64,000 bases of DNA from Granulicella paludicola (GTDB taxonomy: Bacteria > Acidobacteriota > Terriglobia > Terriglobales > Acidobacteriaceae). The position numbers and the translations under genes were made by a program. The notes under the pieces were generated by a model. That model had not been told where the DNA came from, searched no databases, and was given only the letters and a program-made list of their open reading frames with translations. Shown piece after piece: positions 1 through 64,000 of the stretch (within the stretch, counting starts at the first letter, position 1; every line of letters starts with the position of its first letter). The stretch lies in assembly GCF_025685545.1 (NCBI RefSeq), contig NZ_JAGSYC010000025.1, forward strand, positions 372,001-436,000, read 5' to 3'.

Positions 1-2
1 TC

Positions 3-1322
3 AGCGTCGCGATGACGATGCTCACCTTCGGCTTCCTCGTAGTCTTCGCACTCATCATGCAGCGCGCGTTCAGCGTGATTCGTCCTATCTTTCGCGAGCG
101 TTCGAAGATCAACGCCGAAGTCACGGGTCGTCTTACCGAGTCCCTCGGTGGCGTCCGCGTGGTCAAGGGCTACAACGCAGAAGACAGCGAATCCAAGGTA
201 TTTGCGGGCGGCGTCGATCGCCTGCTGCAAAACGTCATCAGCTCACTCACCGCGCAATCGCTTATGGGACTCGCCGGTACCGTTGTGCTGGGCGTTGTGA
301 GCTCTATGATCATGTTCCTTGGCGCTCGCCAGGGCAATGCAGGTCACCTCACTGCAGGCCAGTTCATGAGCTATGTCATGTTCATCGGCTTTATGACCGC
401 GCCTGTGATGCAGCTCGTGAACGTCGGTACGCAGCTGACAGAAGCGGTTGCCGGCCTCGATCGTACGCGTGAGATTCTGGCCGAGCTGCAGGAAGACGCG
501 AGCCCAGATCGTAAGCTGCCGTTGGGACCTCTCGAGGGAGAAGTGCAATTCGTCGATGTCAGCTTCTCGTACGTAGAGGACAAGCCGGTACTGAAGGAAA
601 TCAGCTTCGATGCCAAGCCTGGCACTGTGACGGCATTGGTGGGTTCGAGCGGCTCCGGCAAGTCGACCATCATTAGCCTCATCTGCGGCTTCCATACGGC
701 CAAGTTGGGTGCGGTGTTGGTCGATGGACATGATCTTGCGACGGTTAAGCTCAGCAGCTTCCGCAGCCAGCTCGGCGTAGTGCTGCAGGAGACCTTCCTC
801 TTTGATGGCACGATTAAGGAGAACATTCTGTTCTCGAACCCTGAGGCGACGGACGAAGAGTTCGCCAAAGCCTGCTCTATCGCTCGCGTGGATGAGTTCG
901 CGAATCGTTTTCCGGAGGGTTATTCGACCATCGTGGGCGAGCGTGGCGTGAAACTCTCTGGTGGCCAACGGCAGCGGCTCTCGATCGCACGCGCGATTTT
1001 AGCTGACCCTCGTGTACTCATTCTCGACGAGGCTACGAGTTCCCTTGACTCGGAGTCCGAGGCGATGATTCAGGCGGGCTTGAACTTCCTGATGCAAGGC
1101 CGCACGACCTTCGTTATCGCGCATCGCCTCTCGACGATTCGCAAGGCCGACCAGATCCTCGTGGTTGAGCAGGGTGAGATCGTCGAACGCGGTACGCATG
1201 AGCAGTTATACGCCATGAATGGCCGCTATTTCGATCTCTACACGCGCCAGCACGGGCTGGAAACAAATCTGTTCCTTGCTCCGGGCGAAGGCGATATCGT
1301 TCCCGAGGCGGTTGCGGAGTAG
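3..1322 (+). CDS. ABC exporter, fused permease/ATPase (MsbA-like), 5' end missing
   Basis: This is the C-terminal part of a half-size ABC exporter with membrane and nucleotide-binding domains in one chain; about 439 residues are visible and the start lies left of the window. The first part is the end of the type I transmembrane domain, with hydrophobic helices and the coupling region. The ATPase domain follows, with Walker A (GSSGSGKST, about bases 645-672), the signature LSGGQRQR (about 955-978), Walker B (VLILDEATSSLD, about 1015-1050) and the H-loop (IAHRLS). The architecture matches MsbA/lipid or drug exporters acting in the inner membrane; the substrate cannot be told. It converges on the next gene with no spacer, and the two stop codons are back to back inside a perfect palindrome. 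Confidence 0.93.
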   Translation, partial: SVAMTMLTFGFLVVFALIMQRAFSVIRPIFRERSKINAEVTGRLTESLGGVRVVKGYNAEDSESKVFAGGVDRLLQNVISSLTAQSLMGLAGTVVLGVVSSMIMFLGARQGNAGHLTAGQFMSYVMFIGFMTAPVMQLVNVGTQLTEAVAGLDRTREILAELQEDASPDRKLPLGPLEGEVQFVDVSFSYVEDKPVLKEISFDAKPGTVTALVGSSGSGKSTIISLICGFHTAKLGAVLVDGHDLATVKLSSFRSQLGVVLQETFLFDGTIKENILFSNPEATDEEFAKACSIARVDEFANRFPEGYSTIVGERGVKLSGGQRQRLSIARAILADPRVLILDEATSSLDSESEAMIQAGLNFLMQGRTTFVIAHRLSTIRKADQILVVEQGEIVERGTHEQLYAMNGRYFDLYTRQHGLETNLFLAPGEGDIVPEAVAE

Positions 1323-1334
1323 CTACTCCGCAAC
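1311..1334. repeat. Perfect 24-bp palindrome holding the stop codons of two convergent genes
   Basis: gttgcggagtag is followed directly by its exact reverse complement. On each strand it reads Val-Ala-Glu-stop, so the ABC exporter and the oligopeptidase end in the same tripeptide. There is no loop and no T-tract, so it is not a standard intrinsic terminator, although each mRNA could fold a hairpin there. Confidence 0.85.
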
Positions 1335-3401
1335 CCCTAGCTCGCGCAGCAGGAATGCATCGTCAAAGGCGATCTCCTTCAGATAGTCGTAACGGCCTGA
1401 CGCGCCGCCGTGGCCTGCATCCATGTTGATGTGCAGCAGCAGCGGCGTGTCGTTGGTCTTCAGCGTGCGAAGTTTCGCGACATACTTTGCGGGCTCCCAA
1501 TACATTACCTGCGAATCGTTCAGGCTGGTTTTCACCAGCATTGAGGGGTATTCGGCGGCTTGCAGGTTGTCATAGGGCGAGTAGCTGCTCATATACTCGA
1601 AGGCTTCAGGCTCGTTTGGATTGCCCCACTCCTCGTACTCAGCTACGGTCAACGGCAAGGAAGCATCGAGCATCGTGTTCATCACATCTACAAACGGCAC
1701 ATGTGAGGTCACAACCCGGAAAAGCTGCGGCTTGCCCTGCTCGATGGCAAAGTTCACAACTGCACCCATCAGCAAACCACCAGCGCTGCCGCCTTCAATT
1801 GCCACGCGTTTCGGGTCGCCATACCCTTCCCGAGTCAGAAACTCGGTCGCTTCGATGAAGTCGGTGAAGGTATTGCGCTTCACCATCATCTTGCCTGCAT
1901 CATGCCAGGGATCGCCCAGCTCGCCACCGCCGCGGATGTGGGCATACGCCATCACCAGGCCACGATCGAGCAGCGCCAGGCGCGAGGCCCCGAAACCAAG
2001 AGGCAAAGGATAGCCGTAAGATCCGTAGGCGTACACATACAACGGCGAAGTGCCATCCTTGTGGAACCTGTCCTTGCGATACACCAGTGATACCGGAACC
2101 TGTGTGCCATCCTTCGCGGCAAACCATAGCCGCTCGGAGGCATAGTTCGCAGCATTGAAGCCACCCGGAACCTCCTGCTGCTTGAGCAGCGCAGACTCGC
2201 CCGTTGCAACGTCGTAGAGATACACCGAACCTGGCCTTACAAGCGACTGATAGCTGTAACGAAAGCTGGTTGTATTAAAGTCTCGGTTCACATCCGATCC
2301 AGCCTCATATGCTGGATCGGGCATAGCAATCTCGCGCGGCGAGGTGGGAACACCCTCTGCGTCGAGCGGGTAAACACGCATCACGGGTAATCCGCGCTCG
2401 CGGTAGCCAGCCACGAGGAAACTCTGAAACAGGTCGACATCTTCAAGCGGAGCTTCAGGATTCTCTGCAAGAAGTTCAACCCAGGACTCTCGTGCTGTGG
2501 AGGAGACGGGTGTGCGCACCAACCTGAACTGATCAGCCCGATAATTCGTGTGGATGTAAAAATAACCAGCGCGATGGTCAACGTCGTACTCTTCGTCGTC
2601 GACCCTTTCGGCGATTAGGCGGAAGGTTGCGTCCGGCGCGTCAGCCGGCAGAAACCACGTCTCGCTAGTGGTGTGGCTACCTGCTTCGAGCAGTATGTAC
2701 TTACGATCGCGCGTGCGACCAACGCCGACGTTAAATCGCTCGTCCGGCTCATGAAACACCTGGATCGGATTGTTACCCAGCTTAAGCCGGAATACTCGGT
2801 CCTGGCGCTTCGTCTGTTCGTCTTCGGTCGAGTACAGCAGCGTCCTCGAATCGGCCGCCCAGGCGATGGAGCCAACGCGCTCAGCGGTCTCCGTCAGATC
2901 TTCGCCGGTCGTCAGATCGCGAACGTGCAGCGTGTACTGTCGGAAACCCGTATTGTCTGTTGTATACGCGAGCAAGTTTCCATCGGGACTCAAGCCCAGT
3001 GCACCAACGGACATGAAAGGTTGCCCTTCAGCAAGCTTGTTCACGTCGAGAATCGTCTCTTCGGGTGCATCGGCCACTCCCGCCGCACGACGAAGGTAGC
3101 GCGCATACTGCAGACCTTTTTCCGTGCGTGAAAAATACTCCCACGCTCCGTCGCGATAAGGAACAGAGGAGTCGTCCTCTTTGATGTGCGAGAGAATCTC
3201 GTCGTAGAGCTTCTGCTGCAGGGCCTCGGTGCCTTGCATCGACGCAGCAGTATAGGCGTTCTCTGCCTCGAGGTACTCCAGCACTCGCGCCGTACCTTTT
3301 TCGCGCATCCAGGCGTAGTCGTCGTGCAACTCGGTGCCATGCAGGAATGTGGCGGTAGGTAACTTTTCAGCGGAGGGTGGTGCGGGCAACATCGTTTTCA
3401 T
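1323..3401 (-). CDS. ptrB: Oligopeptidase B (protease II), S9A family
   Basis: Serine oligopeptidase that cleaves short peptides after basic residues; usually cytosolic, and no signal peptide is seen. The chain of about 692 residues is the normal length. An N-terminal beta-propeller half (with DYAWMREK near the start) precedes an alpha/beta-hydrolase half with the nucleophile motif GGSAGG, a likely catalytic Asp in SLNDSQV and the catalytic His in MDAGHGG near the C-terminus. I chose the ATG at 3401 because GGAG lies six bases upstream. An ATG at 3413 is the alternative, and the longer reading frame to 3467 lacks support. It is divergent from the DUF4142 gene and convergent with the ABC exporter. 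Confidence 0.9.
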   Translation of the reverse strand: MKTMLPAPPSAEKLPTATFLHGTELHDDYAWMREKGTARVLEYLEAENAYTAASMQGTEALQQKLYDEILSHIKEDDSSVPYRDGAWEYFSRTEKGLQYARYLRRAAGVADAPEETILDVNKLAEGQPFMSVGALGLSPDGNLLAYTTDNTGFRQYTLHVRDLTTGEDLTETAERVGSIAWAADSRTLLYSTEDEQTKRQDRVFRLKLGNNPIQVFHEPDERFNVGVGRTRDRKYILLEAGSHTTSETWFLPADAPDATFRLIAERVDDEEYDVDHRAGYFYIHTNYRADQFRLVRTPVSSTARESWVELLAENPEAPLEDVDLFQSFLVAGYRERGLPVMRVYPLDAEGVPTSPREIAMPDPAYEAGSDVNRDFNTTSFRYSYQSLVRPGSVYLYDVATGESALLKQQEVPGGFNAANYASERLWFAAKDGTQVPVSLVYRKDRFHKDGTSPLYVYAYGSYGYPLPLGFGASRLALLDRGLVMAYAHIRGGGELGDPWHDAGKMMVKRNTFTDFIEATEFLTREGYGDPKRVAIEGGSAGGLLMGAVVNFAIEQGKPQLFRVVTSHVPFVDVMNTMLDASLPLTVAEYEEWGNPNEPEAFEYMSSYSPYDNLQAAEYPSMLVKTSLNDSQVMYWEPAKYVAKLRTLKTNDTPLLLHINMDAGHGGASGRYDYLKEIAFDDAFLLRELGVAE

Positions 3402-3516
3402 CGGATACTCCATGTCCAGAATAAATCTCCTCGCAGTGCAACGCCGCCTTATCGTCGACACTCTCACTGCTCGGACGATGTTTGGAGATCACGGCTTTGC
3501 CGAAGGAGATACGACG

Positions 3517-4029
3517 ATGAAGAGAATAAACAAGTTTTGTTGTACGCTGTCGCTGACTTGTGCCGGTGTGCTTGCAGTTCTGCCCGCCCACGCCGAGGTC
3601 ACAGACGCGGATAAGAGCTTCCTTTCGATGGCAGCGCAGTCGGATGTAAACGAAATAGCCATCAGCAAGCTTGCCGAGAGCAAGGCCACAAACCCCAGCG
3701 TCAAGGCGTTCGCGCATAAGATGGTCGCCGATCATACGATGCTTTCGGCCAAGATGAAGCCATTTGCGCAAGCCTGGATGCTGACCCCTCCCTCAGGTCC
3801 GGATGCTGATCATCAGGCGGAGATCGACAAGCTGAACGGGCTTTCAGGTATGGATTTTGACAAGGAATACATGCAGGCGATGGATAAGGACCATCACAAG
3901 GCACTCGATGCCTTCACGAACGAGGTCAATTCGACCACGGACATGAAATTCAAGACGGCTGTGATGAAGGGCAAGAGTGTCGTCGCCGCGCATACAAACA
4001 TGGCCGACAGCATGGTTGCCAAGATGTAA
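3517..4029 (+). CDS. DUF4142 exported protein
   Basis: A 170-residue exported protein: signal peptide (MKRINKF then a hydrophobic stretch, likely cleavage after AHA) followed by a four-helix, ferritin-like DUF4142 domain. Motifs typical of the family are visible: DKSFLSMAAQSDVNEI, a central KAFAHKMVADHT, and DKDHHKALDAF late in the chain. The molecular function of DUF4142 is not established; members are abundant in Acidobacteria and Proteobacteria and have been linked to stress. The start at 3517 is set by GAAGGAG nine bases upstream; the open frame back to 3334 overlaps the oligopeptidase start and is not coding. Confidence 0.88.
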   Translation: MKRINKFCCTLSLTCAGVLAVLPAHAEVTDADKSFLSMAAQSDVNEIAISKLAESKATNPSVKAFAHKMVADHTMLSAKMKPFAQAWMLTPPSGPDADHQAEIDKLNGLSGMDFDKEYMQAMDKDHHKALDAFTNEVNSTTDMKFKTAVMKGKSVVAAHTNMADSMVAKM

Positions 4030-4048
4030 AGGTTTGTCGGCAGTTCGA

Positions 4049-4083
4049 GATGCCTCTCACGTTTGTATTGGGTGGGAGGCGTC
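4049..4083 (+). terminator. Weak hairpin after the DUF4142 gene
   Basis: gatgcctctcac and gtgggaggcgtc can form a roughly 11-bp stem with two wobble or mismatch positions and an 11-base loop. It follows the stop codon by about 20 bases but lacks a clear T-tract. Confidence 0.35.
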
Positions 4084-4134
4084 ACTGAGTGGCGCGGAAC
4101 TTCTTAACAGAGAACGGCGTACCATGGTTCAGTG

Positions 4135-4926
4135 ATGAAACTGCACGTAACGATTGCGGGAGTTTTGTTGGCAGCCTGCTCGGTCTTTGCCCGAGCACAG
4201 GTTGTAGACAAGCTGCCCGCGCCAACCGACTATGTAAGCGACTTCGCAAATGTTATCGATCCGGGATCTAAGCAGCAGATCGACGAGCTGTGTTCCGAGC
4301 TCGATCATCAGGCCCACGCGCAGGTTGCTGTCGTCACCATTCCTTCCCTCGAAGGACAATCCATCGAAGAGTTTTCCACTGCGTTGGAAGACAAGTGGAA
4401 GGTCGGCCCGAAGTCGACCGATCGCGGCCTGCTTATGGTCTTCGCGATCAAAGAGCACAAGCGCCGCATCGAAGTCGGCTACGGTCTTGAAGGAATCCTG
4501 AACGATGCCAAGGTCGGCGATATCGGCCGCAGCATGGTGCCGCAGTTGGAGCAGGCGCAGTACGGTCCTGCCATCTATGGTGGACTGCAACAAATCTCGA
4601 GGGTCATAGCCACCGACGCGGGTGTAACGCTTACACAGTCTCAACCGCAGCACACCTACCACCGCGAACAGAAACGCGGGTCGAACATCGGCTCCATCAT
4701 CCGCATCATTTTCTTCCTGATCGTTCTGGTCGTCATCTTCTCGGGGCGTGGCGGCGGCAGCGGCTGGCTCTGGTTCCTGCTTGGCAATGTGCTGGGTAGC
4801 GGCGGTGGCGGAGGTCGCGGTCGAGGTGATGGTTTCGGCGGTGGTGGTGGTGGAGACGGCGGTGGGGGGTTTGGCGGCTTTGGCGGTGGCGGTTCCGGTG
4901 GCGGCGGCGCCAGTGGCGATTGGTAA
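4135..4926 (+). CDS. TPM-domain membrane protein (YgcG family)
   Basis: About 263 residues: N-terminal signal peptide, a TPM domain (about residues 25-150, with TDYVSDFANVID, the AQVAVVTIPSLEG strand and GYGLEGILND), one transmembrane helix (about 185-205, IIRIIFFLIVLVVIF) and a long Gly-rich, Ser-containing tail ending GASGDW. TPM domains occur in membrane-anchored proteins of bacteria and in the plant photosystem II repair factor TLP18.3; acid phosphatase activity is reported for some, and the bacterial role is unclear. The gene lies about 100 bp upstream of lemA on the same strand, a common pairing. GTG at 4132 is an alternative start; no strong ribosome site is visible. Confidence 0.88.
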   Translation: MKLHVTIAGVLLAACSVFARAQVVDKLPAPTDYVSDFANVIDPGSKQQIDELCSELDHQAHAQVAVVTIPSLEGQSIEEFSTALEDKWKVGPKSTDRGLLMVFAIKEHKRRIEVGYGLEGILNDAKVGDIGRSMVPQLEQAQYGPAIYGGLQQISRVIATDAGVTLTQSQPQHTYHREQKRGSNIGSIIRIIFFLIVLVVIFSGRGGGSGWLWFLLGNVLGSGGGGGRGRGDGFGGGGGGDGGGGFGGFGGGGSGGGGASGDW

Positions 4927-5029
4927 CAAGTTCTTTGCTGAGCCGTAAAGCAGTTGAAGTAAGCTGATTTCGATAGGCGAGTCAGCAGTGAGGCAAACGA
5001 TGCAGACGATTGAAGGAAAGGGAAACTCG

Positions 5030-5614
5030 ATGAAGGGTTTGTGGATTGGGCTCGGCGTAGTAGGAATCTTTGTGGTGGTGCTGCTCTTCGGCGCAGGGAG
5101 TTATATCTCCTCGAAGAACCAGTTTGTGCAGCTGAATGAGGATGTCAACAGCGCGTATTCGCAGGTAGACGTGCTGCAGCAGCGTCGTCTTGACCTGATC
5201 CCGAACTTGGTGGCCAGTGTGAAGGGCTACGTGAAGGAAGAGTCCACGGTGCTGACCAACATTGCGAATGCTCGCGCCGGTGTCATCGCTGCAGGCTCGG
5301 ATCGCGCCAGCAGCATCGACGCCAACAGCAAGCTAGACGTGGCGATTAGCCCGTTACTCCGCCTGCAGGAAACCTACCCTGACCTGAAGGGCAACGACCA
5401 GTTCAACCGTCTTGAGGACGAACTGGCTGGCACGGAAAACCGCATTGCGGTAGGTCGCGAGCGCTACAACAGCACGCTGAAGACCTACAACGTGGCTGTG
5501 CAGCAGTTCCCGGGCAGCCTATGGGCTGGGTTTGCTGGATACCATGTCCGCAATGAGTACTTCAAGGGCAACCCTGCGAATGCGACAGCTCCGACGGTCG
5601 ACTTCAGCAAGTAA
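5030..5614 (+). CDS. lemA: LemA family protein
   Basis: A 194-residue protein with an N-terminal membrane helix (GLWIGLGVVGIFVVVLLFGAG) followed by the helical LemA domain with its usual motifs: NQFVQLNEDVNSAYSQVDV, QRRLDLIPNLVASVKGY and ENRIAVGRERYN. The family is a membrane-anchored antiparallel helical bundle facing the outside; its function is not firmly known. It very often sits next to a TPM protein, as here. ATG 5030 is taken because it starts directly before the membrane helix; the in-frame upstream ATGs add only a polar leader. A strong terminator follows at 5636. Confidence 0.92.
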   Translation: MKGLWIGLGVVGIFVVVLLFGAGSYISSKNQFVQLNEDVNSAYSQVDVLQQRRLDLIPNLVASVKGYVKEESTVLTNIANARAGVIAAGSDRASSIDANSKLDVAISPLLRLQETYPDLKGNDQFNRLEDELAGTENRIAVGRERYNSTLKTYNVAVQQFPGSLWAGFAGYHVRNEYFKGNPANATAPTVDFSK

Positions 5615-5635
5615 CAATCTTCGACTATGAACGAG

Positions 5636-5663
5636 AAGAGGCCCGGATGATTCCGGGCCTCTT
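5636..5663. terminator. Bidirectional intrinsic terminator, lemA / udk
   Basis: A perfect 12-bp stem (aagaggcccgga / tccgggcctctt) with a four-base loop lies between the convergent lemA and udk genes and ends two bases before the udk stop codon. Confidence 0.85.
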
Positions 5664-5664
5664 G

Positions 5665-6306
5665 CTATAGCAGACCGTTCTTACGGAGTGCGCCGAAGAT
5701 GCGCTCTATGGACCAATCGAGCGACTCGGTGCCTGAGACCGTCACGCTGGCGCGAGTCTGCGAAGGCAGCACGTAGAGGTCGGCCATTGGTTTGGCCGTG
5801 GCGGCGAACTGCTCTCGCACCGACTGCTCGGTGCGGCCCCGTTCGAGCATGTCGCGATAGATGCGGCGATTGAGGCAGACCTCGTTGGGCGCATCGACGT
5901 AGATGCTGAAGTCGTACAGCGGAGGCAGCTCGACGTAGTGCAGCGCAAGTATGCCTTCAACGATGACGAACTTAGAGGGCGCAATCGCATCGAAGGCTCC
6001 GGCAACTCGCGAGTGCGCGGCGAAGTCATAGACGGGCCGTTGAATCGTCTCTCCCGCCGCGAGGGCTCGGATGTGCGCGATGAACAGCTCGCTTTCCAGA
6101 GATTCGGGAGAATCAAAGTTTTGATGGTGCCGTTCTTCCGGAGAAAGGTGCGACAGATCCCGATAATAGAGATCGAGCGGAAAGAGCGTCGCGTTCAACT
6201 GGTTCGCAAGCTCGCGCGCAAGCGTTGTCTTGCCAGAGCCGGAACAACCGGCGATGCCGAGTAGGATGGGGCGCGCCTGGCGCGAAGGGTCGGTGTTGGA
6301 GGCCAC
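5665..6306 (-). CDS. udk: Uridine kinase
   Basis: A 213-residue P-loop kinase that phosphorylates uridine and cytidine to UMP and CMP in pyrimidine salvage (cytosol). Walker A is GCSGSGKTT near residues 20-28. It is followed by FPLDLYYRDLSHL, a Walker B-like segment FVIVEGILALH, the DAPNEVCLNRRIYRD region and an ERGR-containing lid segment. Length and motif order fit the uridine kinase/phosphoribulokinase family. The start appears to be GTG at 6306, with no clear ribosome site. Other nucleoside-salvage genes follow within 9 kb (purine nucleoside phosphorylase, nupC, deoA, cdd). Confidence 0.88.
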   Translation of the reverse strand: MASNTDPSRQARPILLGIAGCSGSGKTTLARELANQLNATLFPLDLYYRDLSHLSPEERHHQNFDSPESLESELFIAHIRALAAGETIQRPVYDFAAHSRVAGAFDAIAPSKFVIVEGILALHYVELPPLYDFSIYVDAPNEVCLNRRIYRDMLERGRTEQSVREQFAATAKPMADLYVLPSQTRASVTVSGTESLDWSIERIFGALRKNGLL

Positions 6307-6357
6307 AGGAAGAGACTACTTGATTACGGCAGACGGTTGCTATGGTAGCTTTTTCGC

Positions 6358-7875
6358 ATGACACTCATGCGCAATGGATTTGCATTTCTGCTTGGCGTAG
6401 CTGTGCTCGGACTTCCAGCCTTGTCTGGATGCGTCGCGAGCGGTCAGGCTGCAGCCACGACCTCCGAAGCTGCGGCAGCGGCTAAGTCGTACACCGCATC
6501 TCGACACGATGAGCTGACGCAGCAGTTTGAGGAGTTTCTCGCGATGCCAAACGTGGCGGCTGATCCCGAAGGCCTTCGCTGGAATGCTGCCTTTCTCAGC
6601 GCGCAACTGAAGGCGCTAGGCGCAGAGACGGCGCTGCTGTCTGCACCTGGGTTGGAGTCGGCTCCGCCTGTCGTGTGGGGCGAGCTGAGAACGCCCGGAG
6701 CGACGCGCACCATCGTGTTCTACGCGCACTACGATGGTCAGCCGGTGACACCCTCTGAATGGGAGACGGGAAAGCCATTTACTCCGTATTTGAAGACAGT
6801 GGGCGGTGAGCCGCGCGTGTATGCGCGCGGAGCAGGCGACGACAAGGCAGCTATTTTTGCGCAGATGACCGCCTTAGAGGCTATTGCCGCAGCACATCTG
6901 AAGCTGACAGCCAATCTTCGCTTCGTCTGGGAGGGCGAAGAGGAGGCCGGTTCCGCGCATCTGGAGCAGATTCTGTTGGCGAACCGCGAACGCATCGGTG
7001 GCGATATCTGGCTGGTCTGCGATGGACCTGTCGACCAGACGCGGCTGCAATCGCTGGCGTTTGGCGCTCGCGGCGACGCGCATGTGCAGATCACGCTGTT
7101 CGGACCGAACCATCCTCTGCACAGCGGCCACTACGGCAATTGGGCGCCGAACCCGGCGATGATGCTGGTGCAGCTTCTCGCAGGGATGAAGGATGCTGAT
7201 GGGCATGTGCTGATTCCGCACTTTTATGACGGCATTGCGCCGCTCGGTCCGGTTGAGCGCAAGGCACTCGCGGATGCGCCGGTGAACGACGAGATGTTGC
7301 GCCAGGAGCTTGCCCTGGGACACGTGGATGGTGGTGGCAGACATCTGCTTGCGTTGCTGAACGAGCCTTCGCTGAACATCAACGGCATCGCGGCAGGGCA
7401 GACGGGAGCTCACTCGACCAATTCGATCCCCTCGACGGCGACGGTGAACCTGGACATCCGATTAGTTGTGGGCACCGAAGGCAAGGTCGAGCAGCAGCGC
7501 GTCGTCGATTACGTGCGTTCGCAGGGATACTTCATCACCGAATCCCAGCCGACTCGTGACGAGTTGCTGGCTCATCCAAAGATGGCGCAGATCAAGCTCG
7601 ACCCGGTGGAGGAGGCTGTGCGTACGCCGATGGACCTGCCTATCGCGACCGAGGTGATCGCTGCGGTCAAGAGCGCACGCGGCCGCGTGGTCCTGCTGCC
7701 AACCATGGGAGGAACTGTTCCGCTGAAGGCGATGGAAGCAGCCGCGAAGACGCACACGATTACCGTCCCCATCGCAAATCACGACGACAACCAACATGCC
7801 GCGAACGAAAATCTTCGACTGCAGAACCTCTGGGACGGCGCTGAGACGATGGCTGCGTTGATGGCCATGCGCTAG
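6358..7875 (+). CDS. M20 family metallopeptidase, predicted lipoprotein
   Basis: A 505-residue zinc peptidase of the M20/ArgE/DapE/CPG2 group. Residues 1-25 form a lipoprotein signal with lipobox LSGC, so it should be anchored outside the cytoplasm. Likely metal ligands are in FYAHYDGQ (His and Asp), GAGDDKA (bridging Asp), EGEEEAGS (catalytic and metal Glu) and a late His in NHDDNQHAANENL. The insert typical of the dimerisation domain is present (GQTGAHSTNSIPSTATVNLDIR). The substrate is unknown; related enzymes are di- and aminoacyl-peptidases. The ATG at 6367 is an equally good start. It is convergent with the next gene, 15 bp away. Confidence 0.88.
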   Translation: MTLMRNGFAFLLGVAVLGLPALSGCVASGQAAATTSEAAAAAKSYTASRHDELTQQFEEFLAMPNVAADPEGLRWNAAFLSAQLKALGAETALLSAPGLESAPPVVWGELRTPGATRTIVFYAHYDGQPVTPSEWETGKPFTPYLKTVGGEPRVYARGAGDDKAAIFAQMTALEAIAAAHLKLTANLRFVWEGEEEAGSAHLEQILLANRERIGGDIWLVCDGPVDQTRLQSLAFGARGDAHVQITLFGPNHPLHSGHYGNWAPNPAMMLVQLLAGMKDADGHVLIPHFYDGIAPLGPVERKALADAPVNDEMLRQELALGHVDGGGRHLLALLNEPSLNINGIAAGQTGAHSTNSIPSTATVNLDIRLVVGTEGKVEQQRVVDYVRSQGYFITESQPTRDELLAHPKMAQIKLDPVEEAVRTPMDLPIATEVIAAVKSARGRVVLLPTMGGTVPLKAMEAAAKTHTITVPIANHDDNQHAANENLRLQNLWDGAETMAALMAMR

Positions 7876-7890
7876 CCTTCGGTGCTGTGT

Positions 7891-8739
7891 CTAAGCGCTC
7901 GCGACCTTCGGAATCAGAGCCTTCAATAGCTGCGTGAACTGCGCCTCCACGCGTTTGCCGATCTCCATCACCTCTTCGTGATGGATCACGCGATCGAGCA
8001 CACCGGCGGCCATGTTTGTGACCAGGGAGATGCCGAGCACCTCGATGCCCATGTGGCGGGCGATGATGACCTCGTGCACGGTGCTCATGCCGACAAGGTC
8101 CGCGCCTAGCGTGCGGAAGGCGCGAATCTCGGCAGGTGTTTCGTAGCTGGGCCCCAGTACAGCGAGATAGACGCCCTCGGGTAGAGGAATCTGGAGCGCT
8201 GCAGCTTCCTGTAGCGCGAGCTTGCGCAGGCGCGGCGAGTAGGCCGTGGTCATGTCGAAGAAACGAGCGCCGCTGTTAGGCTGTGTGCCGAAACGAGGCT
8301 CGTTCGGGCCGACAGCCGCGTTGATGCCGGTGAGGTTGATATGGTCGCTGATGCCGACCAGCGTGCCTTCACCATAGCTGGTATTAATGCCGCCTGCCGC
8401 GTTGGTCACGATCAGTTTTGAGCAGCCAAGCAGGCCGAGCACGCGCGTGGGAAACGTGACCTCGGCCATCGAATAACCTTCGTAGGCATGAACGCGTCCC
8501 TGCATTACGGCGACGCTAACGCCAGCGATGGTGCCCAGCACGAGTTTGCCGCTGTGGCCTTCCACGGTAGAGAGCGGCCAGCCGGGAATCGAGGCATAGT
8601 CGATCACTGTTGCATTCTCAACCTGCGTGGCGAAGTTGCCGAGGCCTGAGCCAAGAATGATGCCAAGCGTAGGAGCAACGGCGTGGAGAGAACGAATGTG
8701 GTCGGCGGCGGCGAGAACGCGAGTGTAGAGGTCGGACAT
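7891..8739 (-). CDS. punA: Purine nucleoside phosphorylase (trimeric PNP type)
   Basis: A 282-residue cytosolic enzyme that splits inosine or guanosine with phosphate to a free base and ribose-1-phosphate. Recognised by LGSGLGNF (phosphate loop), TVEGHSGKLV, MQGRVHAYEGYSM, the base-site segment VTNAAGGIN, GPSYETPAEIR and VGMSTVHEV with its terminal helix. Length and motifs match the low-molecular-mass, inosine/guanosine-specific family (PunA/XapA), not the hexameric DeoD family. With udk, nupC, deoA and cdd nearby it completes a salvage set for imported nucleosides. Confidence 0.93.
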   Translation of the reverse strand: MSDLYTRVLAAADHIRSLHAVAPTLGIILGSGLGNFATQVENATVIDYASIPGWPLSTVEGHSGKLVLGTIAGVSVAVMQGRVHAYEGYSMAEVTFPTRVLGLLGCSKLIVTNAAGGINTSYGEGTLVGISDHINLTGINAAVGPNEPRFGTQPNSGARFFDMTTAYSPRLRKLALQEAAALQIPLPEGVYLAVLGPSYETPAEIRAFRTLGADLVGMSTVHEVIIARHMGIEVLGISLVTNMAAGVLDRVIHHEEVMEIGKRVEAQFTQLLKALIPKVASA

Positions 8740-8787
8740 AGCTTTTCATTCTAGACCGCCTTGCGCATCGCCTCATGACTTACGCGG

Positions 8788-10149
8788 TCAGTAGTCGATC
8801 CCTTTCCAGTAGTTGGGCGTGTCGACGTATTCATAGCGCTGCGGGTTGGAGTTGACGATGGTCTGGGCGGTTGTGTTCCAGGCGGTGACATGCCCGCCTG
8901 TTTCTGTATCCAGCAGGACAGACTTGTCGAGAATGTAGTTGGAGAAGGCCTGACTCTGGCGGTCCATCACGTCGTTGTGTTGCTCGAAAGAAGCACGCTG
9001 CTCGTCCTCTTGCTGATGCGTGGCGGCTATGCGTGCGTCTACGTCCCGGCCTATCTGGTGGATTGCTTCGATGACGGGGCCGGCCAGTGCACCTGCTTGA
9101 GCATTCACAACGGCCTGATTGACCTGAAAGCTGCCAAGCATAGCTCGCAGTGTGGCGCGTTCGCGGCTTGCTACTTCGGGTGGAGCGAAGGCGAGGTTGG
9201 CAAGGTTCATGAAGCTTCCACTGCCATCCATTTGCGACTGGCAGAAGGAGCCTTCGAACTGCAGGGATTGGCCGTTGCTGGAGCTTGTGCCTGAGAGGAT
9301 GGCGCAGCGTGCGCCGGACGAGCGAACAGGTTGCTGCTGCGCGATCTGGAGGGGTGTGACCGCAGGACTGCCATTGCGCAGGGCCTGATTGTTGAGCTCG
9401 ACCAATGTGCGCCCGAGATCGGCGCCATAGGGCGCGACCAGGCTCTTTGCGTAAATGGTGTTGCGACCGGCCGCCGAGCGACCAAAGGCCATCGCCTGCC
9501 CCGTGCGCGGATCGTTCGAGTTGTGCGCAAGGTATGGGAAGCCCAGGGCGACAACTTCGCCGTGCGGCCCCTGCGCCAGAATGGTGCCTCCACCGCTGCC
9601 TTGAGCGACACGCCAGCCTTCGGCCAGCATCATGGAAGCGGAGTTGTCCTGAAGGCGATAGGGGCGAAGTTGGGCCACCGGGCCGGAGGCAGCTTCGGCT
9701 GAGTGGCCTCCTGTTGCGGACGAGGACTTGCTTGCTGGCTTCCAGACAGCGAAGAGCGACTGCAGCATCGGATTGATCGATTTGCCGAAGCGCGCAGATT
9801 CGTCGGTGAGCAACGCGGCCTCCACATGGCCGGACGCATTCGAAGTCAGCAGCATGCCAGCGACTTTACCCATTCCCGGGTTGTGCGGGGTGAGGGTGAA
9901 GAAGACGGCGTCTGAATCGGTGCCTCGTACCCGAAAGACTCGTCCGACCTGCGGACGCTCGCCGTACCTCTGGTGCAGGCTTTTGAGGATGACGCCCATC
10001 GCGGCGGGAGGCGTGTTCGCGCCGTCGACTGTGCCGTAGACGATGGTTCCTCCCTGCGGGCCGGGCATGTTGCGCAGAGGAGTCTGCGCGAAGGAGGCGG
10101 TGAGCGCGGCGAAGGTCAGAAGGAAGGCAGCGAGTCGCAGGGAACGCAT
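8788..10149 (-). CDS. Exported protein of unknown function
   Basis: A 453-residue protein with a signal peptide (MRSLRLAAFLLTFAALTASFA) and no recognised domain. The middle is low in Cys and rich in Ala, Gly and Ser. Near residues 365-400 there is a charged, probably coiled-coil stretch (QEDEQRASFEQHNDVMDRQ). The C-terminus is aromatic (YEYVDTPNYWKGIDY). It starts with ATG and lies between purine nucleoside phosphorylase and nupC on the same strand, but gaps of about 50 and 115 bases give no firm operon link. It is probably periplasmic; nothing more can be supported. Confidence 0.75.
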   Translation of the reverse strand: MRSLRLAAFLLTFAALTASFAQTPLRNMPGPQGGTIVYGTVDGANTPPAAMGVILKSLHQRYGERPQVGRVFRVRGTDSDAVFFTLTPHNPGMGKVAGMLLTSNASGHVEAALLTDESARFGKSINPMLQSLFAVWKPASKSSSATGGHSAEAASGPVAQLRPYRLQDNSASMMLAEGWRVAQGSGGGTILAQGPHGEVVALGFPYLAHNSNDPRTGQAMAFGRSAAGRNTIYAKSLVAPYGADLGRTLVELNNQALRNGSPAVTPLQIAQQQPVRSSGARCAILSGTSSSNGQSLQFEGSFCQSQMDGSGSFMNLANLAFAPPEVASRERATLRAMLGSFQVNQAVVNAQAGALAGPVIEAIHQIGRDVDARIAATHQQEDEQRASFEQHNDVMDRQSQAFSNYILDKSVLLDTETGGHVTAWNTTAQTIVNSNPQRYEYVDTPNYWKGIDY

Positions 10150-10264
10150 GGTGGTCCTTTCAAGAAGGACTAGACCGTAAGACTCTGGGAGAGGCGGTCC
10201 GTGTCCTTCTATCTGGATATGCGTAAACGGGCGGGAAAGTGACTCACGTCCTCTAACTATTCGA

Positions 10265-11500
10265 TTATTTGATCAACATGCTGACGATGCTTGCGGACAT
10301 CAGGTTCGCCATTGTTCCAGCGAGCATGGCTCGCAGGCCAAGATTCGCCAGATCATTGCGGCGGTTGGGGACGAGAGCTCCAATGCCGCCGATCTGCATA
10401 CCGATCGAACCCACGTTGGCAAAGCCGCAGAGCGCAAAAGTGGCGATGGAGAAGCTGCGCGGGGAGAGCGTTGCCTTGATGTTGCCGAGTTCCTTGAACG
10501 CGAGAAACTCGTTGATTATGGTGCGGGTTCCAAGCAGGTTGCCGATGGTTCGGGCCTCGTGCCAAGGGATGCCGATGAGCCACGCGACGGGCGCTCCTAC
10601 GACGCCGAGGACGTTGTTGAGCGAGTGCGGGAACGGGATTCCGTGTATCCACAGCTTGTTCGAGATGTCGAGCATGATGGCGTTGAACAAGCCGACGAGT
10701 GCGACGAAGGCTAGCAGCATGATCGCGACGTTGAATGCGAGTTGGCCGCCGTCGATAGTGCCGCGGGCGATGGCACCGATGAAGTTTTCGTTCGCGTGCT
10801 CCTCGCTCGGAGGCATCGTGACGGTGCCTGCGGTGGCGGGAACCTCGGTTTCAGGGACGAGCATCTTGGCGACGAGGATGGTTCCTGGCGCGGTCATGAT
10901 GACGGCGGAGAGCAGGTCCTTGGCGTTGATGCCGAAGAGGATGTAAGCGGCCATGATGCCGCCGGAGACGTGCGCCATGCCGGAGGTCATGATGGTCATC
11001 AGCTCGGAGCGGGTCGCTCCGGCGAGGAATGGACGGATCGTTAGCGGCGCTTCGGTCTGGCCCATGAAGATGCTCGCCGCGACGTTGGTCGATTCAGCAC
11101 CGGAGGTTCCCATCGTCCACTGCATGATCCAGGCGACGACCTTGATGATCTGCTGCATGAGGCCGATGTGATACAGGATCGCGAAGAAGGCGGAGACGAA
11201 GATGATGGTTGGCAGAACGGAGAAGGCGAAGACCGAGAGCGGGTTCGACGGGACGCCGAGGTAGCCGAAGACGAGGCCGGAACCGTCTGCTGCGTGGCCG
11301 AGAAGACCGGTGATGAAGTCAGAGGTGTGCTTCAGGATCGTCTGTCCGTAGGTCCACTTGATCACGGCGAAGGCGAAGAGGACCTGTAGCGCGAGACCCC
11401 AAACGACGGTCTTCCATCGGATGGCGCGCCGGTTGGTGGAGAAGGCGTAGGCGAGGCCGAGAAACGTCAGAAGACCGAGAAGTCCGGTGAATCGTGCCAA
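10265..11500 (-). CDS. nupC: Concentrative nucleoside transporter
   Basis: A 411-residue inner-membrane protein of the CNT family, which imports nucleosides with H+ or Na+. Multiple hydrophobic helices are evident. Family motifs include FMGQTEAPLTIRPF in the middle and the C-terminal CGFANVGSIGMQIGGIGAL followed by an NLGLRAMLAG segment. The start appears to be TTG at 11500, nine bases after a GGAG. Its placement among udk, purine nucleoside phosphorylase, deoA and cdd supports a role in feeding salvage. It is divergent from the cold-shock gene, with 220 bp between. Confidence 0.93.
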   Translation of the reverse strand: MARFTGLLGLLTFLGLAYAFSTNRRAIRWKTVVWGLALQVLFAFAVIKWTYGQTILKHTSDFITGLLGHAADGSGLVFGYLGVPSNPLSVFAFSVLPTIIFVSAFFAILYHIGLMQQIIKVVAWIMQWTMGTSGAESTNVAASIFMGQTEAPLTIRPFLAGATRSELMTIMTSGMAHVSGGIMAAYILFGINAKDLLSAVIMTAPGTILVAKMLVPETEVPATAGTVTMPPSEEHANENFIGAIARGTIDGGQLAFNVAIMLLAFVALVGLFNAIMLDISNKLWIHGIPFPHSLNNVLGVVGAPVAWLIGIPWHEARTIGNLLGTRTIINEFLAFKELGNIKATLSPRSFSIATFALCGFANVGSIGMQIGGIGALVPNRRNDLANLGLRAMLAGTMANLMSASIVSMLIK

Positions 11501-11589
11501 AGAATGAATCTCCGATGCGCTGGGAATGATGTGGAACTGAGTGTAACGGTTCGTACGGTGAAACGCGCAAAGATTCCTGACCGGTCCGC

Positions 11590-11617
11590 TTGCGTTGTAG
11601 GCATGGAGTGTTACACT
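11590..11617 (+). promoter_or_regulatory. Possible sigma-70-type promoter of the cold-shock gene
   Basis: TTGCGT (11590-11595) and TACACT (11612-11617) are separated by 16 bases, giving an untranslated leader of about 100 bases before the Csp start. Long leaders are usual for cold-shock genes. This is a match by eye only. Confidence 0.4.
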
Positions 11618-11721
11618 GTCGTTGGTCGTCGAATACTTTTGGTCTTCTTGCTTGTTCCAGCATTACTGCTATACACGCAAAACACCAACAACGCGTTCAG
11701 CGGTACATTGCTTAAAGGAAC

Positions 11722-11931
11722 ATGAATACAATGGAACAGGGAACAGTAAAATGGTTTAACGATGCTAAGGGTTTCGGATTTGTCAGCCGCGAGAGCGGAG
11801 ATGACGTTTTCGTTCACCACAGCGCGATCCAGGCGAACGGCTTCCGCACCCTCCAGGAGGGTCAGCGCGTTCAGTTCAACGTGGTCAAGGGACCCAAGGG
11901 CTGGCAGGCTGAGAACGTTCAGGCTATCTAA
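11722..11931 (+). CDS. Cold-shock protein, CspA family
   Basis: A single cold-shock (OB-fold) domain of 69 residues, or 66 if the second ATG at 11731 is used. Both RNA-binding motifs are present: RNP1 in DAKGFGFV and RNP2 in DVFVHHSAI. These small proteins bind single-stranded RNA or DNA and act as RNA chaperones in the cytoplasm. The sequence AAAGGA lies only two bases before the first ATG and 11 before the second, so the start is undecided. A strong terminator follows. Confidence 0.95.
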
Positions 11932-11949
11932 CTCGATCTTCGAGTAAGA

Positions 11950-11983
11950 CAAAAGGGCGATTCCTTCGGGAGTCGCCCTTTTG
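11950..11983 (+). terminator. Intrinsic terminator of the cold-shock gene
   Basis: A 15-bp stem with one G-T wobble (caaaagggcga... / ...tcgcccttttg) is closed by a cTTCGg tetraloop and ends in TTTTG, 19 bases after the stop codon. Confidence 0.88.
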
Positions 11984-12309
11984 CTTTGTCTGGAGGTCTC
12001 CCCCTCCCCCCGTACTTAGGTCTCAAAGTATTCAAATCAGATGGGTTAGGTCTGGACTTTGTGTGTCTGAGTCCAAATCCCGCTTGAGGCTTGTGAATAG
12101 ACGAAGGGAAACTTTTCTAACCTCTTATTTAATTGTAGCGGGTGGGACCTGCGAACATACAATTGTTTTTGGGGGGTGAAGGTGTTTTGTTTTGTTAGGT
12201 TTGAGTGGAAGAGAGGGTCGTGAGGGGTTGACAGTGATTTCTGGGGGGCATTCTGCAAACCCATATCCCAAAGGCGGGACATGGGGCACCCGGAGTCCTG
12301 CGGATTCTG
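11984..12309. other. Gene-free 326-base stretch with repeat-like pieces
   Basis: No credible gene. A pyrimidine-rich start is followed by acttaggtctcaaagtattc (about 12014-12033) and a second taggtct (12047-12053), a motif seen again near 63371. A lower-GC middle follows. At about 12255-12297 there is a palindromic piece (aaaccca... tggggcaccc) resembling the repeat inside the DNA glycosylase gene. The 78-codon minus-strand frame here has no coding signs. Confidence 0.5.
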
Positions 12310-13692
12310 TTAGGGCAGGGTGGCGGCGGTGACGATCTCGCGGATAAGTAGCTGCGGGGTGGGAGGGGTGTCGGTTAGGGTGACTGTGGCCTGGAGCATG
12401 GCGTAGGGTTCGTCGAGGAGGGCGGGATCTTCGGTGAAGAGGGTGAAGATGGGCTGGCCTGCGGTGAGGCGGTCGCCTAGTTTGGCGTGGGATTCGATGC
12501 CGACGTGGGCGCTGACCGGGCCGCCGGGAACGGCTCGACCGGCTCCGAGCCGCTGAACGGCCCAGCCGACTTCCTTGCAGTCCATGGAGGAAAGATAGCC
12601 GTTGCGGGAGGCGGTGAGGACGCGCTTGGCTGCTGGCTTATGGAAGAGGGCGGGATTGGCGAAGACGGAGGTATCGCCGTGGTGGGCTGCGACGATCTGA
12701 AGCCAGGACTTGTAGGCACCGCCGGAGCGGATGAGTTCGGCGGCCAGCAGAGCACCGGCCTCGGGTGTGGCGGACTTGCCAGCGAGGTAGAGCATCCAGC
12801 CGCTGAGGGTGTTGGAGAGGGTGATTAGGTCCGCGGACATGCGCTGGTGTTCGGGGGAGATGGGCTTGTTCTGGAGGATGTCGACGCACTCCCAGACCTC
12901 GACCCAGTTACCCGAGAAGCGACCGAGAGGTTCATCCATAGTCGTGAGCAGAGCTGCCGTGCGGGTGCCGCTGCGCTCGCCGGTGGCGACCATGAGTTCG
13001 GCGAGGAACTTGGATTTTTCGTAGGTCGGCATGAAGGCGCCGGAGCCGACTTTGACGTCTAGGACGAGGCCGTTAAGGTCTTCGGCGAGCTTCTTGCTCA
13101 TGATGCTGGCGCAGATAAGGAAGGGTGATTCGACGGTGCCGGTGTGGTCGCGCATGGCGTAGAGGATGCGATCGGCGGGGACGAGGCGCGGTGTCTGCCC
13201 TACGAGCACCGCGTGACAGTCGCGCAGGACCTCCATCATTTGCGGGAGGGTGAGCTGGGTGTCGAAGCCGGGGATGGTTTCGAGCTTGTCTAAAGTTCCA
13301 CCCGTATGTCCCAGGCTCCTCCCGCTGATCATTGGGACGGAGATGCTGGGGGTGTTTTCGAGGCCCGCGGCGGCGAGAGTGGGCGCGATGAGGAGCGAGG
13401 TCTTGTCGCCGACGCCGCCGGTGGAGTGTTTGTCGACGGAGAAGGTGTTGAGGGGCTTCGTATCGAAGACCTCGCCGGAGAAGCGCATGGCGGTGGTGAG
13501 GTCGGCGGTCTCGCGGAGGGAGAGTCCGCGCTGGAAGACGGCCATGAGGAAGGCGCCGAGCTGGGCTTCGGTGAGGGTGGCGGCCTTTGGATCAAGGCTC
13601 AGGGCGGTGACGGCTTGGACGAAGGCGTTGATGTCGGCGGTGGAGAGCTCGAGGCCGTCGCGTTTTCGGAGGATGAGGTCGATTGGGTGCAT
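12310..13692 (-). CDS. deoA: Thymidine phosphorylase
   Basis: A 460-residue cytosolic enzyme that converts thymidine and phosphate to thymine and deoxyribose-1-phosphate. Hallmarks are the N-terminal DLILRKRDGLELS, the phosphate site KHSTGGVGDKTSL, SGRSLGHTGGTLDKLE and a LDVKVGSGAFM segment; the C-terminal domain ends with the usual AKLGDRLTAGQPIF region. The start is set at ATG 13692 (MHPIDLIL) by family length. The reading frame stays open to 13848, but that part is translated repeat DNA. No ribosome site is visible; tandem GTGAG repeats begin 15 bases upstream of the start. cdd lies upstream on the same strand. Confidence 0.92.
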   Translation of the reverse strand: MHPIDLILRKRDGLELSTADINAFVQAVTALSLDPKAATLTEAQLGAFLMAVFQRGLSLRETADLTTAMRFSGEVFDTKPLNTFSVDKHSTGGVGDKTSLLIAPTLAAAGLENTPSISVPMISGRSLGHTGGTLDKLETIPGFDTQLTLPQMMEVLRDCHAVLVGQTPRLVPADRILYAMRDHTGTVESPFLICASIMSKKLAEDLNGLVLDVKVGSGAFMPTYEKSKFLAELMVATGERSGTRTAALLTTMDEPLGRFSGNWVEVWECVDILQNKPISPEHQRMSADLITLSNTLSGWMLYLAGKSATPEAGALLAAELIRSGGAYKSWLQIVAAHHGDTSVFANPALFHKPAAKRVLTASRNGYLSSMDCKEVGWAVQRLGAGRAVPGGPVSAHVGIESHAKLGDRLTAGQPIFTLFTEDPALLDEPYAMLQATVTLTDTPPTPQLLIREIVTAATLP

Positions 13693-13706
13693 AGGGGGAA
13701 GAGCTA

Positions 13707-13846
13707 GTGAGGAGTGAGAAGTGAGGAGTGAGAAGTAAAGGCAACGGCAAAAGCAAAAGCAGCGGCAAGCGCAGAAGCGGATTCCCTGCGGAGAATGACA
13801 AACAAGAGGGCAAAAGCAGAAGCCGATTCCTTCGGGAATGACTGAC
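13707..13846 (+). repeat. Composite repeat between deoA and cdd (GTGAG tandem plus two REP-A copies)
   Basis: 13707-13736 is a tandem of GTGAGGA/GTGAGAA units. It is followed by an A-rich ggcaaaa spacer and two copies of the palindromic REP-A element (GATTCCCTNCGGGAATGAC core) at 13775-13802 and 13820-13846; the first copy has an extra base in the right arm. The block fills nearly the whole gap. Confidence 0.8.
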
Positions 13847-13859
13847 AACGTGGCGATGG

Positions 13860-14300
13860 TCAGGCGGGGGTGATGAATTCGCCGCGGAAGGCGTGGGGGA
13901 TGAGGGCGCCGAGTGTGGTGGTTATGGGGCCGGATTCGTCGGGGTAGAGGATGAGGGCGTTGTCGGGGGCGAACTCGGCGAGGGTTTGGCGGCAGGCGCC
14001 ACAGGGCATGGAGGCGGCGTGGTTGAGGTTGGCGACGGCGACGGCGCGAAGACGGATGCCGGGGCCGAACTGGCTGACGGCGCGGGCGATGGCAGCCTGT
14101 TCGGCGCAGCTAGTGAGGCGGTAGGAGGCGTTTTCGACGTTGCAGCCGGTGACGATGGAGCCGTCAGTGAGGAGCAGGGCGGCGCCGACGCGAAAGTGGC
14201 TGTAGGGGGAATAGGAGTTGGCAGCGGCTTCGGCGGCCAGATTGAGGAGCTTTTGACGGTCGGAGAGAGAGAGGGCGCCGGGTTCGGAGAAGGAGGTCAT
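13860..14300 (-). CDS. cdd: Cytidine deaminase
   Basis: A 146-residue cytosolic zinc enzyme that deaminates cytidine and deoxycytidine to uridine and deoxyuridine. The substrate and zinc motifs are NVENASYRLTSCAEQAAI (Cys ligand and catalytic Glu) and PCGACRQTLAEF (two Cys ligands), so this is the three-Cys, tetrameric type. Together with deoA (167 bases downstream), purine nucleoside phosphorylase, udk and nupC it completes a nucleoside salvage neighbourhood. No strong ribosome site precedes ATG 14300. Confidence 0.94.
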   Translation of the reverse strand: MTSFSEPGALSLSDRQKLLNLAAEAAANSYSPYSHFRVGAALLLTDGSIVTGCNVENASYRLTSCAEQAAIARAVSQFGPGIRLRAVAVANLNHAASMPCGACRQTLAEFAPDNALILYPDESGPITTTLGALIPHAFRGEFITPA

Positions 14301-14436
14301 GGATTGTTTAGCCTAGCGGCTTGCCGGTTGACTGGCAAGCCGCACAGGTTCGCAAGGTGAGACCGTGCCGGATGGTGAATGTGGCGGGGCCCGAATGCAA
14401 GGATGGCGGCAGAGGAAGGACAGCAGTTAAATAGGT

Positions 14437-14459
14437 AAGCCCGGCAATCGGCCGGGCTT
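14437..14459 (-). terminator. GC hairpin downstream of microprotein gene 1
   Basis: aagcccggc / gccgggctt form a perfect 9-bp stem with a five-base loop, about 145 bases past the stop codon of the 38-residue ORF on the minus strand. The following minus-strand bases (acctatttaac) are only moderately T-rich. The same stem recurs at 15001, and a related one at 15085. Confidence 0.55.
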
Positions 14460-14602
14460 GAAGTCGTTTCCTACCTGATTTGCCCTTAGGCAATGACGGC
14501 TGCAATTCTTTTCAGCAAAGGTGAGTGTTTAGAAGAACAATTGCTTTTTGAGTCTCTTTGTTCTAACTCAGGCTGAAGGCAGTGTCAGGTAGAAGGGCAG
14601 TC

Positions 14603-14719
14603 TTAGGCAGCGGACTGAGGATTCGACACAGTGGACGTGCTTGGGCACGAGGGGTGGCAGCAGTGAGATGAGCAGCAGCAGCTGAAACAGCTGAACAGGC
14701 TAAAAAAGCAACAGAACAT
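14603..14719 (-). CDS. Cys/Phe/Ser-rich microprotein 1 (38 residues), unknown family
   Basis: A short gene in an otherwise empty 1.3-kb gap. The peptide begins MFCCFFSLFSCFSCCCSS and continues HCCHPSCPSTS to an AA end: nine Cys, two His, many Ser and Phe, no Lys or Arg. A near-perfect ribosome site (CCGGAGG, five bases before ATG) and a -35/-10 promoter support expression. The partner at 15292 shares 17 of the first 18 residues although 18 of those 54 bases differ, and four Ser codons change between AGC and TCN; this indicates selection on the peptide. Clustered Cys and His would suit metal binding or disulfides, and the Phe-rich start could enter a membrane, but both are guesses. I do not recognise the family. 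Confidence 0.7.
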   Translation of the reverse strand: MFCCFFSLFSCFSCCCSSHCCHPSCPSTSTVSNPQSAA

Positions 14720-14747
14720 AATTACCTCCGGTGGAATTACTATCGTC

Positions 14748-14776
14748 ACCTTAGCCGCGGGTGTGACCCAAGTCAA
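14748..14776 (-). promoter_or_regulatory. Promoter with overlapping dyad, microprotein gene 1
   Basis: On the minus strand, TTGACT (14776-14771), a 17-base spacer and TAAGGT (14753-14748). The -35 box is the left half of TTGACTTGGGTCA, an imperfect inverted repeat (TTGAC...GTCA). The same arrangement stands in front of microprotein gene 2, suggesting one shared regulator. Confidence 0.6.
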
Positions 14777-15000
14777 CCATAAAAGGTGTATTTAGTCATG
14801 CCGAACGAAGATAAAAGCTGAATCAAAGCCAGTTAGGCCAGGCCTAGATGAGATCTTTGGTAACCATCTTTGGTATTGGGAGGTCGCATAGTACCAATGT
14901 TTTCCCGTTATTTCTCGCAATCCAAAGCGGTGGTTTGCGCGTACACGTCGTCCTGTAGGACTTAAGTAATGTTTTGGGAAAGTTCAAGAGCGCGCACAAG

Positions 15001-15026
15001 AAAAAGCCCGGCGAGAGCCGGGCTTT
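15001..15026 (-). terminator. Intrinsic terminator, second in tandem after microprotein gene 2
   Basis: Minus strand: agcccggc / gccgggct stem of 8 bp with a four-base loop, followed by TTTTT. On the plus strand it also has a short GCTTT tail. About 270 bases past the stop codon of the 52-residue ORF. Confidence 0.6.
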
Positions 15027-15084
15027 GCTGAACTTGGGTGGCTAGTAAGAGTGAGCAAATCTGCAAGGTAAGAATTTGGGCAGG

Positions 15085-15107
15085 AAAAAGCCCGGCAAAA
15101 ACCGGGC
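15085..15107 (-). terminator. Intrinsic terminator after microprotein gene 2
   Basis: Minus strand: gcccgg / ccgggc stem with a T-rich loop, followed directly by TTTTT; about 185 bases past the stop codon. It shares the GCCCGG core with the other two hairpins of this gap. Confidence 0.6.
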
Positions 15108-15291
15108 CACAACATGGAACGAAGGTTTTGGTATCGAGTAGGTGTCAGAGAAGCCAATAAGGGGTGCGGGAGGCGCGAATGCATGCGTCTTTCCCTGGGC
15201 GAAGCCAACCCGATATGGGTGGGCTACACATGGGTGCTGCGATTGCTTCGAAGATCAAGCTTTCGCTGCACCCGTAGAAGGCTGCAGGCAA

Positions 15292-15450
15292 CTACTCGGT
15301 GCTGCCGCCCTGTGCGCTGCCACCGGTGCCGGTCGACTGACCGCCGCCGCTGCCGCCATGGCAATCGCCGCCGGAGTGGTGCGAGGAACCGCAGCAGGAG
15401 CTACAGCAGCAGGAGAAGCACGAGAAGAAAGAGAAGAAGCAACAGAACAT
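15292..15450 (-). CDS. Cys/Phe/Ser-rich microprotein 2 (52 residues), unknown family
   Basis: The partner of the 14603 gene on the same strand. It begins MFCCFFSFFSCFSCCCSS, continues CCGSSHHSGGDCHGG and ends in a Gly/Ser/Thr/Gln tail (GGGQSTGTGGSAQGGSTE): nine Cys and three His, with no Lys or Arg. A GGAGG ribosome site lies 12 bases before ATG, longer than usual, and the promoter has the same TTGACT / 17 / TAA layout as gene 1. The N-terminal 18 residues match gene 1 at all but one position (Phe/Leu 8) despite only 67 percent identical bases; the tails differ. It was found by reading short minus-strand frames, and other frames across it show no family features. Function unknown; metal binding is a guess from Cys/His content. 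Confidence 0.7.
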   Translation of the reverse strand: MFCCFFSFFSCFSCCCSSCCGSSHHSGGDCHGGSGGGQSTGTGGSAQGGSTE

Positions 15451-15478
15451 TGTTTTTTTGAACCTCCGAATAAGGAAG

Positions 15479-15507
15479 AAGTTAGCAACCGACTTGACCT
15501 AAGTCAA
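15479..15507 (-). promoter_or_regulatory. Promoter with overlapping dyad, microprotein gene 2
   Basis: On the minus strand, TTGACT (15507-15502), a 17-base spacer and TAACTT (15484-15479). The -35 box overlaps TTGACTTAGGTCAA, a 14-base inverted repeat with one mismatched pair near its centre, likely an operator. Confidence 0.62.
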
Positions 15508-15621
15508 CGAAAATAGGGAGGTTTGCTGTGTTCCCAATATGGCACTTTAGGGGTAGGGTGATCGCGTCAGGGGGCAGTGTGGTGGCGGTGAAAAGGATGC
15601 TTTGAGAGTTTTGTACGGCGA

Positions 15622-18600
15622 ATGGTGACAGAAACGGCATCTGTAGGATGGGAACGTATGTCCAGGGAAGCTGATGTGTCGGATGCGAGCAGGCAGAAAA
15701 AGACAGGCAGGGTGAGGGGTTCGAAGCCCGAGGCTGTGGCGGAGATTGATGCGCTGGGGGTGTTTCACCCAGTGACGGCGCAGTGGTTTCGCGCGGTGTT
15801 CGAGGGGGTGACGGCTCCGCAGCGGGAGGGTTGGCCAGCGATTGCGCGGGGTGAGTCGACGCTGATCCTGGCGCCGACAGGGACGGGCAAGACGCTGACG
15901 GCGTTTCTGTGGTGTCTGGATCGGCTGATGCTGCAAGGGCAGGGAGTAGGGAATAGGGAGCAGGGAGCCGCTGAAGGGGTGCGGGTGTTGTATTTGTCGC
16001 CGCTGAAGGCGCTGGCGGTGGATGTGGAGCGGAATTTGCGGTCTCCGCTGGCGGGGATTGCGAACAGGGCCGAGCGCGAGGGCGTGGCGGTGCAGGTGCC
16101 CACGATTTCGGTGCGGACGGGGGATACGAGTCCGAAGGAGCGCGCGCAGTTCAAGCGGCATCCGGGGGAGATTCTGATTACGACGCCGGAGTCGCTGTAC
16201 CTGCTGCTGACGAGCGATGCGGGGAACGCGCTGCGGTCGGTGGAGACTGTGATTATCGATGAGATCCACGCGCTGGTGCCGACCAAGCGCGGGGCACATA
16301 TGATGCTGAGCCTGGAGCGGCTGGAGGCGCTGGTGGCGGCGAATGGGGGTGGGCCGATTCAGCGGATCGGGCTGAGCGCGACGCAGCGGCCGCTGGAGGA
16401 GGTGGCGCGGTTTCTGGGGGGAGCGGAAAGTAGCGGCACGACGGTTGAGAAGCAGGTTCTTCGCTCCGCTCAGGATGACAATCTACAGACGAATGAATCT
16501 GAGCCGGCGGGGGTGCGGTTTCGGCCCGTGACGATTGTGAATGCCGGGGCACGGAAGGTGCTGGAGCTGAAGGTCGAGGTGCCGGTGGAGGACATGGCGA
16601 AGCTCGGCGACATTGAGGAGTTGCCGAGCGGGGCGGCAAGCCAAGGACCGAAGCGGACGTCGATCTGGCAGAGTATTCATCCGAGGCTGCTGGAGATTAT
16701 TCGAGAGCGGACGTCGACGCTGATCTTTGTGAACGCGCGGCGGGTGGCGGAGAGGCTGGCAGGGGCGATCAATGAGCTGGCGGGGGAGTCGATTGCGCGG
16801 GCGCATCACGGCTCGCTGGCGGCGGCGCAGAGGAGTGAGATTGAGGAGCTGCTGAAGGCGGGCAAGCTGCGGGCGCTGGTGTGTACGTCGTCGCTGGAGC
16901 TGGGCATCGATATGGGAGCGGTGGATCTGGTGATCCAGATCGAGGCTCCGCCGAGTGTGGCGAGCGGGATGCAGCGGATTGGGCGGGCGGGGCACCAGGT
17001 GGGGGCTCCGAGCACGGGTATCATCTTTCCGAAGTATCGGGCGGACCTGATTGCGTGTGCTGCGGTGACGCAGGCGATGCATGAGGGGCATGTGGAGTCG
17101 ACGCGGTTTTTGAGGAACCCGCTGGATGTGCTGGCGCAGCAGATGGTGGCTGTGGTTTCGCAACCGCCGGGGGTGGTCGTGGCTCCGAGCAAGAAGCAGG
17201 TCCTTCGACTGCGGGCTGTGGCCTCCGCTCAGGATGACAATCTCGCGGCGGAAGACGAGGGTGGGATCAGCTATGAGGCGCTGCTGGGGATTGTGCGGAG
17301 CGCCGCGCCGTTTGCGGGGATGAGCGTGACGACGTTCAACGGCGTGCTCGATATGCTGGCGGGGCGGTATCCGAGTGACGAGTTCGCGGAGCTGCGACCG
17401 CGGGTGACGTGGGACCGCGAGAAGAACTGGATCACTCCGCGGCAAGGTGTGAAGCGGATAGCTATTTTGAACGGCGGGACGATTCCGGATCGCGGCACGT
17501 ATGGGGTGTTTTTGAGCGGGGCTACGAAGCCGCTGCGGGTGGGCGAGCTGGACGAGGAGATGGTGTTCGAGGCACGGACGGGCGAGACGTTTGTGCTGGG
17601 GGCTTCGACGTGGCGGATCGACGAGATTACGCAGGACCGCGTGCTGGTGAGCCCTGCTCCGGGTGAGCCGGGAAAGATGCCGTTCTGGCATGGCGACAGG
17701 CCGGGAAGGCCGATCGAGTTCGGGCGGCGTATTGGAGCGCTAGTGCGAGAGCTGCGAGCGATGCCTCGCAACGTGGCGATGACGAAGCTGGTGAGCGATC
17801 ACGATCTGGATGAGAAGGCGGCGGAAAATGTGCTGCGGTATCTGGTCGATCAGGAGCTGGCAACGGAGCAGGTGCCGGACGATCGGACGATTGTGATCGA
17901 GCGAGTGCGCGATGAGCTGGGGGACTGGCGGGTGTGCGTGCTGACACCGCTGGGAAGCCGCGTGCATACGCCGTGGGCGATGGCGGTGTCTGCGAAGCTG
18001 AAGGCCGCGGGGCTTGATGTAGAGACGATGTGGAGCGAGGACGGGTTCGTGCTGCGATTCCCGGAGAGCGACGCGCCGCCCGATGTTGACGTGTTGATGA
18101 TGAGTCCGCTGGAGGCGAGTGAGCTGGTGATGGCGCAGCTTGGCTCGACGGCGCTGTTTGCGGCGAAGTTTCGCGAGGCGTCGTCGCGTGCGCTGTTGCT
18201 GCCGAGGCGCAGGGCGGAGGGACGGACGCCGCTGTGGCAGCAGAGAAAGCGTGCCTACGACCTGCTGAGTGTGGCGAGCCGGTATGCGGAGTTTCCGATG
18301 CTGCTGGAGGCGTACCGCGAGTGCCTGCGCGATGTGTTCGATATGCCGGCGCTGATGGAGGTGCTGCGCGGGATCGAGACGCGACAGACGCGGGTGCATG
18401 TGGTGGATTCGCGCATGCCTTCGCCGTTTGCGGGAGCGCTGCTGTTCAGCTATGTGGCGAACTACATCTATGACGGCGATGCTCCGCTGGCAGAGCGACG
18501 GGCGCAGGCGCTGGCGATCGATCAGGACCAGCTGCGGGAGTTGCTGGGCGATGCCGATCTGCGCGAGTTGCTGGACTCGGCGGCAATCGAGGAGACGGAA

Positions 18601-20526
18601 GAGCAGCTGCAGTGCGTCGTGGAAGGCTACAAGGCCAGGAACATGGACGGCCTGCACGATCTGCTGCTACGGCTGGGCGATATGACGCGGGCGGAGATTG
18701 CTCTGCGGTGTGAGACGCCTGAGGTAGCGGCGACGGTGGACCGGCTGATCAAGGCGAGGCGCGCGCTGGAACTGTTGATTGCAGGCGAGCGGCGGGTGAT
18801 TGCGGTGGAGGATGTGGCTCGAGTGCGGGATGCGCTGGGTGTGCCGCTGCCGCCGGGTCTGCCTGCGGCGTTTCTTGAGGCGGTACCGGATGCGCTGCTG
18901 GATATTGTGCGGCGGTACGCGCGCACGCATGGGCCGTTTACAACGCCGGATGTGGCGACGCGGTATCAGCTTTCGAACGCGACGATTGAGGTGACGCTGC
19001 AGAAGCTGGTGGGGCTGGGACGCGTGGTGGAGGGCGGCTTTCGACCGGGCGGGTTGAATCGCGAATGGATCGACGCCGAGGTGTTGCGCGCGGTTCGCAG
19101 AAAGAGCCTGGCGAAGCTGCGCAAGGAGGTTGAGCCGGTGGCGCAGCGCACGCTGGCGCGGCTGTTTACGCGGTGGCAGGGCGTGGTGCAGCCACGGCGC
19201 GGGCTGGATGCGTTGCTGGATACGATTGAGAATCTGCAGGGCGCTCCGCTGCCTGCGTCTCTGCTGGAGAGCGAGATTCTGCCGGCGCGGATTAGTGGGT
19301 ATCGGTCGTCGGATCTGGACACGCTGATTGCGGCGGGTGAGGTGGTGTGGGTGGGGCTTGATCCGCTGGGGGAGCGGGATGGGCGGATCGGGCTGTATCT
19401 TGCGGAGAAGCTTTCTGGATTGTGGGCTCCGACGAGGGTCGTGCCGGTGCAGAAGCAGGTCATTCGCTCTGCTCAGGATGACAATGCCAAGGGGGATGGC
19501 GCTGCGTTGAGTGAGAAGGAATCGCAGATCGTGGAGTGGCTGCGCGCGCGTGGAGCTTCGTTCTTCCAGGACCTGCATGATGGCGTGGGCGGCGGGTATC
19601 CGGGAGAGACTTTGGAGGCGCTGTGGTCGCTGGTGTGGCGCGGGATGTTGATGAACGACGGCTTGCTGTCGCTGCGGGCGTACTGCGAGCGGCCTGCGAG
19701 CACGGGCAGATCGAAGCCAGCGCGAAGGGTGCATAACCAAATCAACAAGCAGGCGGGTTTCAGGAGCCGGAGAACGACGCCGCCGACGGCGCAGGGGCGA
19801 TGGAGTTTGAATGCAATTGCGTTCGATGATGGGCGCGACGGGACGCGCGCTACGCAGTGGTCTCATGCGATTGCGCAGCAGTTGTTGACGCGATATGGCG
19901 TAGTGTTTCGCGAGACGGCGCATGCGGAGAATCTGCCGGGAGGTTTTTCGGCCGTGTATGACGTGATGAAGGCGCTCGAGGAGAGTGGCAAGGTGCGGCG
20001 TGGGTATTTTGCCGCGGACTTAGGTGCGACGCAGTTTGCGATGCCTGCGGCGGTTGACCTGCTGCGGAGCCTGCGCGTGGCGGGGAGCGAGGATGAAGCT
20101 GAGGTGGTAATGCTGGCGGCGACGGACCCGGCGAATCCGTATGGGGCGCTGCTGCGGTGGCCTGCGGCGCCGGAGGAAGGGAGTTCGCTGACGCGGAGTG
20201 TGGGGGCCCGGGTGGTGCTGGTGAACGGGGCGTTGTCGGCTTACTTGAGGAGAGGCAATCCGGCGATCCAGGTGATGATTCCCGAGGAGGAGCCGGGGTG
20301 CTCGCAGGTGTCGCGCGCACTGGCGGAGTTCTTAGTGGCGATGGTGCGGAAGGATGAGACGAACTCGCGTGCGGGGCTGCTGATTACGACTGTGAATGGG
20401 GTGGCAGTGGCGGAGCATCCGCTGGCGAAGTATCTGCTGGAGGCTGGGTTCTTCGCGGCGCCGATGGGGTTCAATGTGCGGAAGGGTTTGCCGGGGCTGC
20501 CGACGGGCGGTATTGCGAGGGTTTGA
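15622..20526 (+). CDS. lhr: Lhr family ATP-dependent helicase
   Basis: A 1634-residue superfamily 2 helicase of the long Lhr class (core plus a large C-terminal region), a cytosolic 3'-5' helicase family linked to DNA repair. The core has Walker A (APTGTGKTLTAF, about residues 84-95), DEIH (about 213), motif IV (LIFVNARRVAERL), HHGSLA, SSLELGIDMG and motif VI (QRIGRAGHQVG), then winged-helix and Lhr-specific regions. Four short segments are translated repeats, not family sequence: VGNREQG near residue 110 and KQVLRSAQDDN-like peptides near 277, 525 and 1278. They keep the frame and probably lie in surface loops. ATG 15658 is an alternative start. Confidence 0.92.
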   Translation: MVTETASVGWERMSREADVSDASRQKKTGRVRGSKPEAVAEIDALGVFHPVTAQWFRAVFEGVTAPQREGWPAIARGESTLILAPTGTGKTLTAFLWCLDRLMLQGQGVGNREQGAAEGVRVLYLSPLKALAVDVERNLRSPLAGIANRAEREGVAVQVPTISVRTGDTSPKERAQFKRHPGEILITTPESLYLLLTSDAGNALRSVETVIIDEIHALVPTKRGAHMMLSLERLEALVAANGGGPIQRIGLSATQRPLEEVARFLGGAESSGTTVEKQVLRSAQDDNLQTNESEPAGVRFRPVTIVNAGARKVLELKVEVPVEDMAKLGDIEELPSGAASQGPKRTSIWQSIHPRLLEIIRERTSTLIFVNARRVAERLAGAINELAGESIARAHHGSLAAAQRSEIEELLKAGKLRALVCTSSLELGIDMGAVDLVIQIEAPPSVASGMQRIGRAGHQVGAPSTGIIFPKYRADLIACAAVTQAMHEGHVESTRFLRNPLDVLAQQMVAVVSQPPGVVVAPSKKQVLRLRAVASAQDDNLAAEDEGGISYEALLGIVRSAAPFAGMSVTTFNGVLDMLAGRYPSDEFAELRPRVTWDREKNWITPRQGVKRIAILNGGTIPDRGTYGVFLSGATKPLRVGELDEEMVFEARTGETFVLGASTWRIDEITQDRVLVSPAPGEPGKMPFWHGDRPGRPIEFGRRIGALVRELRAMPRNVAMTKLVSDHDLDEKAAENVLRYLVDQELATEQVPDDRTIVIERVRDELGDWRVCVLTPLGSRVHTPWAMAVSAKLKAAGLDVETMWSEDGFVLRFPESDAPPDVDVLMMSPLEASELVMAQLGSTALFAAKFREASSRALLLPRRRAEGRTPLWQQRKRAYDLLSVASRYAEFPMLLEAYRECLRDVFDMPALMEVLRGIETRQTRVHVVDSRMPSPFAGALLFSYVANYIYDGDAPLAERRAQALAIDQDQLRELLGDADLRELLDSAAIEETEEQLQCVVEGYKARNMDGLHDLLLRLGDMTRAEIALRCETPEVAATVDRLIKARRALELLIAGERRVIAVEDVARVRDALGVPLPPGLPAAFLEAVPDALLDIVRRYARTHGPFTTPDVATRYQLSNATIEVTLQKLVGLGRVVEGGFRPGGLNREWIDAEVLRAVRRKSLAKLRKEVEPVAQRTLARLFTRWQGVVQPRRGLDALLDTIENLQGAPLPASLLESEILPARISGYRSSDLDTLIAAGEVVWVGLDPLGERDGRIGLYLAEKLSGLWAPTRVVPVQKQVIRSAQDDNAKGDGAALSEKESQIVEWLRARGASFFQDLHDGVGGGYPGETLEALWSLVWRGMLMNDGLLSLRAYCERPASTGRSKPARRVHNQINKQAGFRSRRTTPPTAQGRWSLNAIAFDDGRDGTRATQWSHAIAQQLLTRYGVVFRETAHAENLPGGFSAVYDVMKALEESGKVRRGYFAADLGATQFAMPAAVDLLRSLRVAGSEDEAEVVMLAATDPANPYGALLRWPAAPEEGSSLTRSVGARVVLVNGALSAYLRRGNPAIQVMIPEEEPGCSQVSRALAEFLVAMVRKDETNSRAGLLITTVNGVAVAEHPLAKYLLEAGFFAAPMGFNVRKGLPGLPTGGIARV
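15937..15967 (+). repeat. G-rich repeat C inside lhr
   Basis: Four runs of GGG in a GGGAGTAGGGAATAGGGAG context, read in frame as QGVGNREQG. Related copies lie at 28893, 43044 and 59399. Confidence 0.75.
16450..16482 (+). repeat. REP-B copy inside lhr (first)
   Basis: A 33-base element with core CTTCGCTCCGCTCAGGATGA, read as KQVLRSAQDDN. It lies between the two helicase lobes. Confidence 0.85.
17194..17241 (+). repeat. REP-B copy inside lhr (second, extended)
   Basis: The same element with 15 extra bases in its middle (reads KQVLRLRAVASAQDDN); the extension is a multiple of three, so the frame is kept. Confidence 0.8.
19453..19485 (+). repeat. REP-B copy inside lhr (third)
   Basis: A 33-base copy read as KQVIRSAQDDN, same strand and frame as the other coding copies. 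Confidence 0.85.
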
Positions 20527-20527
20527 A

Positions 20528-20594
20528 AAGCAGATTCCCTTGGGGAATGACAAGCAAAGGCAAGAACAAAGCAGATTCCCCTCGGGAATGACAA
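20528..20594 (+). repeat. Two REP-A copies after lhr
   Basis: Copies at 20528-20553 (one mismatch in the loop) and 20569-20594, separated by a gcaaaggcaagaac spacer. They begin just after the lhr stop codon. Confidence 0.85.
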
Positions 20595-20629
20595 AGGAGA
20601 GGGTATGACAAAGGAGAAGGTATTGGTTT

Positions 20630-20974
20630 CTATTTGTTGTCATTCCCGCAGGGAATCTGCTTTTCGTAGGCGGGGCCGAGAGGTATACCTTCCGCGAGGT
20701 CTTCCCACGTAGGGTTTTTCTTTTCGATGAGCGCTATCTTTTGTGAGCGTGTCCACTTCTTTAGCTCTTTTTCGCGGGCGATGGCGTTTGTGACGTATTG
20801 GAATTGCTCGAAGTAGACGAGGCGGTGGATGTTGTATTTCGCAGTGTGACTTCCCGGTACACCTGATCGGTGCGTTGCTAGGCGCTTGCGCAGATTGTTG
20901 GTCATGCCGATGTATAGCGAGCGGGATCGGCTGGCCAGAATGTAAACCCAGAAACAGTAGTCATCGGCTTTCAT
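20630..20974 (-). CDS. GIY-YIG domain protein, flanked by inverted REP-A copies
   Basis: A 114-residue protein with a single GIY-YIG nuclease domain of the UPF0213/YhbQ type: FWVYILASRSRSLYIGMTNNLRKRLATHRSG, then KYNIHRLVYFEQF and a basic AIAREKELKKWTRSQK helix. The role of such small proteins is not settled; endonuclease activity is inferred from the fold. The start is placed at ATG 20974 (MKADDYCFW), since the open frame up to 21064 is translated repeat. The last residues, KQIPCGNDNK, are encoded by a REP-A copy at 20637, and another REP-A copy in opposite orientation lies upstream at 21034. No good ribosome site is visible. Confidence 0.8.
   Translation of the reverse strand: MKADDYCFWVYILASRSRSLYIGMTNNLRKRLATHRSGVPGSHTAKYNIHRLVYFEQFQYVTNAIAREKELKKWTRSQKIALIEKKNPTWEDLAEGIPLGPAYEKQIPCGNDNK
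20637..20664 (-). repeat. REP-A copy (inverted) encoding the C-terminus of the GIY-YIG protein
   Basis: gtcattcccgcagggaatc core, the only copy in this orientation in the window. It supplies about nine codons and sits directly before the stop. Confidence 0.85.
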
Positions 20975-21033
20975 GAGGAGCAGGCTAGCAGCCCCGACTT
21001 GTTGAAGAAAGAATAAAAGCAACAGCCAATGCA

Positions 21034-21060
21034 AAAGCAGATTCCCTACGGGAATGACAA
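21034..21060 (+). repeat. REP-A copy upstream of the GIY-YIG gene
   Basis: gattccctacgggaatgac core; with the inverted copy at 20637 it brackets the GIY-YIG gene. Confidence 0.85.
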
Positions 21061-21101
21061 ACAAGAAGGCCAGAACATCCTAAGATTAGGAGAGTTCCTA
21101 C

Positions 21102-22181
21102 ATGCCTGAGGGAGACACAATCTATCGAACGGCGCGGGCGCTGGAGAAGGCGTTGGGTGGGCGTGTCGTTACTGGGTTTGAGACGGGGTTTGCGAAGCTG
21201 GCGAGTGCGAATGATGACTCGCCGCTGGTGGGGCGCGTGGTGGAGCGGGTGGAGGCTCGGGGAAAGTGGTGTTTGATCTACTTCTCTGGGGATTTGATCC
21301 TGCTGTCGCATATGTTGATGTCGGGGTCGTGGCACATCTATCGCACCGGGGAGCGGTGGAAGATGCCGCGGCGGGCGATGCGGGTGGTGGTGCAGGTGGG
21401 ACCTCTGGGGCTGAAGCCACTGTCGTCTTCAGGGGTATCTGACGGCGGGGCTGAAGTCCCGCCCCAACAAAACGGGGGTGGGCAGGCATCCTGCGAACCC
21501 ACGTCCGAGAATCCGGACGTGGGGCACCCAGATTCCCGGTATAGAGACCAAAGCTTTCAAGCGGTGCTGTTCAACGCGCAGGTGGCGGAGTTTCATACGG
21601 CGCGGTCGCTGGAGCGGAGCTCGCAGGTGCCGAAGCTGGGGCCGGATGTGCTGGCTGAGGGGTTCACGCTGGAGAAGGGCGTGGCTGCGATGCGCGAGAG
21701 GATGCGGACGCATCCTGCGGACGAGGTCGCGGTGGTGCTGCTGAATCAGCGGGTGATGGCGGGGTTGGGGAATGTGTACAAGAGCGAGGTCGCGTTTGCG
21801 GCGGGGGTGAATCCGTTTCGAGCGATGAGTACGCTGAGTGCGGGCGAGATAGAGAAGATGGTGGAGCACTCGCTGAAGTACATGAAGGCGAATGTGGGCG
21901 ATGGGCAGCGGGGTGAGGCTGGCGAGGGGATTGTGACGTATACGGGGCCTCGGCGGACGACGCGGGCGATGGACCGCAGCGATCGGACGTGGGTGTATGG
22001 GCGGCAAGGGCAGGAGTGTCGGCGGTGCGGGACGGCGATTATGCGGAGGCTGCAGGGAGTGGCGGCGCGGCCGACGTATTGGTGCCCGGTGTGTCAGCCA
22101 TGGGCGGCGGCGGAAGGGCAGAGTGGGGCGGCTCCGGTAGGGAATACGACGGTGGTGGGGCGGAAGAGGATTGGGTGTTGA
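21102..22181 (+). CDS. DNA glycosylase/AP lyase, Fpg/Nei family, with repeat-derived insert
   Basis: A 359-residue base-excision repair enzyme. The N-terminus PEGDTIYR carries the catalytic Pro2 and Glu3 and resembles the Nei2/endonuclease VIII branch. The helix-two-turn-helix region is near KSEVAFAAGVNPFRAMS, and a C-terminal zinc finger reads CRRCGTAI...WCPVC. The family is normally about 260-290 residues. The excess is explained by about 54 residues (near residues 100-153, starting GPLGLKPLSS) that are translated repeat DNA between the strand MRVVVQV and AVLFNAQVAEF. The frame is intact, so the protein may tolerate the insert in a loop. It is convergent with the PBP gene. Confidence 0.88.
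   Translation: MPEGDTIYRTARALEKALGGRVVTGFETGFAKLASANDDSPLVGRVVERVEARGKWCLIYFSGDLILLSHMLMSGSWHIYRTGERWKMPRRAMRVVVQVGPLGLKPLSSSGVSDGGAEVPPQQNGGGQASCEPTSENPDVGHPDSRYRDQSFQAVLFNAQVAEFHTARSLERSSQVPKLGPDVLAEGFTLEKGVAAMRERMRTHPADEVAVVLLNQRVMAGLGNVYKSEVAFAAGVNPFRAMSTLSAGEIEKMVEHSLKYMKANVGDGQRGEAGEGIVTYTGPRRTTRAMDRSDRTWVYGRQGQECRRCGTAIMRRLQGVAARPTYWCPVCQPWAAAEGQSGAAPVGNTTVVGRKRIGC
21399..21560 (+). repeat. Composite repeat inserted in the DNA glycosylase gene
   Basis: About 160 bases containing two potential hairpins: ggcggggctgaagtcccgcc, and aacccacgtccg...cggacgtgggg followed by caccc. Related pieces lie outside genes at 12255-12297 and 22288-22340. No stop codon occurs in the host frame. Confidence 0.75.
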
Positions 22182-22187
22182 AAAGGC

Positions 22188-22226
22188 AGTGAGAAGTGAG
22201 AAGTGGGGAGTGAGAAGTGAGGAGTG
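22188..22226 (+). repeat. GTGAG tandem repeat
   Basis: GTGAGAAGTGAGAAGTGGGG-type units just after the glycosylase stop codon, same family as 13707-13736. Confidence 0.75.
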
Positions 22227-22229
22227 TCA

Positions 22230-22413
22230 TTCCACCTTAGCGACCATGAAGCCGTCGCGAAGATGGGGCGCTTTGCCAGACCTCCGGGGCTAAAGCCCTT
22301 TCATCTCTTTGAGCTTTTTTGTACGGGCTGAAGCCCGTACCCTTCAAAGCAGAACGTGCCCTTCAAAGCAACGCGTACCCTGCAAGCAGAACGTGCGCTT
22401 CAAAGCAGACTGG
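22230..22413. repeat. Repeat cluster between the DNA glycosylase and PBP genes
   Basis: Three kinds are packed here: a ccaccttagcgacc...gtcgcgaagatggggcgc piece (22231-22272) shared with 41745; a perfect hairpin gtacgggctgaagcccgtac (22321-22340); and four imperfect tandem units of 18-19 bases, cccttcaaagcagaacgtg (22340-22413). No gene is seen. Confidence 0.65.
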
Positions 22414-22430
22414 TGCAGAGTCCCTACGGC

Positions 22431-25022
22431 TTACTGCGGAGGCTGTTGATTGGGGTCGGAGGGTTTGGGCTTGCCTGCGCCGAACATCTTTTGGAAGATG
22501 TTGCGGTGCTTGGCTGGCTCTTCGGCTGGCTGCTGGGGGGGCTGCTGGTTCTGGATGGTGGCCTGGGGTATCTGGGGTGGCTGTTGTTGCTGGGGCTCAT
22601 TGTCGGAGCCGCCCTTGAAGAAGTTGAAGAGCTTGCTGCCGAAGCTTTGCGGTGAGGTTTCGCCCATGTGCGAGCAGGTGCCGGGAGGGGTGGTGCCGAC
22701 GAGGAAGGCCATGGATACGTCGTTGTCGGGGCAGGTGTCGTCGGCAGCCATGCCGGTGGGGGTGTTGATGCGGAGGACTTCGACGCCAGAGGGGGCGGAG
22801 AAGCTCTTCATGTCCGAGTACTGCGGGAGCTTGATGGCGCGGCTCATGAACTCGGCCCAGATGGGAGCGGCGGCGTCGGCGCCTTGCAGCTTGACGTCGG
22901 TGTAGTCGTCGTTGCCGACCCAGATGATGCAGAGCAGGTTTGATGAGTAGCCAGCGAACCAGGCGTCATGCGAGGTGCCTGTCTTTCCGGCGGCGGGAGC
23001 GTAAAAGCCGTGGGCGCGCGCGGCGCTGCCGGTGCCATACGTCATCACGGCTTCCATCAACGACTGCGTGAGGTAGGCGACTTTGGGATCGAGGACCTGT
23101 TTGGCTTCGGGGGTGAAGTCGGCGACGATGTCTCCCTGCGGGTTGCGGACGCTGGAGAGCACCCAGGGTTTGAGATGGATGCCGTTGTTGGCGAAGACGG
23201 TGTAAGCACCGGCCATGTCGATGGGCGTGGCGCTGTAGGTGCCGATGGCCATCGAGGGGGTGGCTTTGGCGTTGACGATGCCTGCGGAGCGAGCGAGGGA
23301 GGCGACGTTGGTGAAGCCGACCTTCTGTGCGAGCGCAATGGTGGCGATGTTGAGCGAGTGCTCGATGGCGGTGATGGCGGTGACCATGCCGGGGTATTCG
23401 CCGTGCTCGAAGTTGCCGGGGGTGTAGCCGCCGCCGAAGTCCTGCGGGTCGTCGTTGAGCTTGGTGAGCGCGGTGAAGACGCCGCTCTCGTCGAGGGTGG
23501 TGCCGTTGAGCGAGGTGTTGTAGGCCGTGGCGTAGACGAAGGGCTTGAAGATGGAGCCGGTGGGTCGCTCGGCGACGGCGTGGTTGAGTTGCGAGACAGC
23601 GTAGTTGCGACCGCCGACGAGAGCGAGGATCTGGCCGGTGTGCGGATTGAGAGCGACGAGCGAGACCTGCGGGTAGGTGATGGGGCCGGTAGGAGTCGGG
23701 TCAGCTTCACCGGGCTTGCCCTTGGTGGTCTTTCCGTGAGCGCGGGCGTAGCGGCGGCGAACGAGTTCGTCGACGTGCTTCATGCCTTCGGCGACTGCGT
23801 CGGAGGCGGCGCGCTGGAGCTCGGGGTCAAGCGAGGTGTAGATGCGGAGGGCACCGCGCGAGGAGCTGGAGTCGCCGAGGCGCTGCACGATCTGGTCGTG
23901 GACGAGATCGACGAAGTAGGGAGCTTCGCTGGCATCGATGTTCGGCGGAGCGAGGCGAATAGGTTCCGCCTTCGCCTTATCCGCGTCAGCCTGGGAGATG
24001 GCTTCGGTTTCGACCATGGAGTCGATGACGATGTTGCGGCGCTCGAGCACGCGGTCGGGGTGCTTGTAGGGGTTGAAGTAGCTGGGGCGTTGAATGATGC
24101 CTGCGAGCATGGCGCACTCGGCGAGATCGAGCTGGCGGAGATCTTTGCCGAAGTACGATTCGGCGGCTTCGCCGAAGCCGTTGATAGCGAAGCTGCCACG
24201 CTGGCCGAGGGGAATCTGGTTGGCATACATCTCGAAGATCTGCTGCTTGTCGAAGCGATGCTCGAGTTGGAAGGTGATCATGATCTCGGCAATTTTGCGC
24301 GAGTAGGTTTTTTCAGGTGTGAGAAAGAAGCCGCGCGCGAGCTGCTGGGTGAGGGTGGAGCCGCCGCAGCTTTTGTGTCCGGCGAGGATGTCCTGCACGG
24401 CGCACTTGATAGTGCGACCGTAGTTGAGGCCGCCATGCTCGAAGAAGCGGCGATCTTCGATGGCGACGACGGCCTGCACCATACGCGGGGGAATCTGGTT
24501 GTAGGTTACGAGGCGGCGCTTGGTGCGGTTCTTGTCTTCGCTCATCGCGGTGATGAGCTGCGGCTCGAGCTTGTAGGCGGCGAGCGCGGCACCGTTTTCG
24601 GCGGTGATGGATTTGACGACGGGCTTGCCGTCGGTGCCGACGGCGGTGGTGATGGTGGCGCCATCCATGGCGAGGTAGCTCTGCGGGCCGGGCTTGATGA
24701 GGATGGAGTCGTCCTGCAGCTGGTAGTCGCCGAGTTGCTGCGAGCTGTTGTAGCCAGCGCGGCGGAGCGAGGTGGCGATGGACATAGCCGAGAGCTGCTG
24801 GCCGACACGGACTTCCTGCGGGGCTGCGTAGACCTGCGCGACGGAGGCGAAGAGCGGCCCCTGCGCGAGACGTCTTTCGACTTCACCGCGGTACTTCATG
24901 TAGAAGTAGCCGAAGACGAGGCCGCCGAGTGCCACGCAGGCGAGGCAGGCGATCATCGCGAAGCGCGCCAGCTTCATGAGGAGAGAGTTCGAGGTGTTCG
25001 CGAGCTTGAGCTTTACGGGCAT
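22431..25022 (-). CDS. Bifunctional penicillin-binding protein (class A, PBP1)
   Basis: An 863-residue peptidoglycan synthase: short cytoplasmic start, one membrane anchor (FAMIACLACVALGGLVFGYF), a UB2H-like segment, a GT51 glycosyltransferase domain (catalytic Glu in EDRRFFEHGG; GGSTLTQQLARGFFL) and a transpeptidase domain with SxxK (GSIFKPF), SxN (HSLNIA) and KTGT (AGKTGTSHDAW). The C-terminus is a Gln/Pro-rich low-complexity tail (QQQQPPQIPQ, QNQQPPQQPAEEPAK). The order of domains is closest to PBP1B. It acts on the outer face of the inner membrane in cell-wall elongation or division. ATG 25022 is preferred to TTG 25031. proS lies 68 bases upstream on the same strand. Confidence 0.93.
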   Translation of the reverse strand: MPVKLKLANTSNSLLMKLARFAMIACLACVALGGLVFGYFYMKYRGEVERRLAQGPLFASVAQVYAAPQEVRVGQQLSAMSIATSLRRAGYNSSQQLGDYQLQDDSILIKPGPQSYLAMDGATITTAVGTDGKPVVKSITAENGAALAAYKLEPQLITAMSEDKNRTKRRLVTYNQIPPRMVQAVVAIEDRRFFEHGGLNYGRTIKCAVQDILAGHKSCGGSTLTQQLARGFFLTPEKTYSRKIAEIMITFQLEHRFDKQQIFEMYANQIPLGQRGSFAINGFGEAAESYFGKDLRQLDLAECAMLAGIIQRPSYFNPYKHPDRVLERRNIVIDSMVETEAISQADADKAKAEPIRLAPPNIDASEAPYFVDLVHDQIVQRLGDSSSSRGALRIYTSLDPELQRAASDAVAEGMKHVDELVRRRYARAHGKTTKGKPGEADPTPTGPITYPQVSLVALNPHTGQILALVGGRNYAVSQLNHAVAERPTGSIFKPFVYATAYNTSLNGTTLDESGVFTALTKLNDDPQDFGGGYTPGNFEHGEYPGMVTAITAIEHSLNIATIALAQKVGFTNVASLARSAGIVNAKATPSMAIGTYSATPIDMAGAYTVFANNGIHLKPWVLSSVRNPQGDIVADFTPEAKQVLDPKVAYLTQSLMEAVMTYGTGSAARAHGFYAPAAGKTGTSHDAWFAGYSSNLLCIIWVGNDDYTDVKLQGADAAAPIWAEFMSRAIKLPQYSDMKSFSAPSGVEVLRINTPTGMAADDTCPDNDVSMAFLVGTTPPGTCSHMGETSPQSFGSKLFNFFKGGSDNEPQQQQPPQIPQATIQNQQPPQQPAEEPAKHRNIFQKMFGAGKPKPSDPNQQPPQ

Positions 25023-25038
25023 AGGGGCCAAGGAGACA

Positions 25039-25079
25039 AGGGGATAGAACCCAGGGGACAGAGTGAGGCTCTATCCCCT
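25039..25079 (-). terminator. Possible stem-loop between proS and the PBP gene
   Basis: aggggatag (25039-25047) and ctatcccct (25071-25079) form a 9-bp stem with a 23-base loop, just after the proS stop. No T-tract follows, so it may be a processing or attenuation site instead. Confidence 0.4.
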
Positions 25080-25090
25080 GTATGGGTTAT

Positions 25091-26944
25091 TTAGTTGGAC
25101 GTCGTCAGCAGCGATTGGAGATGCGCAGTGATGTTGTCGAGGCTGATGTCCGTTGTGGTGCCGCTGAGGCGGTCGACGATCTCGACCTGGCCTTCGGCGA
25201 GCTTCTTACCGATGTTGATACGGTAGGGCACGCCGATGAGTTCCGCGTCCTTGAACTTGACGCCTGCGCGCTCGTCGCGGTCGTCAAGGAGGACGTCGAT
25301 GCTCGCATCGGAGAGATTTGCAGCGATCTTCTCCCCTTCGACAAGCAGATTCGCTTCCTTGATGTTGGTTACCGTGACGACGACCTGATAGGGCGCGATG
25401 GTGGCGGGCAGGGCGTACTGATCTGCGTTGCCAGCGGCGGCGAACTTCGCGGCGGATGACTCGATGGCCGAGGTAAGGATGCGCTCAATGCCGATGCCGT
25501 AACAGCCCATGATGGGCGTGACTTCCTTGCCGTTGGTATCGAGGACGCGTGCGCCCATGCTCTCGGTGTACTTGGTGCCGAGCTTGAAGATGTGACCGAT
25601 CTCCACAGCCTTGCCCAGACGCAGGGGCTGTCCTCCGATGGGGTCGAGCTCACCTTCGTTGACGTTGCGGATGTCGGCCGTGAGGGTGGTAGAAAAGTCG
25701 CGTTCCGGCGTGACGTTGCGGAAGTGGTGGTCGAGTTTGTTAGCGCCGGCGACGAGGTTCTTGCGGCCAGCGAGACCGGGGTCGAGCACGACGATGGTCT
25801 TGAGGCCTTCGCCTGCGTTTTCGCGGGAGACGCCCTTGAGCTTGTCTAGCGGCTTGCCGGACTTGAGACCGTTGAGCGAGCCGTTGGTCATGACCTGCTC
25901 GATACCGATTGGACCGAGATAGCCAGCGGGGCCGCCGATGTAGAGCGCGAGCTCTTCGGGCAGCATGGGGCGCAACTCGGCGGTGCCAGCGATGGCGTTG
26001 AGCTTGGTTTCGTTGACCTGGTGATCGCCGCGCAGGAAGGCGACGATGGGGCGCAGCGGTTCGCCTGCGGGATGCGCGGAGCGGGTGCCCATGAAGGCGA
26101 CGCACTTGATGTCCTGCGAGGGGAGGATGCTGAGGAACTCGCAGATGTCCGCGATGGCTCCCTTGCCGGGAGTATGGATGAGCTCGGGTGTGCCGTCGCC
26201 GGTGGGGGCGAGGTCTTCGACGGGCGCGAGCTGCGAGGTGGCTTTTTCAAGGTTGGCTGCGTAGCCCGACACGGAGGAGGCGATGAGGTCTTCACCGGCT
26301 TCGGTGTAGACCATGAACTCCTGCGAGCCGGAGCCGCCCATGGCACCGGAGTCGGCTTCGACGGCGACGAATTCGAGGCCACAGCGGGTGAAGATGGCGC
26401 GGTAGGCGGCGTCGTGCAGGTCGTAGCTCTTGTCAAGACCGGCGGTGTCGATGTCGAAGGAGTAGGCATCCTTCATCAGAAACTGGCGAACGCGCAGCAG
26501 GCCGGACTTGGGGCGCGGCTCGTCGCGGAACTTAGTCTGGATCTGGTACCAGATCTGCGGCAGCTGCTTGTAGCTGCGGAGCTCATTGCGCGCGATGGAG
26601 GTCATGACCTCTTCGTGGGTCATGGCGAGGACGAGCTCAGCACCTTTGCGGTCCTTGAGCTTGAACATGTTGTCGCCCATGACCTCGTAGCGACCGGACT
26701 CTTCCCAGAGCTCGCGCGGGTTCAGCGTAGGGAGCAGGAACTCCTGGCCGATCTTGTCCATCTCTTCGCGCACGATGGCGACGATCTTGTTGATGGCGCG
26801 CTGGCCGAGTGGCAGATAGCTGTAGATGCCTGCGCCAAGCTGGCGAATGTAACCGGCGCGGAGAAGCAGCTTGTGGCTGGCAACTTCGGCGTCTGTGGGG
26901 GCTTCGCGGAGGGTGGGGATGAAGAGCTTCGACCAACGTTGCAT
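25091..26944 (-). CDS. proS: Prolyl-tRNA synthetase (bacterial type with editing insert)
   Basis: A 617-residue class II synthetase charging tRNA-Pro in the cytosol. It begins [16 protein letters not shown], has motif 2 in [26 protein letters not shown], a long INS-type editing domain between motifs 2 and 3, motif 3 near [11 protein letters not shown] and a C-terminal anticodon-binding domain. Length fits the long bacterial form. The frame stays open to 27097, but those 51 extra codons run through repeat DNA and non-family sequence, so ATG 26944 is chosen. Confidence 0.95.
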
Positions 26945-27071
26945 ATCTGTTCGATTGTAGCGGAGAGGGGTGGAGGGAGGAGTGGGCGGGGCAAATGCAG
27001 GTCTCTCCACTGCGCATCGCGGTAGGGCTGCGATGCTTCGGTCGAGATGACAATTCAGAGGTGGTTCTGAG

Positions 27072-27213
27072 AAGCAGATTCCCTTCGGGAATGACAAATA
27101 AAACGGCAGCTACAGACGCAGATTCCCTGCGGGAATGACAAAGCGAAATGCGGAAGGGCAAAGCAAAAGGGCAAGGGCAACTATGGAAGCGGATTCCCTA
27201 CGGGAATGACAAA
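27072..27213 (+). repeat. Three REP-A copies between proS and kdsD
   Basis: Copies at 27072-27097, 27116-27142 and 27187-27213, all in the same orientation, with A-rich gcaaa/ggcaa spacers. They fill most of the gap between two minus-strand genes. Confidence 0.85.
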
Positions 27214-27225
27214 GAGTGAAGGACC

Positions 27226-28206
27226 CTAGCTGAGGATGTCGTGCAGGTGCAGGATGCCTAGGACGGGTGTGGTCGGGGTGCCGTCGGCGGTGACGATGAG
27301 GGCGGTGATCTTGTGTAGCTCCATTAGGATCAGCGCGTCGGCTGCGAAGAGATCGGGGGCGATGGTGCGCGGTGAGGCGTGGAGGATCTCGGAGGCGGAG
27401 CGGTGGAAGGCGGCGGGGCCTTCGCGTTCGAAGAGGCGGCGGAGGTCGCCGTCGGAGAGGATGCCGAGGAGGGTGCCGTTCTGCTGGATCGTGGTGATGC
27501 CGAGGCGGCGGGCGGAGATCTCGTGGATGATCTCGGGCAGCGTGGCCGTGGGCAGCACGGAGGGCAGAGCGTCGCCGGTGTGCATGAGCTCGCGGATGGC
27601 GGTGAGGCGACGACCGAGCTGACCGCCGGGGTGGAGCTCGGCGAAGTTTTGCGGTTGAAAGTCGAGGCGTTGACTGACGTCGATCGCGAGGGCATCGCCG
27701 AGGGCGAGCATGGCGGTGGTGGAGGCGGTGGGCGCGAGTTGATGCGCGCAGGCTTCGCGGTCGACCGAGACATCGAGGGTGTGGGCGCTGGCGGTTGCGA
27801 GCGAGGAGGTGGTGCAGCCGGTGATGCTGACGAGCGTGATGCCGAGGCGCGGCAGGACGGGGATGAGGCGGAGGAGCTCGTCGGATTCACCGGAGTAGCT
27901 GAGGGCGATGAGGATGTCTCCGGCGGCGAGCAGGCCGAGGTCGCCGTGCAGGGCTTCGGTGGGATGGAGGAAGGCTGCGGGCGTGCCGGTGGAGAGCAGG
28001 GTCGCGGCGATCTTGCGGGCGATGAGGCCGGATTTGCCGATGCCAGTGAGGACGGTGCGATGCCCGGACTGCGCGGCTGTAACTATTGCGACGGCGACGG
28101 CATCGAACACTCGGCGCTGCGGGCCTTCGAGGCGAAGGGCGAGCTGCTCGAGCGCAGCGGCTTCGATGCGGATGAGGTCGGCTGGCGAGTTGGCGACGGT
28201 GTTCAT
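27226..28206 (-). CDS. kdsD: Arabinose-5-phosphate isomerase (SIS + CBS)
   Basis: A 326-residue cytosolic enzyme converting ribulose-5-phosphate to arabinose-5-phosphate, the first committed step to Kdo for LPS. An N-terminal SIS domain (TGIGKSGLIARKIAATLLSTG, then HPTEALHGDLG and SYSGESDELL) is followed by two CBS domains (from about residue 200). Length and domain order match KdsD/KpsF. The presence of Kdo supply agrees with LptE and the MsbA-like exporter elsewhere in the window. It starts at ATG 28206 and is divergent from the TlpA-like gene. Confidence 0.94.
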   Translation of the reverse strand: MNTVANSPADLIRIEAAALEQLALRLEGPQRRVFDAVAVAIVTAAQSGHRTVLTGIGKSGLIARKIAATLLSTGTPAAFLHPTEALHGDLGLLAAGDILIALSYSGESDELLRLIPVLPRLGITLVSITGCTTSSLATASAHTLDVSVDREACAHQLAPTASTTAMLALGDALAIDVSQRLDFQPQNFAELHPGGQLGRRLTAIRELMHTGDALPSVLPTATLPEIIHEISARRLGITTIQQNGTLLGILSDGDLRRLFEREGPAAFHRSASEILHASPRTIAPDLFAADALILMELHKITALIVTADGTPTTPVLGILHLHDILS

Positions 28207-28284
28207 CGGGACAACAGCGATGCTAGCAGAGCATGTGGCGTTAGACTAAGAGGAGCGCGAGGATCGAGCGCGGGAGGTTGGGCT

Positions 28285-28890
28285 GTGGTGCGTCGGATAG
28301 CGGTGTTGGCGGCAGTGTTTGTGGTGATTGGCGGATTGTTCTGGGCGGGTTGGTACAACCATCATCAGCGTCAGCTGGCGATGCAGCGCGTGCAGGACAG
28401 GATCACGACACTGACGAAGAACTCGCCGGAAGAAGCCAACAGCGGTGCTCCCGATGGTATGGGCGATACTTTGAAGGGGAAGGTCGCCCCGGGGTTTACG
28501 CTGGTCGACCTGAACGGCAAGAAGGTCTCGCTGGCTCAGTTCAAGGGACATCCGGTGGTCGTGAACTTCTGGGCGACGTGGTGCGGACCGTGCAAGCTGG
28601 AGATGCCGTGGTTCGAGGAGATGAACCAGAAGTACAAGGACAAGGGGCTGGTGATCCTTGGGCTTTCGCAGGATACGGGAACGGACGTGGCGGAGATTGC
28701 GAAGTCGGCGAAGAAGATCGGCGTGACGTACGAGATTCTGCAGCCGGATGACAACATTGCGAAGCTGTATGGCGGCGTCGATTATCTGCCGGAGACGTTC
28801 TATGTCGATGGCAAGGGAATGATCGCTGTTACCTCGGCGGGAGCTCCGACGAAGGATGAGATCGAAGCCAACGTGAAGAAGATTTTGTGA
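28285..28890 (+). CDS. TlpA-like membrane-anchored thioredoxin
   Basis: A 201-residue thiol-disulfide protein anchored by an N-terminal helix (VLAAVFVVIGGLFWAGW) with its thioredoxin domain outside the inner membrane. The active site is WATWCGPCKLEMPWF, and the cis-Pro region is DYLPETFYVD. Such proteins reduce cysteines in cytochrome c maturation or other exported proteins. The start is GTG at 28285 (or 28288), set by GGGAGG about seven bases upstream; the open frame to 27379 is the antisense of kdsD. Its stop overlaps the start of the next gene (ATGA), so the two are surely one operon. Confidence 0.92.
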   Translation: MVRRIAVLAAVFVVIGGLFWAGWYNHHQRQLAMQRVQDRITTLTKNSPEEANSGAPDGMGDTLKGKVAPGFTLVDLNGKKVSLAQFKGHPVVVNFWATWCGPCKLEMPWFEEMNQKYKDKGLVILGLSQDTGTDVAEIAKSAKKIGVTYEILQPDDNIAKLYGGVDYLPETFYVDGKGMIAVTSAGAPTKDEIEANVKKIL

Positions 28891-29405
28891 TGCAGGGAAT
28901 AGGGAGTAAGGAACAGGGAACAGGGAGATCGTTGCGGCTGCTTGCTGCCGCGGTGTTGGTGTGTGGGGCGCTTCAGGCGCAGCAGATCGATATGGGGGCG
29001 AAGAAGCCTGCGGGGCGCGATCATGTGGAGCTGCTGTCGGATGCGGTGGATGTGGCGGCGGGGAAGACGCAGGATGTCGAACTGCGCTTTCGGGTCGACC
29101 CGGGGTTTCATATCAACTCGCACACACCGATGGACGAGTTTCTGATTCCTACCAAGCTGACGCTGGATGGAGCGGGCGTGAAGGTCGTCAGTGAAGAGTA
29201 TCCGGCTGGGGTGAAGTTCAAGCTGCCGATCGGTGAGGGGACGATTCTCGATGTGTATCAGGGCGAGTTTCGGGTGATGCTGCGGGTCGTGGCTCCGAAG
29301 GGAGCGACGACGCTAAGTGGCATGCTGCGGTATCAGGCCTGCGATAACGCGGCGTGTTTTCCGCCGAGGACGTTGGGTGTTAAGGTGACTGTGAACGGGC
29401 GTTAG
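28890..29405 (+). CDS. Exported stand-alone nDsbD-like domain protein
   Basis: A 171-residue exported protein: signal peptide whose first 13 residues (MQGIGSKEQGTGR) are encoded by a G-rich repeat, then an immunoglobulin-like domain resembling the N-terminal domain of DsbD, with the paired cysteines in RYQACDNAACFPPRTL and a GFHINSH segment. In DsbD this domain passes electrons to periplasmic partners. Here the membrane and thioredoxin parts of DsbD are absent, and a TlpA-like protein is encoded immediately upstream with overlapping stop and start, which suggests the two work together. A strong terminator follows. Confidence 0.85.
   Translation: MQGIGSKEQGTGRSLRLLAAAVLVCGALQAQQIDMGAKKPAGRDHVELLSDAVDVAAGKTQDVELRFRVDPGFHINSHTPMDEFLIPTKLTLDGAGVKVVSEEYPAGVKFKLPIGEGTILDVYQGEFRVMLRVVAPKGATTLSGMLRYQACDNAACFPPRTLGVKVTVNGR
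28893..28927 (+). repeat. G-rich repeat C at the start of the nDsbD-like gene
   Basis: cagggaatagggagtaagg followed by two caggga units, starting right after the ATG. It is read in the same frame as the copies in lhr and priA (GSKEQG versus GNREQG). Confidence 0.75.
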
Positions 29406-29430
29406 CTCTAACTTTTGGCAGATGCAAACA

Positions 29431-29460
29431 ACAGACCCACCTTCGAAGAGGTGGGTCTGT
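29431..29460 (+). terminator. Intrinsic terminator after the TlpA/nDsbD pair
   Basis: A perfect 12-bp stem, acagacccacct / aggtgggtctgt, with a six-base loop, 25 bases after the stop. It can also serve the convergent minus-strand gene. Confidence 0.8.
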
Positions 29461-29479
29461 GGACGTCTAGGCGGAAAGA

Positions 29480-29839
29480 CTAGCGACCGCGATAGATATG
29501 TTCGACGGCGACGCGGTAGCCCTGGCGGAAGCCTTCGCGATAGGACTGGCGATCGGGCGGCGCGATGAAGTGCGGGTTGCGATACTCGTCGCGATTGTTG
29601 ACGTCGGGGCGACGGTGGTTGTCGAAGTCACGGCGAGCCCCTTCGACTCCGTCATGGAAGCCGCGCTGCTGCGCTGCTGCAAACTGAGGAGGCGGTGCAT
29701 CCCAGCCGCCACGATCGTAGCCGGGGCCTTGGGGTGGAGGCCCCTGATAGTACTGAGCGGAAGCGACTCCACTGGCGGCGAGCAAGGCGAAGGAGAGAAG
29801 CGCGGTGGCGGTGCGAGTGGTGGTGCGTTTCGTGATCAT
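29480..29839 (-). CDS. Small exported protein, Pro/Gly/Tyr-rich, unknown function
   Basis: A 119-residue protein with a signal peptide (TATALLSFALLAASGVASA), then a Pro/Gly/Tyr-rich stretch (QYYQGPPPQGPGYDRGGW), an FHDGVEGARRDFDNHRRPDVNN segment and, near the end, a second similar unit SYREGFRQGYRVAVEHIY. The two G-F/V-x-x-G-x-R-like units resemble each other, hinting at a short internal repeat. Likely periplasmic; no enzymatic motif is visible. Confidence 0.75.
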   Translation of the reverse strand: MITKRTTTRTATALLSFALLAASGVASAQYYQGPPPQGPGYDRGGWDAPPPQFAAAQQRGFHDGVEGARRDFDNHRRPDVNNRDEYRNPHFIAPPDRQSYREGFRQGYRVAVEHIYRGR

Positions 29840-29998
29840 GGTTTGATCCTTTCCTGCAACAGGGGAGCCTCGTTGTTGGCTCTTGTTGTTAGAGACACGG
29901 AAAGGTCTAGCGAGTTGCCGGAAATTTAGTGCAACTTATGCCGACGAAGCGAGTTGTAACTCAGCGCGCCGAAGGATTCGCAGAGCTCTACGCCTCAA

Positions 29999-31138
29999 TC
30001 AGGGATGAGTAGGATAGATAGCCAGGCCAACGGGACTATCGGCAATGGTCGCGCTCTGATACGAGGTAAGTGTGCCGTTCGCGTTGATCTGGAAGGATTG
30101 GACGCTGCCAGCCTCACGAACCACATAGGCCAACTGCCCGCCTGGGTCCATCTGGATGATGTAGGGTTGTCCAAACTCCGACATGGTGGCCGGGCTTAGC
30201 GGAGCAAGACCTCCGAGTGTCCCGGTGGTGCTAAAGAGAGAGATGGTCGAGTCGTCGCGGTCGATAACGTAGGCGTGGCTCCCATCGATGGTCAGGCCGA
30301 TGTCGGTGGCGCCGTTTCCGGTGGGGATCGGGCCGAGCGACGTGAGAGTTCCGTTCGAAGCACTGATCGAGTAGACATCCACCGCGTTGCTGCGACCCTG
30401 AGTCGCATAGATGTACTTACCGGAGGGATCGAGGCGAAGTGTGAAATAGTCGGTCCCCGGAACAGTGGGCGTAGGTAGTGGCGTCAGAGCGCCGGTCGTC
30501 TGATCGATGGAGTAGCAGACGACATAGCCATACTCTCCGACATAGAGGTAGTTCCCGGTCGGGTCTGTGACGATACCGCCGGGGCTCGTGAAGGTGCCGA
30601 GGATACCGGGAGCGTTCGGCAGTGTAGTGACAATAGCGGGAGCGAGTGCGCCTGTTGTGCGGTTAACCGTATACTCCGACACGGTATTCAAGCCGGTGTT
30701 TGCCACGTAAACGAAACGCCCGGCTGGATCAATGGTCATATTCTCCGGGCGGTTGTTGGCGTTCGACGCGGCGGCAGTGCTGGCCAGAGTGAGGGTGCCG
30801 GTGCCAGGGGTGATGCTGTAGGAGCTGACTGCTCCGTTCAGGAAACCCGCATAGAAGACGAATTTACCGAGGGGGTCCATGGCCATGGCCCCGAAGTTGT
30901 CTCCCGTAACGACATCTACCTGCGAGGTGGGAGTCCAGACGCCGGCAGAAGAGACCGTGAAACTGTAGATTTCGCCACTGAAGCCGCCGACGTAGGCGAA
31001 CTGGGCTTTCGCTGTGGGGGTGACGGTCGATACGGGTGTACCTCCCGTGGACGTGGCACCGCCAGAGGCGCAGCCCACAATAGCGGCGAGTGCCATAAGG
31101 AAGGAGGCTCTTGGTAGCCAGCGTTGTGTGGGGGCCAT
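29999..31138 (-). CDS. Lactonase-like seven-bladed beta-propeller lipoprotein
   Basis: A 379-residue protein with a lipoprotein signal (lipobox AIVGC at about residues 19-23) and repeated beta-propeller blades of the YncE/lactonase (Pgl-like) kind, for example DPLGKFVFYAG, DPAGRFVYVAN, DPTGNYLYVGE and DPSGKYIYATQ. Proteins like this are abundant in Acidobacteria; enzymatic 6-phosphogluconolactonase activity cannot be assumed for an exported form. ATG 31138 is chosen because it begins the lipoprotein signal (MAPTQRWLPRA); the upstream 13 codons are charged and lack function. Confidence 0.85.
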   Translation of the reverse strand: MAPTQRWLPRASFLMALAAIVGCASGGATSTGGTPVSTVTPTAKAQFAYVGGFSGEIYSFTVSSAGVWTPTSQVDVVTGDNFGAMAMDPLGKFVFYAGFLNGAVSSYSITPGTGTLTLASTAAASNANNRPENMTIDPAGRFVYVANTGLNTVSEYTVNRTTGALAPAIVTTLPNAPGILGTFTSPGGIVTDPTGNYLYVGEYGYVVCYSIDQTTGALTPLPTPTVPGTDYFTLRLDPSGKYIYATQGRSNAVDVYSISASNGTLTSLGPIPTGNGATDIGLTIDGSHAYVIDRDDSTISLFSTTGTLGGLAPLSPATMSEFGQPYIIQMDPGGQLAYVVREAGSVQSFQINANGTLTSYQSATIADSPVGLAIYPTHP

Positions 31139-31215
31139 AGTGCGATCACGGTATCGTGACCGTCTATGTCGCGTCAAGAGTAAATTGGCGTTTGCACTCG
31201 TTCACTCTTGTCCGA

Positions 31216-32088
31216 TCATGGCAGAGCGTTCCGAAGTTTGCGGGACGAGATCCGACGGAGAAGATTCCTGCCATCAGGGTCGCTTGCCGGGTTGAGCGGT
31301 AGAAACAGCGTCGTATCTTCGCGTCGGGCCAACAGGTTTTGCGAGACCGCATATTGCATAGCGTCGATCGCTGCCTGAGGGTTAGAACAGGTGACGCCGA
31401 GCCAGCCGGGATATTGAGGAACGATTGGTAATAGATCCGTGCTCCGCTGCATAAGACTGGCGACACGCTGGTAGTGATCGTGCGAAGCATCGTTTGACGG
31501 TTGCAGAAGTGGGAGCTCGATTTCAATTTCTGCGAAGAGATCGGCGATGGCCCACTGCTGCGAGGCGGGAATGTGATCGCGCCAGTAGTGTGTGGTTTTT
31601 GCGATAACGGTGATGACGTTCTTGATCTGCTTGTCGAGGCGGTAGTCAGGGCTGGCGGGAAGGTAGACCGTGGAGCCTTCGGCACGCACGGCGACGTTTT
31701 CCGTGGTGATGGCGCGGAGGAGCCAGCCTGCCATGACGTTGCTGGTGCAGCTGAGGCGGACCCAGCCGGGGGTGTCGGGTTCGTCGTCGAGTGCGGTGAC
31801 GAGCGTGATGCCGCGGCAGATCTCGCGGACGACTTGCTGATAGGGGATATGTTTTGAGGCGATGTCGGCTGCGGAGGCAGGTTGCAGCAGCGTGCCCTTA
31901 TGCGGCGGGCCGCCAGCGAGGGCGAGGTCGCAGAAGCTGCCCCAGATTTTGTCCCACGCCACTGTGCCGTCTGCGTTGTACTGAAGGCCTGCTGAGCCCA
32001 TGGAGGCGGGCGTTGCGGGCGTCTGCTGATACTGCGCGGGGATGAGCGTGCGGAGACGGTGCTGAAGGATGTCGAGTGTGGGGGCCAT
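31216..32088 (-). CDS. Unknown protein with an internal duplication
   Basis: A 290-residue protein without signal peptide or membrane helix. Its N-terminal third contains MGSAGLQYNADGTVAWDKIW and LAGGPPHKGTLLQPAS. The remainder holds two related units: PGWVRLSCTSNVMAGWLL... RAEGSTVYLPASP, and PGWLGVTCSNPQAAIDAM... RREDTTLFLPLNP. Matching positions (PGW, T/S-C, the Arg-Glu-x-T/S-T strand, LPxxP) suggest an internal repeat of about 60 residues. I do not recognise the family. ATG 32088 is preferred over the open frame to 32334, which is antisense-like Arg-rich sequence overlapping the DUF885 gene. It lies 50 bases downstream of that gene. Confidence 0.75.
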   Translation of the reverse strand: MAPTLDILQHRLRTLIPAQYQQTPATPASMGSAGLQYNADGTVAWDKIWGSFCDLALAGGPPHKGTLLQPASAADIASKHIPYQQVVREICRGITLVTALDDEPDTPGWVRLSCTSNVMAGWLLRAITTENVAVRAEGSTVYLPASPDYRLDKQIKNVITVIAKTTHYWRDHIPASQQWAIADLFAEIEIELPLLQPSNDASHDHYQRVASLMQRSTDLLPIVPQYPGWLGVTCSNPQAAIDAMQYAVSQNLLARREDTTLFLPLNPASDPDGRNLLRRISSRKLRNALP

Positions 32089-32138
32089 GGCTTGAAGAAG
32101 AAGCGGCAGACCTCGGGGTGAGGCCTGCCGCGAGTGGG

Positions 32139-33878
32139 TTAGTGAGACTTCTGCGCAGCGATCCAGTTGTCGATGCGCGCTTCGAGGACGTCGAGCGGTA
32201 GCACGCCGCCGGAGAGAACTTCGTCGTCGAAGGTGCGGATGTCGAACTTGGGACCGAGTTGATCCTTGGCGCGGGCGCGAAGCTTGAGGATAGTGAGCTG
32301 GCCGAGCTTGTAGCTGAGCGCCTGGCCGGGCCACGCGATGTAGCGGTCGGTTTCGGACTGCACTTCGGGTTCGTCGATGCCGACGGTGCGAAGGTGTTCG
32401 ACAACCTGATCGCGGGTCCAGCCTTTTTCGTGGATGCCGGTATCGACGACGAGGCGCATGGCGCGGAAGAGCTCGCTGCTGAGGCGACCGTAGTCGCTGA
32501 CGGGGTCCTGATAGAAGCCGACTTCTTTGCCGAGCTGCTCGGCGTAGAGTGCCCAGCCTTCGATGTAGCCGGAGTTGAAGAGGATGGTGCGGAACTTGGG
32601 GATGTTGGTGAGGCTGAGGGCGATCGAGATCTGCATGTGATGGCCGGGGATGCCTTCGTGGTAGGCGATGGATTCGTCGCCTACTAGCGAGCGATGCGCG
32701 AGGTCGGAGGTGGCGACGACGACGCGGCCGGGGCGTTTTCCGTCGGGCGTGCCCTCCTGGTAGTGCGTGGCCATGGCGGACTGGAAGGCGGGGATCGCTT
32801 CAACGGTGACGGGCTGTGCCGGGATGACGGTGAAGAGGTCTTTGAGCTTCGGCTGCATCTGCGCGATGTAGTGACGGTAGTCGTCGAGGATCTGCTCGGC
32901 AGAGGTGGGCTTGTATTTGGGGTTGGTGCTGAGGGACTTCTGGAAGGAGGCGTTGTCGGCGAAGCCCTGCTGTTTGGCGATGGCGGCCATCTGCGCCTCG
33001 ATGCGGGCGACTTCCTTCAGGCCGATTTCGTGAACCTCATTCGCGGTGAGATGCGTGGTGGTGGAGGAGACAATGTCGTTCTGATAGCGGGCCTGTCCGT
33101 TGGGCAACGAGGTGATGGCGAGCGTGGTGCGGCCGTGCGGATCGTAGTTGTTGACGAGGAAGGCCTTGAATGACTTGTATGCAGGGAAGACCTGCGTGTT
33201 GAGGGCGTCGGTGATCTCTTTGGTGAGGCGTTGCTGGTCGGCTGGTGAGATGGAGGCCGGAAACTTCTTCGTGGGGGTGAGGTATGGGTCTTCCGCGAGG
33301 ACGCCGTCGATCTGAGCCGGGATCTTTTCGAGGAGGAACTTCACGGGCATGAGGTTGTCCTTCATGCCGGCGCGCATCACGTCCTGGGTTTGCGAGAGCA
33401 CGCGGGGAATCTGATGAAGGCGGGCGATGTAGTCCTCGTAGTGCTTAACGGAGTCGAGCGGTACGGAGAGCGGTAGATCGGCGAGATCGGTAGGAGCACC
33501 GCCCATCTGGTTAACGGGCATCTCCCAGTCCTTGAAGCCGAAGTCGGTGATGCGCTGCTGCAGGGAGCGCAGCATGAGGTCGTGGGAGAGCTTGTCCTGC
33601 TCGGGGAAGCCGTTGGTGGAGATGGCCTGGAGTTTTGCGAGGAAGGCCTTGTTGACGTCGTTCGAGTGGACCTGGCCTGCAATGGAGGCGTCGGAGAGCT
33701 GATCGTTGTAGCGATAGTCGCCGAGCTGGGTGGCGAGTTCAGGCGAGAGCTTGAGGTCAGACTGATACTGCTGCTCGAAGAGATCGTTCTGTGCCGCGAG
33801 GCGGCTGGCGACGGGGGCCGTCTGGGCGAAGGCTGTCGTGGCGAAGAGAGAGGCTAGGAGGAGGGGATGAAATCGCAT
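32139..33878 (-). CDS. DUF885 exported protein (predicted metallopeptidase-like)
   Basis: A 579-residue protein with a signal peptide (MRFHPLLLASLFATTAFA) followed by one long DUF885 domain. The characteristic metal-site segment AYHEGIPGHHMQ lies at about residues 403-414, followed by GYIEGWALYAEQLGKEVGFY and a late GQALSYKLGQL. The family is thought to be zinc-dependent carboxypeptidase-like, but substrates of bacterial members are mostly unknown. Likely periplasmic. Confidence 0.88.
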   Translation of the reverse strand: MRFHPLLLASLFATTAFAQTAPVASRLAAQNDLFEQQYQSDLKLSPELATQLGDYRYNDQLSDASIAGQVHSNDVNKAFLAKLQAISTNGFPEQDKLSHDLMLRSLQQRITDFGFKDWEMPVNQMGGAPTDLADLPLSVPLDSVKHYEDYIARLHQIPRVLSQTQDVMRAGMKDNLMPVKFLLEKIPAQIDGVLAEDPYLTPTKKFPASISPADQQRLTKEITDALNTQVFPAYKSFKAFLVNNYDPHGRTTLAITSLPNGQARYQNDIVSSTTTHLTANEVHEIGLKEVARIEAQMAAIAKQQGFADNASFQKSLSTNPKYKPTSAEQILDDYRHYIAQMQPKLKDLFTVIPAQPVTVEAIPAFQSAMATHYQEGTPDGKRPGRVVVATSDLAHRSLVGDESIAYHEGIPGHHMQISIALSLTNIPKFRTILFNSGYIEGWALYAEQLGKEVGFYQDPVSDYGRLSSELFRAMRLVVDTGIHEKGWTRDQVVEHLRTVGIDEPEVQSETDRYIAWPGQALSYKLGQLTILKLRARAKDQLGPKFDIRTFDDEVLSGGVLPLDVLEARIDNWIAAQKSH

Positions 33879-34008
33879 TGACTCAAAAGCTAGCAGATTT
33901 GAGGGGAGAACGATATTGCTGGGGGCGTTGGCTGCGACTCGATCATGCTGTTGCGATGTTGATATGGTTTATCGACAGCATGTTTCGGAGTCGAAGGTGG
34001 AGGTTGCG

Positions 34009-34494
34009 ATGTCTCTACGCAGAGTGATGGTTTTGATACTGTTTGTCGCTGCGCTGCAACCGCTTGCTCGTGCGCAGCAGTCGCGCGATGAGGCGGAGGT
34101 GCGAGCGGTGCTGGCACGCGAGACAGAGGGTTGGGACCAGTTCGATGCGAAGAAGGTGGCGTCGACGTTTACGAGTGATGCGATCTGGCAGAATCCGTTT
34201 GGGGTGCGGCTGCATGGCTCGGCAGAGATCGAGAAGTTTCTTACGGACCTGCTGGCTCGGCCAGGGTATCGGGCGGGGAAAGATACTGCGCCGACACGGA
34301 TTCTGGATGTGCGGATCACTTCGCCAACGACGGCCGCTGTGTGGAGCGATGAACAGATTGAAGGGCTAGTGAATGACGTGAGCGGGCACCCGATGGCGCC
34401 GCGACATTCCTACTATCTGAAGGTGCTGGTGAAAAAGGATGGCGTGTGGAAGGTCAGCGACGCGCTGATTATGGACATCATTCACTTGAAGTAA
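34009..34494 (+). CDS. Exported SnoaL-like (NTF2-fold) protein
   Basis: A 161-residue protein: signal peptide (MVLILFVAALQPLARA) and a cone-shaped NTF2/SnoaL-like domain of the SgcJ/EcaC group, recognised from RAVLARETEGWDQFDAKKVASTFTSDAIWQNPFG and a C-terminal KKDGVWKVSDALIM. Members are small-molecule-binding or enzyme-like; the ligand here is unknown. ATG 34009 is chosen because GGTGGAGG lies five bases upstream; further upstream codons have no ribosome site. Confidence 0.82.
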   Translation: MSLRRVMVLILFVAALQPLARAQQSRDEAEVRAVLARETEGWDQFDAKKVASTFTSDAIWQNPFGVRLHGSAEIEKFLTDLLARPGYRAGKDTAPTRILDVRITSPTTAAVWSDEQIEGLVNDVSGHPMAPRHSYYLKVLVKKDGVWKVSDALIMDIIHLK

Positions 34495-34533
34495 TACGGG
34501 CATGACAGGCTGTTACAAAAGCCTACGTTTAGC

Positions 34534-34569
34534 GTGACAATTCGTGACACAGCATGACTCAATGTGACC
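34534..34569 (+). promoter_or_regulatory. Four GTGAC repeats at exact 10-base spacing
   Basis: GTGACA at 34534 and 34544, ATGACT at 34554 and GTGACC at 34564: four units each starting 10 bases after the last, so on one face of the helix. They lie 76-111 bases before the next start codon and look like binding sites for a regulator acting as a row of monomers, as for OmpR/PhoB-type direct repeats (those usually 11 apart). Confidence 0.5.
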
Positions 34570-34644
34570 GCACGGGGTGCGGGGATGATTTCTTCTAGGG
34601 AAGTCACAGGGAAATCATACTTCACACACTTAGGAGATACACAC

Positions 34645-35007
34645 ATGACCCTCACTTCCAAGACCTTTGCGCTCGGCCTCTTCCTTTCACTCGGCATGAC
34701 TTCGGCGTTTGCCCAGTCTAACCACAGCTCGATCCACGGCACGGTGCTTGACCCGTCCGGCGCGCTGATCCCCAAAGCGCAGGTGATTGTCACCGGTGCA
34801 GATGGTTTTACGCGCACGCTCGAGAGCGATGACGCAGGAGCGTTCGAGTTATCGAACCTGACTGCGGGCAGCTATTCCGTGAGCATCAACGCTGCGGGCT
34901 TTACGCCTGCATTGGCGGGTGTCGACGTGGCAGAAGACAAAGTTGCCGAGGAGAGCGTGACGCTCGGGATTTCGGTGAACCAGGAGATTGAGGTTTCGGC
35001 GAACTAA
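34645..35007 (+). CDS. Exported carboxypeptidase-regulatory-like (Ig-fold) protein
   Basis: A 120-residue protein: signal peptide (FALGLFLSLGMTSAFA) and one CarboxypepD_reg-like domain (SIHGTVLDPSGALIPKAQVIV, then DDAGAFELSNLTAGSYSVSINAAGF). The same module starts the large TonB-dependent Oar-like receptors common in Acidobacteria. Here it ends after EIEVSAN with a normal stop, so it is either a true stand-alone module or a remnant of such a receptor. ATG 34645 follows TAGGAGA at a good distance. A terminator follows. Confidence 0.82.
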   Translation: MTLTSKTFALGLFLSLGMTSAFAQSNHSSIHGTVLDPSGALIPKAQVIVTGADGFTRTLESDDAGAFELSNLTAGSYSVSINAAGFTPALAGVDVAEDKVAEESVTLGISVNQEIEVSAN

Positions 35008-35034
35008 GTTGGCATGAGCGAGGTTTGTAGGAAC

Positions 35035-35069
35035 AAAGCCCTTTCGATCCTGGCGACCGAAAGGGCTTT
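35035..35069. terminator. Bidirectional terminator before the gltX end
   Basis: A 12-bp stem aaagccctttcg / cgaaagggcttt with an 11-base loop and a TTTT end, between convergent genes. Confidence 0.82.
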
Positions 35070-35083
35070 TAGCGTGACACTGG

Positions 35084-36610
35084 CTACGAACGTTTCGGCA
35101 ACTTCTGGAAGGCGATGAAGCGCCTCATGCGATCGAGCGTGCGGGCCTTGCCGAAGACGATGAGGCTTTCGACCAGCGGCGGTGAGGTGGTGCTGCCGGT
35201 GAGGATGGCGCGAAGGAGCATGAAGTTTTCTTTGACGCTCCATTCCTTCGCTTCGCCGAGAGCCTTGAGTGCGGCGGTGATGGAGTCGAGGTCCCAGGCG
35301 GCGGCTTCGAGCGTGGTGAGCTGCTCTTCGGCGAACTTGATCGTGTCGGCGGGCTCGCGCTTCTTGGGAATCCAGACGATGTCGGGGGGCATGACGTTGT
35401 CCGAGAAGAGGAAACCGGTCATGTCGCCGAACTGGCCGATGTTTTCGATACGGGTCTGGATGAGCGAGCCGACGGCGCGGAGGTAGGCGTCGGAGAAGAG
35501 CGTGGAACGCAGTGTGGCGAAGAACTCATCCGGCGACTGCTTGCGGATGTACTCGCCGTTGAGCCACTTGAGCTTGACGAGATCGAAGACCGGGCCGCCG
35601 AGGGAGATGCGCGCGAAGTCATACTTCTCGATCATCTCGGCGAGCGAGAAGATGTCGCCTTCCTTGGTGTTGAGGCCTTTCGAGACGATCTCCTGCTCGG
35701 TGGGCTGGGCCATGCCGCCGCCCATGAGGCCGAGGAAGTTGAGCATCGCCTGCGGCAGGTAACCGGACTCGCGGTAGTAGTTGAGCGAGACGGGATTTTT
35801 GCGCTTGGAGATCTTAGACTTGTCGATGTTGCGCAGCAGCGGCATGTGCCAGAACTTGGGCAGCTCCCAGCCGAAAGCGTTGTAAAGCAGCACATGCTTA
35901 GGCGTGGAGCTGATCCACTCCTCAGCGCGGATCACGTCGGTGATCTGCATGAGGTGATCATCGACGACGTTCGCGAGGTGGTAGGTGGGGAAGCCGTCGG
36001 ACTTCATCAGTACCTGGTCGTCGACGTTGTTGTGATCGAAGGTGATCTCGCCGCGCAGCTCGTCGCGGAAGGTGGTCGAGCCGGTAGCGGGGACCTTGAG
36101 ACGCACGGTGTACTGGCGGCCTTCGGCTTCGAAGGCGGCGATCTGCTCGGCGGTCAGCTCGCGGTGGGCGCCGTTGTAGCGCGGCGGCATCTTGGCGGCG
36201 ATCTGCGACTGGCGCATCGCCTCGAGCTCTTCGGCGGTCTCGAAGGATTTGTACGCGGTGCCGTTAGCGAGGAGGATTTCGACGTGCTCGCGATAGATTT
36301 CGGTGCGCTCGGACTGGCGATAGGGTCCGTAGGGGCCGCCGACGTCGGGACCTTCCTGCCAGGTGAGGCCGACCCACTTGAGGGCGTCGAAGATCATTTG
36401 CTCGCTGGTGGAGACGAAGCGGGTGCGGTCGGTGTCTTCGATGCGCAGCACAAACTGGCCGCCGCGCTGGGTGGCGAAGAGATAGTTGAGCAGGCCGATG
36501 TAGGCGGTGCCGACGTGCGGGTCGCCTGTGGGCGAAGGAGCAATGCGGACGCGGGTGGGGCGGGAGTCGTGCGAAGGAGCGGCGGGAGTTATTGCGGAGG
36601 TCTCTGTCAT
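35084..36610 (-). CDS. gltX: Glutamyl-tRNA synthetase
   Basis: A 508-residue class I synthetase. The HIGH-type motif is PSPTGDPHVGTAYIGL (about residues 27-42) and the KMSKS-type motif is DKSKISKRK (about 270). The central part has FPTYHLANVVDDHLMQITDVIRAEEW, characteristic of GluRS, and the last third is the helical anticodon-binding domain. Length is usual. Whether it is discriminating or also charges tRNA-Gln cannot be judged here. It starts at ATG 36610. Confidence 0.95.
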   Translation of the reverse strand: MTETSAITPAAPSHDSRPTRVRIAPSPTGDPHVGTAYIGLLNYLFATQRGGQFVLRIEDTDRTRFVSTSEQMIFDALKWVGLTWQEGPDVGGPYGPYRQSERTEIYREHVEILLANGTAYKSFETAEELEAMRQSQIAAKMPPRYNGAHRELTAEQIAAFEAEGRQYTVRLKVPATGSTTFRDELRGEITFDHNNVDDQVLMKSDGFPTYHLANVVDDHLMQITDVIRAEEWISSTPKHVLLYNAFGWELPKFWHMPLLRNIDKSKISKRKNPVSLNYYRESGYLPQAMLNFLGLMGGGMAQPTEQEIVSKGLNTKEGDIFSLAEMIEKYDFARISLGGPVFDLVKLKWLNGEYIRKQSPDEFFATLRSTLFSDAYLRAVGSLIQTRIENIGQFGDMTGFLFSDNVMPPDIVWIPKKREPADTIKFAEEQLTTLEAAAWDLDSITAALKALGEAKEWSVKENFMLLRAILTGSTTSPPLVESLIVFGKARTLDRMRRFIAFQKLPKRS

Positions 36611-36679
36611 CGAAGTTGTCTACTTCGATGTTAACAGAGTGTCGCCCGGTTCCAGATGCCCGTCTCGAACGGCAAAAGC

Positions 36680-36711
36680 AAGGCGCGACTCGCTGAGGAG
36701 AGTCGCGCCTT
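36680..36711 (-). terminator. Intrinsic terminator after the SDR gene
   Basis: A 12-bp stem aaggcgcgactc / gagtcgcgcctt with an eight-base loop; on the minus strand it is followed by GCTTTTG, about 45 bases past the stop. Confidence 0.75.
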
Positions 36712-36755
36712 TGGCTGTAGCGGGCGTGCCGATTTCGTTGGCGTGCCGGACGGCC

Positions 36756-37502
36756 TTAGCGAGCGCCGCCGGCGGCATTGATGAGCTGGCCGTTGATCCA
36801 GCCGGAATCGTCGGAAGCGAGGAAGACGGCAGCGGTGGCGATGTCGTCAGGCTGACCGATGCGGCCGAGTGGGGTGACAGCAGCAGCTCCCTTGTGGAAG
36901 TCGGAGCCGATGAAGCCGGCGGTGTGTGTGCCTTCGGTTTCGACCAGGCCTGGGTTTAGCGCGTTGACGCGGATGCCCTTGGGACCAAGCTCCAACGAGA
37001 GGACGCCGGTGATGGCATCGACGGCTCCCTTTGTGCCGGTGTAGACGGCGCTGGCTGGGGGCGTGATGCGGCTAACGAGCGAGCCGATGTTGATGATGCT
37101 GCCACCCTTGGGCAAGTGCTTGGCAGCGGCCTGCGAGGTGAGCAGAAGACCGAGCACGTTTACGTTGAACTGCTTGTGGAAGTGCTCTTCATCGATGGCC
37201 TCGAGGGGGCGCATCTCGTACACGCCCGAGTTGTTCACGAGGACGTCGAGCTTTCCGTAGGTCTTGATGGCGGCGTCGATGATGGCATTTGCGTCGGCGA
37301 CCTTGGAGACGTCACCCTTGACGGTGACGGCCTTGCCGCCTGCTTCGGTGATGGCCTTGACGACGGCCTCTGCGCCGGTCTTGTCGGAGGCGTAGTTGAC
37401 GACGACGGAGGCACCAGCAGCTCCGAGTGACTTGGCGATGGCGGCTCCAATGCCCTTGGACCCGCCGGTGACGACCGCTACTTTTCCTGTAAGAGTGCTC
37501 AT
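36756..37502 (-). CDS. Short-chain dehydrogenase/reductase
   Basis: A 248-residue classical SDR with Rossmann fold: coenzyme motif TGGSKGIGAAIA (about residues 12-23), LVNNSGVYE, catalytic Ser in NIGSLVSRI, YTGTKGA (Tyr and Lys), then NALNPGLVETEG and a C-terminal GQLINAAGG. Cytosolic NAD(P)H-dependent oxidoreductase of unknown substrate, similar to 3-oxoacyl-ACP reductase and glucose dehydrogenase types. ATG 37502 is chosen because AGGAG lies seven bases upstream; the 30 extra codons upstream have no family similarity. Confidence 0.92.
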   Translation of the reverse strand: MSTLTGKVAVVTGGSKGIGAAIAKSLGAAGASVVVNYASDKTGAEAVVKAITEAGGKAVTVKGDVSKVADANAIIDAAIKTYGKLDVLVNNSGVYEMRPLEAIDEEHFHKQFNVNVLGLLLTSQAAAKHLPKGGSIINIGSLVSRITPPASAVYTGTKGAVDAITGVLSLELGPKGIRVNALNPGLVETEGTHTAGFIGSDFHKGAAAVTPLGRIGQPDDIATAAVFLASDDSGWINGQLINAAGGAR

Positions 37503-37710
37503 TTCAAATCTCCTTGTGTCGATATCGCTTTGATATTTCGACAGCCATCGAATTGATGTGGCGGGGAGCGAGAAGGATTCAAAGTCGACCAAAACTTTTC
37601 ATCGCGTATGAAATGCAGCCGACGGGACTTGAGTTGAGCGGCGGTCGAGCAGTCCGTGGTGGGACGGGTGTGATTGAATCGAGAGGTTTCACGGGCAAGG
37701 AGCCTTTGCG

Positions 37711-38454
37711 ATGCTCAATCTCAAACGACGTGCGATTGCTGTAAGTCTATGTCTCTCCTGCCTCGTGGCTGAGGCACACACTCAAAGCGCGATACCCAGT
37801 CCGCAGACATCGCCGTTCTATGAAGCTCGTGCGAAGCACGATCCCGATGGCACGGGCATGTTCTACATGGGGCGGGAGATTGCTCAGGTGATGGGCGCTG
37901 GCGGTATTGCGTGGCTGGACCGGAGCCAGCGAGACACGGAGGAGCATCCAGCCGAAGTGCTCGCCGCATTGCATCTTCGTCCTGGCGAGGTCGTTGCGGA
38001 CCTGGGAGCGGGATCGGGCTATTTTACGTTTCGCATGGTACCGCAGGTTGGTGAGACGGGAAAGGTCATCGCCGTCGATGTCCAGGACGAGATGTTGCAG
38101 ACACTCCATCAACGCGCCGCCGCCATGAAGGTGACGAACGTCGAGGTCGTGAAGGGAACGGAGACAGATCCGCATCTTCCCCCCGGGGCTGTCGATCTGG
38201 TGCTGATGGTGGACGTGTATCACGAGCTGGCTTACCCACGCGAGGTAATGGAGAGGGTGCGTGAGTCTCTGAAGCCGAAGGGGCGGGTGGTCTTCGTCGA
38301 GTATCGGAAGGAAGACCCTGAGGTCCAGATCAAGGAGGTGCACAAGATGTCTGTGTACCAGTTGGAGAAGGAGATGAATGCGGTGGGATTGGTGCGCGTG
38401 CGCACGGTGGAGACGCTGCCACTGCAGCACATCGTTATCTTCCAGAAGAAGTGA
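37711..38454 (+). CDS. Class I SAM-dependent methyltransferase with a signal peptide
   Basis: A 247-residue protein with a Rossmann methyltransferase domain: motif I ADLGAGSGYFTFRM (about residues 91-104), an acidic end of strand 2 (VIAVDVQDEM), VDLVLMVDVYHELAY and a KPKGRVVFVEYR segment. The first 25 residues look like a signal peptide (RAIAVSLCLSCLVAEAHTQS), and a conserved-looking FYMGREIAQVMGAGGIAWLDR segment precedes the domain. An exported methyltransferase would lack an obvious SAM supply, so either the N-terminus is a membrane anchor or the role differs. AAGGAG eight bases before ATG supports the start. Confidence 0.85.
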   Translation: MLNLKRRAIAVSLCLSCLVAEAHTQSAIPSPQTSPFYEARAKHDPDGTGMFYMGREIAQVMGAGGIAWLDRSQRDTEEHPAEVLAALHLRPGEVVADLGAGSGYFTFRMVPQVGETGKVIAVDVQDEMLQTLHQRAAAMKVTNVEVVKGTETDPHLPPGAVDLVLMVDVYHELAYPREVMERVRESLKPKGRVVFVEYRKEDPEVQIKEVHKMSVYQLEKEMNAVGLVRVRTVETLPLQHIVIFQKK

Positions 38455-38489
38455 CGAAATGGCCTGATGGTGGCAACCGCTTGCGAGGG

Positions 38490-40133
38490 TCAGATCTTGG
38501 ACGTCTGGAAGGGAAGGAAGATGGAGAACACCGTGCCGTGGGCATCGGGGAGGGTAGAACTGCGAACTCGCAGACTACCGGCGTGCCTGTCGATAATCTC
38601 TTTACTTACCCAAAGACCCAGACCGTTTCCGTTGATGCCCTTGGTGGTGTAGAAGGCCTCGAAGAGCCGACCCTGGACTTCCGATGACATTCCGTTACCG
38701 GTGTCTGCGATGGTGAGAGTGATGCCTCTGGCGCCGGTAGGCCAGTGGGTACCCGTACGGCTTCTTACGAGCAGGCGGCCTCCGCTCGTGTGCATGGCGT
38801 CGATGGCGTTTCCGATGATGTTGTTCAGAACCTGGCGGATTTCTCCATCGAAGCATTTGACCCGCTCCGATGTGCGATCCCTGAACTCCACATGGATGCC
38901 AGCATTCACGATGCGGCCCTGCTGAATCGCTAATACGCTTTCGAGCAACTCATGCGCTGTGACGCTGAGAGCGCTGGTGGACTGTTTATAGAAGCGGAGC
39001 GTCTGATTGGTGATGGCCGAGGCGCGGCGCAATTCCCGATCAGCGGTCTCGAGGTATTCATTGGCGGTGAGTTTATCGCTTGCGCCGCGAGCGAGATAGA
39101 TCAGGTTGGTAACCGATTCGAGAGGGTTGTTGATCTCATGCGCAATGGATGCGGCGAGTCTGCCGACGGCGGCGAGCTTTTCGTTGCGGATGAGGATGGC
39201 TTCGGCCTTCTTCTGACCGGTGGTCTCGATGCTTGCGGCGGCGATGCCGATGATCTCGCCTGTAGTCGAGCGCACGGGAACGTAGTTGCTTTGCCAGCTT
39301 CGCAGTTCTCCGGGGCGCGTGGCGATCTCTCCTTCCGCGGTGACGTTCATCAGGGGAGTACCCTTCGCGACCTGCAATAACTGATGTCGCAGCGTTGGCA
39401 CATTGGAGGCGAGGTCGAAGATGCTGGTGCCTGTTACTTCGGCGACCGTTGAGTCCAGCATCTCGGCCAACTTGGTGTTGACGCGGACGTAGCGAAAATC
39501 TATGGGGTCAATGAGGGCAGAGGCGACGGCGCCGCTGTCATACATGGCATCAAGTTCGGCGTGGGTGTGGCGCAGCTGCGCTTCGCTTTCCGTGAGCTGA
39601 CGCATGGCGCGTTCGCCTTCGGTGTGGTCGACGATGGTCTGGAAGAGACCCTGGATCCTGGGTCCGTCCGGAGTCTCCGTCCAGATGGGGCTATTCGTGA
39701 GTGTGCAGATTTTCTCGGAGAACTCGCCGTCGAGAAGGATTTTGAACGGCACCTTATCAAAAAGATTTGATTCGCCGACCGTCAGCGGCGGCGTGATGAT
39801 GGCTTTGGCCTGCTCGCGAATTTCATCCCACACATCGAGAAACGGCTTGCCTAGAGCGGATGGCTTGTTGCCGAGCAGCGGTTGATAGAGATCGTTGTAG
39901 ATCAGCAGCTTGTCTGCGCTCCAAAGGATGCAGGAGATCAGTTTAGAGGAGAGTAGAAGATTGACTGCGACCACCAACTCGCTAGGCCAGGAGGAGATTG
40001 GACCAAGGATGGTTTGCTCCCAGGCGTGGCTGCGAATCTGGTCCGCCATCTGACTGTGGCCGACGATGCGGGAGGGGCGGTTCATTAAAGCTGAATCGTC
40101 CGACACGGTCGCAGATATAGAGAGATTCTCCAT
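38490..40133 (-). CDS. PAS-domain sensor histidine kinase
   Basis: A 547-residue two-component kinase without clear membrane helices, so likely a soluble sensor. Two PAS-like regions (about residues 30-170 and 185-300, the second with YDSGAVASALIDP and VRSTTGEIIGIAAASIE) precede the H-box SIAHEINNPLESV, an N-box (VLNNIIGNAIDAM), G1 (IADTGNGMSSEV) and G2 (GNGLGLWVSKEI). No response regulator gene adjoins it. ATG 40133 (MENLSIS) is taken as the start; TTG 40169 would add 12 residues. Confidence 0.88.
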   Translation of the reverse strand: MENLSISATVSDDSALMNRPSRIVGHSQMADQIRSHAWEQTILGPISSWPSELVVAVNLLLSSKLISCILWSADKLLIYNDLYQPLLGNKPSALGKPFLDVWDEIREQAKAIITPPLTVGESNLFDKVPFKILLDGEFSEKICTLTNSPIWTETPDGPRIQGLFQTIVDHTEGERAMRQLTESEAQLRHTHAELDAMYDSGAVASALIDPIDFRYVRVNTKLAEMLDSTVAEVTGTSIFDLASNVPTLRHQLLQVAKGTPLMNVTAEGEIATRPGELRSWQSNYVPVRSTTGEIIGIAAASIETTGQKKAEAILIRNEKLAAVGRLAASIAHEINNPLESVTNLIYLARGASDKLTANEYLETADRELRRASAITNQTLRFYKQSTSALSVTAHELLESVLAIQQGRIVNAGIHVEFRDRTSERVKCFDGEIRQVLNNIIGNAIDAMHTSGGRLLVRSRTGTHWPTGARGITLTIADTGNGMSSEVQGRLFEAFYTTKGINGNGLGLWVSKEIIDRHAGSLRVRSSTLPDAHGTVFSIFLPFQTSKI

Positions 40134-40199
40134 ACCTACAGAGTGCTGGATTTTGCTGCTATTGGGCAACTGTCGGCGGAGGGTACTTCAGGGGTAAGG

Positions 40200-40347
40200 T
40201 CAAATGAGGTCGGACTTCAGGCGGTCAAGATAGGCGCGGAAAACGTCGGTCTGGGAGAAGTAGCGGATGAACTTGCCTTCTTTGCAGGAGCGGACCAGGC
40301 CTGCGACCGCTAGCTGATGCGAGCTGGCGGTCGCGGAGAGGGAAGCA
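40200..40347 (-). pseudogene. Remnant of an ArsR-family regulator gene
   Basis: The minus strand reads AGLVRSCKEGKFIRYFSQTD then VFRAYLDRLKSDLI and a stop, nearly identical to the C-terminus of the intact ArsR protein at 41378. Upstream the match decays: the recognition-helix part (SATASSHQLAVAG against SPATLSHHMKELETAG) lacks residues, and a stop codon lies about 10 codons further up. The promoter-proximal half is missing. It ends next to the stop codon of the following small gene. Confidence 0.85.
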
Positions 40348-40355
40348 GTGAATGA

Positions 40356-40631
40356 TTAGTGGCGGTTTGCGGCTTCTGCGGCGAGCTTGATTTCGGCGTC
40401 CGCCTGATCGAGGAGGGCCTTGGCCTTGGCAGCGTGTCCGCCCATATCGAACTCGTTGGCGCCCTGCGCTGTAGAGACGCGGTTGATGGCCTGCTCGATG
40501 AGACGCTGGGCTGCGTTGAGGTTTGGGTGACGGCGACCGACGTCTACGCCGGGGTTCTGCGCGACGAGGGTGACGCCGAGCGTGAGAATTGCGGTGGTGG
40601 CTACGGTTGCGACGAGAGCTTTAATCTTCAT
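40356..40631 (-). CDS. Small exported helical protein, unknown function
   Basis: A 91-residue protein with signal peptide (ALVATVATTAILTLGVTLVAQ) and a short helical, charged domain: NLNAAQRLIEQAINRVSTAQ, then GGHAAKAKALLDQADAEIKLAAEAANRH. It resembles small exported helical proteins common in Acidobacteria, but no function is known to me. ATG 40631 is chosen because GGAGG lies six bases upstream. Confidence 0.8.
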   Translation of the reverse strand: MKIKALVATVATTAILTLGVTLVAQNPGVDVGRRHPNLNAAQRLIEQAINRVSTAQGANEFDMGGHAAKAKALLDQADAEIKLAAEAANRH

Positions 40632-40805
40632 TTGTTTCCTCCGCGAGATGGGACGATTGAGTGGTCCTCGAGTCGCGACTGCACGACACACCGAACTATA
40701 ACCCGGATGACTCTAGAAGGATGCGCGGGAATCGGGAAAGTTATGGATATTGATTACCGAGCGAAGTCAAGCGAGTTTCGGCGTGCCGGTAGTGAAAACG
40801 ATTGG

Positions 40806-41237
40806 CTATCGGATCGGGGCGGAGCTATCGGTTTGTTCTGCTTTCCAAGCGGCAGAGGCCGTGAACAATCCGAACACGAGAACGGTTATGGGAATAATCG
40901 GTGGCTTGATACCCAGAGGAAGGACGCTGGCGGGGACTCCGGGCTGCAGATGGACATAGATGGCGACGACCATTTGCGTGAAGAGGATCAGGCACGCGAG
41001 CAGGATGACCTGAGCCCTGTTCTTTTTGAGCGATTTTAGAAACCAGGGCAACAGGAAGAGTAAGCCGGTGAGCATCTCTGTCAGTTTGCCTGCGAGGATG
41101 GCTGCGTGAGGTAGATGGCTTTGTTGGATCTGGATGTCAAACCAGCCACTGAAGGGCGACAGGAATTTCAGGAACCCGAAGAGGAACATGACGACTCCGA
41201 GGAACAGAGACATGGGCTTGAGCAGGCGGCTCGACAT
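40806..41237 (-). CDS. DoxX-like small membrane protein
   Basis: A 143-residue inner-membrane protein with four predicted helices (SLFLGVVMFLFGFLKFL; AAILAGKLTEMLTGLLFLLPWF; VILLACLILFTQMVVAIYV; IIPITVLVFGLFTASAAW). Layout and GFLKF/GWF features suit the DoxX-like group, whose function is ill-defined. It lies 140 bases downstream of the ArsR-family gene on the same strand and may be its target. Confidence 0.7.
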   Translation of the reverse strand: MSSRLLKPMSLFLGVVMFLFGFLKFLSPFSGWFDIQIQQSHLPHAAILAGKLTEMLTGLLFLLPWFLKSLKKNRAQVILLACLILFTQMVVAIYVHLQPGVPASVLPLGIKPPIIPITVLVFGLFTASAAWKAEQTDSSAPIR

Positions 41238-41377
41238 TTGCTTTCTCCAGTTTTAAGGACAAGGATACTCCCGCTGGCGTGATGTCCTGCGATTCACGCA
41301 ACTTCCGGGCGTGAGACCAATTCCCGATCTTTGCACTGCGACCGGTTAAGAAGACTGAGTGTCGAGAGTGTGACTCG

Positions 41378-41683
41378 CTAGGCGAGGTCGGCTTTGAGGC
41401 GATCGAGGTAGGCGCGGAGGATGTCGGTCTGGGGGAAGTAGCGGACGAACTTGCCTTCTTTGCAGGAGCGGACCAGACCTGCGGTCTCGAGTTCTTTCAT
41501 GTGGTGCGAGAGGGTGGCGGGGCTGATGGTGACGCACTCGCGCATCTCGGAACAGGGCATAGAGGTTTGGCTACAGGTACCGATCTTCCGGAGGATCTCG
41601 TAGCGGCGCGGGTCGGCGAGTGCCTTGGCGATCAACTGAAGCTGGTCTTCGGAGAGCTCGACGGGTGGGGCCACTGCGGTCAT
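41378..41683 (-). CDS. ArsR-family winged-helix regulator
   Basis: A 101-residue repressor-type DNA-binding protein: IAKALADPRRYEILRKIG start helix, recognition helix ISPATLSHHMKELETAGLV and wing VRSCKEGKFVRYF. It has three Cys near CSQTSMPCSEMREC ahead of the recognition helix, which might sense metal or thiol stress, but the classical metal motif ELCVCDL is absent. A decayed copy lies at 40200. Confidence 0.9.
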   Translation of the reverse strand: MTAVAPPVELSEDQLQLIAKALADPRRYEILRKIGTCSQTSMPCSEMRECVTISPATLSHHMKELETAGLVRSCKEGKFVRYFPQTDILRAYLDRLKADLA

Positions 41684-41734
41684 AGCAAGAGTTTAGATGC
41701 TTTGGCGGAGAAATGGACGCGAGATGGGATTTGT

Positions 41735-41800
41735 CCTGCAAACCCACCTTAACGACGATGGGGCTGTCGCGAAGATGGGGCGCCCCGTTTTGTGGCTGGC
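41735..41800. repeat. Repeat piece upstream of the ArsR gene
   Basis: aacccaccttaacgacgatg with gtcgcgaagatggggcgc; the second half repeats at 22254-22272, and the aaaccca start resembles 12257. It lies between ArsR and ispD. Confidence 0.55.
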
Positions 41801-41805
41801 TGTAC

Positions 41806-42510
41806 CTAGCCGGCCAGGTAGAACTCGGCGATTTCGAGGTCGCCGGGCTGGGTGACTTTGAAGTTGCGGCTGCTGCCGGAGACGACGAAGACGGGGATGT
41901 TGGCGCGTTCGAGGAGGCTGGATTCGTCGGTGCCTACGAACTCATCGGCTGCGGCTTCGGCGAAGGCCTTGCGGAGCAGGGGGACGCGGGCGCCCTGGGG
42001 GGTTTGGGCGTGAACGATGAGCTCGCGGGGGATGGTGGCGGTGATCAGCGCTCCGTCGGCGGTGCGTTCGACCTGCTTGATGGTATCGATGGCCGGGGTG
42101 GCAACGATTGCGGCGCCGTGCTTTTCTATCGCAGCGATGGTGCGGGCGATGGTGGCCGTGTCGATAAGCGGGCGGACGGCGTCGTGGACGAGGACGATGT
42201 CGTCTGGCGAGGTGCTGGGCAGCGCGGCGAGGGCGTTGGCAACGGAGTCCTGGCGGGTGTCGCCGCCGGTGACGACGTGGACCTTGCCTGAGAGTTTGTG
42301 CTCCGCGATGAGTTCGGCGACGCGGGCGTGTTCGGACTCACGCACGGAGACGTAGATGGCCGTCACCCGGGGCTCGGCGAGGAATGCCTGCAGCGAGTGG
42401 ATCAGGATGGGCAGACCTTTGAGCGCGAGGAACTGCTTGGGCGAGCCTCCAGTGGTGGAGGCCATGCGGGTGCCGATACCGGCTGCGGGGAGGATGACGA
42501 ATACAGACAT
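41806..42510 (-). CDS. ispD: 2-C-methyl-D-erythritol 4-phosphate cytidylyltransferase
   Basis: A 234-residue cytosolic enzyme of the MEP isoprenoid pathway that couples MEP to CTP. Motifs: the N-terminal LPAAGIGTRMASTTGGSPKQFLALKG (CTP site), GGDTRQDSVANAL, VLVHDAVRPLI and a late GTDESSLLE. Length fits. It begins at ATG 42510 and the next gene upstream is a GNAT acetyltransferase on the same strand, 36 bases away. Confidence 0.94.
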   Translation of the reverse strand: MSVFVILPAAGIGTRMASTTGGSPKQFLALKGLPILIHSLQAFLAEPRVTAIYVSVRESEHARVAELIAEHKLSGKVHVVTGGDTRQDSVANALAALPSTSPDDIVLVHDAVRPLIDTATIARTIAAIEKHGAAIVATPAIDTIKQVERTADGALITATIPRELIVHAQTPQGARVPLLRKAFAEAAADEFVGTDESSLLERANIPVFVVSGSSRNFKVTQPGDLEIAEFYLAG

Positions 42511-42546
42511 GGGATACGCAGTATAGCGCGGATCAACGCTTCAAGA

Positions 42547-43029
42547 TTAGTGCTTGATCTGCTCTCCATCCGGGCGGAGGGCCCACTCGTTGTGGTGTTT
42601 GAAGCCGAACTTTTCGTAAATGGGTTTGCCGAAGCGTGAGGCGTGGAGGGTGACGACCTCGACGCCGCGTTCGCGGCAGTCGGCTACGGCGGCGGTGAGC
42701 AGGACGTTGGCGTAGCCATTCCCGCGATCTTCGGGAGAGGTATAGAAGTTCAGCAAGTAGGCGCGGCAGGGCTGGGGGTCGAGGAAGTGGGGCGGGAAGT
42801 CCATGTAGAAGATGCCAGCTCCGGCAACGACCTGCCCGGTCTTCTCATCTTCGAGCAGCAGGCCGACGTAGCGGCCGTCGGCGAGTCGCTCACGCACCCA
42901 GGGGAGGAAGTTTGCGTCCATCTCGCGGAAGCGCTGTTCGCTCGCGAGCTTGTTGTCAGCGAACATCTGGTGACGGTGCTCGGTGATGGTTTCGGCATCG
43001 GCTACGGTGGCGCGGCGGAGGGTTGGCAT
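42547..43029 (-). CDS. GNAT family N-acetyltransferase
   Basis: A 160-residue protein with the GNAT fold: beta strands around RYVGLLLEDEKTGQVVAGAGIFYMDF and the acetyl-CoA site in YTSPEDRGNGYANVLLTAAV, followed by HASRFGKPIYEKFGFKHHNEW. The substrate is unknown. It starts at ATG 43029, with the divergent tilS gene beyond a G-rich repeat. Confidence 0.9.
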   Translation of the reverse strand: MPTLRRATVADAETITEHRHQMFADNKLASEQRFREMDANFLPWVRERLADGRYVGLLLEDEKTGQVVAGAGIFYMDFPPHFLDPQPCRAYLLNFYTSPEDRGNGYANVLLTAAVADCRERGVEVVTLHASRFGKPIYEKFGFKHHNEWALRPDGEQIKH

Positions 43030-43043
43030 CGGGGGATAATAAG

Positions 43044-43078
43044 GCAGGGAACAGGGATTAGGGAATAGGGATCAGGGA
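43044..43078 (+). repeat. G-rich repeat C directly before tilS
   Basis: Four AGGGA units in cagggattagggaataggg context, ending seven bases before the tilS start codon, so its purine-rich end may serve as ribosome-binding site. Confidence 0.75.
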
Positions 43079-43084
43079 AGTGCG

Positions 43085-44209
43085 GTGAAAAGGTTGGTAA
43101 TTGATCGGTCTATGTTCAAAGTGGGCGAGCGGGTTTGCGTTGCGGTGAGCGGCGGGGCGGATTCGACGGCGCTACTGCTGGCGCTGGTGGAAGCAAATAC
43201 AGCGGTTGCTGCCGGAGAGAAGAGCCGGTATACGAAGGAGTCGTTGCCGCTGGGTGTGGTGTTGAGCGCCGCGCATGTGCATCACGGTCTCCGTGGGGTT
43301 GAGGCCGATGGGGATGAGGCGTTTCTGCAAGAGCTCTGCGACCGGCTGGGCGTGGCGCTGACGGTGTTCCGGGTAGATACGGCGGCTCGGCAGGCGGCGG
43401 AGCGGGAGGGCCTGGAGGAGGCTGCCAGAGAGCTTCGATATGAGGCGCTGCGAGGGCTGGCGGTCGATGCGATTGTGACGGCGCATACGCTGGATGATCA
43501 GGCGGAGACGGTGATGATGAAGCTGGTGCGCGGGGCGTGGACGGAGGGGTTGGGTGGGATTTCGCCGGTAGTGGAGGGTGGTGGTGGAAAGGTAGAAAAG
43601 CAGATCCTTCGCTCCGCTCAGGATGACAACACCTTCAAGAAATCGGCGAGGGTGGTGCGGCCGATGCTGGGGGTCCGTCGGAGCGAGGTGGAGGCGTTTC
43701 TGCGGGAGCGGGGACAGGATTGGCGGGAGGACGCGAGCAACCGGGATGTGTCGCTGACTCGTAATAAGGTGCGACACGAGCTGATGCCAGTGCTGCGGGG
43801 GTTCAATCCTGCGGTGGACGACGCGCTGGCTCGCATGGCGGAAGTTGCGCGGGATGAAGAAGCTTTTTGGCGGGATGAAGTTGCCCGTGTGCTGCCGCAG
43901 GTGATGCTGCCGGGAAAGCCGGTGCGCGGCGGGGGGCGGGCGGTGAGTACGGCGGTGGGTGAGCAGGGCTGCGGGGTAGAGATTGCGCGGCTGTTGGCCA
44001 TGCCCGCAGCGCTGCGGCGGCGGGTGGTGAGGGCGCTGGCGCGGTCTGTGGGATCTCGACTGAGTGCGGAGGAGACGGCGAAAGTTTTGGCTTTGGCGGG
44101 CTTTGGCGCGGTGGCCGCGAAGATTGGCGGCAAATTGGAGCTGCGCGAGGGGCTTCGCATTGAGCGATCGGCGCGGGAGTTACGGTTTTGGCGTGTTACG
44201 AATGTTTGA
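43085..44209 (+). CDS. tilS: tRNA(Ile)-lysidine synthase
   Basis: A 374-residue enzyme that changes C34 of tRNA-Ile(CAU) to lysidine using lysine and ATP. The PP-loop is AVSGGADSTALLLAL (about residues 19-33), with HVHHGLRG and TAHTLDDQAETVMMKLVRGA following and RPMLGVRRSEVEAFL, all typical. The start is GTG 43085. A segment reading KQILRSAQDDN near residue 172 is a translated REP-B element lying between GISPVVEGG and ARVVRPML, a loop region in the family. The frame is intact. Confidence 0.9.
   Translation: MKRLVIDRSMFKVGERVCVAVSGGADSTALLLALVEANTAVAAGEKSRYTKESLPLGVVLSAAHVHHGLRGVEADGDEAFLQELCDRLGVALTVFRVDTAARQAAEREGLEEAARELRYEALRGLAVDAIVTAHTLDDQAETVMMKLVRGAWTEGLGGISPVVEGGGGKVEKQILRSAQDDNTFKKSARVVRPMLGVRRSEVEAFLRERGQDWREDASNRDVSLTRNKVRHELMPVLRGFNPAVDDALARMAEVARDEEAFWRDEVARVLPQVMLPGKPVRGGGRAVSTAVGEQGCGVEIARLLAMPAALRRRVVRALARSVGSRLSAEETAKVLALAGFGAVAAKIGGKLELREGLRIERSARELRFWRVTNV
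43598..43630 (+). repeat. REP-B copy inside tilS
   Basis: A 33-base copy read as KQILRSAQDDN, same strand and frame as the three copies in lhr. Confidence 0.85.
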
Positions 44210-44404
44210 GTAGTTTTTTGGATGTAGAACCGTCGCAAGGGAGGAACCCTCCACCGCGGTGTGCAATTTTCCGCAAGCTCGTCCGTTAGCAGAGTAGAAT
44301 TTGTTGGAGATGGCTTTTCGCAGGTTTTGTGGAGCTTGCCGGGATTGCACCTTCTGAGCAGGAATGGCGTCTAAACAGTTAGCTGCGATGCGGTTATCGC
44401 GGGA

Positions 44405-44448
44405 CAGCAGAGCAAGCGAATTCGCCGAGGCGAGCGCCCAGTCTGCTG
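44405..44448 (+). other. Possible hairpin in the ftsH leader
   Basis: cagcag (44405-44410) can pair with ctgctg (44443-44448) around an inner palindrome gcgaattcgc (44416-44425). It ends 25 bases before the ftsH start. No tRNA or known riboswitch is recognised in the 264-base gap. Confidence 0.3.
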
Positions 44449-44473
44449 GAAGAGTAGGAAACGAGGAAGCAGA

Positions 44474-46390
44474 TTGAATTCAACAGTCAAACAGCTTTTG
44501 ATCTGGGTGCTGACCCTGGGTTGCCTGTTGCTGGGTTGGAAGTTTGTCGCGACGAACATGGCGACGAGCAACAATCATCCGCTGAGCCTGACGGCGACGC
44601 AGAAGGCTGCAGAAGCGGGACAGATTAAATCGGTCGTGATCGACGGGACCGAGCTGACGGGTAAGTACGCGGATGAGAAGGCGGGCACGATTACGACGAC
44701 GATCCCTGCCAACGACTCTGATCTGTACAAGGATCTGAAGGACCACGGCGTCGACGTCACAATCAAGAATCAGCAGGGCAACATCTGGGTGCAGGGACTG
44801 ATCTCGTTCCTGCCGTTCGTGGTGCTGTTCGGATTCATCCTGTTCATGATGCGTCAGATGCAAAGCGGCGGAAACAAGGCGATGAGCTTTGGCAAGAACC
44901 GCGCTCGCCTGTTGAGCATGCAGCAGAAGAAGATCACCTTCAAGGATGTCGCCGGTGTGAACGAGGCGAAGGAAGAGCTGAAGGAGATTATCGAATTCCT
45001 GCGCGAGGCTCAGAAGTTCCAGAAGCTTGGTGGTCGCATTCCCAAGGGTGTGCTGATGGTCGGACCTCCGGGAACGGGTAAGACGTTGCTGGCGCGCGCT
45101 GTGGCGGGCGAGGCAAACGTTCCGTTCTTCTCGATCTCCGGTTCGGATTTCGTCGAGATGTTTGTCGGCGTCGGTGCAAGCCGCGTGCGCGACCTGTTTG
45201 AGCAGGGCAAGAAGAATGCTCCGTGCATCATCTTCATCGATGAGATTGACGCTGTCGGTCGTCACCGTGGCGCAGGACTCGGCGGCGGACATGATGAGCG
45301 CGAGCAGACTCTCAACCAGCTACTGGTAGAGATGGACGGCTTCGAGTCGAACGACGGCGTGATCCTGATTGCCGCGACGAACCGTCCTGACGTGCTCGAC
45401 CCGGCGCTGCTTCGTCCCGGTCGTTTTGATCGCCGCGTGACGGTGGATCGTCCTGACATCCGTGGCCGTGAGGAAGTGCTGAAGGTCCACTCGAAGAAGG
45501 TCCCGATGGCGGAAGACGTCAACCTGGGCGTTCTCGCTCGTGGCACACCGGGCTTCTCGGGCGCTGACCTGGCGAACATGGTGAACGAGGCTGCTCTGAC
45601 GGCTGCCCGTTTCAACCGCAAGGCCGTACACATGTACGACTTTGAAGTAGCCAAGGACAAGGTCATGATGGGCGCAGAGCGTAAGTCGATGCTGCTCTCG
45701 GACGACGACAAGAAGGACACGGCGTACCACGAAGCCGGGCACGTTCTTGTCGCTGCGATGCGCGACCACTCGGACCCGCTTCACAAGGTGACGATCATCC
45801 CGCGCGGCATGGCGCTGGGCGTAACGATGCATCTACCTGAGGAAGATCGCCATACCGTGACGAAGGATTATCTCGACACGCAGCTTGCCGTGCTGATGGG
45901 CGGACGTTGCGCTGAGGAGATCTTCATGGGTCGCAAGACCACCGGTGCCGGTAACGACATCGTTCGCGCTACGGAGCTTGCCCGCCGCATGGTGTGCGAG
46001 TTCGGTATGAGCGACATGGGACCGCTGACCTACGGTAAGAAGGAGCAGGAAGTGTTCCTTGGCCGCGATCTGGCACAGGCACGCGACTACTCGGAGGACA
46101 CCGCTCGCAAGATCGATGCCGAGGTCCGCAAATTCGTGGATGCCGGTTACGATTCGGCGTACTCGATCCTGAGCAGCAACAAGGACATCATGCACCGCAT
46201 GGCGAAGGAACTGCTCGAGCGCGAGACCCTGGACGCTTCGGAGATAGCTCTGATTATCGCGGACAAGGAACTTCCGCCGGTCAAGAGCCCTCTCGCTTAC
46301 GCCGATGGTGGTCCGGATGACACGCAGAAGGTGCTGAAGCCTGACACGGGTCGCAAGACTGGATTCGGCGAGGGCGCGACGGCTTCCTAG
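44474..46390 (+). CDS. ftsH: ATP-dependent zinc metalloprotease FtsH
   Basis: A 638-residue inner-membrane AAA protease. Two membrane helices (residues about 7-25 and 112-130) flank a periplasmic domain. The AAA module has Walker A ([13 protein letters not shown]), Walker B ([11 protein letters not shown]), the second region ([26 protein letters not shown]) and arginine fingers; the zinc site is HEAGH. It degrades misfolded membrane proteins and regulators. The start is TTG 44474 with GAGGAAG six bases upstream. The tail after about residue 605 is Gly/Pro-rich. Confidence 0.97.
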
Positions 46391-46407
46391 TCGAAACGAA
46401 AGATGGA

Positions 46408-46439
46408 AAGAAGGGCGACCAGCGATGGTCGCCCTTCTT
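46408..46439. terminator. Bidirectional terminator after ftsH
   Basis: A perfect 14-bp stem aagaagggcgacca / tggtcgcccttctt with a GCGA loop, between convergent genes, followed by GTTTG. Confidence 0.88.
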
Positions 46440-46453
46440 GTTTGTGCCGCGGT

Positions 46454-47008
46454 CTAACGTAGGAGCGGCTGAGTGAAGACGAGTGTCGGCTGGTCGCGAT
46501 AGGTGGTGGCTTCGCGATAGAGGTAGCCGACTTTTTCAGCGACGCGGCGGGAGGCGGTGTTGTCCGGGTGGAGGATGCAGCTGACTTCGTCGAACGTGAG
46601 GATGTTTGCCTGCGCCCAGGCGAGAGCGGCGGTTGCGGCTTCGGTCGCATAGCCCTTGCCGTGCATCGTGGGCGAGAGCACCCAGCCGAGATCGGGGAGA
46701 GCAGCGAAGGGCGAATCGAACGCGCGATGGTACTCGGCAAAGCCAACATCGCCGACGAAGATGCCGGTGGCGCGTTCTTCGACGGCCCAGTAGCCGAAGC
46801 CGAGGAGCGCCCAATGGCCTGCGTAGCGCAGCAGGCGTGACCAGACCTCTTCGCGTGTGCTGGGGCGTAGCAGAACGAAGTGAGTGACGGCGGGGTCGGA
46901 CCAGAGCGCGCAGTATTGCTCAAAGTCGGCGACGCGATGGGCGCGGAGAGTAAGGCGCTCGGTCTTGAGAGTGGGCGCGACGATGTGGGCTGGGAGGCCT
47001 GCGGGCAT
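46454..47008 (-). CDS. GNAT family acetyltransferase, RimJ/RimL type
   Basis: A 184-residue acetyltransferase of the RimJ/RimL group: TERLTLRAHRVADFEQYCAL at the N-terminus, FGYWAVEERATGIFVGDVGF, DLGWVLSPTMHGKGYATEA (acetyl-CoA site) and the HPDNTASRRVAEKVGY end motif. Substrate unknown. It lies 9 bases downstream of the DUF4126 gene, so probably co-transcribed. Confidence 0.9.
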   Translation of the reverse strand: MPAGLPAHIVAPTLKTERLTLRAHRVADFEQYCALWSDPAVTHFVLLRPSTREEVWSRLLRYAGHWALLGFGYWAVEERATGIFVGDVGFAEYHRAFDSPFAALPDLGWVLSPTMHGKGYATEAATAALAWAQANILTFDEVSCILHPDNTASRRVAEKVGYLYREATTYRDQPTLVFTQPLLR

Positions 47009-47017
47009 AGAGCTAGT

Positions 47018-47638
47018 TTAGCGGTGTGTCGTTCCCCCGGGAACGAGGACGGGCTCGGGAGAGCGGCGGCGGAACATCCGCTTGAGGCGGACGGCGATCC
47101 AGCGCAGACTCAGCAATAAGAGGATGATGCCGACCGTGGCGATGGAACCAGCTGTGTAGGGATGGTGCGTGGCGAGCCAGGTGAGGGAGATGGCGGCAAC
47201 GTCTTCTCCGGCAGAGAGCGCGATGTTGGAGACCGGCTCAGGGCTGGGGGTGACGAGAGCGCGGGCTGCGGTCTTTGAGGTGTGGGCGAGGGCCGAGATG
47301 GCGGCTCCGGCTGCGGCGGCGAGAAGTTGCATCTCTGGCGAGAGCTGCGAGGCGGCTTTGTAGGCAAGCAGCGAGGCGATGGGGATACGGATGAAGGTGT
47401 GAGCGGCGTTCCAGACAAGATCGAGTGCGGGAATCTTATCGGCGAAGATTTCGACGGCAAAGAGCAGGCTGGAGACGCAGATGACCCAGGGATGACCAAG
47501 AGTGTCGAGACCTGGCGGGAGGACGACCCAGTCGAAGTGGGAGAGGATGCCGAGCGTCGCGACGGTGGCGTAGACGTTGAGACCGGCGGCAAAGCTGGCG
47601 GCGACGATGAGGGCGGCGATGGAGGATGGTGTGAACAT
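47018..47638 (-). CDS. DUF4126 membrane protein
   Basis: A 206-residue inner-membrane protein with about five hydrophobic segments, beginning SSIAALIVAASFAAGLNVYA. The family signature shows in FAVEIFADKIPALDLVWNAAHTFIRIP. The C-terminus is basic (RWIAVRLKRMFRRR). Function unknown. It is divergent from the M1 aminopeptidase. Confidence 0.85.
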   Translation of the reverse strand: MFTPSSIAALIVAASFAAGLNVYATVATLGILSHFDWVVLPPGLDTLGHPWVICVSSLLFAVEIFADKIPALDLVWNAAHTFIRIPIASLLAYKAASQLSPEMQLLAAAAGAAISALAHTSKTAARALVTPSPEPVSNIALSAGEDVAAISLTWLATHHPYTAGSIATVGIILLLLSLRWIAVRLKRMFRRRSPEPVLVPGGTTHR

Positions 47639-47715
47639 GACGTTCTGATGGAATGCTATCCCATCTGGGACGAGGGCAGGAGCGGATTCTCAGGCGGGTG
47701 CGATAGGCTAGGCAG

Positions 47716-49470
47716 ATGGGAATGTCGCGTGTTTGCCGTGTGAGCTGGGCGTTGGGGTCGGTCGCTGTGTGGGGTCTTGCGGGAACGCTGGCGGCGCAAA
47801 CAGCGAGTCCTTCACCGAAGGCGGCCACGGCTCAGAAGCTGACAACGACACCGGGGCGAGTGCGTCCGCCTGACGTGTTGAAGGTGCCGACCCCGGATGA
47901 TCTGCTGCGCGGAGCGTATGGGCCGTATCGCGCGAACAACGATCTGCTGTCGTACAAACTGAAGCTGCGCGTCGATCCCGAGGCGAAGACGATTGCTGGA
48001 TCGAATACGGTGCGCTTCCGTATGCTGCAGCCAGGGCAGAAGATCCAACTGGAGCTGACGCCTTTGCTGACGATTGACAGTGTGACCTTCGATGGCAAGC
48101 CAGCAAAGTTTGAACGCGATGCGACTGAGAAGTCGCGGACGTTCTACGTGGAGTTTCCACGAGAATTGAAGAAGGACAGCGTTGATGAGATCACCATTGC
48201 GTATCACGGCCAACCGGTGACGCAGGGGCGGTTCGGGTGCTTCTCGTTCGATAAGGACAAGGCAGGCAAGCCGTGGATCACGACCGCCTGCGAGGAAGAG
48301 GGCGCGAGCATCTGGTGGCCGAACAAGGATCAGTGGAAGGACGAGCCGCAGGAGGGCATGGAGCTGGATATCGCTGTGCCGAACGGGCTGACGGATGTAT
48401 CAAACGGACGGTTCGTTGCGAGCAAGGACCTCGGTGATGGCTATACCGAGTGGCAGTGGCAGGTGCATTACCCGATCAACAACTACGATGTGGCGCTGAA
48501 TATCGGCGACTATCAGCACTGGAACGACGTGCATGTGAACAAGGAGACGGGCGAGAAGACGACGCTCGACTACTATGCGCTGCCTGAGGATTTAGAGAAG
48601 GCGAAGGTGCAGTTTGCGCAGGTGCCTGAGATGCTCGATGCGTATGAGCACTACTTTGGCGAGTATCCGTTCGACAAGGATGGATATAAGTTGATCCAGG
48701 TGCCGTATGCGGGCATGGAACACCAAAGTGCGGTGGCCTATGGCAATCACTTTGAGAATGGCTACTACGGCCGTGACTGGACGGGTGTCGGCATTTCGAT
48801 GAAGTTCGATTTCATCATCATTCATGAGAGCGGGCACGAATGGTTTGGCAACGCGATCACGGCGGCGGACAAGAGCGATATGTGGATCCACGAGGGGTGG
48901 ACTACGTATCTCGAGGTGCTGTATGTCGAGTACCGCTGGGGCAAGGCGGACGCGATTCGCTATGTGAACGGCTTGAAGCCGAAGGTGCAGAACGAGCGGC
49001 CGATCATCACACCGCGCGACACGAATGCGGAGCCGCCGCAGGACCAGTACTTCAAGGGCGCGCTGATGTTGAATACGCTGCGCAGCGTGATCGGCGACGA
49101 TAAGAAGTGGTTTGCGGACATTCACGACTTCTACCAGGCGTTCAAGTACAAGACGATCATGACGGAAGAGGTGGAGGCGTGGTGGAATAAGCGGACGGGC
49201 ATGAACCTGACGCCGTTCTTCGACGAGTATCTGCGTCATAAGGACTTGCCGGTGCTGGAGTTGAAGGCCGGAGCGAAGGCGGGAGAGGTTGAATACCGCT
49301 GGAAGGCCGATGAAGCGGCATTTGCGATGCCGATTGAGATCGGCGATCCGCAGCACTGGACGAAGGTGACACCGGTGACGACAACGTGGAAGGCAATGCC
49401 GTGGACAGGGACGCTGGAGGAGGTGAAGGTCGCTTCGGACTTCTACTATGTGAACGTGGTGAAGGAGTGA
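47716..49470 (+). CDS. M1 family aminopeptidase, exported
   Basis: A 584-residue zinc aminopeptidase with a signal peptide (VSWALGSVAVWGLAGTLAAQ). The zinc site is IIHESGHEWFGN with the third ligand Glu in WIHEGWTTYLE, and the substrate-anchoring segment is YAGMEHQSAVAYG (GxMEH in place of the usual GAMEN). An N-terminal saddle domain precedes the catalytic domain; the last HEAT-like domain of longer members is absent. Likely periplasmic. Its stop lies two bases ahead of the lptE start. Confidence 0.9.
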   Translation: MGMSRVCRVSWALGSVAVWGLAGTLAAQTASPSPKAATAQKLTTTPGRVRPPDVLKVPTPDDLLRGAYGPYRANNDLLSYKLKLRVDPEAKTIAGSNTVRFRMLQPGQKIQLELTPLLTIDSVTFDGKPAKFERDATEKSRTFYVEFPRELKKDSVDEITIAYHGQPVTQGRFGCFSFDKDKAGKPWITTACEEEGASIWWPNKDQWKDEPQEGMELDIAVPNGLTDVSNGRFVASKDLGDGYTEWQWQVHYPINNYDVALNIGDYQHWNDVHVNKETGEKTTLDYYALPEDLEKAKVQFAQVPEMLDAYEHYFGEYPFDKDGYKLIQVPYAGMEHQSAVAYGNHFENGYYGRDWTGVGISMKFDFIIIHESGHEWFGNAITAADKSDMWIHEGWTTYLEVLYVEYRWGKADAIRYVNGLKPKVQNERPIITPRDTNAEPPQDQYFKGALMLNTLRSVIGDDKKWFADIHDFYQAFKYKTIMTEEVEAWWNKRTGMNLTPFFDEYLRHKDLPVLELKAGAKAGEVEYRWKADEAAFAMPIEIGDPQHWTKVTPVTTTWKAMPWTGTLEEVKVASDFYYVNVVKE

Positions 49471-49472
49471 GC

Positions 49473-50012
49473 GTGCGGAAGTTATTAGGTTTGGCGATGC
49501 TGTCATCGTTTGTCGGACTCCTGTGCGTGGGACTGAGCGGCTGCGACTATCACGCGGTGGGTTCGGCGACGCATATCCCTGCGAATGTGCAGACGCTGGC
49601 GGTGCCGATCTTCCAGTCCAAGGTGCAGGCGTTCAACACGGAGACGGCGTTTACCGAGGCTGTGGTGCGCGAGTTGAATACGCGCACGAAGTACCGCATT
49701 TCGGCTTCGGAAAAGGGCAGCGCCGACGCAACGCTGAAGGGAACGATCACAGCTCAGACGGTGACGCCGCTGACCTACGATCCTTCGAGCGGACAAACAT
49801 CGAGCTACCTGGTGAGCATTACCGCGAGTGTGCAGCTGGTGGCGCAGGACGGAACGGTGCTCTATCAGAACGATGCGATGGCCTGGCACGAGCAGTACCA
49901 GTCGACGCAGGATCTTTCAGGCTTCGTGCAAGAGGATGGCGCAGCGATGCGGCGTGTGTCGAAGGAGTTTGCGAAGGCACTGGTGAGCGACATGCTGGAG
50001 TCGTTCCAATGA
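49473..50012 (+). CDS. lptE: LPS-assembly lipoprotein LptE (LptE family)
   Basis: A 179-residue lipoprotein with lipobox LSGC at the end of its signal; mature part has the LptE-type start DYHAVGSATHIPANVQTLAVPIFQS followed by TEAVVRELNTR, ATLKGTI and a late YQNDAMAWHEQYQS strand. In diderms LptE plugs LptD in the outer membrane for LPS insertion. The start is GTG 49473 with AAGGAG five bases upstream. Its stop overlaps the start of holA (ATGA), the same lptE-holA order as in many bacteria. Confidence 0.88.
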   Translation: MRKLLGLAMLSSFVGLLCVGLSGCDYHAVGSATHIPANVQTLAVPIFQSKVQAFNTETAFTEAVVRELNTRTKYRISASEKGSADATLKGTITAQTVTPLTYDPSSGQTSSYLVSITASVQLVAQDGTVLYQNDAMAWHEQYQSTQDLSGFVQEDGAAMRRVSKEFAKALVSDMLESFQ

Positions 50013-51130
50013 GCGCGCTGAAGAGCTTTTCGGGAGTCGAACGCTTCCTCGCGGAGGTGAGCGGGGATGCGCGCCGACCGTGCTATGTGCTGCTCGGGGA
50101 TGAGGCGTTTCTTTACGAAATGTGCCGCAAGGGTGTGTTGAAGACGCTGGTGCCGGAGGACATGCGCGAGTTCTGCCTGCATGATCTGGACCTGGCGTCG
50201 ACGACGATCTTCGATGCGCTCGATCTTGCACAGACGCCATCGCTGATGGCTCCGTTCCAGGTGCTGTTCCTGCGTAACGTCAAGACGCTGTATGGACGCG
50301 GGCAAAAGAAAGATGAGTTTGCCGCGCTCGATGCGTACTTTCGGAGTCCGAATCCGCAGGCGCTGCTGATCTTTGTGGCTGACCATATTGCGTTGCCGCA
50401 GGATGTGCGACGGATGGATATGACGGACAAGGAGCGCGCCGAGAAGATTCGCGAGACGCTGGGCGATGTGTGTGGGATCGTCGAACTGCAGCGCGTGAGT
50501 GAGGACGACGCGGTGAAGTGGGTGCTGCGTGAATCGCAGGCGAAGGGCGTGGTCTTCACCGACGACGCCGCTCGGGAGCTTGTGGATGCGCTGGGCGCGG
50601 ACATGCTGCTGACCGCGAGTGAGCTCGAAAAGATGCTGCTGTATGCAGGCGCGATGCACCGCGAACGGGTCGAGCTGGCGGATGTGGAGACGATGGTCTC
50701 AGCAGCGAAGCAGCGCAGCCTTTACGAGCTGACGGATGCGATCAGCCTGAAGGATGCGCCGCGCGCGCTGGCCCTGCTGCATGGCTTGTTGAATGCGTCG
50801 GAGGGCGGTGAGGATGCCGCGATCGGGCAGGTATTTATGCTGGCCAAAACCTTTCGACAGATGCTGGTGCTGAACGAGAAGCAGGTAAAGGACCAGCGTG
50901 CGATGTGGCAGGTGCTGTGGCCGGGATTCCGCGTGGCGCCGTTCGCAGCGGATGCGCTGATTGCGCAGGCGAGGCGGTACAAGGATCGCAGCGAGTTGAC
51001 GCGTGGCCTGCAGATGATTGCGAAGGCTGACCTGGAGCTGCGGTCCAGCCCGCCAGATAAGCGGCTGGTGCTGGAACGGCTGGTGATGCGGCTGGCAGGG
51101 AAGTCGCGCGAGCTGGAGCTGGTGAGCTAG
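50009..51130 (+). CDS. holA: DNA polymerase III subunit delta
   Basis: A 373-residue clamp-loader subunit: a degenerate AAA domain (CYVLLGDEAFLYEM at about residues 26-39, without a working P-loop), ALLIFVADHIALPQ, then a lid domain LVDALGADMLLTASELEKML and the collar domain in the last third (YELTDAISLKDAPRALALLHGLL, typical of HolA). It opens the beta clamp for loading. It begins at ATG 50009, overlapping lptE by four bases, and runs convergently into the VWFA-related gene with a four-base overlap. Confidence 0.92.
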   Translation: MSALKSFSGVERFLAEVSGDARRPCYVLLGDEAFLYEMCRKGVLKTLVPEDMREFCLHDLDLASTTIFDALDLAQTPSLMAPFQVLFLRNVKTLYGRGQKKDEFAALDAYFRSPNPQALLIFVADHIALPQDVRRMDMTDKERAEKIRETLGDVCGIVELQRVSEDDAVKWVLRESQAKGVVFTDDAARELVDALGADMLLTASELEKMLLYAGAMHRERVELADVETMVSAAKQRSLYELTDAISLKDAPRALALLHGLLNASEGGEDAAIGQVFMLAKTFRQMLVLNEKQVKDQRAMWQVLWPGFRVAPFAADALIAQARRYKDRSELTRGLQMIAKADLELRSSPPDKRLVLERLVMRLAGKSRELELVS

Positions 51131-52140
51131 GAGGGCGGCTGCGGCGGCCCTGCGCCCGCGGCGCTGACGAAGAAGGGGGAGCGGGGTATCGTCACCTTGA
51201 GCGTATGGTCCGCGCCTTGCGGATAGGCCTCAGCGGGAATCGTGAGAATGTAGCGGTGGCGGACGATGAACAGGAAGTAGGCGAAGGTCTCGTTGCGGCG
51301 GAGCGGAAGGGCGTTAAGGATGAGGCCGCCGGCGTTCGCGCAGAGCAGATCGAGCTTCGTGGCCTCGCGGGTCTCGGGCGTGGGCGAGATGGTCTGACCG
51401 GTGTGACCGTTCTTCACCGAAAGCGCGCTCGGCGTGAAGGTATCGGCATCAAATTGGCGCTGGTCGCGGATTCCGAAGATCGCAACATCCTGATCGAGCG
51501 CATACTGCTGAACGGTCTGCCAGTTGTACTTGCTGCCGCCGTCGTGGCCGCTGGAGACGACGAGCAGCACGCGACGCCCTGGCAGTTTGGACAGCGCTGC
51601 AACGGCGGCTGCGATGTTGTCCCAGAGATGGACGGACTTGCCGCAGGTGGAGGACTTGTCGTGGTTGTGCAGGTCCGGTTGGGACATCGCACTCGCGACA
51701 GCCTTACGCACGTTCTCCGGCGTGGGCGGCATGTTGTAAAGAGATCGGGTCATCACGCAATCGAGCGCGTAGATGGAGAGGCGATCATCGGGAAGAAACA
51801 TGGTGGAGGTGAGTCCGCCTATCTCCTCGCCCAGGTTGCTCAGGTCATGGTAGGGGTCGCGGCTCGCGTCGATGAGGACGGTGAGGGCGACGGGCTCGTT
51901 GTGCTGCTCGCGAATCGCTACGGGAGCGAAGGACGGGTGATTATCGACCGAGATGCTGAACTGGCCTGGCGTGAGATCGCCGACAGGCCGGTGGTCGTGA
52001 TCGACGACCAGGGTGGGAATCTCGAGGCTTTTGTCGGGCGCAGACGCAGGTGCCTGGGCCGTCGCTGAAGACGCAAGGAGGGCCAGCGGGAATGCGACGC
52101 AGAAGACTTTGAAAGAGGCGCAGACCGGGACGCAATTCAT
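51127..52140 (-). CDS. VWFA-related domain exported protein 1
   Basis: A 337-residue exported protein with signal peptide (FCVAFPLALLASSATAQ). It has a region similar to von Willebrand A domains, in the form typical of Acidobacteria: DLTPGQFSISVDNH, VALTVLIDASRD (metal-site-like D-x-S), LLVVSSGHDGGSKYNW and DVAIFGIRDQRQFDADTF. The tail HRYILTIPAEAYP resembles the last strands of these proteins. The partner is unknown; adhesion or complex assembly is likely. It has a paralogue immediately upstream at 52214. Confidence 0.85.
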   Translation of the reverse strand: MNCVPVCASFKVFCVAFPLALLASSATAQAPASAPDKSLEIPTLVVDHDHRPVGDLTPGQFSISVDNHPSFAPVAIREQHNEPVALTVLIDASRDPYHDLSNLGEEIGGLTSTMFLPDDRLSIYALDCVMTRSLYNMPPTPENVRKAVASAMSQPDLHNHDKSSTCGKSVHLWDNIAAAVAALSKLPGRRVLLVVSSGHDGGSKYNWQTVQQYALDQDVAIFGIRDQRQFDADTFTPSALSVKNGHTGQTISPTPETREATKLDLLCANAGGLILNALPLRRNETFAYFLFIVRHRYILTIPAEAYPQGADHTLKVTIPRSPFFVSAAGAGPPQPPS

Positions 52141-52213
52141 CCCGGAACGATACCAGAGAAGAAGACTCTGCGGAACGATTGAGGGAGAGAAAAAGCGACT
52201 GCTTCCTGCGAGG

Positions 52214-53302
52214 TCAGGGAGTGTGGGGAAGCACCTTGCGATTGCCGAGGATTGCGGGGGACGGGCTAGAGGGGATGGTGTTGGGATCGGACTCGAGCGC
52301 CGCGTCCGGCAGGGGGACGCTGACGCCGGTCGTGACGATAAATGTGTTTCGGCTCGGGATGCTGACGTCGATGCGATGCTCGCCGCCGACGTGGGTGTTC
52401 GGGCGGGGAAATTCCAGGATGTAGCGGTTGCGAAGCAGGGCGATGAACTGCTCGAGACCCTGTCGGAGGTAATCGCTATCGAGCGTGATGATCAGGCCGC
52501 CGGTGGACTCGCAGAGTTCGGTGAACTGGTCCTCCGAGGAGTCTGCGAGAGCTAGATAAATTGGGCGGGTAGAGGCTGGAAAACGGTTGAGGCCGAAGTC
52601 TCCTCGAAAACGGAGCAGGTCACGGATGGCGAAGATCGAGACGCTCTTATCGACGGCCAGGTGAAGAACGGTAGCTGGGGTGTTACGGCTCTTGTGATCG
52701 TGTCCGGTGGAGACGAGTAGCAGGGCGCGACGTCCGCTTTCGTCGCCGAGGAGTTGCGTGACGCGGGCGACGGCATCCCAGGTGGTGAGGGAACGGCCGC
52801 AGGCGCCGTGGGTTTTGGTGCCGTGCAGCGTTGGTTCTTTCAGACCTCTCTCGACCGCAGACTGGAGGACCGCGGGATCGGCGGGGAGATTGAGGCCGGT
52901 TCGAATAAGATGGCAATCCATCGCATAAATGGAGACGTGGTCGCGGGAGTTGAGGGAGGTACGCGCCAGGCTGGCGAGCGCCTGCGGAAGGACGTGCAGA
53001 ATCCGATCCTGGTCGCCGCTGGCGTCGAGCAGGATGGCGAGTGAGATCGGCTCATCGCCTTCGACGTGCATGCGAGTCGGATGAAAGGCTGGACCGCCAT
53101 CGAGGCTAAGAGAGAACTGTGTCCGCACCATCTCTGGCAGGGTCGTGAAGTCGGAGGTGAGCGCGAGGGTCGGCACCTGCACCAGGTTGACGTAAGCGTG
53201 CAGAACGTAGGGCCTCGGTGAGACTTCCTGTTGGCCTGGCAGGACAGGGTCGAAGGCTAGCAGCAGGGATAAACAAACGACGAGCTGCCAACGGAGGCGC
53301 AT
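52214..53302 (-). CDS. VWFA-related domain exported protein 2
   Basis: A 362-residue exported paralogue of the preceding gene: signal peptide (LRWQLVVCLSLLLAF), SLAILLDASGDQD, DHVSIYAMDCHLIRTG, LLLVSTGHDHKSRNT, SVSIFAIRDLLRFRGDF and NRYILEFPRPNTH. The same order of blocks as its neighbour, 73 bases away, indicates a tandem duplication that has diverged. ATG 53302 is used; the open frame to 53503 shows no signal peptide. Confidence 0.83.
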   Translation of the reverse strand: MRLRWQLVVCLSLLLAFDPVLPGQQEVSPRPYVLHAYVNLVQVPTLALTSDFTTLPEMVRTQFSLSLDGGPAFHPTRMHVEGDEPISLAILLDASGDQDRILHVLPQALASLARTSLNSRDHVSIYAMDCHLIRTGLNLPADPAVLQSAVERGLKEPTLHGTKTHGACGRSLTTWDAVARVTQLLGDESGRRALLLVSTGHDHKSRNTPATVLHLAVDKSVSIFAIRDLLRFRGDFGLNRFPASTRPIYLALADSSEDQFTELCESTGGLIITLDSDYLRQGLEQFIALLRNRYILEFPRPNTHVGGEHRIDVSIPSRNTFIVTTGVSVPLPDAALESDPNTIPSSPSPAILGNRKVLPHTP

Positions 53303-53399
53303 AGCTGGAAGTATGACAGATTGGAGGCGATACAATCCCGGTAGAGACCGTTTGCAGTTGGATGTAGGTGCTTCGTATCGTGAAGCCTGGAGGATGTTT

Positions 53400-55313
53400 A
53401 TGGGTTGTACGCGTCGCGTGTGGATGGGGTTGGTGCTGGCAGGTTTCGCCGCGGGAGTGGCGCAGGCCCAGTCGCAGCAGAGTGCCATGTCGGAGTTCTT
53501 CAAGAGCCATTATGAGAAGCACGAGTACCGCATCGCGATGCGCGACGGCGTCAAGCTCTACACGCAGGTGTATACGCCGATTGCCGACAAGGTCGAGGAC
53601 AAGGGACCGTATCCGTTTCTGATGACACGCACCCCGTATAGCTGCGGCAGCTACGACAACCCGACGGTGCAGCCGCGCGTGACGAGCAATATGGCGATGC
53701 TGAAGTCGGGCTACATCCTCGTCTGTCAGGATGTGCGCGGACGGTGGGAGAGCGAAGGCAGCTGGGTGGAGATGACTCCGCCGAAGGACGGCAAGGGAAT
53801 CGACGAATCGACCGACACCTTCGACTCGGTGGACTGGCTGTTGAAGCATGTGACGGGGAATAACGGCAACGTCGGCATCCTGGGTATCAGTTATCCGGGT
53901 TTCTATACGGCGGCGAGCATCATCGACGGGCATCCGGCGATCAAGGCTGCTAGCCCGCAGGCACCGATGATTAATCTGCTTGATGGGGACGACAGCTATC
54001 ACGGGGGCGCGTTCATGTTGTCGGCGAACCACTCTTTTTATGCGCCGTTCTACCGGCCTCAGCAGAATCCGCTGAAGGTCGAGCCGCCGAACAACTTCAA
54101 GTTCTCGACGCCGGATGCCTATCAGTACTATCTGCAGATGGGCACGCTGGCGAAGCTCGATTCGCCAGAGGGTGGCACGAACCCGCTGTACCACGATCAG
54201 ACTATCCATAATACGTATGACGAGTACTGGGCCGCGCGCAACATGGAGCTGCACATGCAGGGCGTGAAGGCTGCGGTGATGTTTGTGGGTGGCTGGTTCG
54301 ATGCGGAAGATCTCGCAGGGCCCGTGAAGGGCTTCCATGCGGTAGCGAAGATGAGCCCCGAGGCCGCGGCGGATACGCTTGTGGAAGGTCCGTGGGTGCA
54401 TGGCGGCTGGTCGCGCGGCACAGGAGCTTCACTGGGAGACATTCGCTTTGGATCGGATACGTCGGTGTTCTATGCCGAGACGATCGAGGCGCCGTTCTTT
54501 GCGCATTATTTGAAGGGCGCAGCGTGGGCTCCGCTGCCGAAGGCGTACACGTTCGAGACGGGCAGCGACGTCTGGAAGAAATACGACGCGTGGCCGCCAC
54601 GGCAGGCTGTGTCGAAGATGATTTACTTCCAGCCGGGCGGCGGACTGGCCTGGACCGCTCCTGCTGCGAAGACGAGCAGGGACGAGTATGTGAGCGACCC
54701 GGCACACCCAGTGCCCTACCTCGGCTATGTGAGCGAGGCCGATCCGCCGCAGCGCTACATGGATGACGATCAGCGGTTCGCGGCGACTCGGCCGGATGTG
54801 CTGGTGTATGAGACGGAGCCGCTGACCGAGGATGTGACGGTCGTCGGACCGGTGAAGCCGCGGCTGAAGATTGCGTCGACCGGGACGGATGCGGACTTCG
54901 ATGTGAAGCTGATCGATGTGTATCCGGCAGACTTTGAGTATCCGCAGACGCCGAACGAGGGCAAGCATGTACTGGGCGCTCCGCCGGTGGTGATGGGCGG
55001 CTACCAGATGTTGGTGCGCGGCGAGCCGTTCCGCGCGAAGTTTCGGAACTCGCTGGCGAAGCCCGAGGCGCTGGTGCCGAACAAGCTGACGACGGTGGAC
55101 TTCTCCATGCAGGACGTGAACCACACGTTCCTCAAGGGCCATCGCATCATGGTGCAGGTGCAGAGCTCGTGGTTCCCGCTGACCGATCGCAATCCGAACG
55201 TGTTCATGGACATCGCGAAAGCGAAGCCGACGGACTTCAAGAAGGCGACCGAGACGGTGTTTCACCAGGCAGATGCTGCAAGCGGTGTCGAGCTGATGGT
55301 GATGCCGAAGTAA
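53400..55313 (+). CDS. CocE/NonD family hydrolase, exported
   Basis: A 637-residue exported hydrolase of the X-Pro dipeptidyl-peptidase/CocE (S15) group. After a signal peptide (VWMGLVLAGFAAGVAQAQ) come an alpha/beta-hydrolase domain (DVRGRWESEG; nucleophile in GILGISYPGFY; acid in GGWFDAEDLAGP; His in GPWVHGGW) and a C-terminal jelly-roll domain (VNHTFLKGHRIMVQVQSSWFP). Substrates of this group are esters, amides or peptides. ATG 53400 is chosen because GGAGG lies six bases upstream; ATG 53394 is too close to it. Confidence 0.9.
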   Translation: MGCTRRVWMGLVLAGFAAGVAQAQSQQSAMSEFFKSHYEKHEYRIAMRDGVKLYTQVYTPIADKVEDKGPYPFLMTRTPYSCGSYDNPTVQPRVTSNMAMLKSGYILVCQDVRGRWESEGSWVEMTPPKDGKGIDESTDTFDSVDWLLKHVTGNNGNVGILGISYPGFYTAASIIDGHPAIKAASPQAPMINLLDGDDSYHGGAFMLSANHSFYAPFYRPQQNPLKVEPPNNFKFSTPDAYQYYLQMGTLAKLDSPEGGTNPLYHDQTIHNTYDEYWAARNMELHMQGVKAAVMFVGGWFDAEDLAGPVKGFHAVAKMSPEAAADTLVEGPWVHGGWSRGTGASLGDIRFGSDTSVFYAETIEAPFFAHYLKGAAWAPLPKAYTFETGSDVWKKYDAWPPRQAVSKMIYFQPGGGLAWTAPAAKTSRDEYVSDPAHPVPYLGYVSEADPPQRYMDDDQRFAATRPDVLVYETEPLTEDVTVVGPVKPRLKIASTGTDADFDVKLIDVYPADFEYPQTPNEGKHVLGAPPVVMGGYQMLVRGEPFRAKFRNSLAKPEALVPNKLTTVDFSMQDVNHTFLKGHRIMVQVQSSWFPLTDRNPNVFMDIAKAKPTDFKKATETVFHQADAASGVELMVMPK

Positions 55314-55335
55314 GTTGCAAAGTCTGGTAAGGAAT

Positions 55336-55361
55336 AAGCCCCGAGGTCTGCCTCGGGGCTT
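55336..55361 (+). terminator. Intrinsic terminator after the CocE/NonD hydrolase
   Basis: An 11-bp stem aagccccgagg / cctcggggctt with a four-base loop, then GTTGTTTGG. Confidence 0.85.
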
Positions 55362-55412
55362 GTTGTTTGGCGTGTTTCATAAACCCTTGAAAGCCATGCG
55401 GCTATGAGCAAA

Positions 55413-55445
55413 CAGCAGGTCCTTCGCTGCGCTTAGGATGCCAAT
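55413..55445 (+). repeat. Degenerate REP-B copy, intergenic
   Basis: Same length as the coding copies, with several changes (CTTCGCTGCGCTTAGGATG). It is the only REP-B copy seen outside a gene in this window. Confidence 0.7.
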
Positions 55446-55476
55446 TCCAAAAAGATGCGTATTTGTAAAACACGCT

Positions 55477-56790
55477 CTAGGCGTTCCCAAACGGGTCGGT
55501 GAGGCTGGGGCTTTGCGGCGTGAAGAGCTTTGCGCCGTCCGCGGTGATCAACATATCGTCTTCGAGGCGCACGCCGAAGGGTGCGGGGTCGTCGGCGAGG
55601 TAGATGCCGGGTTCGTCGGAGAAGGTCATGCCGGGGGCGAGCTTCATGGTGTTGCCGCGGACGAGGTAGTACCACTCGTGCATGTCCATGCCGATGCCGT
55701 GGCCGACGCGGTGGGTGAAGTGCTTGTAGTCGGGGCCGAAGCCTGCGTCGGTGATGACCTTGCGGGCGGCGGCGTCGACCGACTGCATCTCTGCACCGGG
55801 GTGCGCGGCCGCGAGCGCTGCTGCCTGCGCGGCGTGGACGACATCGAAGACCTTTTTCTGGCGATCGGTGGGTTTGCCGTAGACGAAGCTGCGAGACATG
55901 TCCGACTGGTAGCCTTCGACGAAGCAGCCGTCATCGATCAGTACCATCTCCCCTTCTCGGATGATTTGCGGCGTAGGCGAGCCGTGGGGTTGAGCGGAGA
56001 ACTCGGCGACCTGGCAGGAGGCTTCGCCGCGAACGCCGCAACGCGCGTAGCCGGCGTCGACCAGCGAGGTGAACTGGCGGTTGGTCATGCCCGGACCGCA
56101 GGCCTGGTAGACGGCCTTGTAGACCGAAAGCGTGATGTTGTTGGCGAGCTGCATCAGCGCGAGCTCGGCAGGGGTCTTGAGGCTGCGGCAGCCGGAGACA
56201 ATTGGGATGCCGGAGGTTGTGGCACGTGGGGCGACGGCCTTGGCGATGCGGTCGGCGAAGACGAACTGCAAGCGCTCGTCGAGTGCCAGCGGCAGGGATG
56301 AGGTTGTGGCGGCCTTCAGCGATGAAGCGAGCAGCGCGTACGGATCTTCATCTTCATGCCAGGTGTAGATCTTTGTGGTTGCTCCGCCGGGGACGGTATG
56401 GAGCGCCTCTGTCATGCGCCCCTCTTCAAACGAGGGGCAGACGATAAACGGAGCGCCGCTGGCTGGCAGCGTCCAGGCGAACATGCGTTCGGACTGTCCG
56501 CTGCCGATACCGAGGAAGTATTGCAGCGAGGTGCCGCCGGTGATGGTGAGCGCCGCGATTTTTTGCTGCTGCATCAGCTCGCGGGCGCGATCGAGGCGCT
56601 GCTGGCGCTCGGTCGAAGTGATGGGCACAGCCTCGTGCGAGCGGTTCTTCAGGGCGAGGATCGACGGTGGAAGCGGCTTGCCGTCGGACTCTTCGGCGGC
56701 AGCGCGCTGGGCTGAGGCGGCAGAGGAACCGAGGGCGAAAGCGGGCGCGGCGGCAGTCGCGGTGAAGAGGAGGCGGCGTCGGGTGAGCAT
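55477..56790 (-). CDS. M24 family aminopeptidase (Xaa-Pro type), Tat-like signal
   Basis: A 437-residue peptidase with a twin-arginine-like signal (TRRRLLFTATAAAPAFALG). It has an N-terminal creatinase-like domain and a C-terminal pita-bread domain with the metal ligands arranged as in aminopeptidase P: MVLIDDGCFVEGYQSDMSRSF (two Asp), THRVGHGIGMDMHE (His), DEPGIYL (Glu) and RLEDDMLI (Glu). Likely exported folded. ATG 56790 starts the signal; the frame to 56853 is extended upstream without support. Divergent from fbp. Confidence 0.88.
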   Translation of the reverse strand: MLTRRRLLFTATAAAPAFALGSSAASAQRAAAEESDGKPLPPSILALKNRSHEAVPITSTERQQRLDRARELMQQQKIAALTITGGTSLQYFLGIGSGQSERMFAWTLPASGAPFIVCPSFEEGRMTEALHTVPGGATTKIYTWHEDEDPYALLASSLKAATTSSLPLALDERLQFVFADRIAKAVAPRATTSGIPIVSGCRSLKTPAELALMQLANNITLSVYKAVYQACGPGMTNRQFTSLVDAGYARCGVRGEASCQVAEFSAQPHGSPTPQIIREGEMVLIDDGCFVEGYQSDMSRSFVYGKPTDRQKKVFDVVHAAQAAALAAAHPGAEMQSVDAAARKVITDAGFGPDYKHFTHRVGHGIGMDMHEWYYLVRGNTMKLAPGMTFSDEPGIYLADDPAPFGVRLEDDMLITADGAKLFTPQSPSLTDPFGNA

Positions 56791-56846
56791 ACTGGGATTG
56801 TAAGGTGAAATACTGTAAGCGCAGGTTTGAAGATGACGAGGGCGGC

Positions 56847-57815
56847 ATGGCATACAGAAGGACGGTGGAAGAGTTTGTAACGGAGCGCGCAGGCGCGGAG
56901 CTGGGTGTGGTCTTTGCAGCGATAGCGGTGGCCTCGCAGGGGATCGAGCGTCAGATTCGGCTGGCAGGCCTGAGCGATGTCTATGGCGCGTTTGGCGCGG
57001 TGAACGTGCAGGGTGAGCAGCAGCAGAAGCTGGATGTGTACGCGAATGACGAACTGATCGCGCAACTCGGTAAGGTGAAGAGTGTTGCGGCGGTGGTGAG
57101 CGAAGAGGACGAGGGACCTGTCATGTTCGACCATCCGGGCGCGGAGTTCGCGGTCATCTTCGATCCGCTCGACGGCTCTTCGAACATTGATGTGAATGTG
57201 AACGTCGGCACGATCTTCAGCATTGCGCGCGTCAGCGGCGATGTGGTGGAGTCGGTGCTGAAGCCGGGAACCGAGCAGATCGCTGCGGGCTATGTGGTCT
57301 ATGGGCCTTCGACGGTGATGGTGATTGCGTTCGGGGATAAGGATGGCGTGGCAGGCTTCACACTCGATGCCGAGGGGAGATTCGTGCTGACGAGCGAGTC
57401 GATGACAATGCCTCCGCAGGGACCGTACTACTCAGCCAACGAGGCGAATGCCGCGAGCTGGCCGGTGGCGTACCAGGAGTTTGTGAAGACGCTGGTGAGC
57501 GAAGGATTGGCGGGTAAGGCCTACAGCGCGCGCTACATCGGCAGCCTGGTGGCGGACTTTCATCGCACGCTGCTGAAGGGTGGTGTGTTTCTGTATCCAC
57601 CGACGGAGAAAGCGCCGACGGGCAAGCTGCGGCTGCTGTATGAGGCTCGTCCGCTGGCGTTGATTGCGGAGAAAGCAGGCGGCGCGGCGGTGAATGGAGC
57701 GACGCGGATTCTTGATCTAAAGGCTGAAGGAATTCACGAACGCACGTCGCTGATCGTGGGCAGCAAGGCTGAGGTCGAAGCGCTCAATCGCCTGGTGATG
57801 GGGGCTGCAAAGTAG
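56847..57815 (+). CDS. fbp: Fructose-1,6-bisphosphatase class I
   Basis: A 322-residue gluconeogenic enzyme. The signature FDPLDGSSNIDVNVNVGTIFSI contains the metal-binding acidic residues; VVSEEDEGPV, YGPSTVMVI and the substrate segment ARYIGSLVADFHRTLLKGG with KLRLLYEARPLA follow in the expected order. ATG 56847 is chosen as MAYRRTVEEF begins the family-like part; ATG 56805 would add 14 residues. Its stop overlaps the next start by one base. Confidence 0.94.
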   Translation: MAYRRTVEEFVTERAGAELGVVFAAIAVASQGIERQIRLAGLSDVYGAFGAVNVQGEQQQKLDVYANDELIAQLGKVKSVAAVVSEEDEGPVMFDHPGAEFAVIFDPLDGSSNIDVNVNVGTIFSIARVSGDVVESVLKPGTEQIAAGYVVYGPSTVMVIAFGDKDGVAGFTLDAEGRFVLTSESMTMPPQGPYYSANEANAASWPVAYQEFVKTLVSEGLAGKAYSARYIGSLVADFHRTLLKGGVFLYPPTEKAPTGKLRLLYEARPLALIAEKAGGAAVNGATRILDLKAEGIHERTSLIVGSKAEVEALNRLVMGAAK

Positions 57816-58777
57816 TGGTTGCCGAGAGACTTTATTACAACGCGTCTGCTCTGGAGCTACGCGCGCTGGAGTTTGCCGCGACGGTGACCGACATCCGGCT
57901 CGATTCGAAGGACACGAACGGGCAGCTGTGGCAGATCTCGCTCGACAAGACAGCTTTCTATCCAGTCGGTGGCGGACAGCCGTTCGACCTTGGTACGCTC
58001 ACGGCGACCTCGCGCAGCGGCGCTGTGCTTGAGGTGCAGGTCGAGCGCGTCGAAGAGGACGAGGCTGGCGAGGTGTGGCACTACGTCCGCAAGCCGCTCA
58101 TGCATGAGACTGAGATTGTGGGGCGCGTGGATGCGTCGCGGAGGATGGACCACGCGCAGCAGCACTCGGGGCAGCATCTGCTTTCGGCGATCTTTCTTGA
58201 GGAAGTCGGCGCGAAGACGGTGTCGTTTCATCTCGGTGCGGACAGCGTGACGATTGATCTTGCGGTGGAGAAGCTGAGCGAGGAGCATCTGCAGCAGGTT
58301 GAGGCTGCGGCGAATCGCGTGATCTACGAGGATAGGGTGATCGCACCGAGGTGGGTGGAGCGCGCAGAAGCTGAGGCCATGCTGCAGCGCGGCGAGTTGC
58401 GCAAGCTGCCGGAACGCCAAGGTCCGATGCGGATTGTGGAGATGCAGGGCATCGAGTTCAACGCGTGCGGTGGCACGCATGTTGCGAGCACGGGTGCGAT
58501 TGGATCGATCCTTGTGCGGCGCACGGAGAAGGTGAAGCAGGGAACGCGCGTGGAGTTTGTCTGTGGCCTGCGTGCGGTGGAGACGGCTCGGCGGGACTAT
58601 GCGCTGCTGCGACAGGCGGCAGGATTGCTGAGTGTGGGCGCGAAGGATCTTCCGGCGCGGGTGGAGAAGCTGCTGCAGGATGCGAAGGCTGCAGCGAAGG
58701 AGTTGAAACTGTTGAAGAAGGCCGCAAGCTCTGGAACCCCTCCGGCGCAAGAGGCTATTCACAGCGCCGGGGAATAG
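57815..58777 (+). CDS. AlaX-like alanyl-tRNA editing protein, short C-terminus
   Basis: A 320-residue protein related to the editing part of alanyl-tRNA synthetase, which hydrolyses mischarged Ser- or Gly-tRNA-Ala. An N-terminal beta domain (AFYPVGGGQPFDLG) precedes the editing site with zinc ligands in HAQQHSGQHLLSA and CGGTHVAST. It ends in a lysine-rich coiled coil (AKAAAKELKLLKKAA) and lacks the DHHA1 domain of long AlaX proteins; the stop lies nine bases before priA, so the end may have been lost. Start GTG 57815. Confidence 0.85.
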   Translation: MVAERLYYNASALELRALEFAATVTDIRLDSKDTNGQLWQISLDKTAFYPVGGGQPFDLGTLTATSRSGAVLEVQVERVEEDEAGEVWHYVRKPLMHETEIVGRVDASRRMDHAQQHSGQHLLSAIFLEEVGAKTVSFHLGADSVTIDLAVEKLSEEHLQQVEAAANRVIYEDRVIAPRWVERAEAEAMLQRGELRKLPERQGPMRIVEMQGIEFNACGGTHVASTGAIGSILVRRTEKVKQGTRVEFVCGLRAVETARRDYALLRQAAGLLSVGAKDLPARVEKLLQDAKAAAKELKLLKKAASSGTPPAQEAIHSAGE

Positions 58778-58786
58778 TCTGGAGAG

Positions 58787-61327
58787 GTGAGTCAGTATTG
58801 CGATGTCGCGTTGCCGGTGCCGTTGGACCGGGCCTTTACGTACGAGCTGGGTGAGCTTGAGGCGGAGGTAGGCGCGCGGGTGATGGTGCCGTTCGGTGGG
58901 CAGCGGCTGGTGGGCATCGTGATGGCGGTGCATGATGCAGCTCCGGACGAGGGCGTCGAGGTCAAGCGTGTCGAGCGGGTGCTTGATGAGGCTGCACTGC
59001 TTCCCGATGAACTGATGGAGCTGGGCAAGTGGATTGCCGCCTACTACTGCGCTCCGCTGGGCGAGGTGCTGCGCGGCATGATGCCGCTGACGGCTGAGGT
59101 CAAGCGCCAGTGGACCTATCGCATCGGCGAGCAGGGACGGCGCGTGCTGTATGAGGGCGCGGCGAAGGGCAGCTCGCGGCGGTCGAAGCTGACGCCGGAA
59201 GAGCAGAACCGCGAATACGCAGTGTTGAATTATCTGGAGAGCGGCGAGCCGGGCAAGGTGTCGGCGATCCGTAGCGCGACGGGCGCGAATAAGGCGATGC
59301 TCGACGCGATGGCCAAGAAGAAGTGGCTGGTGCGCGAGCCGCTGCAGGAGGTACGCGATGCGAGACGGGTGGAGATGGTGGCCGTTCTTGAAGAGCAGGT
59401 AGTAGGGAATCGAGAGCAGGGTGTAGAAGAACAGCAGACGAAGCGGCTGCCGAAGTTGAACGAAAACCAGCTAGCCGTGATGGCGGAACTCGCAGGCTGC
59501 GGTGGGCGCGAGTTGGTGCGGGAGCTGCGGATACGGCTGGCGGTGCATGGTGTGCCCGAATCGTCGCTGGGCACTTTGGTGAAGCGGGGGCTGGTGCGGC
59601 TGGAGGAGTCAGCCCAGGCCTTCCATGTGACGAGCCTGAGCCAGCATGGCAAGAAGTTTGCGCATGAGCATACATTGAACGAGGCGCAGATAGAGGCTTT
59701 AGCGGTGATTGCTGCGGCGATGGAAAAGAGCGGTTTTCGACCGCACCTGTTGTATGGCATCACCGGCTCGGGTAAGACGGCGGTGTATATCGCCGCGATG
59801 CAGAGGGCGCTGGCAGCTGGAAAGTCGGCGCTGCTGCTGGTGCCGGAGATTGGGCTGACGCCGGGGACCGCCGCGCAGATGGTCGCGGCGTTCGGCAGCG
59901 AGGTGGCGCTGCTGCACTCGCAGCTAACGCCGGACGAACGTGCAGAGCAGTGGCACCGCATTCGTAAAGGCGAGGCCCGCGTTGTCATCGGCACGCGCTC
60001 CGCGGTGTTTGCGCCGATGCCAGAGCTCGGATTGATCCTCGTCGACGAAGAGCACGACAGTAGTTACAAGCAGGAGGAGACGCCGCGCTACCACGGTCGC
60101 GACGTCGCCGTGATGCGGGCCAAACTGCTCGGCTGCACGGTCGTGCTGGGCTCGGCGACGCCGTCGCTCGAAAGCTGGAGCAACGCCGAGCGTGGCCGCT
60201 ATGTGCGCATCGAAATGACGGAGCGCGTCGCCTCGCGACCGCTGCCGAAGGTCGAGATGATCGACATGCGCGAGGAGTTTCGCGAGACGGGCAAGGAGCA
60301 GTTGTTTGCCCGGCGGCTGATCGAGGAAACGACGGCGGCGCTCGGTCGCGGTGAGCAGGTGATCATCCTGCTGAACCGGCGCGGTTATAGCTTTGTGGTG
60401 ATGTGTCGCAGCTGTGGCGAAAAGCTGGAATGCGAGAACTGCGCCATCTCGCTGACGTATCACAAGGGTGGCGAGGAACAGAGTCTGAACGGCGAAGCGC
60501 GGGTCGGGCAGCGGTTGGAGTGCCACTACTGCGGGTTCCGGCGCAATGTGCCCAAGGACTGTCCCAAGTGCCAGAGCGAGCACCTGTACTACCTCGGGGC
60601 GGGATCGCAGCAGGGTGAGGAGATTCTGCAGGAGCTGTTTCCGGGCGCGCGGATTGGCCGCATGGATCGTGACACCGTGCGTACTCGTGGGGACATGGAA
60701 CGGCTCCTGGCTAAACTTCATTCGGGCGAGATCAACCTGCTGGTGGGGACGCAGATGATCGCCAAGGGGCACGACATTCACGGCGTTACGCTCGTTGGGG
60801 TCGTCGGAGCAGACTTTGCGCTGGGGCTGCCGGACTTCCGTGCCTCCGAGCGTGTGTTCCAGCTGCTGACGCAGGTCAGTGGCCGCGCTGGCCGCGGTGA
60901 GCTACCGGGCAAGGTGCTGGTGCAGAGCTATCAGCCTGACCACTATGTGAATCAGTTTGCGCGCGAGCATGATTACACGGGCTTTGCCGCGAAGGAGATG
61001 TACTTCCGGCGAGCGATGAAGTATCCGCCGCTGAGTGTGCTGGCGAATGTAATTATCCAGGGCGAGCGGCTCGAAGAGGTTCTGGGTTGGGCGACGAAGC
61101 TGGGCCGCTGGCTGAGCCAACATAAGCCGGAGGGCGTGCGGGTGCTGGGACCGGCACCCGCGCCGAACTCTAAGTTGAAACGGATCTACCGGTATCACAT
61201 GGTGTTAAAGGCCGATCGTCGCGATGTGCTGAGCGCAGCGTTGCGCGCGATGCTAAACGTGGTGGAGGCAGAACAGATTCCGCGCCGTGCCGTGGTCGTG
61301 GATGTAGACCCCGTCCACCTGATGTAG
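58787..61327 (+). CDS. priA: Primosomal protein N' (replication restart helicase)
   Basis: An 846-residue superfamily 2 helicase that reloads the replisome at stalled forks. The 3'-end-binding domain begins CDVALPVPLDRAFTYEL; Walker A is GITGSGKTAVYIAA; the DEAH-type box is LVDEEHDSSYK, followed by YHGRDVAVMRA. The zinc cluster reads CRSCGEKLECENC and CHYCGFRRNVPKDCPKC. The peptide VVGNREQG near residues 205-212 is a translated G-rich repeat ahead of the helicase core, in frame. Start GTG 58787. Confidence 0.94.
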   Translation: MSQYCDVALPVPLDRAFTYELGELEAEVGARVMVPFGGQRLVGIVMAVHDAAPDEGVEVKRVERVLDEAALLPDELMELGKWIAAYYCAPLGEVLRGMMPLTAEVKRQWTYRIGEQGRRVLYEGAAKGSSRRSKLTPEEQNREYAVLNYLESGEPGKVSAIRSATGANKAMLDAMAKKKWLVREPLQEVRDARRVEMVAVLEEQVVGNREQGVEEQQTKRLPKLNENQLAVMAELAGCGGRELVRELRIRLAVHGVPESSLGTLVKRGLVRLEESAQAFHVTSLSQHGKKFAHEHTLNEAQIEALAVIAAAMEKSGFRPHLLYGITGSGKTAVYIAAMQRALAAGKSALLLVPEIGLTPGTAAQMVAAFGSEVALLHSQLTPDERAEQWHRIRKGEARVVIGTRSAVFAPMPELGLILVDEEHDSSYKQEETPRYHGRDVAVMRAKLLGCTVVLGSATPSLESWSNAERGRYVRIEMTERVASRPLPKVEMIDMREEFRETGKEQLFARRLIEETTAALGRGEQVIILLNRRGYSFVVMCRSCGEKLECENCAISLTYHKGGEEQSLNGEARVGQRLECHYCGFRRNVPKDCPKCQSEHLYYLGAGSQQGEEILQELFPGARIGRMDRDTVRTRGDMERLLAKLHSGEINLLVGTQMIAKGHDIHGVTLVGVVGADFALGLPDFRASERVFQLLTQVSGRAGRGELPGKVLVQSYQPDHYVNQFAREHDYTGFAAKEMYFRRAMKYPPLSVLANVIIQGERLEEVLGWATKLGRWLSQHKPEGVRVLGPAPAPNSKLKRIYRYHMVLKADRRDVLSAALRAMLNVVEAEQIPRRAVVVDVDPVHLM
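59399..59427 (+). repeat. Degenerate G-rich repeat C inside priA
   Basis: gtagggaatcgagagcaggg, read as VGNREQG exactly as in lhr though two bases differ within that stretch. Confidence 0.65.
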
Positions 61328-61353
61328 GCGCGTGTCCTCAAATGGCACGGGAA

Positions 61354-61402
61354 GCAAAAAGATATGCCTGACCCGGTGAATGGGACAGGCATATCTTTTT
61401 GC
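61354..61402. terminator. Bidirectional terminator, priA / HU gene
   Basis: A perfect 17-bp stem gcaaaaagatatgcctg / caggcatatctttttgc with a 15-base loop, between convergent genes; each arm provides a T-tract on its strand. Confidence 0.85.
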
Positions 61403-61421
61403 ATGATTCAATCAGGAAAAA

Positions 61422-61691
61422 CTAGTCGATGAGGTGGAGATCTTTGCCGGGCTTGAAGCGAACGGCCTTTCCGGGGGTGATGCTGACCTCGGCGCCAGTG
61501 CGCGGATTGCGGCCCACGCCGGTCTTTCTGGGTTTGACGGTGAAGACGCCGAAGCCGCGCAGCTCGATACGGTCGCTCTTGGTCAGAGCCCCCTTCATGG
61601 CTTCGAAGATGGCGTCAACGGCGGACTCGGCCTTGATCCGGGGAAGTCCGGTGCGTTCGACGACACGTTGAATGAGATCCTGCTTAATCAA
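61422..61691 (-). CDS. HU/IHF family nucleoid protein
   Basis: An 89-residue histone-like protein: N-terminal helices (DLIQRVVERTGLPRIKAE), the beta-arm start RIELRGFGVFTVKPR and the arm GRNPRTGAEVSI with the DNA-intercalating proline, then PGKAVRFKPGKDL. The signature GFGVFTV...GRNP is shared by HU and IHF subunits, which bend and bind DNA; the branch cannot be settled by eye. It has 280 bases of non-coding DNA upstream, shared with dcd. Confidence 0.94.
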   Translation of the reverse strand: MIKQDLIQRVVERTGLPRIKAESAVDAIFEAMKGALTKSDRIELRGFGVFTVKPRKTGVGRNPRTGAEVSITPGKAVRFKPGKDLHLID

Positions 61692-61971
61692 TGAGGATGC
61701 CTTCCTTAGCCTATTGGAGTGGAAGCGGTTGGGACATGGGTGTCGCTTTTGATTTGATAGAAACCGCTTGAGCTACTGTGCGCCCGGTTCAATATCTTCT
61801 GATGGTAGAAAGCGGTCTGCGGATTGTCAATTGTGATGCTTGCCATTTAGCCTCGCGACAAGGGGTCACGAGCTACCCACAGGGGTTTAGGATACGCTCG
61901 TAGGCAGAACTCATTTCGAAAGGACAGCAGGCCGCTGCCGTTACGGCGCGCTGCGACAAAGACCTCAAACG

Positions 61972-62526
61972 ATGTCGATCAAGAGCGATAGATGGATTCG
62001 GACCCAAGCCCTCGAACATAAGATGATCGAACCCTTCAGCGAGAAGCAGGTACGTGAGGGTGTGATCTCCTATGGACTTTCGTCTTATGGCTACGATCTG
62101 CGCGTTTCGAACGAGTTCAAGATCTTTACGAATGTGAATAGCGCGATCATCGATCCGAAGGCCTTCGACGAGAAGTCGTTTGTCTCGGTCGAAGCGGACA
62201 CCATCATCGTTCCTCCGAACTCTTTTGCCCTTGCACGTTCGATCGAGTACTTCCGCATTCCCCGCGATGTGCTCACGATCTGCGTGGGCAAGAGTACGTA
62301 TGCGCGCTGCGGCATCATCGTCAACGTGACGCCGTTCGAACCGGAATGGGAAGGGTATGTGACCCTCGAGATCTCGAACACGACGCCGTTGCCGGCGCGC
62401 ATCTACGCCAATGAAGGTCTCTGCCAGATACTCTTCTTCCAGGGCGACGAACCCTGCGAAGTCAGCTACGCGGACCGCAAGGGCAAGTATCAAAACCAGC
62501 AGGGTATCGTTCTGCCAAAGCTGTAA
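61972..62526 (+). CDS. dcd: dCTP deaminase
   Basis: A 184-residue cytosolic enzyme that deaminates dCTP to dUTP for thymidylate synthesis. Motifs: [59 protein letters not shown] (catalytic Glu near the end) and [17 protein letters not shown]. Length fits the trimeric Dcd family. Whether it also cleaves dUTP is not clear. ATG 61972. Confidence 0.95.
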
Positions 62527-62614
62527 GAGCCAAGCTGCGAAGTTCAAGGGCCAGGCAGTACGTTGTACACAACACAGAAAGAACAACGAACCGTATCGAC
62601 GCAGGAGCGCGACG

Positions 62615-63337
62615 TTGACAAGAGGCTCAAGAGCACGTGTGGGTGTAATAGCAGCTGACCCCCTGCGCTCCATCGGGTTGCTGGCTATTCTGGAAGAGAC
62701 CGTTTTGGTGGATGCGGTATCGCTTGGTATGTCCGAGGACCGCGAGATCCAGCGGTTGGACGCGCGGCATGGTGTCCCTTCGAGCGACCCAGCGAACTTC
62801 GATGCGCTGCTGCTTGATACACGTATGCCACTCGATGAACTGTCGGACATGATTTCACGCGTGCGACGCGACTACAACGGTTTGAAGGTCGTAGTGATGG
62901 GCGCGCAGATCGACCCCGAGTATGTGCAGAGCGTGATCGGCGCAGGAGCTAAGGGGTACCTTGCAGAGACCGCCAGCGAGGGTGAGATCCGCATGGCTAT
63001 GGAGGTCGTGCTCGATGGCTCGATCTGGGCACCGCGCAAGGTGCTCGCCCGTTTGATCGATGCAGGGAGGGTGAACTTCGGCGGTACGGTTGCCAGTACT
63101 GATTCCGTCGTCGGCGTGATGACGCCACGCGAACTCGAGGTGCTGCATCTTCTTATGGATGGCCGCACCAATCGAGACATCGCTTCGGCAATGGGCATCG
63201 ACGAGGTGACGGTGAAGGCGCACCTAGGCCGGATGTTGCGGAAAACGCGATCCAGTAATCGCGTCGAACTGACGTTGCGAGCGATTGAAGAGCGAGCCAC
63301 GCGCCTGCAGCCCAGCCGTGCCGGCACTCGAGCCTGA
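62615..63337 (+). CDS. LuxR-type response regulator with a divergent receiver
   Basis: A 240-residue regulator: an N-terminal receiver-like domain (VGVIAADPLRSIGLLAIL; ALLLDTRMP holds a possible phospho-acceptor Asp; AGAKGYLAE carries the Lys position) and a C-terminal LuxR HTH (LTPRELEVLHLLMDGRTNRDIASAMGIDEVTVKAH). The acidic pocket looks reduced, so phosphorylation is uncertain. The start is TTG 62615 with CAGGAG seven bases upstream; the open frame back to 62411 overlaps dcd in another frame. No kinase is adjacent. Confidence 0.85.
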   Translation: MTRGSRARVGVIAADPLRSIGLLAILEETVLVDAVSLGMSEDREIQRLDARHGVPSSDPANFDALLLDTRMPLDELSDMISRVRRDYNGLKVVVMGAQIDPEYVQSVIGAGAKGYLAETASEGEIRMAMEVVLDGSIWAPRKVLARLIDAGRVNFGGTVASTDSVVGVMTPRELEVLHLLMDGRTNRDIASAMGIDEVTVKAHLGRMLRKTRSSNRVELTLRAIEERATRLQPSRAGTRA

Positions 63338-63469
63338 TCTTGTGTCGTATTCCGTAGCTATTGGGGAATGTGGGACTTAGGTCTACACCCGAAGGTATAC
63401 CACCCTCAGTACTCTTGTTTGCGCGGGCCGGATGGCTGAAAGTAACTCAAGTACAGACCTGGGAGAAGC

Positions 63470-63523
63470 GGGGTTGTGAGCGGCGATTGGAGACAATCAC
63501 CACTTCACAACCCCCATTTTTTT
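63470..63523 (+). terminator. Intrinsic terminator in the gap after the LuxR-type regulator
   Basis: A 10-bp stem ggggttgtga / tcacaacccc with a 25-base loop holding a small inner hairpin (gattg / caatc), followed by ATTTTTTTA. It lies about 130 bases past the stop. The rest of this 303-base gap has an acttaggtctacaccc motif (63371) like that at 12014 and no gene. Confidence 0.75.
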
Positions 63524-63640
63524 ATCTCGCGGCATATGTGCGCGCGGTGCAACCTCATCGTGGCTCTTTCCATCAGACCAAACATAGGCGGTTGAGCGTT
63601 GCGAGACGATCCCTGCCAATTGTTCTGAAAGGTTTGAATA

Positions 63641-64000
63641 ATGAAAAAGTTGATGGGTGTTCTCTGTGCTGTGGCGATGTCTGCCTCAATGGTTCCTGCG
63701 CACGCTCAGGATGCAAAGCTGACGGATCGTTTGCAGAGTGCCACGAACGTGATCAACGAAGTGATGGCGGCTCCAGATAAGGCAATTCCGCAGTCGATCC
63801 TGGCTGACGCCAAGTGTTTGGTGGTGGTTCCGAGCTTCAAGAAGGGCGCCTTTGTTGTGGGTGCTCAGTATGGCCAAGGTGTGGCGACCTGCCGCACGCC
63901 AAAGGGTTGGAGCTCGCCAGTATTCGTACAGCTGACCGGTGGTAGCTTCGGCTTCCAGATCGGCGGACAGGCAACGGATCTGATTCTCGTTGCTATGAAC
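63641..64000 (+). CDS. SYLF-domain (YSC84-like) exported protein, 3' end missing
   Basis: The first 120 residues of a protein cut by the right edge. A signal peptide (KKLMGVLCAVAMSASMVPAHAQ) leads into a SYLF/Ysc84 domain: NEVMAAPDKAIPQSILADAKCLVVVPSFKKGAFVVG, AQYGQGVATCR, WSSPVFVQLTGGSFGFQIGGQ and the start of TDLILVAMN. SYLF proteins bind lipids; in bacteria the role is poorly known. ATG 63641 has GAAAGG eight bases upstream. Confidence 0.9.
   Translation, partial: MKKLMGVLCAVAMSASMVPAHAQDAKLTDRLQSATNVINEVMAAPDKAIPQSILADAKCLVVVPSFKKGAFVVGAQYGQGVATCRTPKGWSSPVFVQLTGGSFGFQIGGQATDLILVAMN

Follow-up and report, generated by a model that had tools for sequence, protein, structure and literature searches.

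Two Cys-rich reading frames between cdd and lhr as very probable members of a lineage-restricted microprotein family

The gap between the cytidine deaminase gene cdd and the divergent Lhr helicase gene lhr (14300 to 15622, 1.3 kb) houses two short, similar ORFs. Their resemblance raises the question of whether their peptides are selected products and, if so, what kind of protein they represent. The original prediction had placed two minus-strand ORFs of 38 and 52 codons in this gap, and their coordinates in the window (the whole 64,000-nucleotide stretch that was analysed) were confirmed (Table 1). It is nearly certain that the two, which encode P0001 and P0002, belong to a family of stand-alone microprotein genes that is lineage-restricted and has at least seven members. 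Four members belong to the window genome, G000 (P0001, P0002, P0003, and P0008), and three to another species of the genus, G015 (P0004, P0005, and P0006), all of the latter in the lhr/cdd interval.

Table 1. Features of the cdd–lhr interval and its flanks (window coordinates).
Feature	Position	Strand	Details
cytidine deaminase gene cdd	13860..14300	minus	flanking, conserved neighbour
GC-rich hairpin after gene 1	14437..14459	minus	AAGCCCGGC-CGATT-GCCGGGCTT; identified by eye
microprotein gene 1 (P0001)	14603..14719	minus	38 codons, 38 aa; peptide MFCCFFSLFSCFSCCCSSHCCHPSCPSTSTVSNPQSAA; hydrophobic head MFCCFFSLFSCFSCCC; motif CCHPSC; C-terminus QSAA
Shine-Dalgarno site of gene 1	14724..14729	minus	GGAGGT
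promoter-like element of gene 1	14748..14776	minus	TTGACT-N17-TAAGGT; 8/12 consensus, below scanner cut-off
intrinsic terminator-like hairpin after gene 2	15003..15026	minus	second of two
intrinsic terminator-like hairpin after gene 2	15089..15108	minus	first of two
3' untranslated hairpin of gene 2	15232..15273	minus	same stem in G015 orthologue
microprotein gene 2 (P0002)	15292..15450	minus	52 codons, 52 aa; peptide MFCCFFSFFSCFSCCCSSCCGSSHHSGGDCHGGSGGGQSTGTGGSAQGGSTE; head MFCCFFSFFSCFSCCC; Gly/Ser/His-rich tail; sole member of seven without C(H.|.H)[ST]C
Shine-Dalgarno site of gene 2	15462..15467	minus	GGAGGT; 13 nt between GGAG and ATG, a long spacer
promoter-like element of gene 2	15479..15507	minus	TTGACT-N17-TAACTT; core CGGTTGCTAACTT identical in G015 orthologue
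9-mer upstream of gene 2	15545..15553	minus	CCCCTAAAG; single copy in window
Lhr helicase gene lhr	15622..20526	plus	flanking, divergent, conserved neighbour

Peptide-level selection and gene anatomy

Over the first 18 codons P0001 and P0002 share 17 of 18 residues, but their DNA differs at 18 of 54 bases (5 of these at first, 4 at second, and 9 at third codon positions), and Ser 7, 10, 13, and 17 changed between AGC and TCN codons. The counts claimed at the outset, including the four serine switches, were exact on recount. The same prediction had attributed the pattern to selection on the peptide, beyond chance or DNA duplication, and simulated neutral divergence bore this out, as 18 random base differences (n = 20,000) left at most 12 residues unchanged. 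Permuting the second 18-mer 200,000 times with the start Met fixed gave at most 15 identical residues, so shared composition was ruled out as the cause of the 17/18 identity. The remaining five frames of the two blocks showed 6–9 identical residues of 17. Taken together, the codon pattern, the simulation, the permutation, and the other frames show that selection acts on the peptide read in this frame.

A GGAG was located 6–13 nt upstream of the ATG in all seven members. An in-frame TTG start for gene 1, giving 57 aa, was rejected because the TTG falls within the −35-like element; the ATG has its own Shine-Dalgarno site. The arrangement TTGAC[TC]-N17/18-TAnnnT, its end 23–33 nt before the ATG, was present in every member except P0008, and this promoter-like layout is thus common to six of the seven copies. 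On both strands of the 64-kb window this arrangement occurred twice, exactly at P0001 and P0002; TTGACY alone occurred 29 times. At P0004 an alternative promoter pair scored higher. A 9-of-12 consensus scan detected no promoter on either strand at the window ORFs, so there was no sign of an antisense gene. The 9-mer CCCCTAAAG stood 36–37 nt before the TTGAC in three of the seven members, namely P0002, P0005, and P0003, the last of which is unlinked; its other copies are in L097 near 3441 and L034 near 1394. On sequence grounds it is a candidate regulatory site and suggests that some of the members may share a regulator. An FNR/FixK-type box (consensus TTGA-N6-TCAA), present upstream of gene 2, was rejected because the G015 orthologue lacks it.

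The 3' untranslated regions extended about 150–350 nt to the next hairpin in the six members other than P0008. The terminator scan of the window interval gave 3 sites (two of them overlapping) compared with 1.6 ± 1.4 in shuffles. It did not call the hairpin after gene 1, which has a T-poor tail, and counterparts of the terminator-like hairpins were observed after P0004 and P0005 in G015. The 3' regions of P0002 and P0005 folded better than their shuffles (z of −2.6 and −3.0, respectively), and those of P0001 and P0004 folded little better (−1.2 and −1.4). Two both-sided pair changes, C-G to U-A and A-U to G-C, were read by hand in the P0002/P0005 stem, and this stem-loop (window 15232-15273, minus strand, and L097:3749-3793) could be a separate RNA element. 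As a further observation, very similar GCCCGGC-loop-GCCGGGC hairpins recurred after these small genes, at window 14437-14459, 15003-15026, and 15089-15108 and in L097 near 3930, 4115, 4765, and 6300, and were also seen in the gene-free lhr–cdd gap of another genus genome, G007.

P0001 is followed by cdd, which begins 300 nt downstream with the hairpin between them. P0003 and P0008 are each followed by a convergent gene; they are therefore stand-alone genes and not operon leaders. The neighbours identified by Pfam were lhr, cdd, deoA, a DNA methylase, a LacI regulator, and a rhodanese protein, the Pfam annotation of the window comprising ten proteins within its first 22 kb. No metal-handling gene was seen among these immediate neighbours, and no modification or export gene stood beside the members among the ten profiled window proteins or around P0003 and P0008. 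About 7–14 kb from the window genes lie genes for an ABC transporter and two peptidases, all of generic kinds. Window 7891-14300 (minus strand) is a nucleoside salvage cluster comprising a phosphorylase, a Na+ nucleoside transporter, a pyrimidine nucleoside phosphorylase, and cytidine deaminase. Within it, 8788-10149 (minus strand) is a 453-aa ORF with no Pfam match at E ≤ 1e-6. Plasmid DNA gave no match to window 14400-15620.

Recovery of the members and their distribution

An exact codon pattern for MFCCFF, run over 28 genus genomes, recovered both window genes and P0003, a third G000 copy of 41 aa with a QSAA end. A scan of short ORFs at the cdd loci of 25 genus genomes (at least 4 Cys in the first 30 residues; one locus per genome, a second G013 fragment being excluded) returned P0004, the 39-aa orthologue of gene 1 in G015, along with Arg-rich and other chance-looking ORFs. 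A second filter, applied to longer stretches, asked for a Shine-Dalgarno-like site with at least 3 Cys and at most 2 charged residues in the first 32. In the lhr–cdd interval of G015 it gave P0005 (64 aa), P0006 (32 aa), and P0004, of which P0005 is the orthologue of gene 2; across 15 other genomes it gave a single chance-looking ORF in L104, another in L111, and nothing in the remaining 13. The fourth G000 copy, P0008 (35 aa), was detected at E 3.9e-4 by profile A6, built with P0006. It is the only blind profile find, as profile members match their own profile by construction. A carbon-nitrogen hydrolase (CN_hydrolase) gene is located between two of the G015 microprotein genes on the opposite strand (L097:4821-5825, minus).

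The proposed paralogy of the window genes was upheld by relatives of both at the same place in G015 and by two further paralogues in G000. Internal stops, which had been named as evidence against the genes, were found in none of the seven members. The expectation of a conserved ORF in related genomes held for G015 alone among the 27 other genus genomes searched; the rest gave no members.

With profiles run over 120 relatives and over 398 genomes of the taxonomic family, G000 and G015 were the only genomes to yield members (E ≤ 1e-8), in part because the profiles had been built from them. No convincing member was found in the 396 other family genomes by these profiles, which miss known members: A5, built without P0006 and P0008, failed to list those two, and A7, built without P0002 and P0005, failed to list that pair at E ≤ 0.5. 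In most of the 398 genomes 20 first-look candidates were scored. Because of this number and the misses of A5 and A7, distant members were possibly overlooked. The next-best matches began at E 2.4e-4. Among the best 28 of many (L195-L222), 27 lacked an in-frame start with a Shine-Dalgarno-like site and none was convincing; L215, which has both, was rejected as a 28-codon TTG ORF without a hydrophobic head.

Searches of other kinds gave a similar picture. Queries with P0002, a five-member alignment, and P0005 retrieved no relative from 5.8 billion predicted proteins, in which unpredicted short ORFs may be absent. With P0002, tblastn gave matches in 133 of 200 relatives at E ≤ 10 (best outside G000, 9.6e-4), which were read as composition noise, judged overall and not one by one; the search was insensitive, because the true orthologue P0005 in G015 stayed unlisted. 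A locus-level search found no relative. The FSCFSCCC pattern matched G000 and three others of 300 family genomes, the three being rejected with Cys, Trp, or Arg at the Ser positions. A degenerate MFCC.. pattern gave 20 matches on genome contigs, 17 of them on stretches below 50% G+C and none with a comparable tail, and a similar one gave 6 matches on viral contigs. With two mismatches allowed, a pattern search matched six of the 398 family genomes besides G000 and G015, all in unrelated reading frames. Pfam gave no match for the six members scanned (P0001–P0005 and P0008), PHROGs none at E ≤ 1 for all seven, and NCBIfam no fitting family for all seven, its CobN row (E 0.039, 11 bits against a cut-off of 1619) being noise. 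In the titles and abstract openings surveyed on small Cys-rich bacterial proteins, no published description of the P0001–P0008 family was found.

At the locus itself, lhr turned up next to cdd and deoA on 11 of 16 stretches and was off the stretch on the other five. Of the ten lhr–cdd stretches besides that of G015, seven have a gap of about 0.2–0.4 kb, and three (L101, L103, and L105) carry another gene there, a T2SSE-type ATPase by Pfam in L105 and alike by eye in the others; the interval thus accepts inserted genes. Lhr and P0007 identity places G007 and G015 at about the same distance from the window species, and G007 has neither the window genes nor the third copy (P0003) at the matching places. 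The family is therefore patchy even among close relatives.

Peptide anatomy and candidate functions

The members are 32–64 aa long, and all seven begin with a hydrophobic segment of about 14–16 residues without Lys or Arg. The Kyte-Doolittle mean of the first 16 residues was 1.4–2.0, a value reached by 0–220 of 20,000 shuffles per member, and the best 15-residue mean was 1.57–2.14; in P0008 residue 15 is Asp. Lys and Arg are missing altogether from five of the seven peptides, and P0005 and P0006 contain one each. The motif C(H.|.H)[ST]C was present in six members (as CHPSC, CHHTC, CHPSC, CDHSC with CGHSC, CHSSC, and CPHSC), with an extra Cys directly before it in five of the six. It occurred in 0.4–7% of shuffles, a comparison made with a motif defined post hoc from these same sequences, and the seven members are not independent because P0001/P0004 and P0002/P0005 are orthologue pairs. 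The tails are rich in Ser, Thr, Gly, or Pro, and four members (P0001, P0003, P0004, and P0008) end in QSAA, encoded by varying codons (CAG/CAA, TCC/TCG/TCT, and varied GCN). Among the MFCC-type members the head was more conserved than the tail, and the heads of P0006 and P0008 differ from it. The AlphaFold model of P0001, built from five sequences, showed a helix at residues 3–15 and no secondary structure in the tail; its confidence was low (pLDDT 55.7). The top match of the family profile in the PDB was the ANDCCCDGACSSSPTL stretch of the zinc pump 4umv (E 0.27, not significant), followed by Mdm2 (E 0.68); P0008 alone matched the 4umv stretch at E 1.5, also not significant.

Tentatively, and at somewhat less than an even chance, we read the members as membrane-associated peptides that bind soft metals or thiols. 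The head would lie on or insert in the cytoplasmic membrane as a short helix, the Cys/His tail would bind a soft metal (Cu, Zn, Cd, or Pb class) or make thiol/disulfide links, and the peptides could act in this way as membrane-tethered metal or thiol ligands. Metal or thiol buffering and membrane-peptide roles, as the original prediction suggested, would fit the motif in six of the seven members. A Brucella ovis paper cites earlier work in which the N-terminal domain of E. coli ZntA without CCCDGAC loses Pb binding (PMC10800456). More speculatively, the conserved nonpolar C-terminus (QSAA) could be a protease tag giving quick turnover of the free peptide. The CruR paper describes C-terminal nonpolar residues as a degradation signal (PMC9426467). 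Against the membrane-ligand reading, a head of some 15 residues is short to span the membrane as a helix and lacks a positive charge that would orient it, P0002 lacks the Cys/His motif, and the identified immediate neighbours include no metal-handling gene.

A bolder version, which we regard as unlikely, would make the family a new class of bacterial membrane-tethered metallopeptides. Dispersed, stand-alone genes of a single genome would encode peptides of 35–52 aa, each with an uncharged Phe/Leu/Cys-rich membrane head, a (C)C(H.|.H)[ST]C soft-metal claw, and a shared QSAA end that sends metal-free peptide to a protease. Together they would form a rapidly renewed inner-membrane sink for metals or thiols, and evolution would be fast enough to leave homology visible only between close species.

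Several other readings have to be set beside the membrane-ligand one. Unlikely, in our estimate, is a peptide that is exported or modified after translation (as a signal, a bacteriocin-like peptide, or a RiPP-type precursor), of which the conserved head would be the leader and the variable Cys/Ser/Thr tail the active part. MFCC-type heads are kept better than tails, the Cys/Ser/Thr-rich tails diverge fast within a narrow distribution, and the ABC transporter and peptidases are at hand, though generic; yet no modification enzyme was seen among the ten window proteins (first 22 kb) or the P0003/P0008 neighbours, the members are dispersed and stand alone, the P0006 and P0008 heads are unlike the MFCC heads, and the leader would be uncharged. 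The small size, hydrophobic heads, neighbouring and dispersed intergenic copies, narrow distribution, and long 3' untranslated regions of six members would also suit a type I-like membrane-acting toxin restrained by an antisense or 3'-end RNA. As PMC8309996 describes them, membrane type I toxins have fewer than 60 aa and are hydrophobic, some with functional cysteines, and cationic residues, generally C-terminal, are a common feature. Five of the seven peptides have no Lys or Arg, however, and the promoter scan was empty on both strands, which makes this toxin reading improbable.

Equally improbable is an RNA with a dual or regulatory function, whose 3' untranslated structure would count for as much as the peptide. 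The better-than-shuffled folding after P0002 and P0005 and their shared stem with its paired changes favour it, but this stem was seen in only two sequences, the P0001 and P0004 regions fold weakly, the codon pattern shows selection on the peptide, and no Rfam match was found in the window. We consider very unlikely a Cys-rich leader peptide that would sense Cu or cysteine and control a downstream gene, like CutF/CruR or amino-acid attenuators. The CxxxC spacing is as in CutF (PMC9973294), GC-rich hairpins follow both window ORFs, and gene 1 precedes cdd; the published descriptions, however, place CutF and CruR genes at the head of metal operons (PMC9973294, PMC9426467), and the six members scanned in Pfam gave no DUF2946 match. 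A leader role is unlikely because P0003 and P0008 precede convergent genes, with no downstream target in sight. Non-coding, low-complexity ORFs arising by chance, for which the low-complexity composition and the lack of a protein-database relative could be cited, deserve hardly any credence in view of the codon pattern, the permutation test, the promoter pattern, the orthologues, and the common gene anatomy.

The metal-claw reading, if true, would represent a new and compact way to keep soft metals at a membrane. Small proteins are poorly annotated and fast-evolving ones evade homology search; here a codon-level pattern spotted by eye led to a seven-member family missed in 5.8 billion predicted proteins. 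It provides a defined new set of microprotein genes in which gain and loss between close species are open to study, and synthetic peptides would be directly assayable.

Comparison with known systems

CutF and CruR of the DUF2946 family resemble the members in having a hydrophobic N-terminal segment followed by a Cys motif (CxxxC in CutF, CXXC in CruR), and in the stem-loop or long intergenic region downstream (PMC9973294, PMC9426467). As described in these papers, they differ in heading metal operons and acting on the next gene, whereas the members here stand alone, and they are larger (145 residues in CruR) with Pro-rich or RAPP C-termini. None of the seven members ends in RAPP, and PP near the C-terminus was seen only in P0004 and P0008. 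CutF and CruR belong to DUF2946, and the six members scanned showed no Pfam match.

Type I toxins such as Hok, ZorO, and Ldr are likewise small hydrophobic peptides, some of them duplicated (PMC8309996, PMC3919570), but they usually have one membrane helix, cationic residues, and an antisense RNA, whereas the present peptides are Cys/His-rich with almost no Lys or Arg. Measured against the type I size criterion of fewer than 60 aa, P0005 is longer at 64 aa; a hydrophobic 15-residue stretch is present in all seven members, and the helix at residues 3–15 of P0001 is a low-confidence one.

With the CCCDGAC segment at the N-terminus of ZntA, the likeness is that ANDCCCDGACSSSPTL locally resembles the family core CCHxSCxST (E 0.27, not significant), and the difference is that this segment is a stretch of a large P-type ATPase, whereas the members are no transporters. 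The bacterial metallothioneins SmtA and MymT are short, soluble Cys-rich peptides that are not known to have a hydrophobic head. The members share the shortness and the richness in Cys and are set apart by description through their hydrophobic head; they had no match in Pfam (six of seven scanned) and no convincing one in NCBIfam (all seven). Nor did the members find a counterpart among small proteins of phages or mobile elements, PHROGs giving no match for any of the seven and plasmid DNA none for window 14400-15620. Compared with these systems, the members are, judging from their sequences, best called a new, lineage-restricted small-protein family known from two species of one genus.
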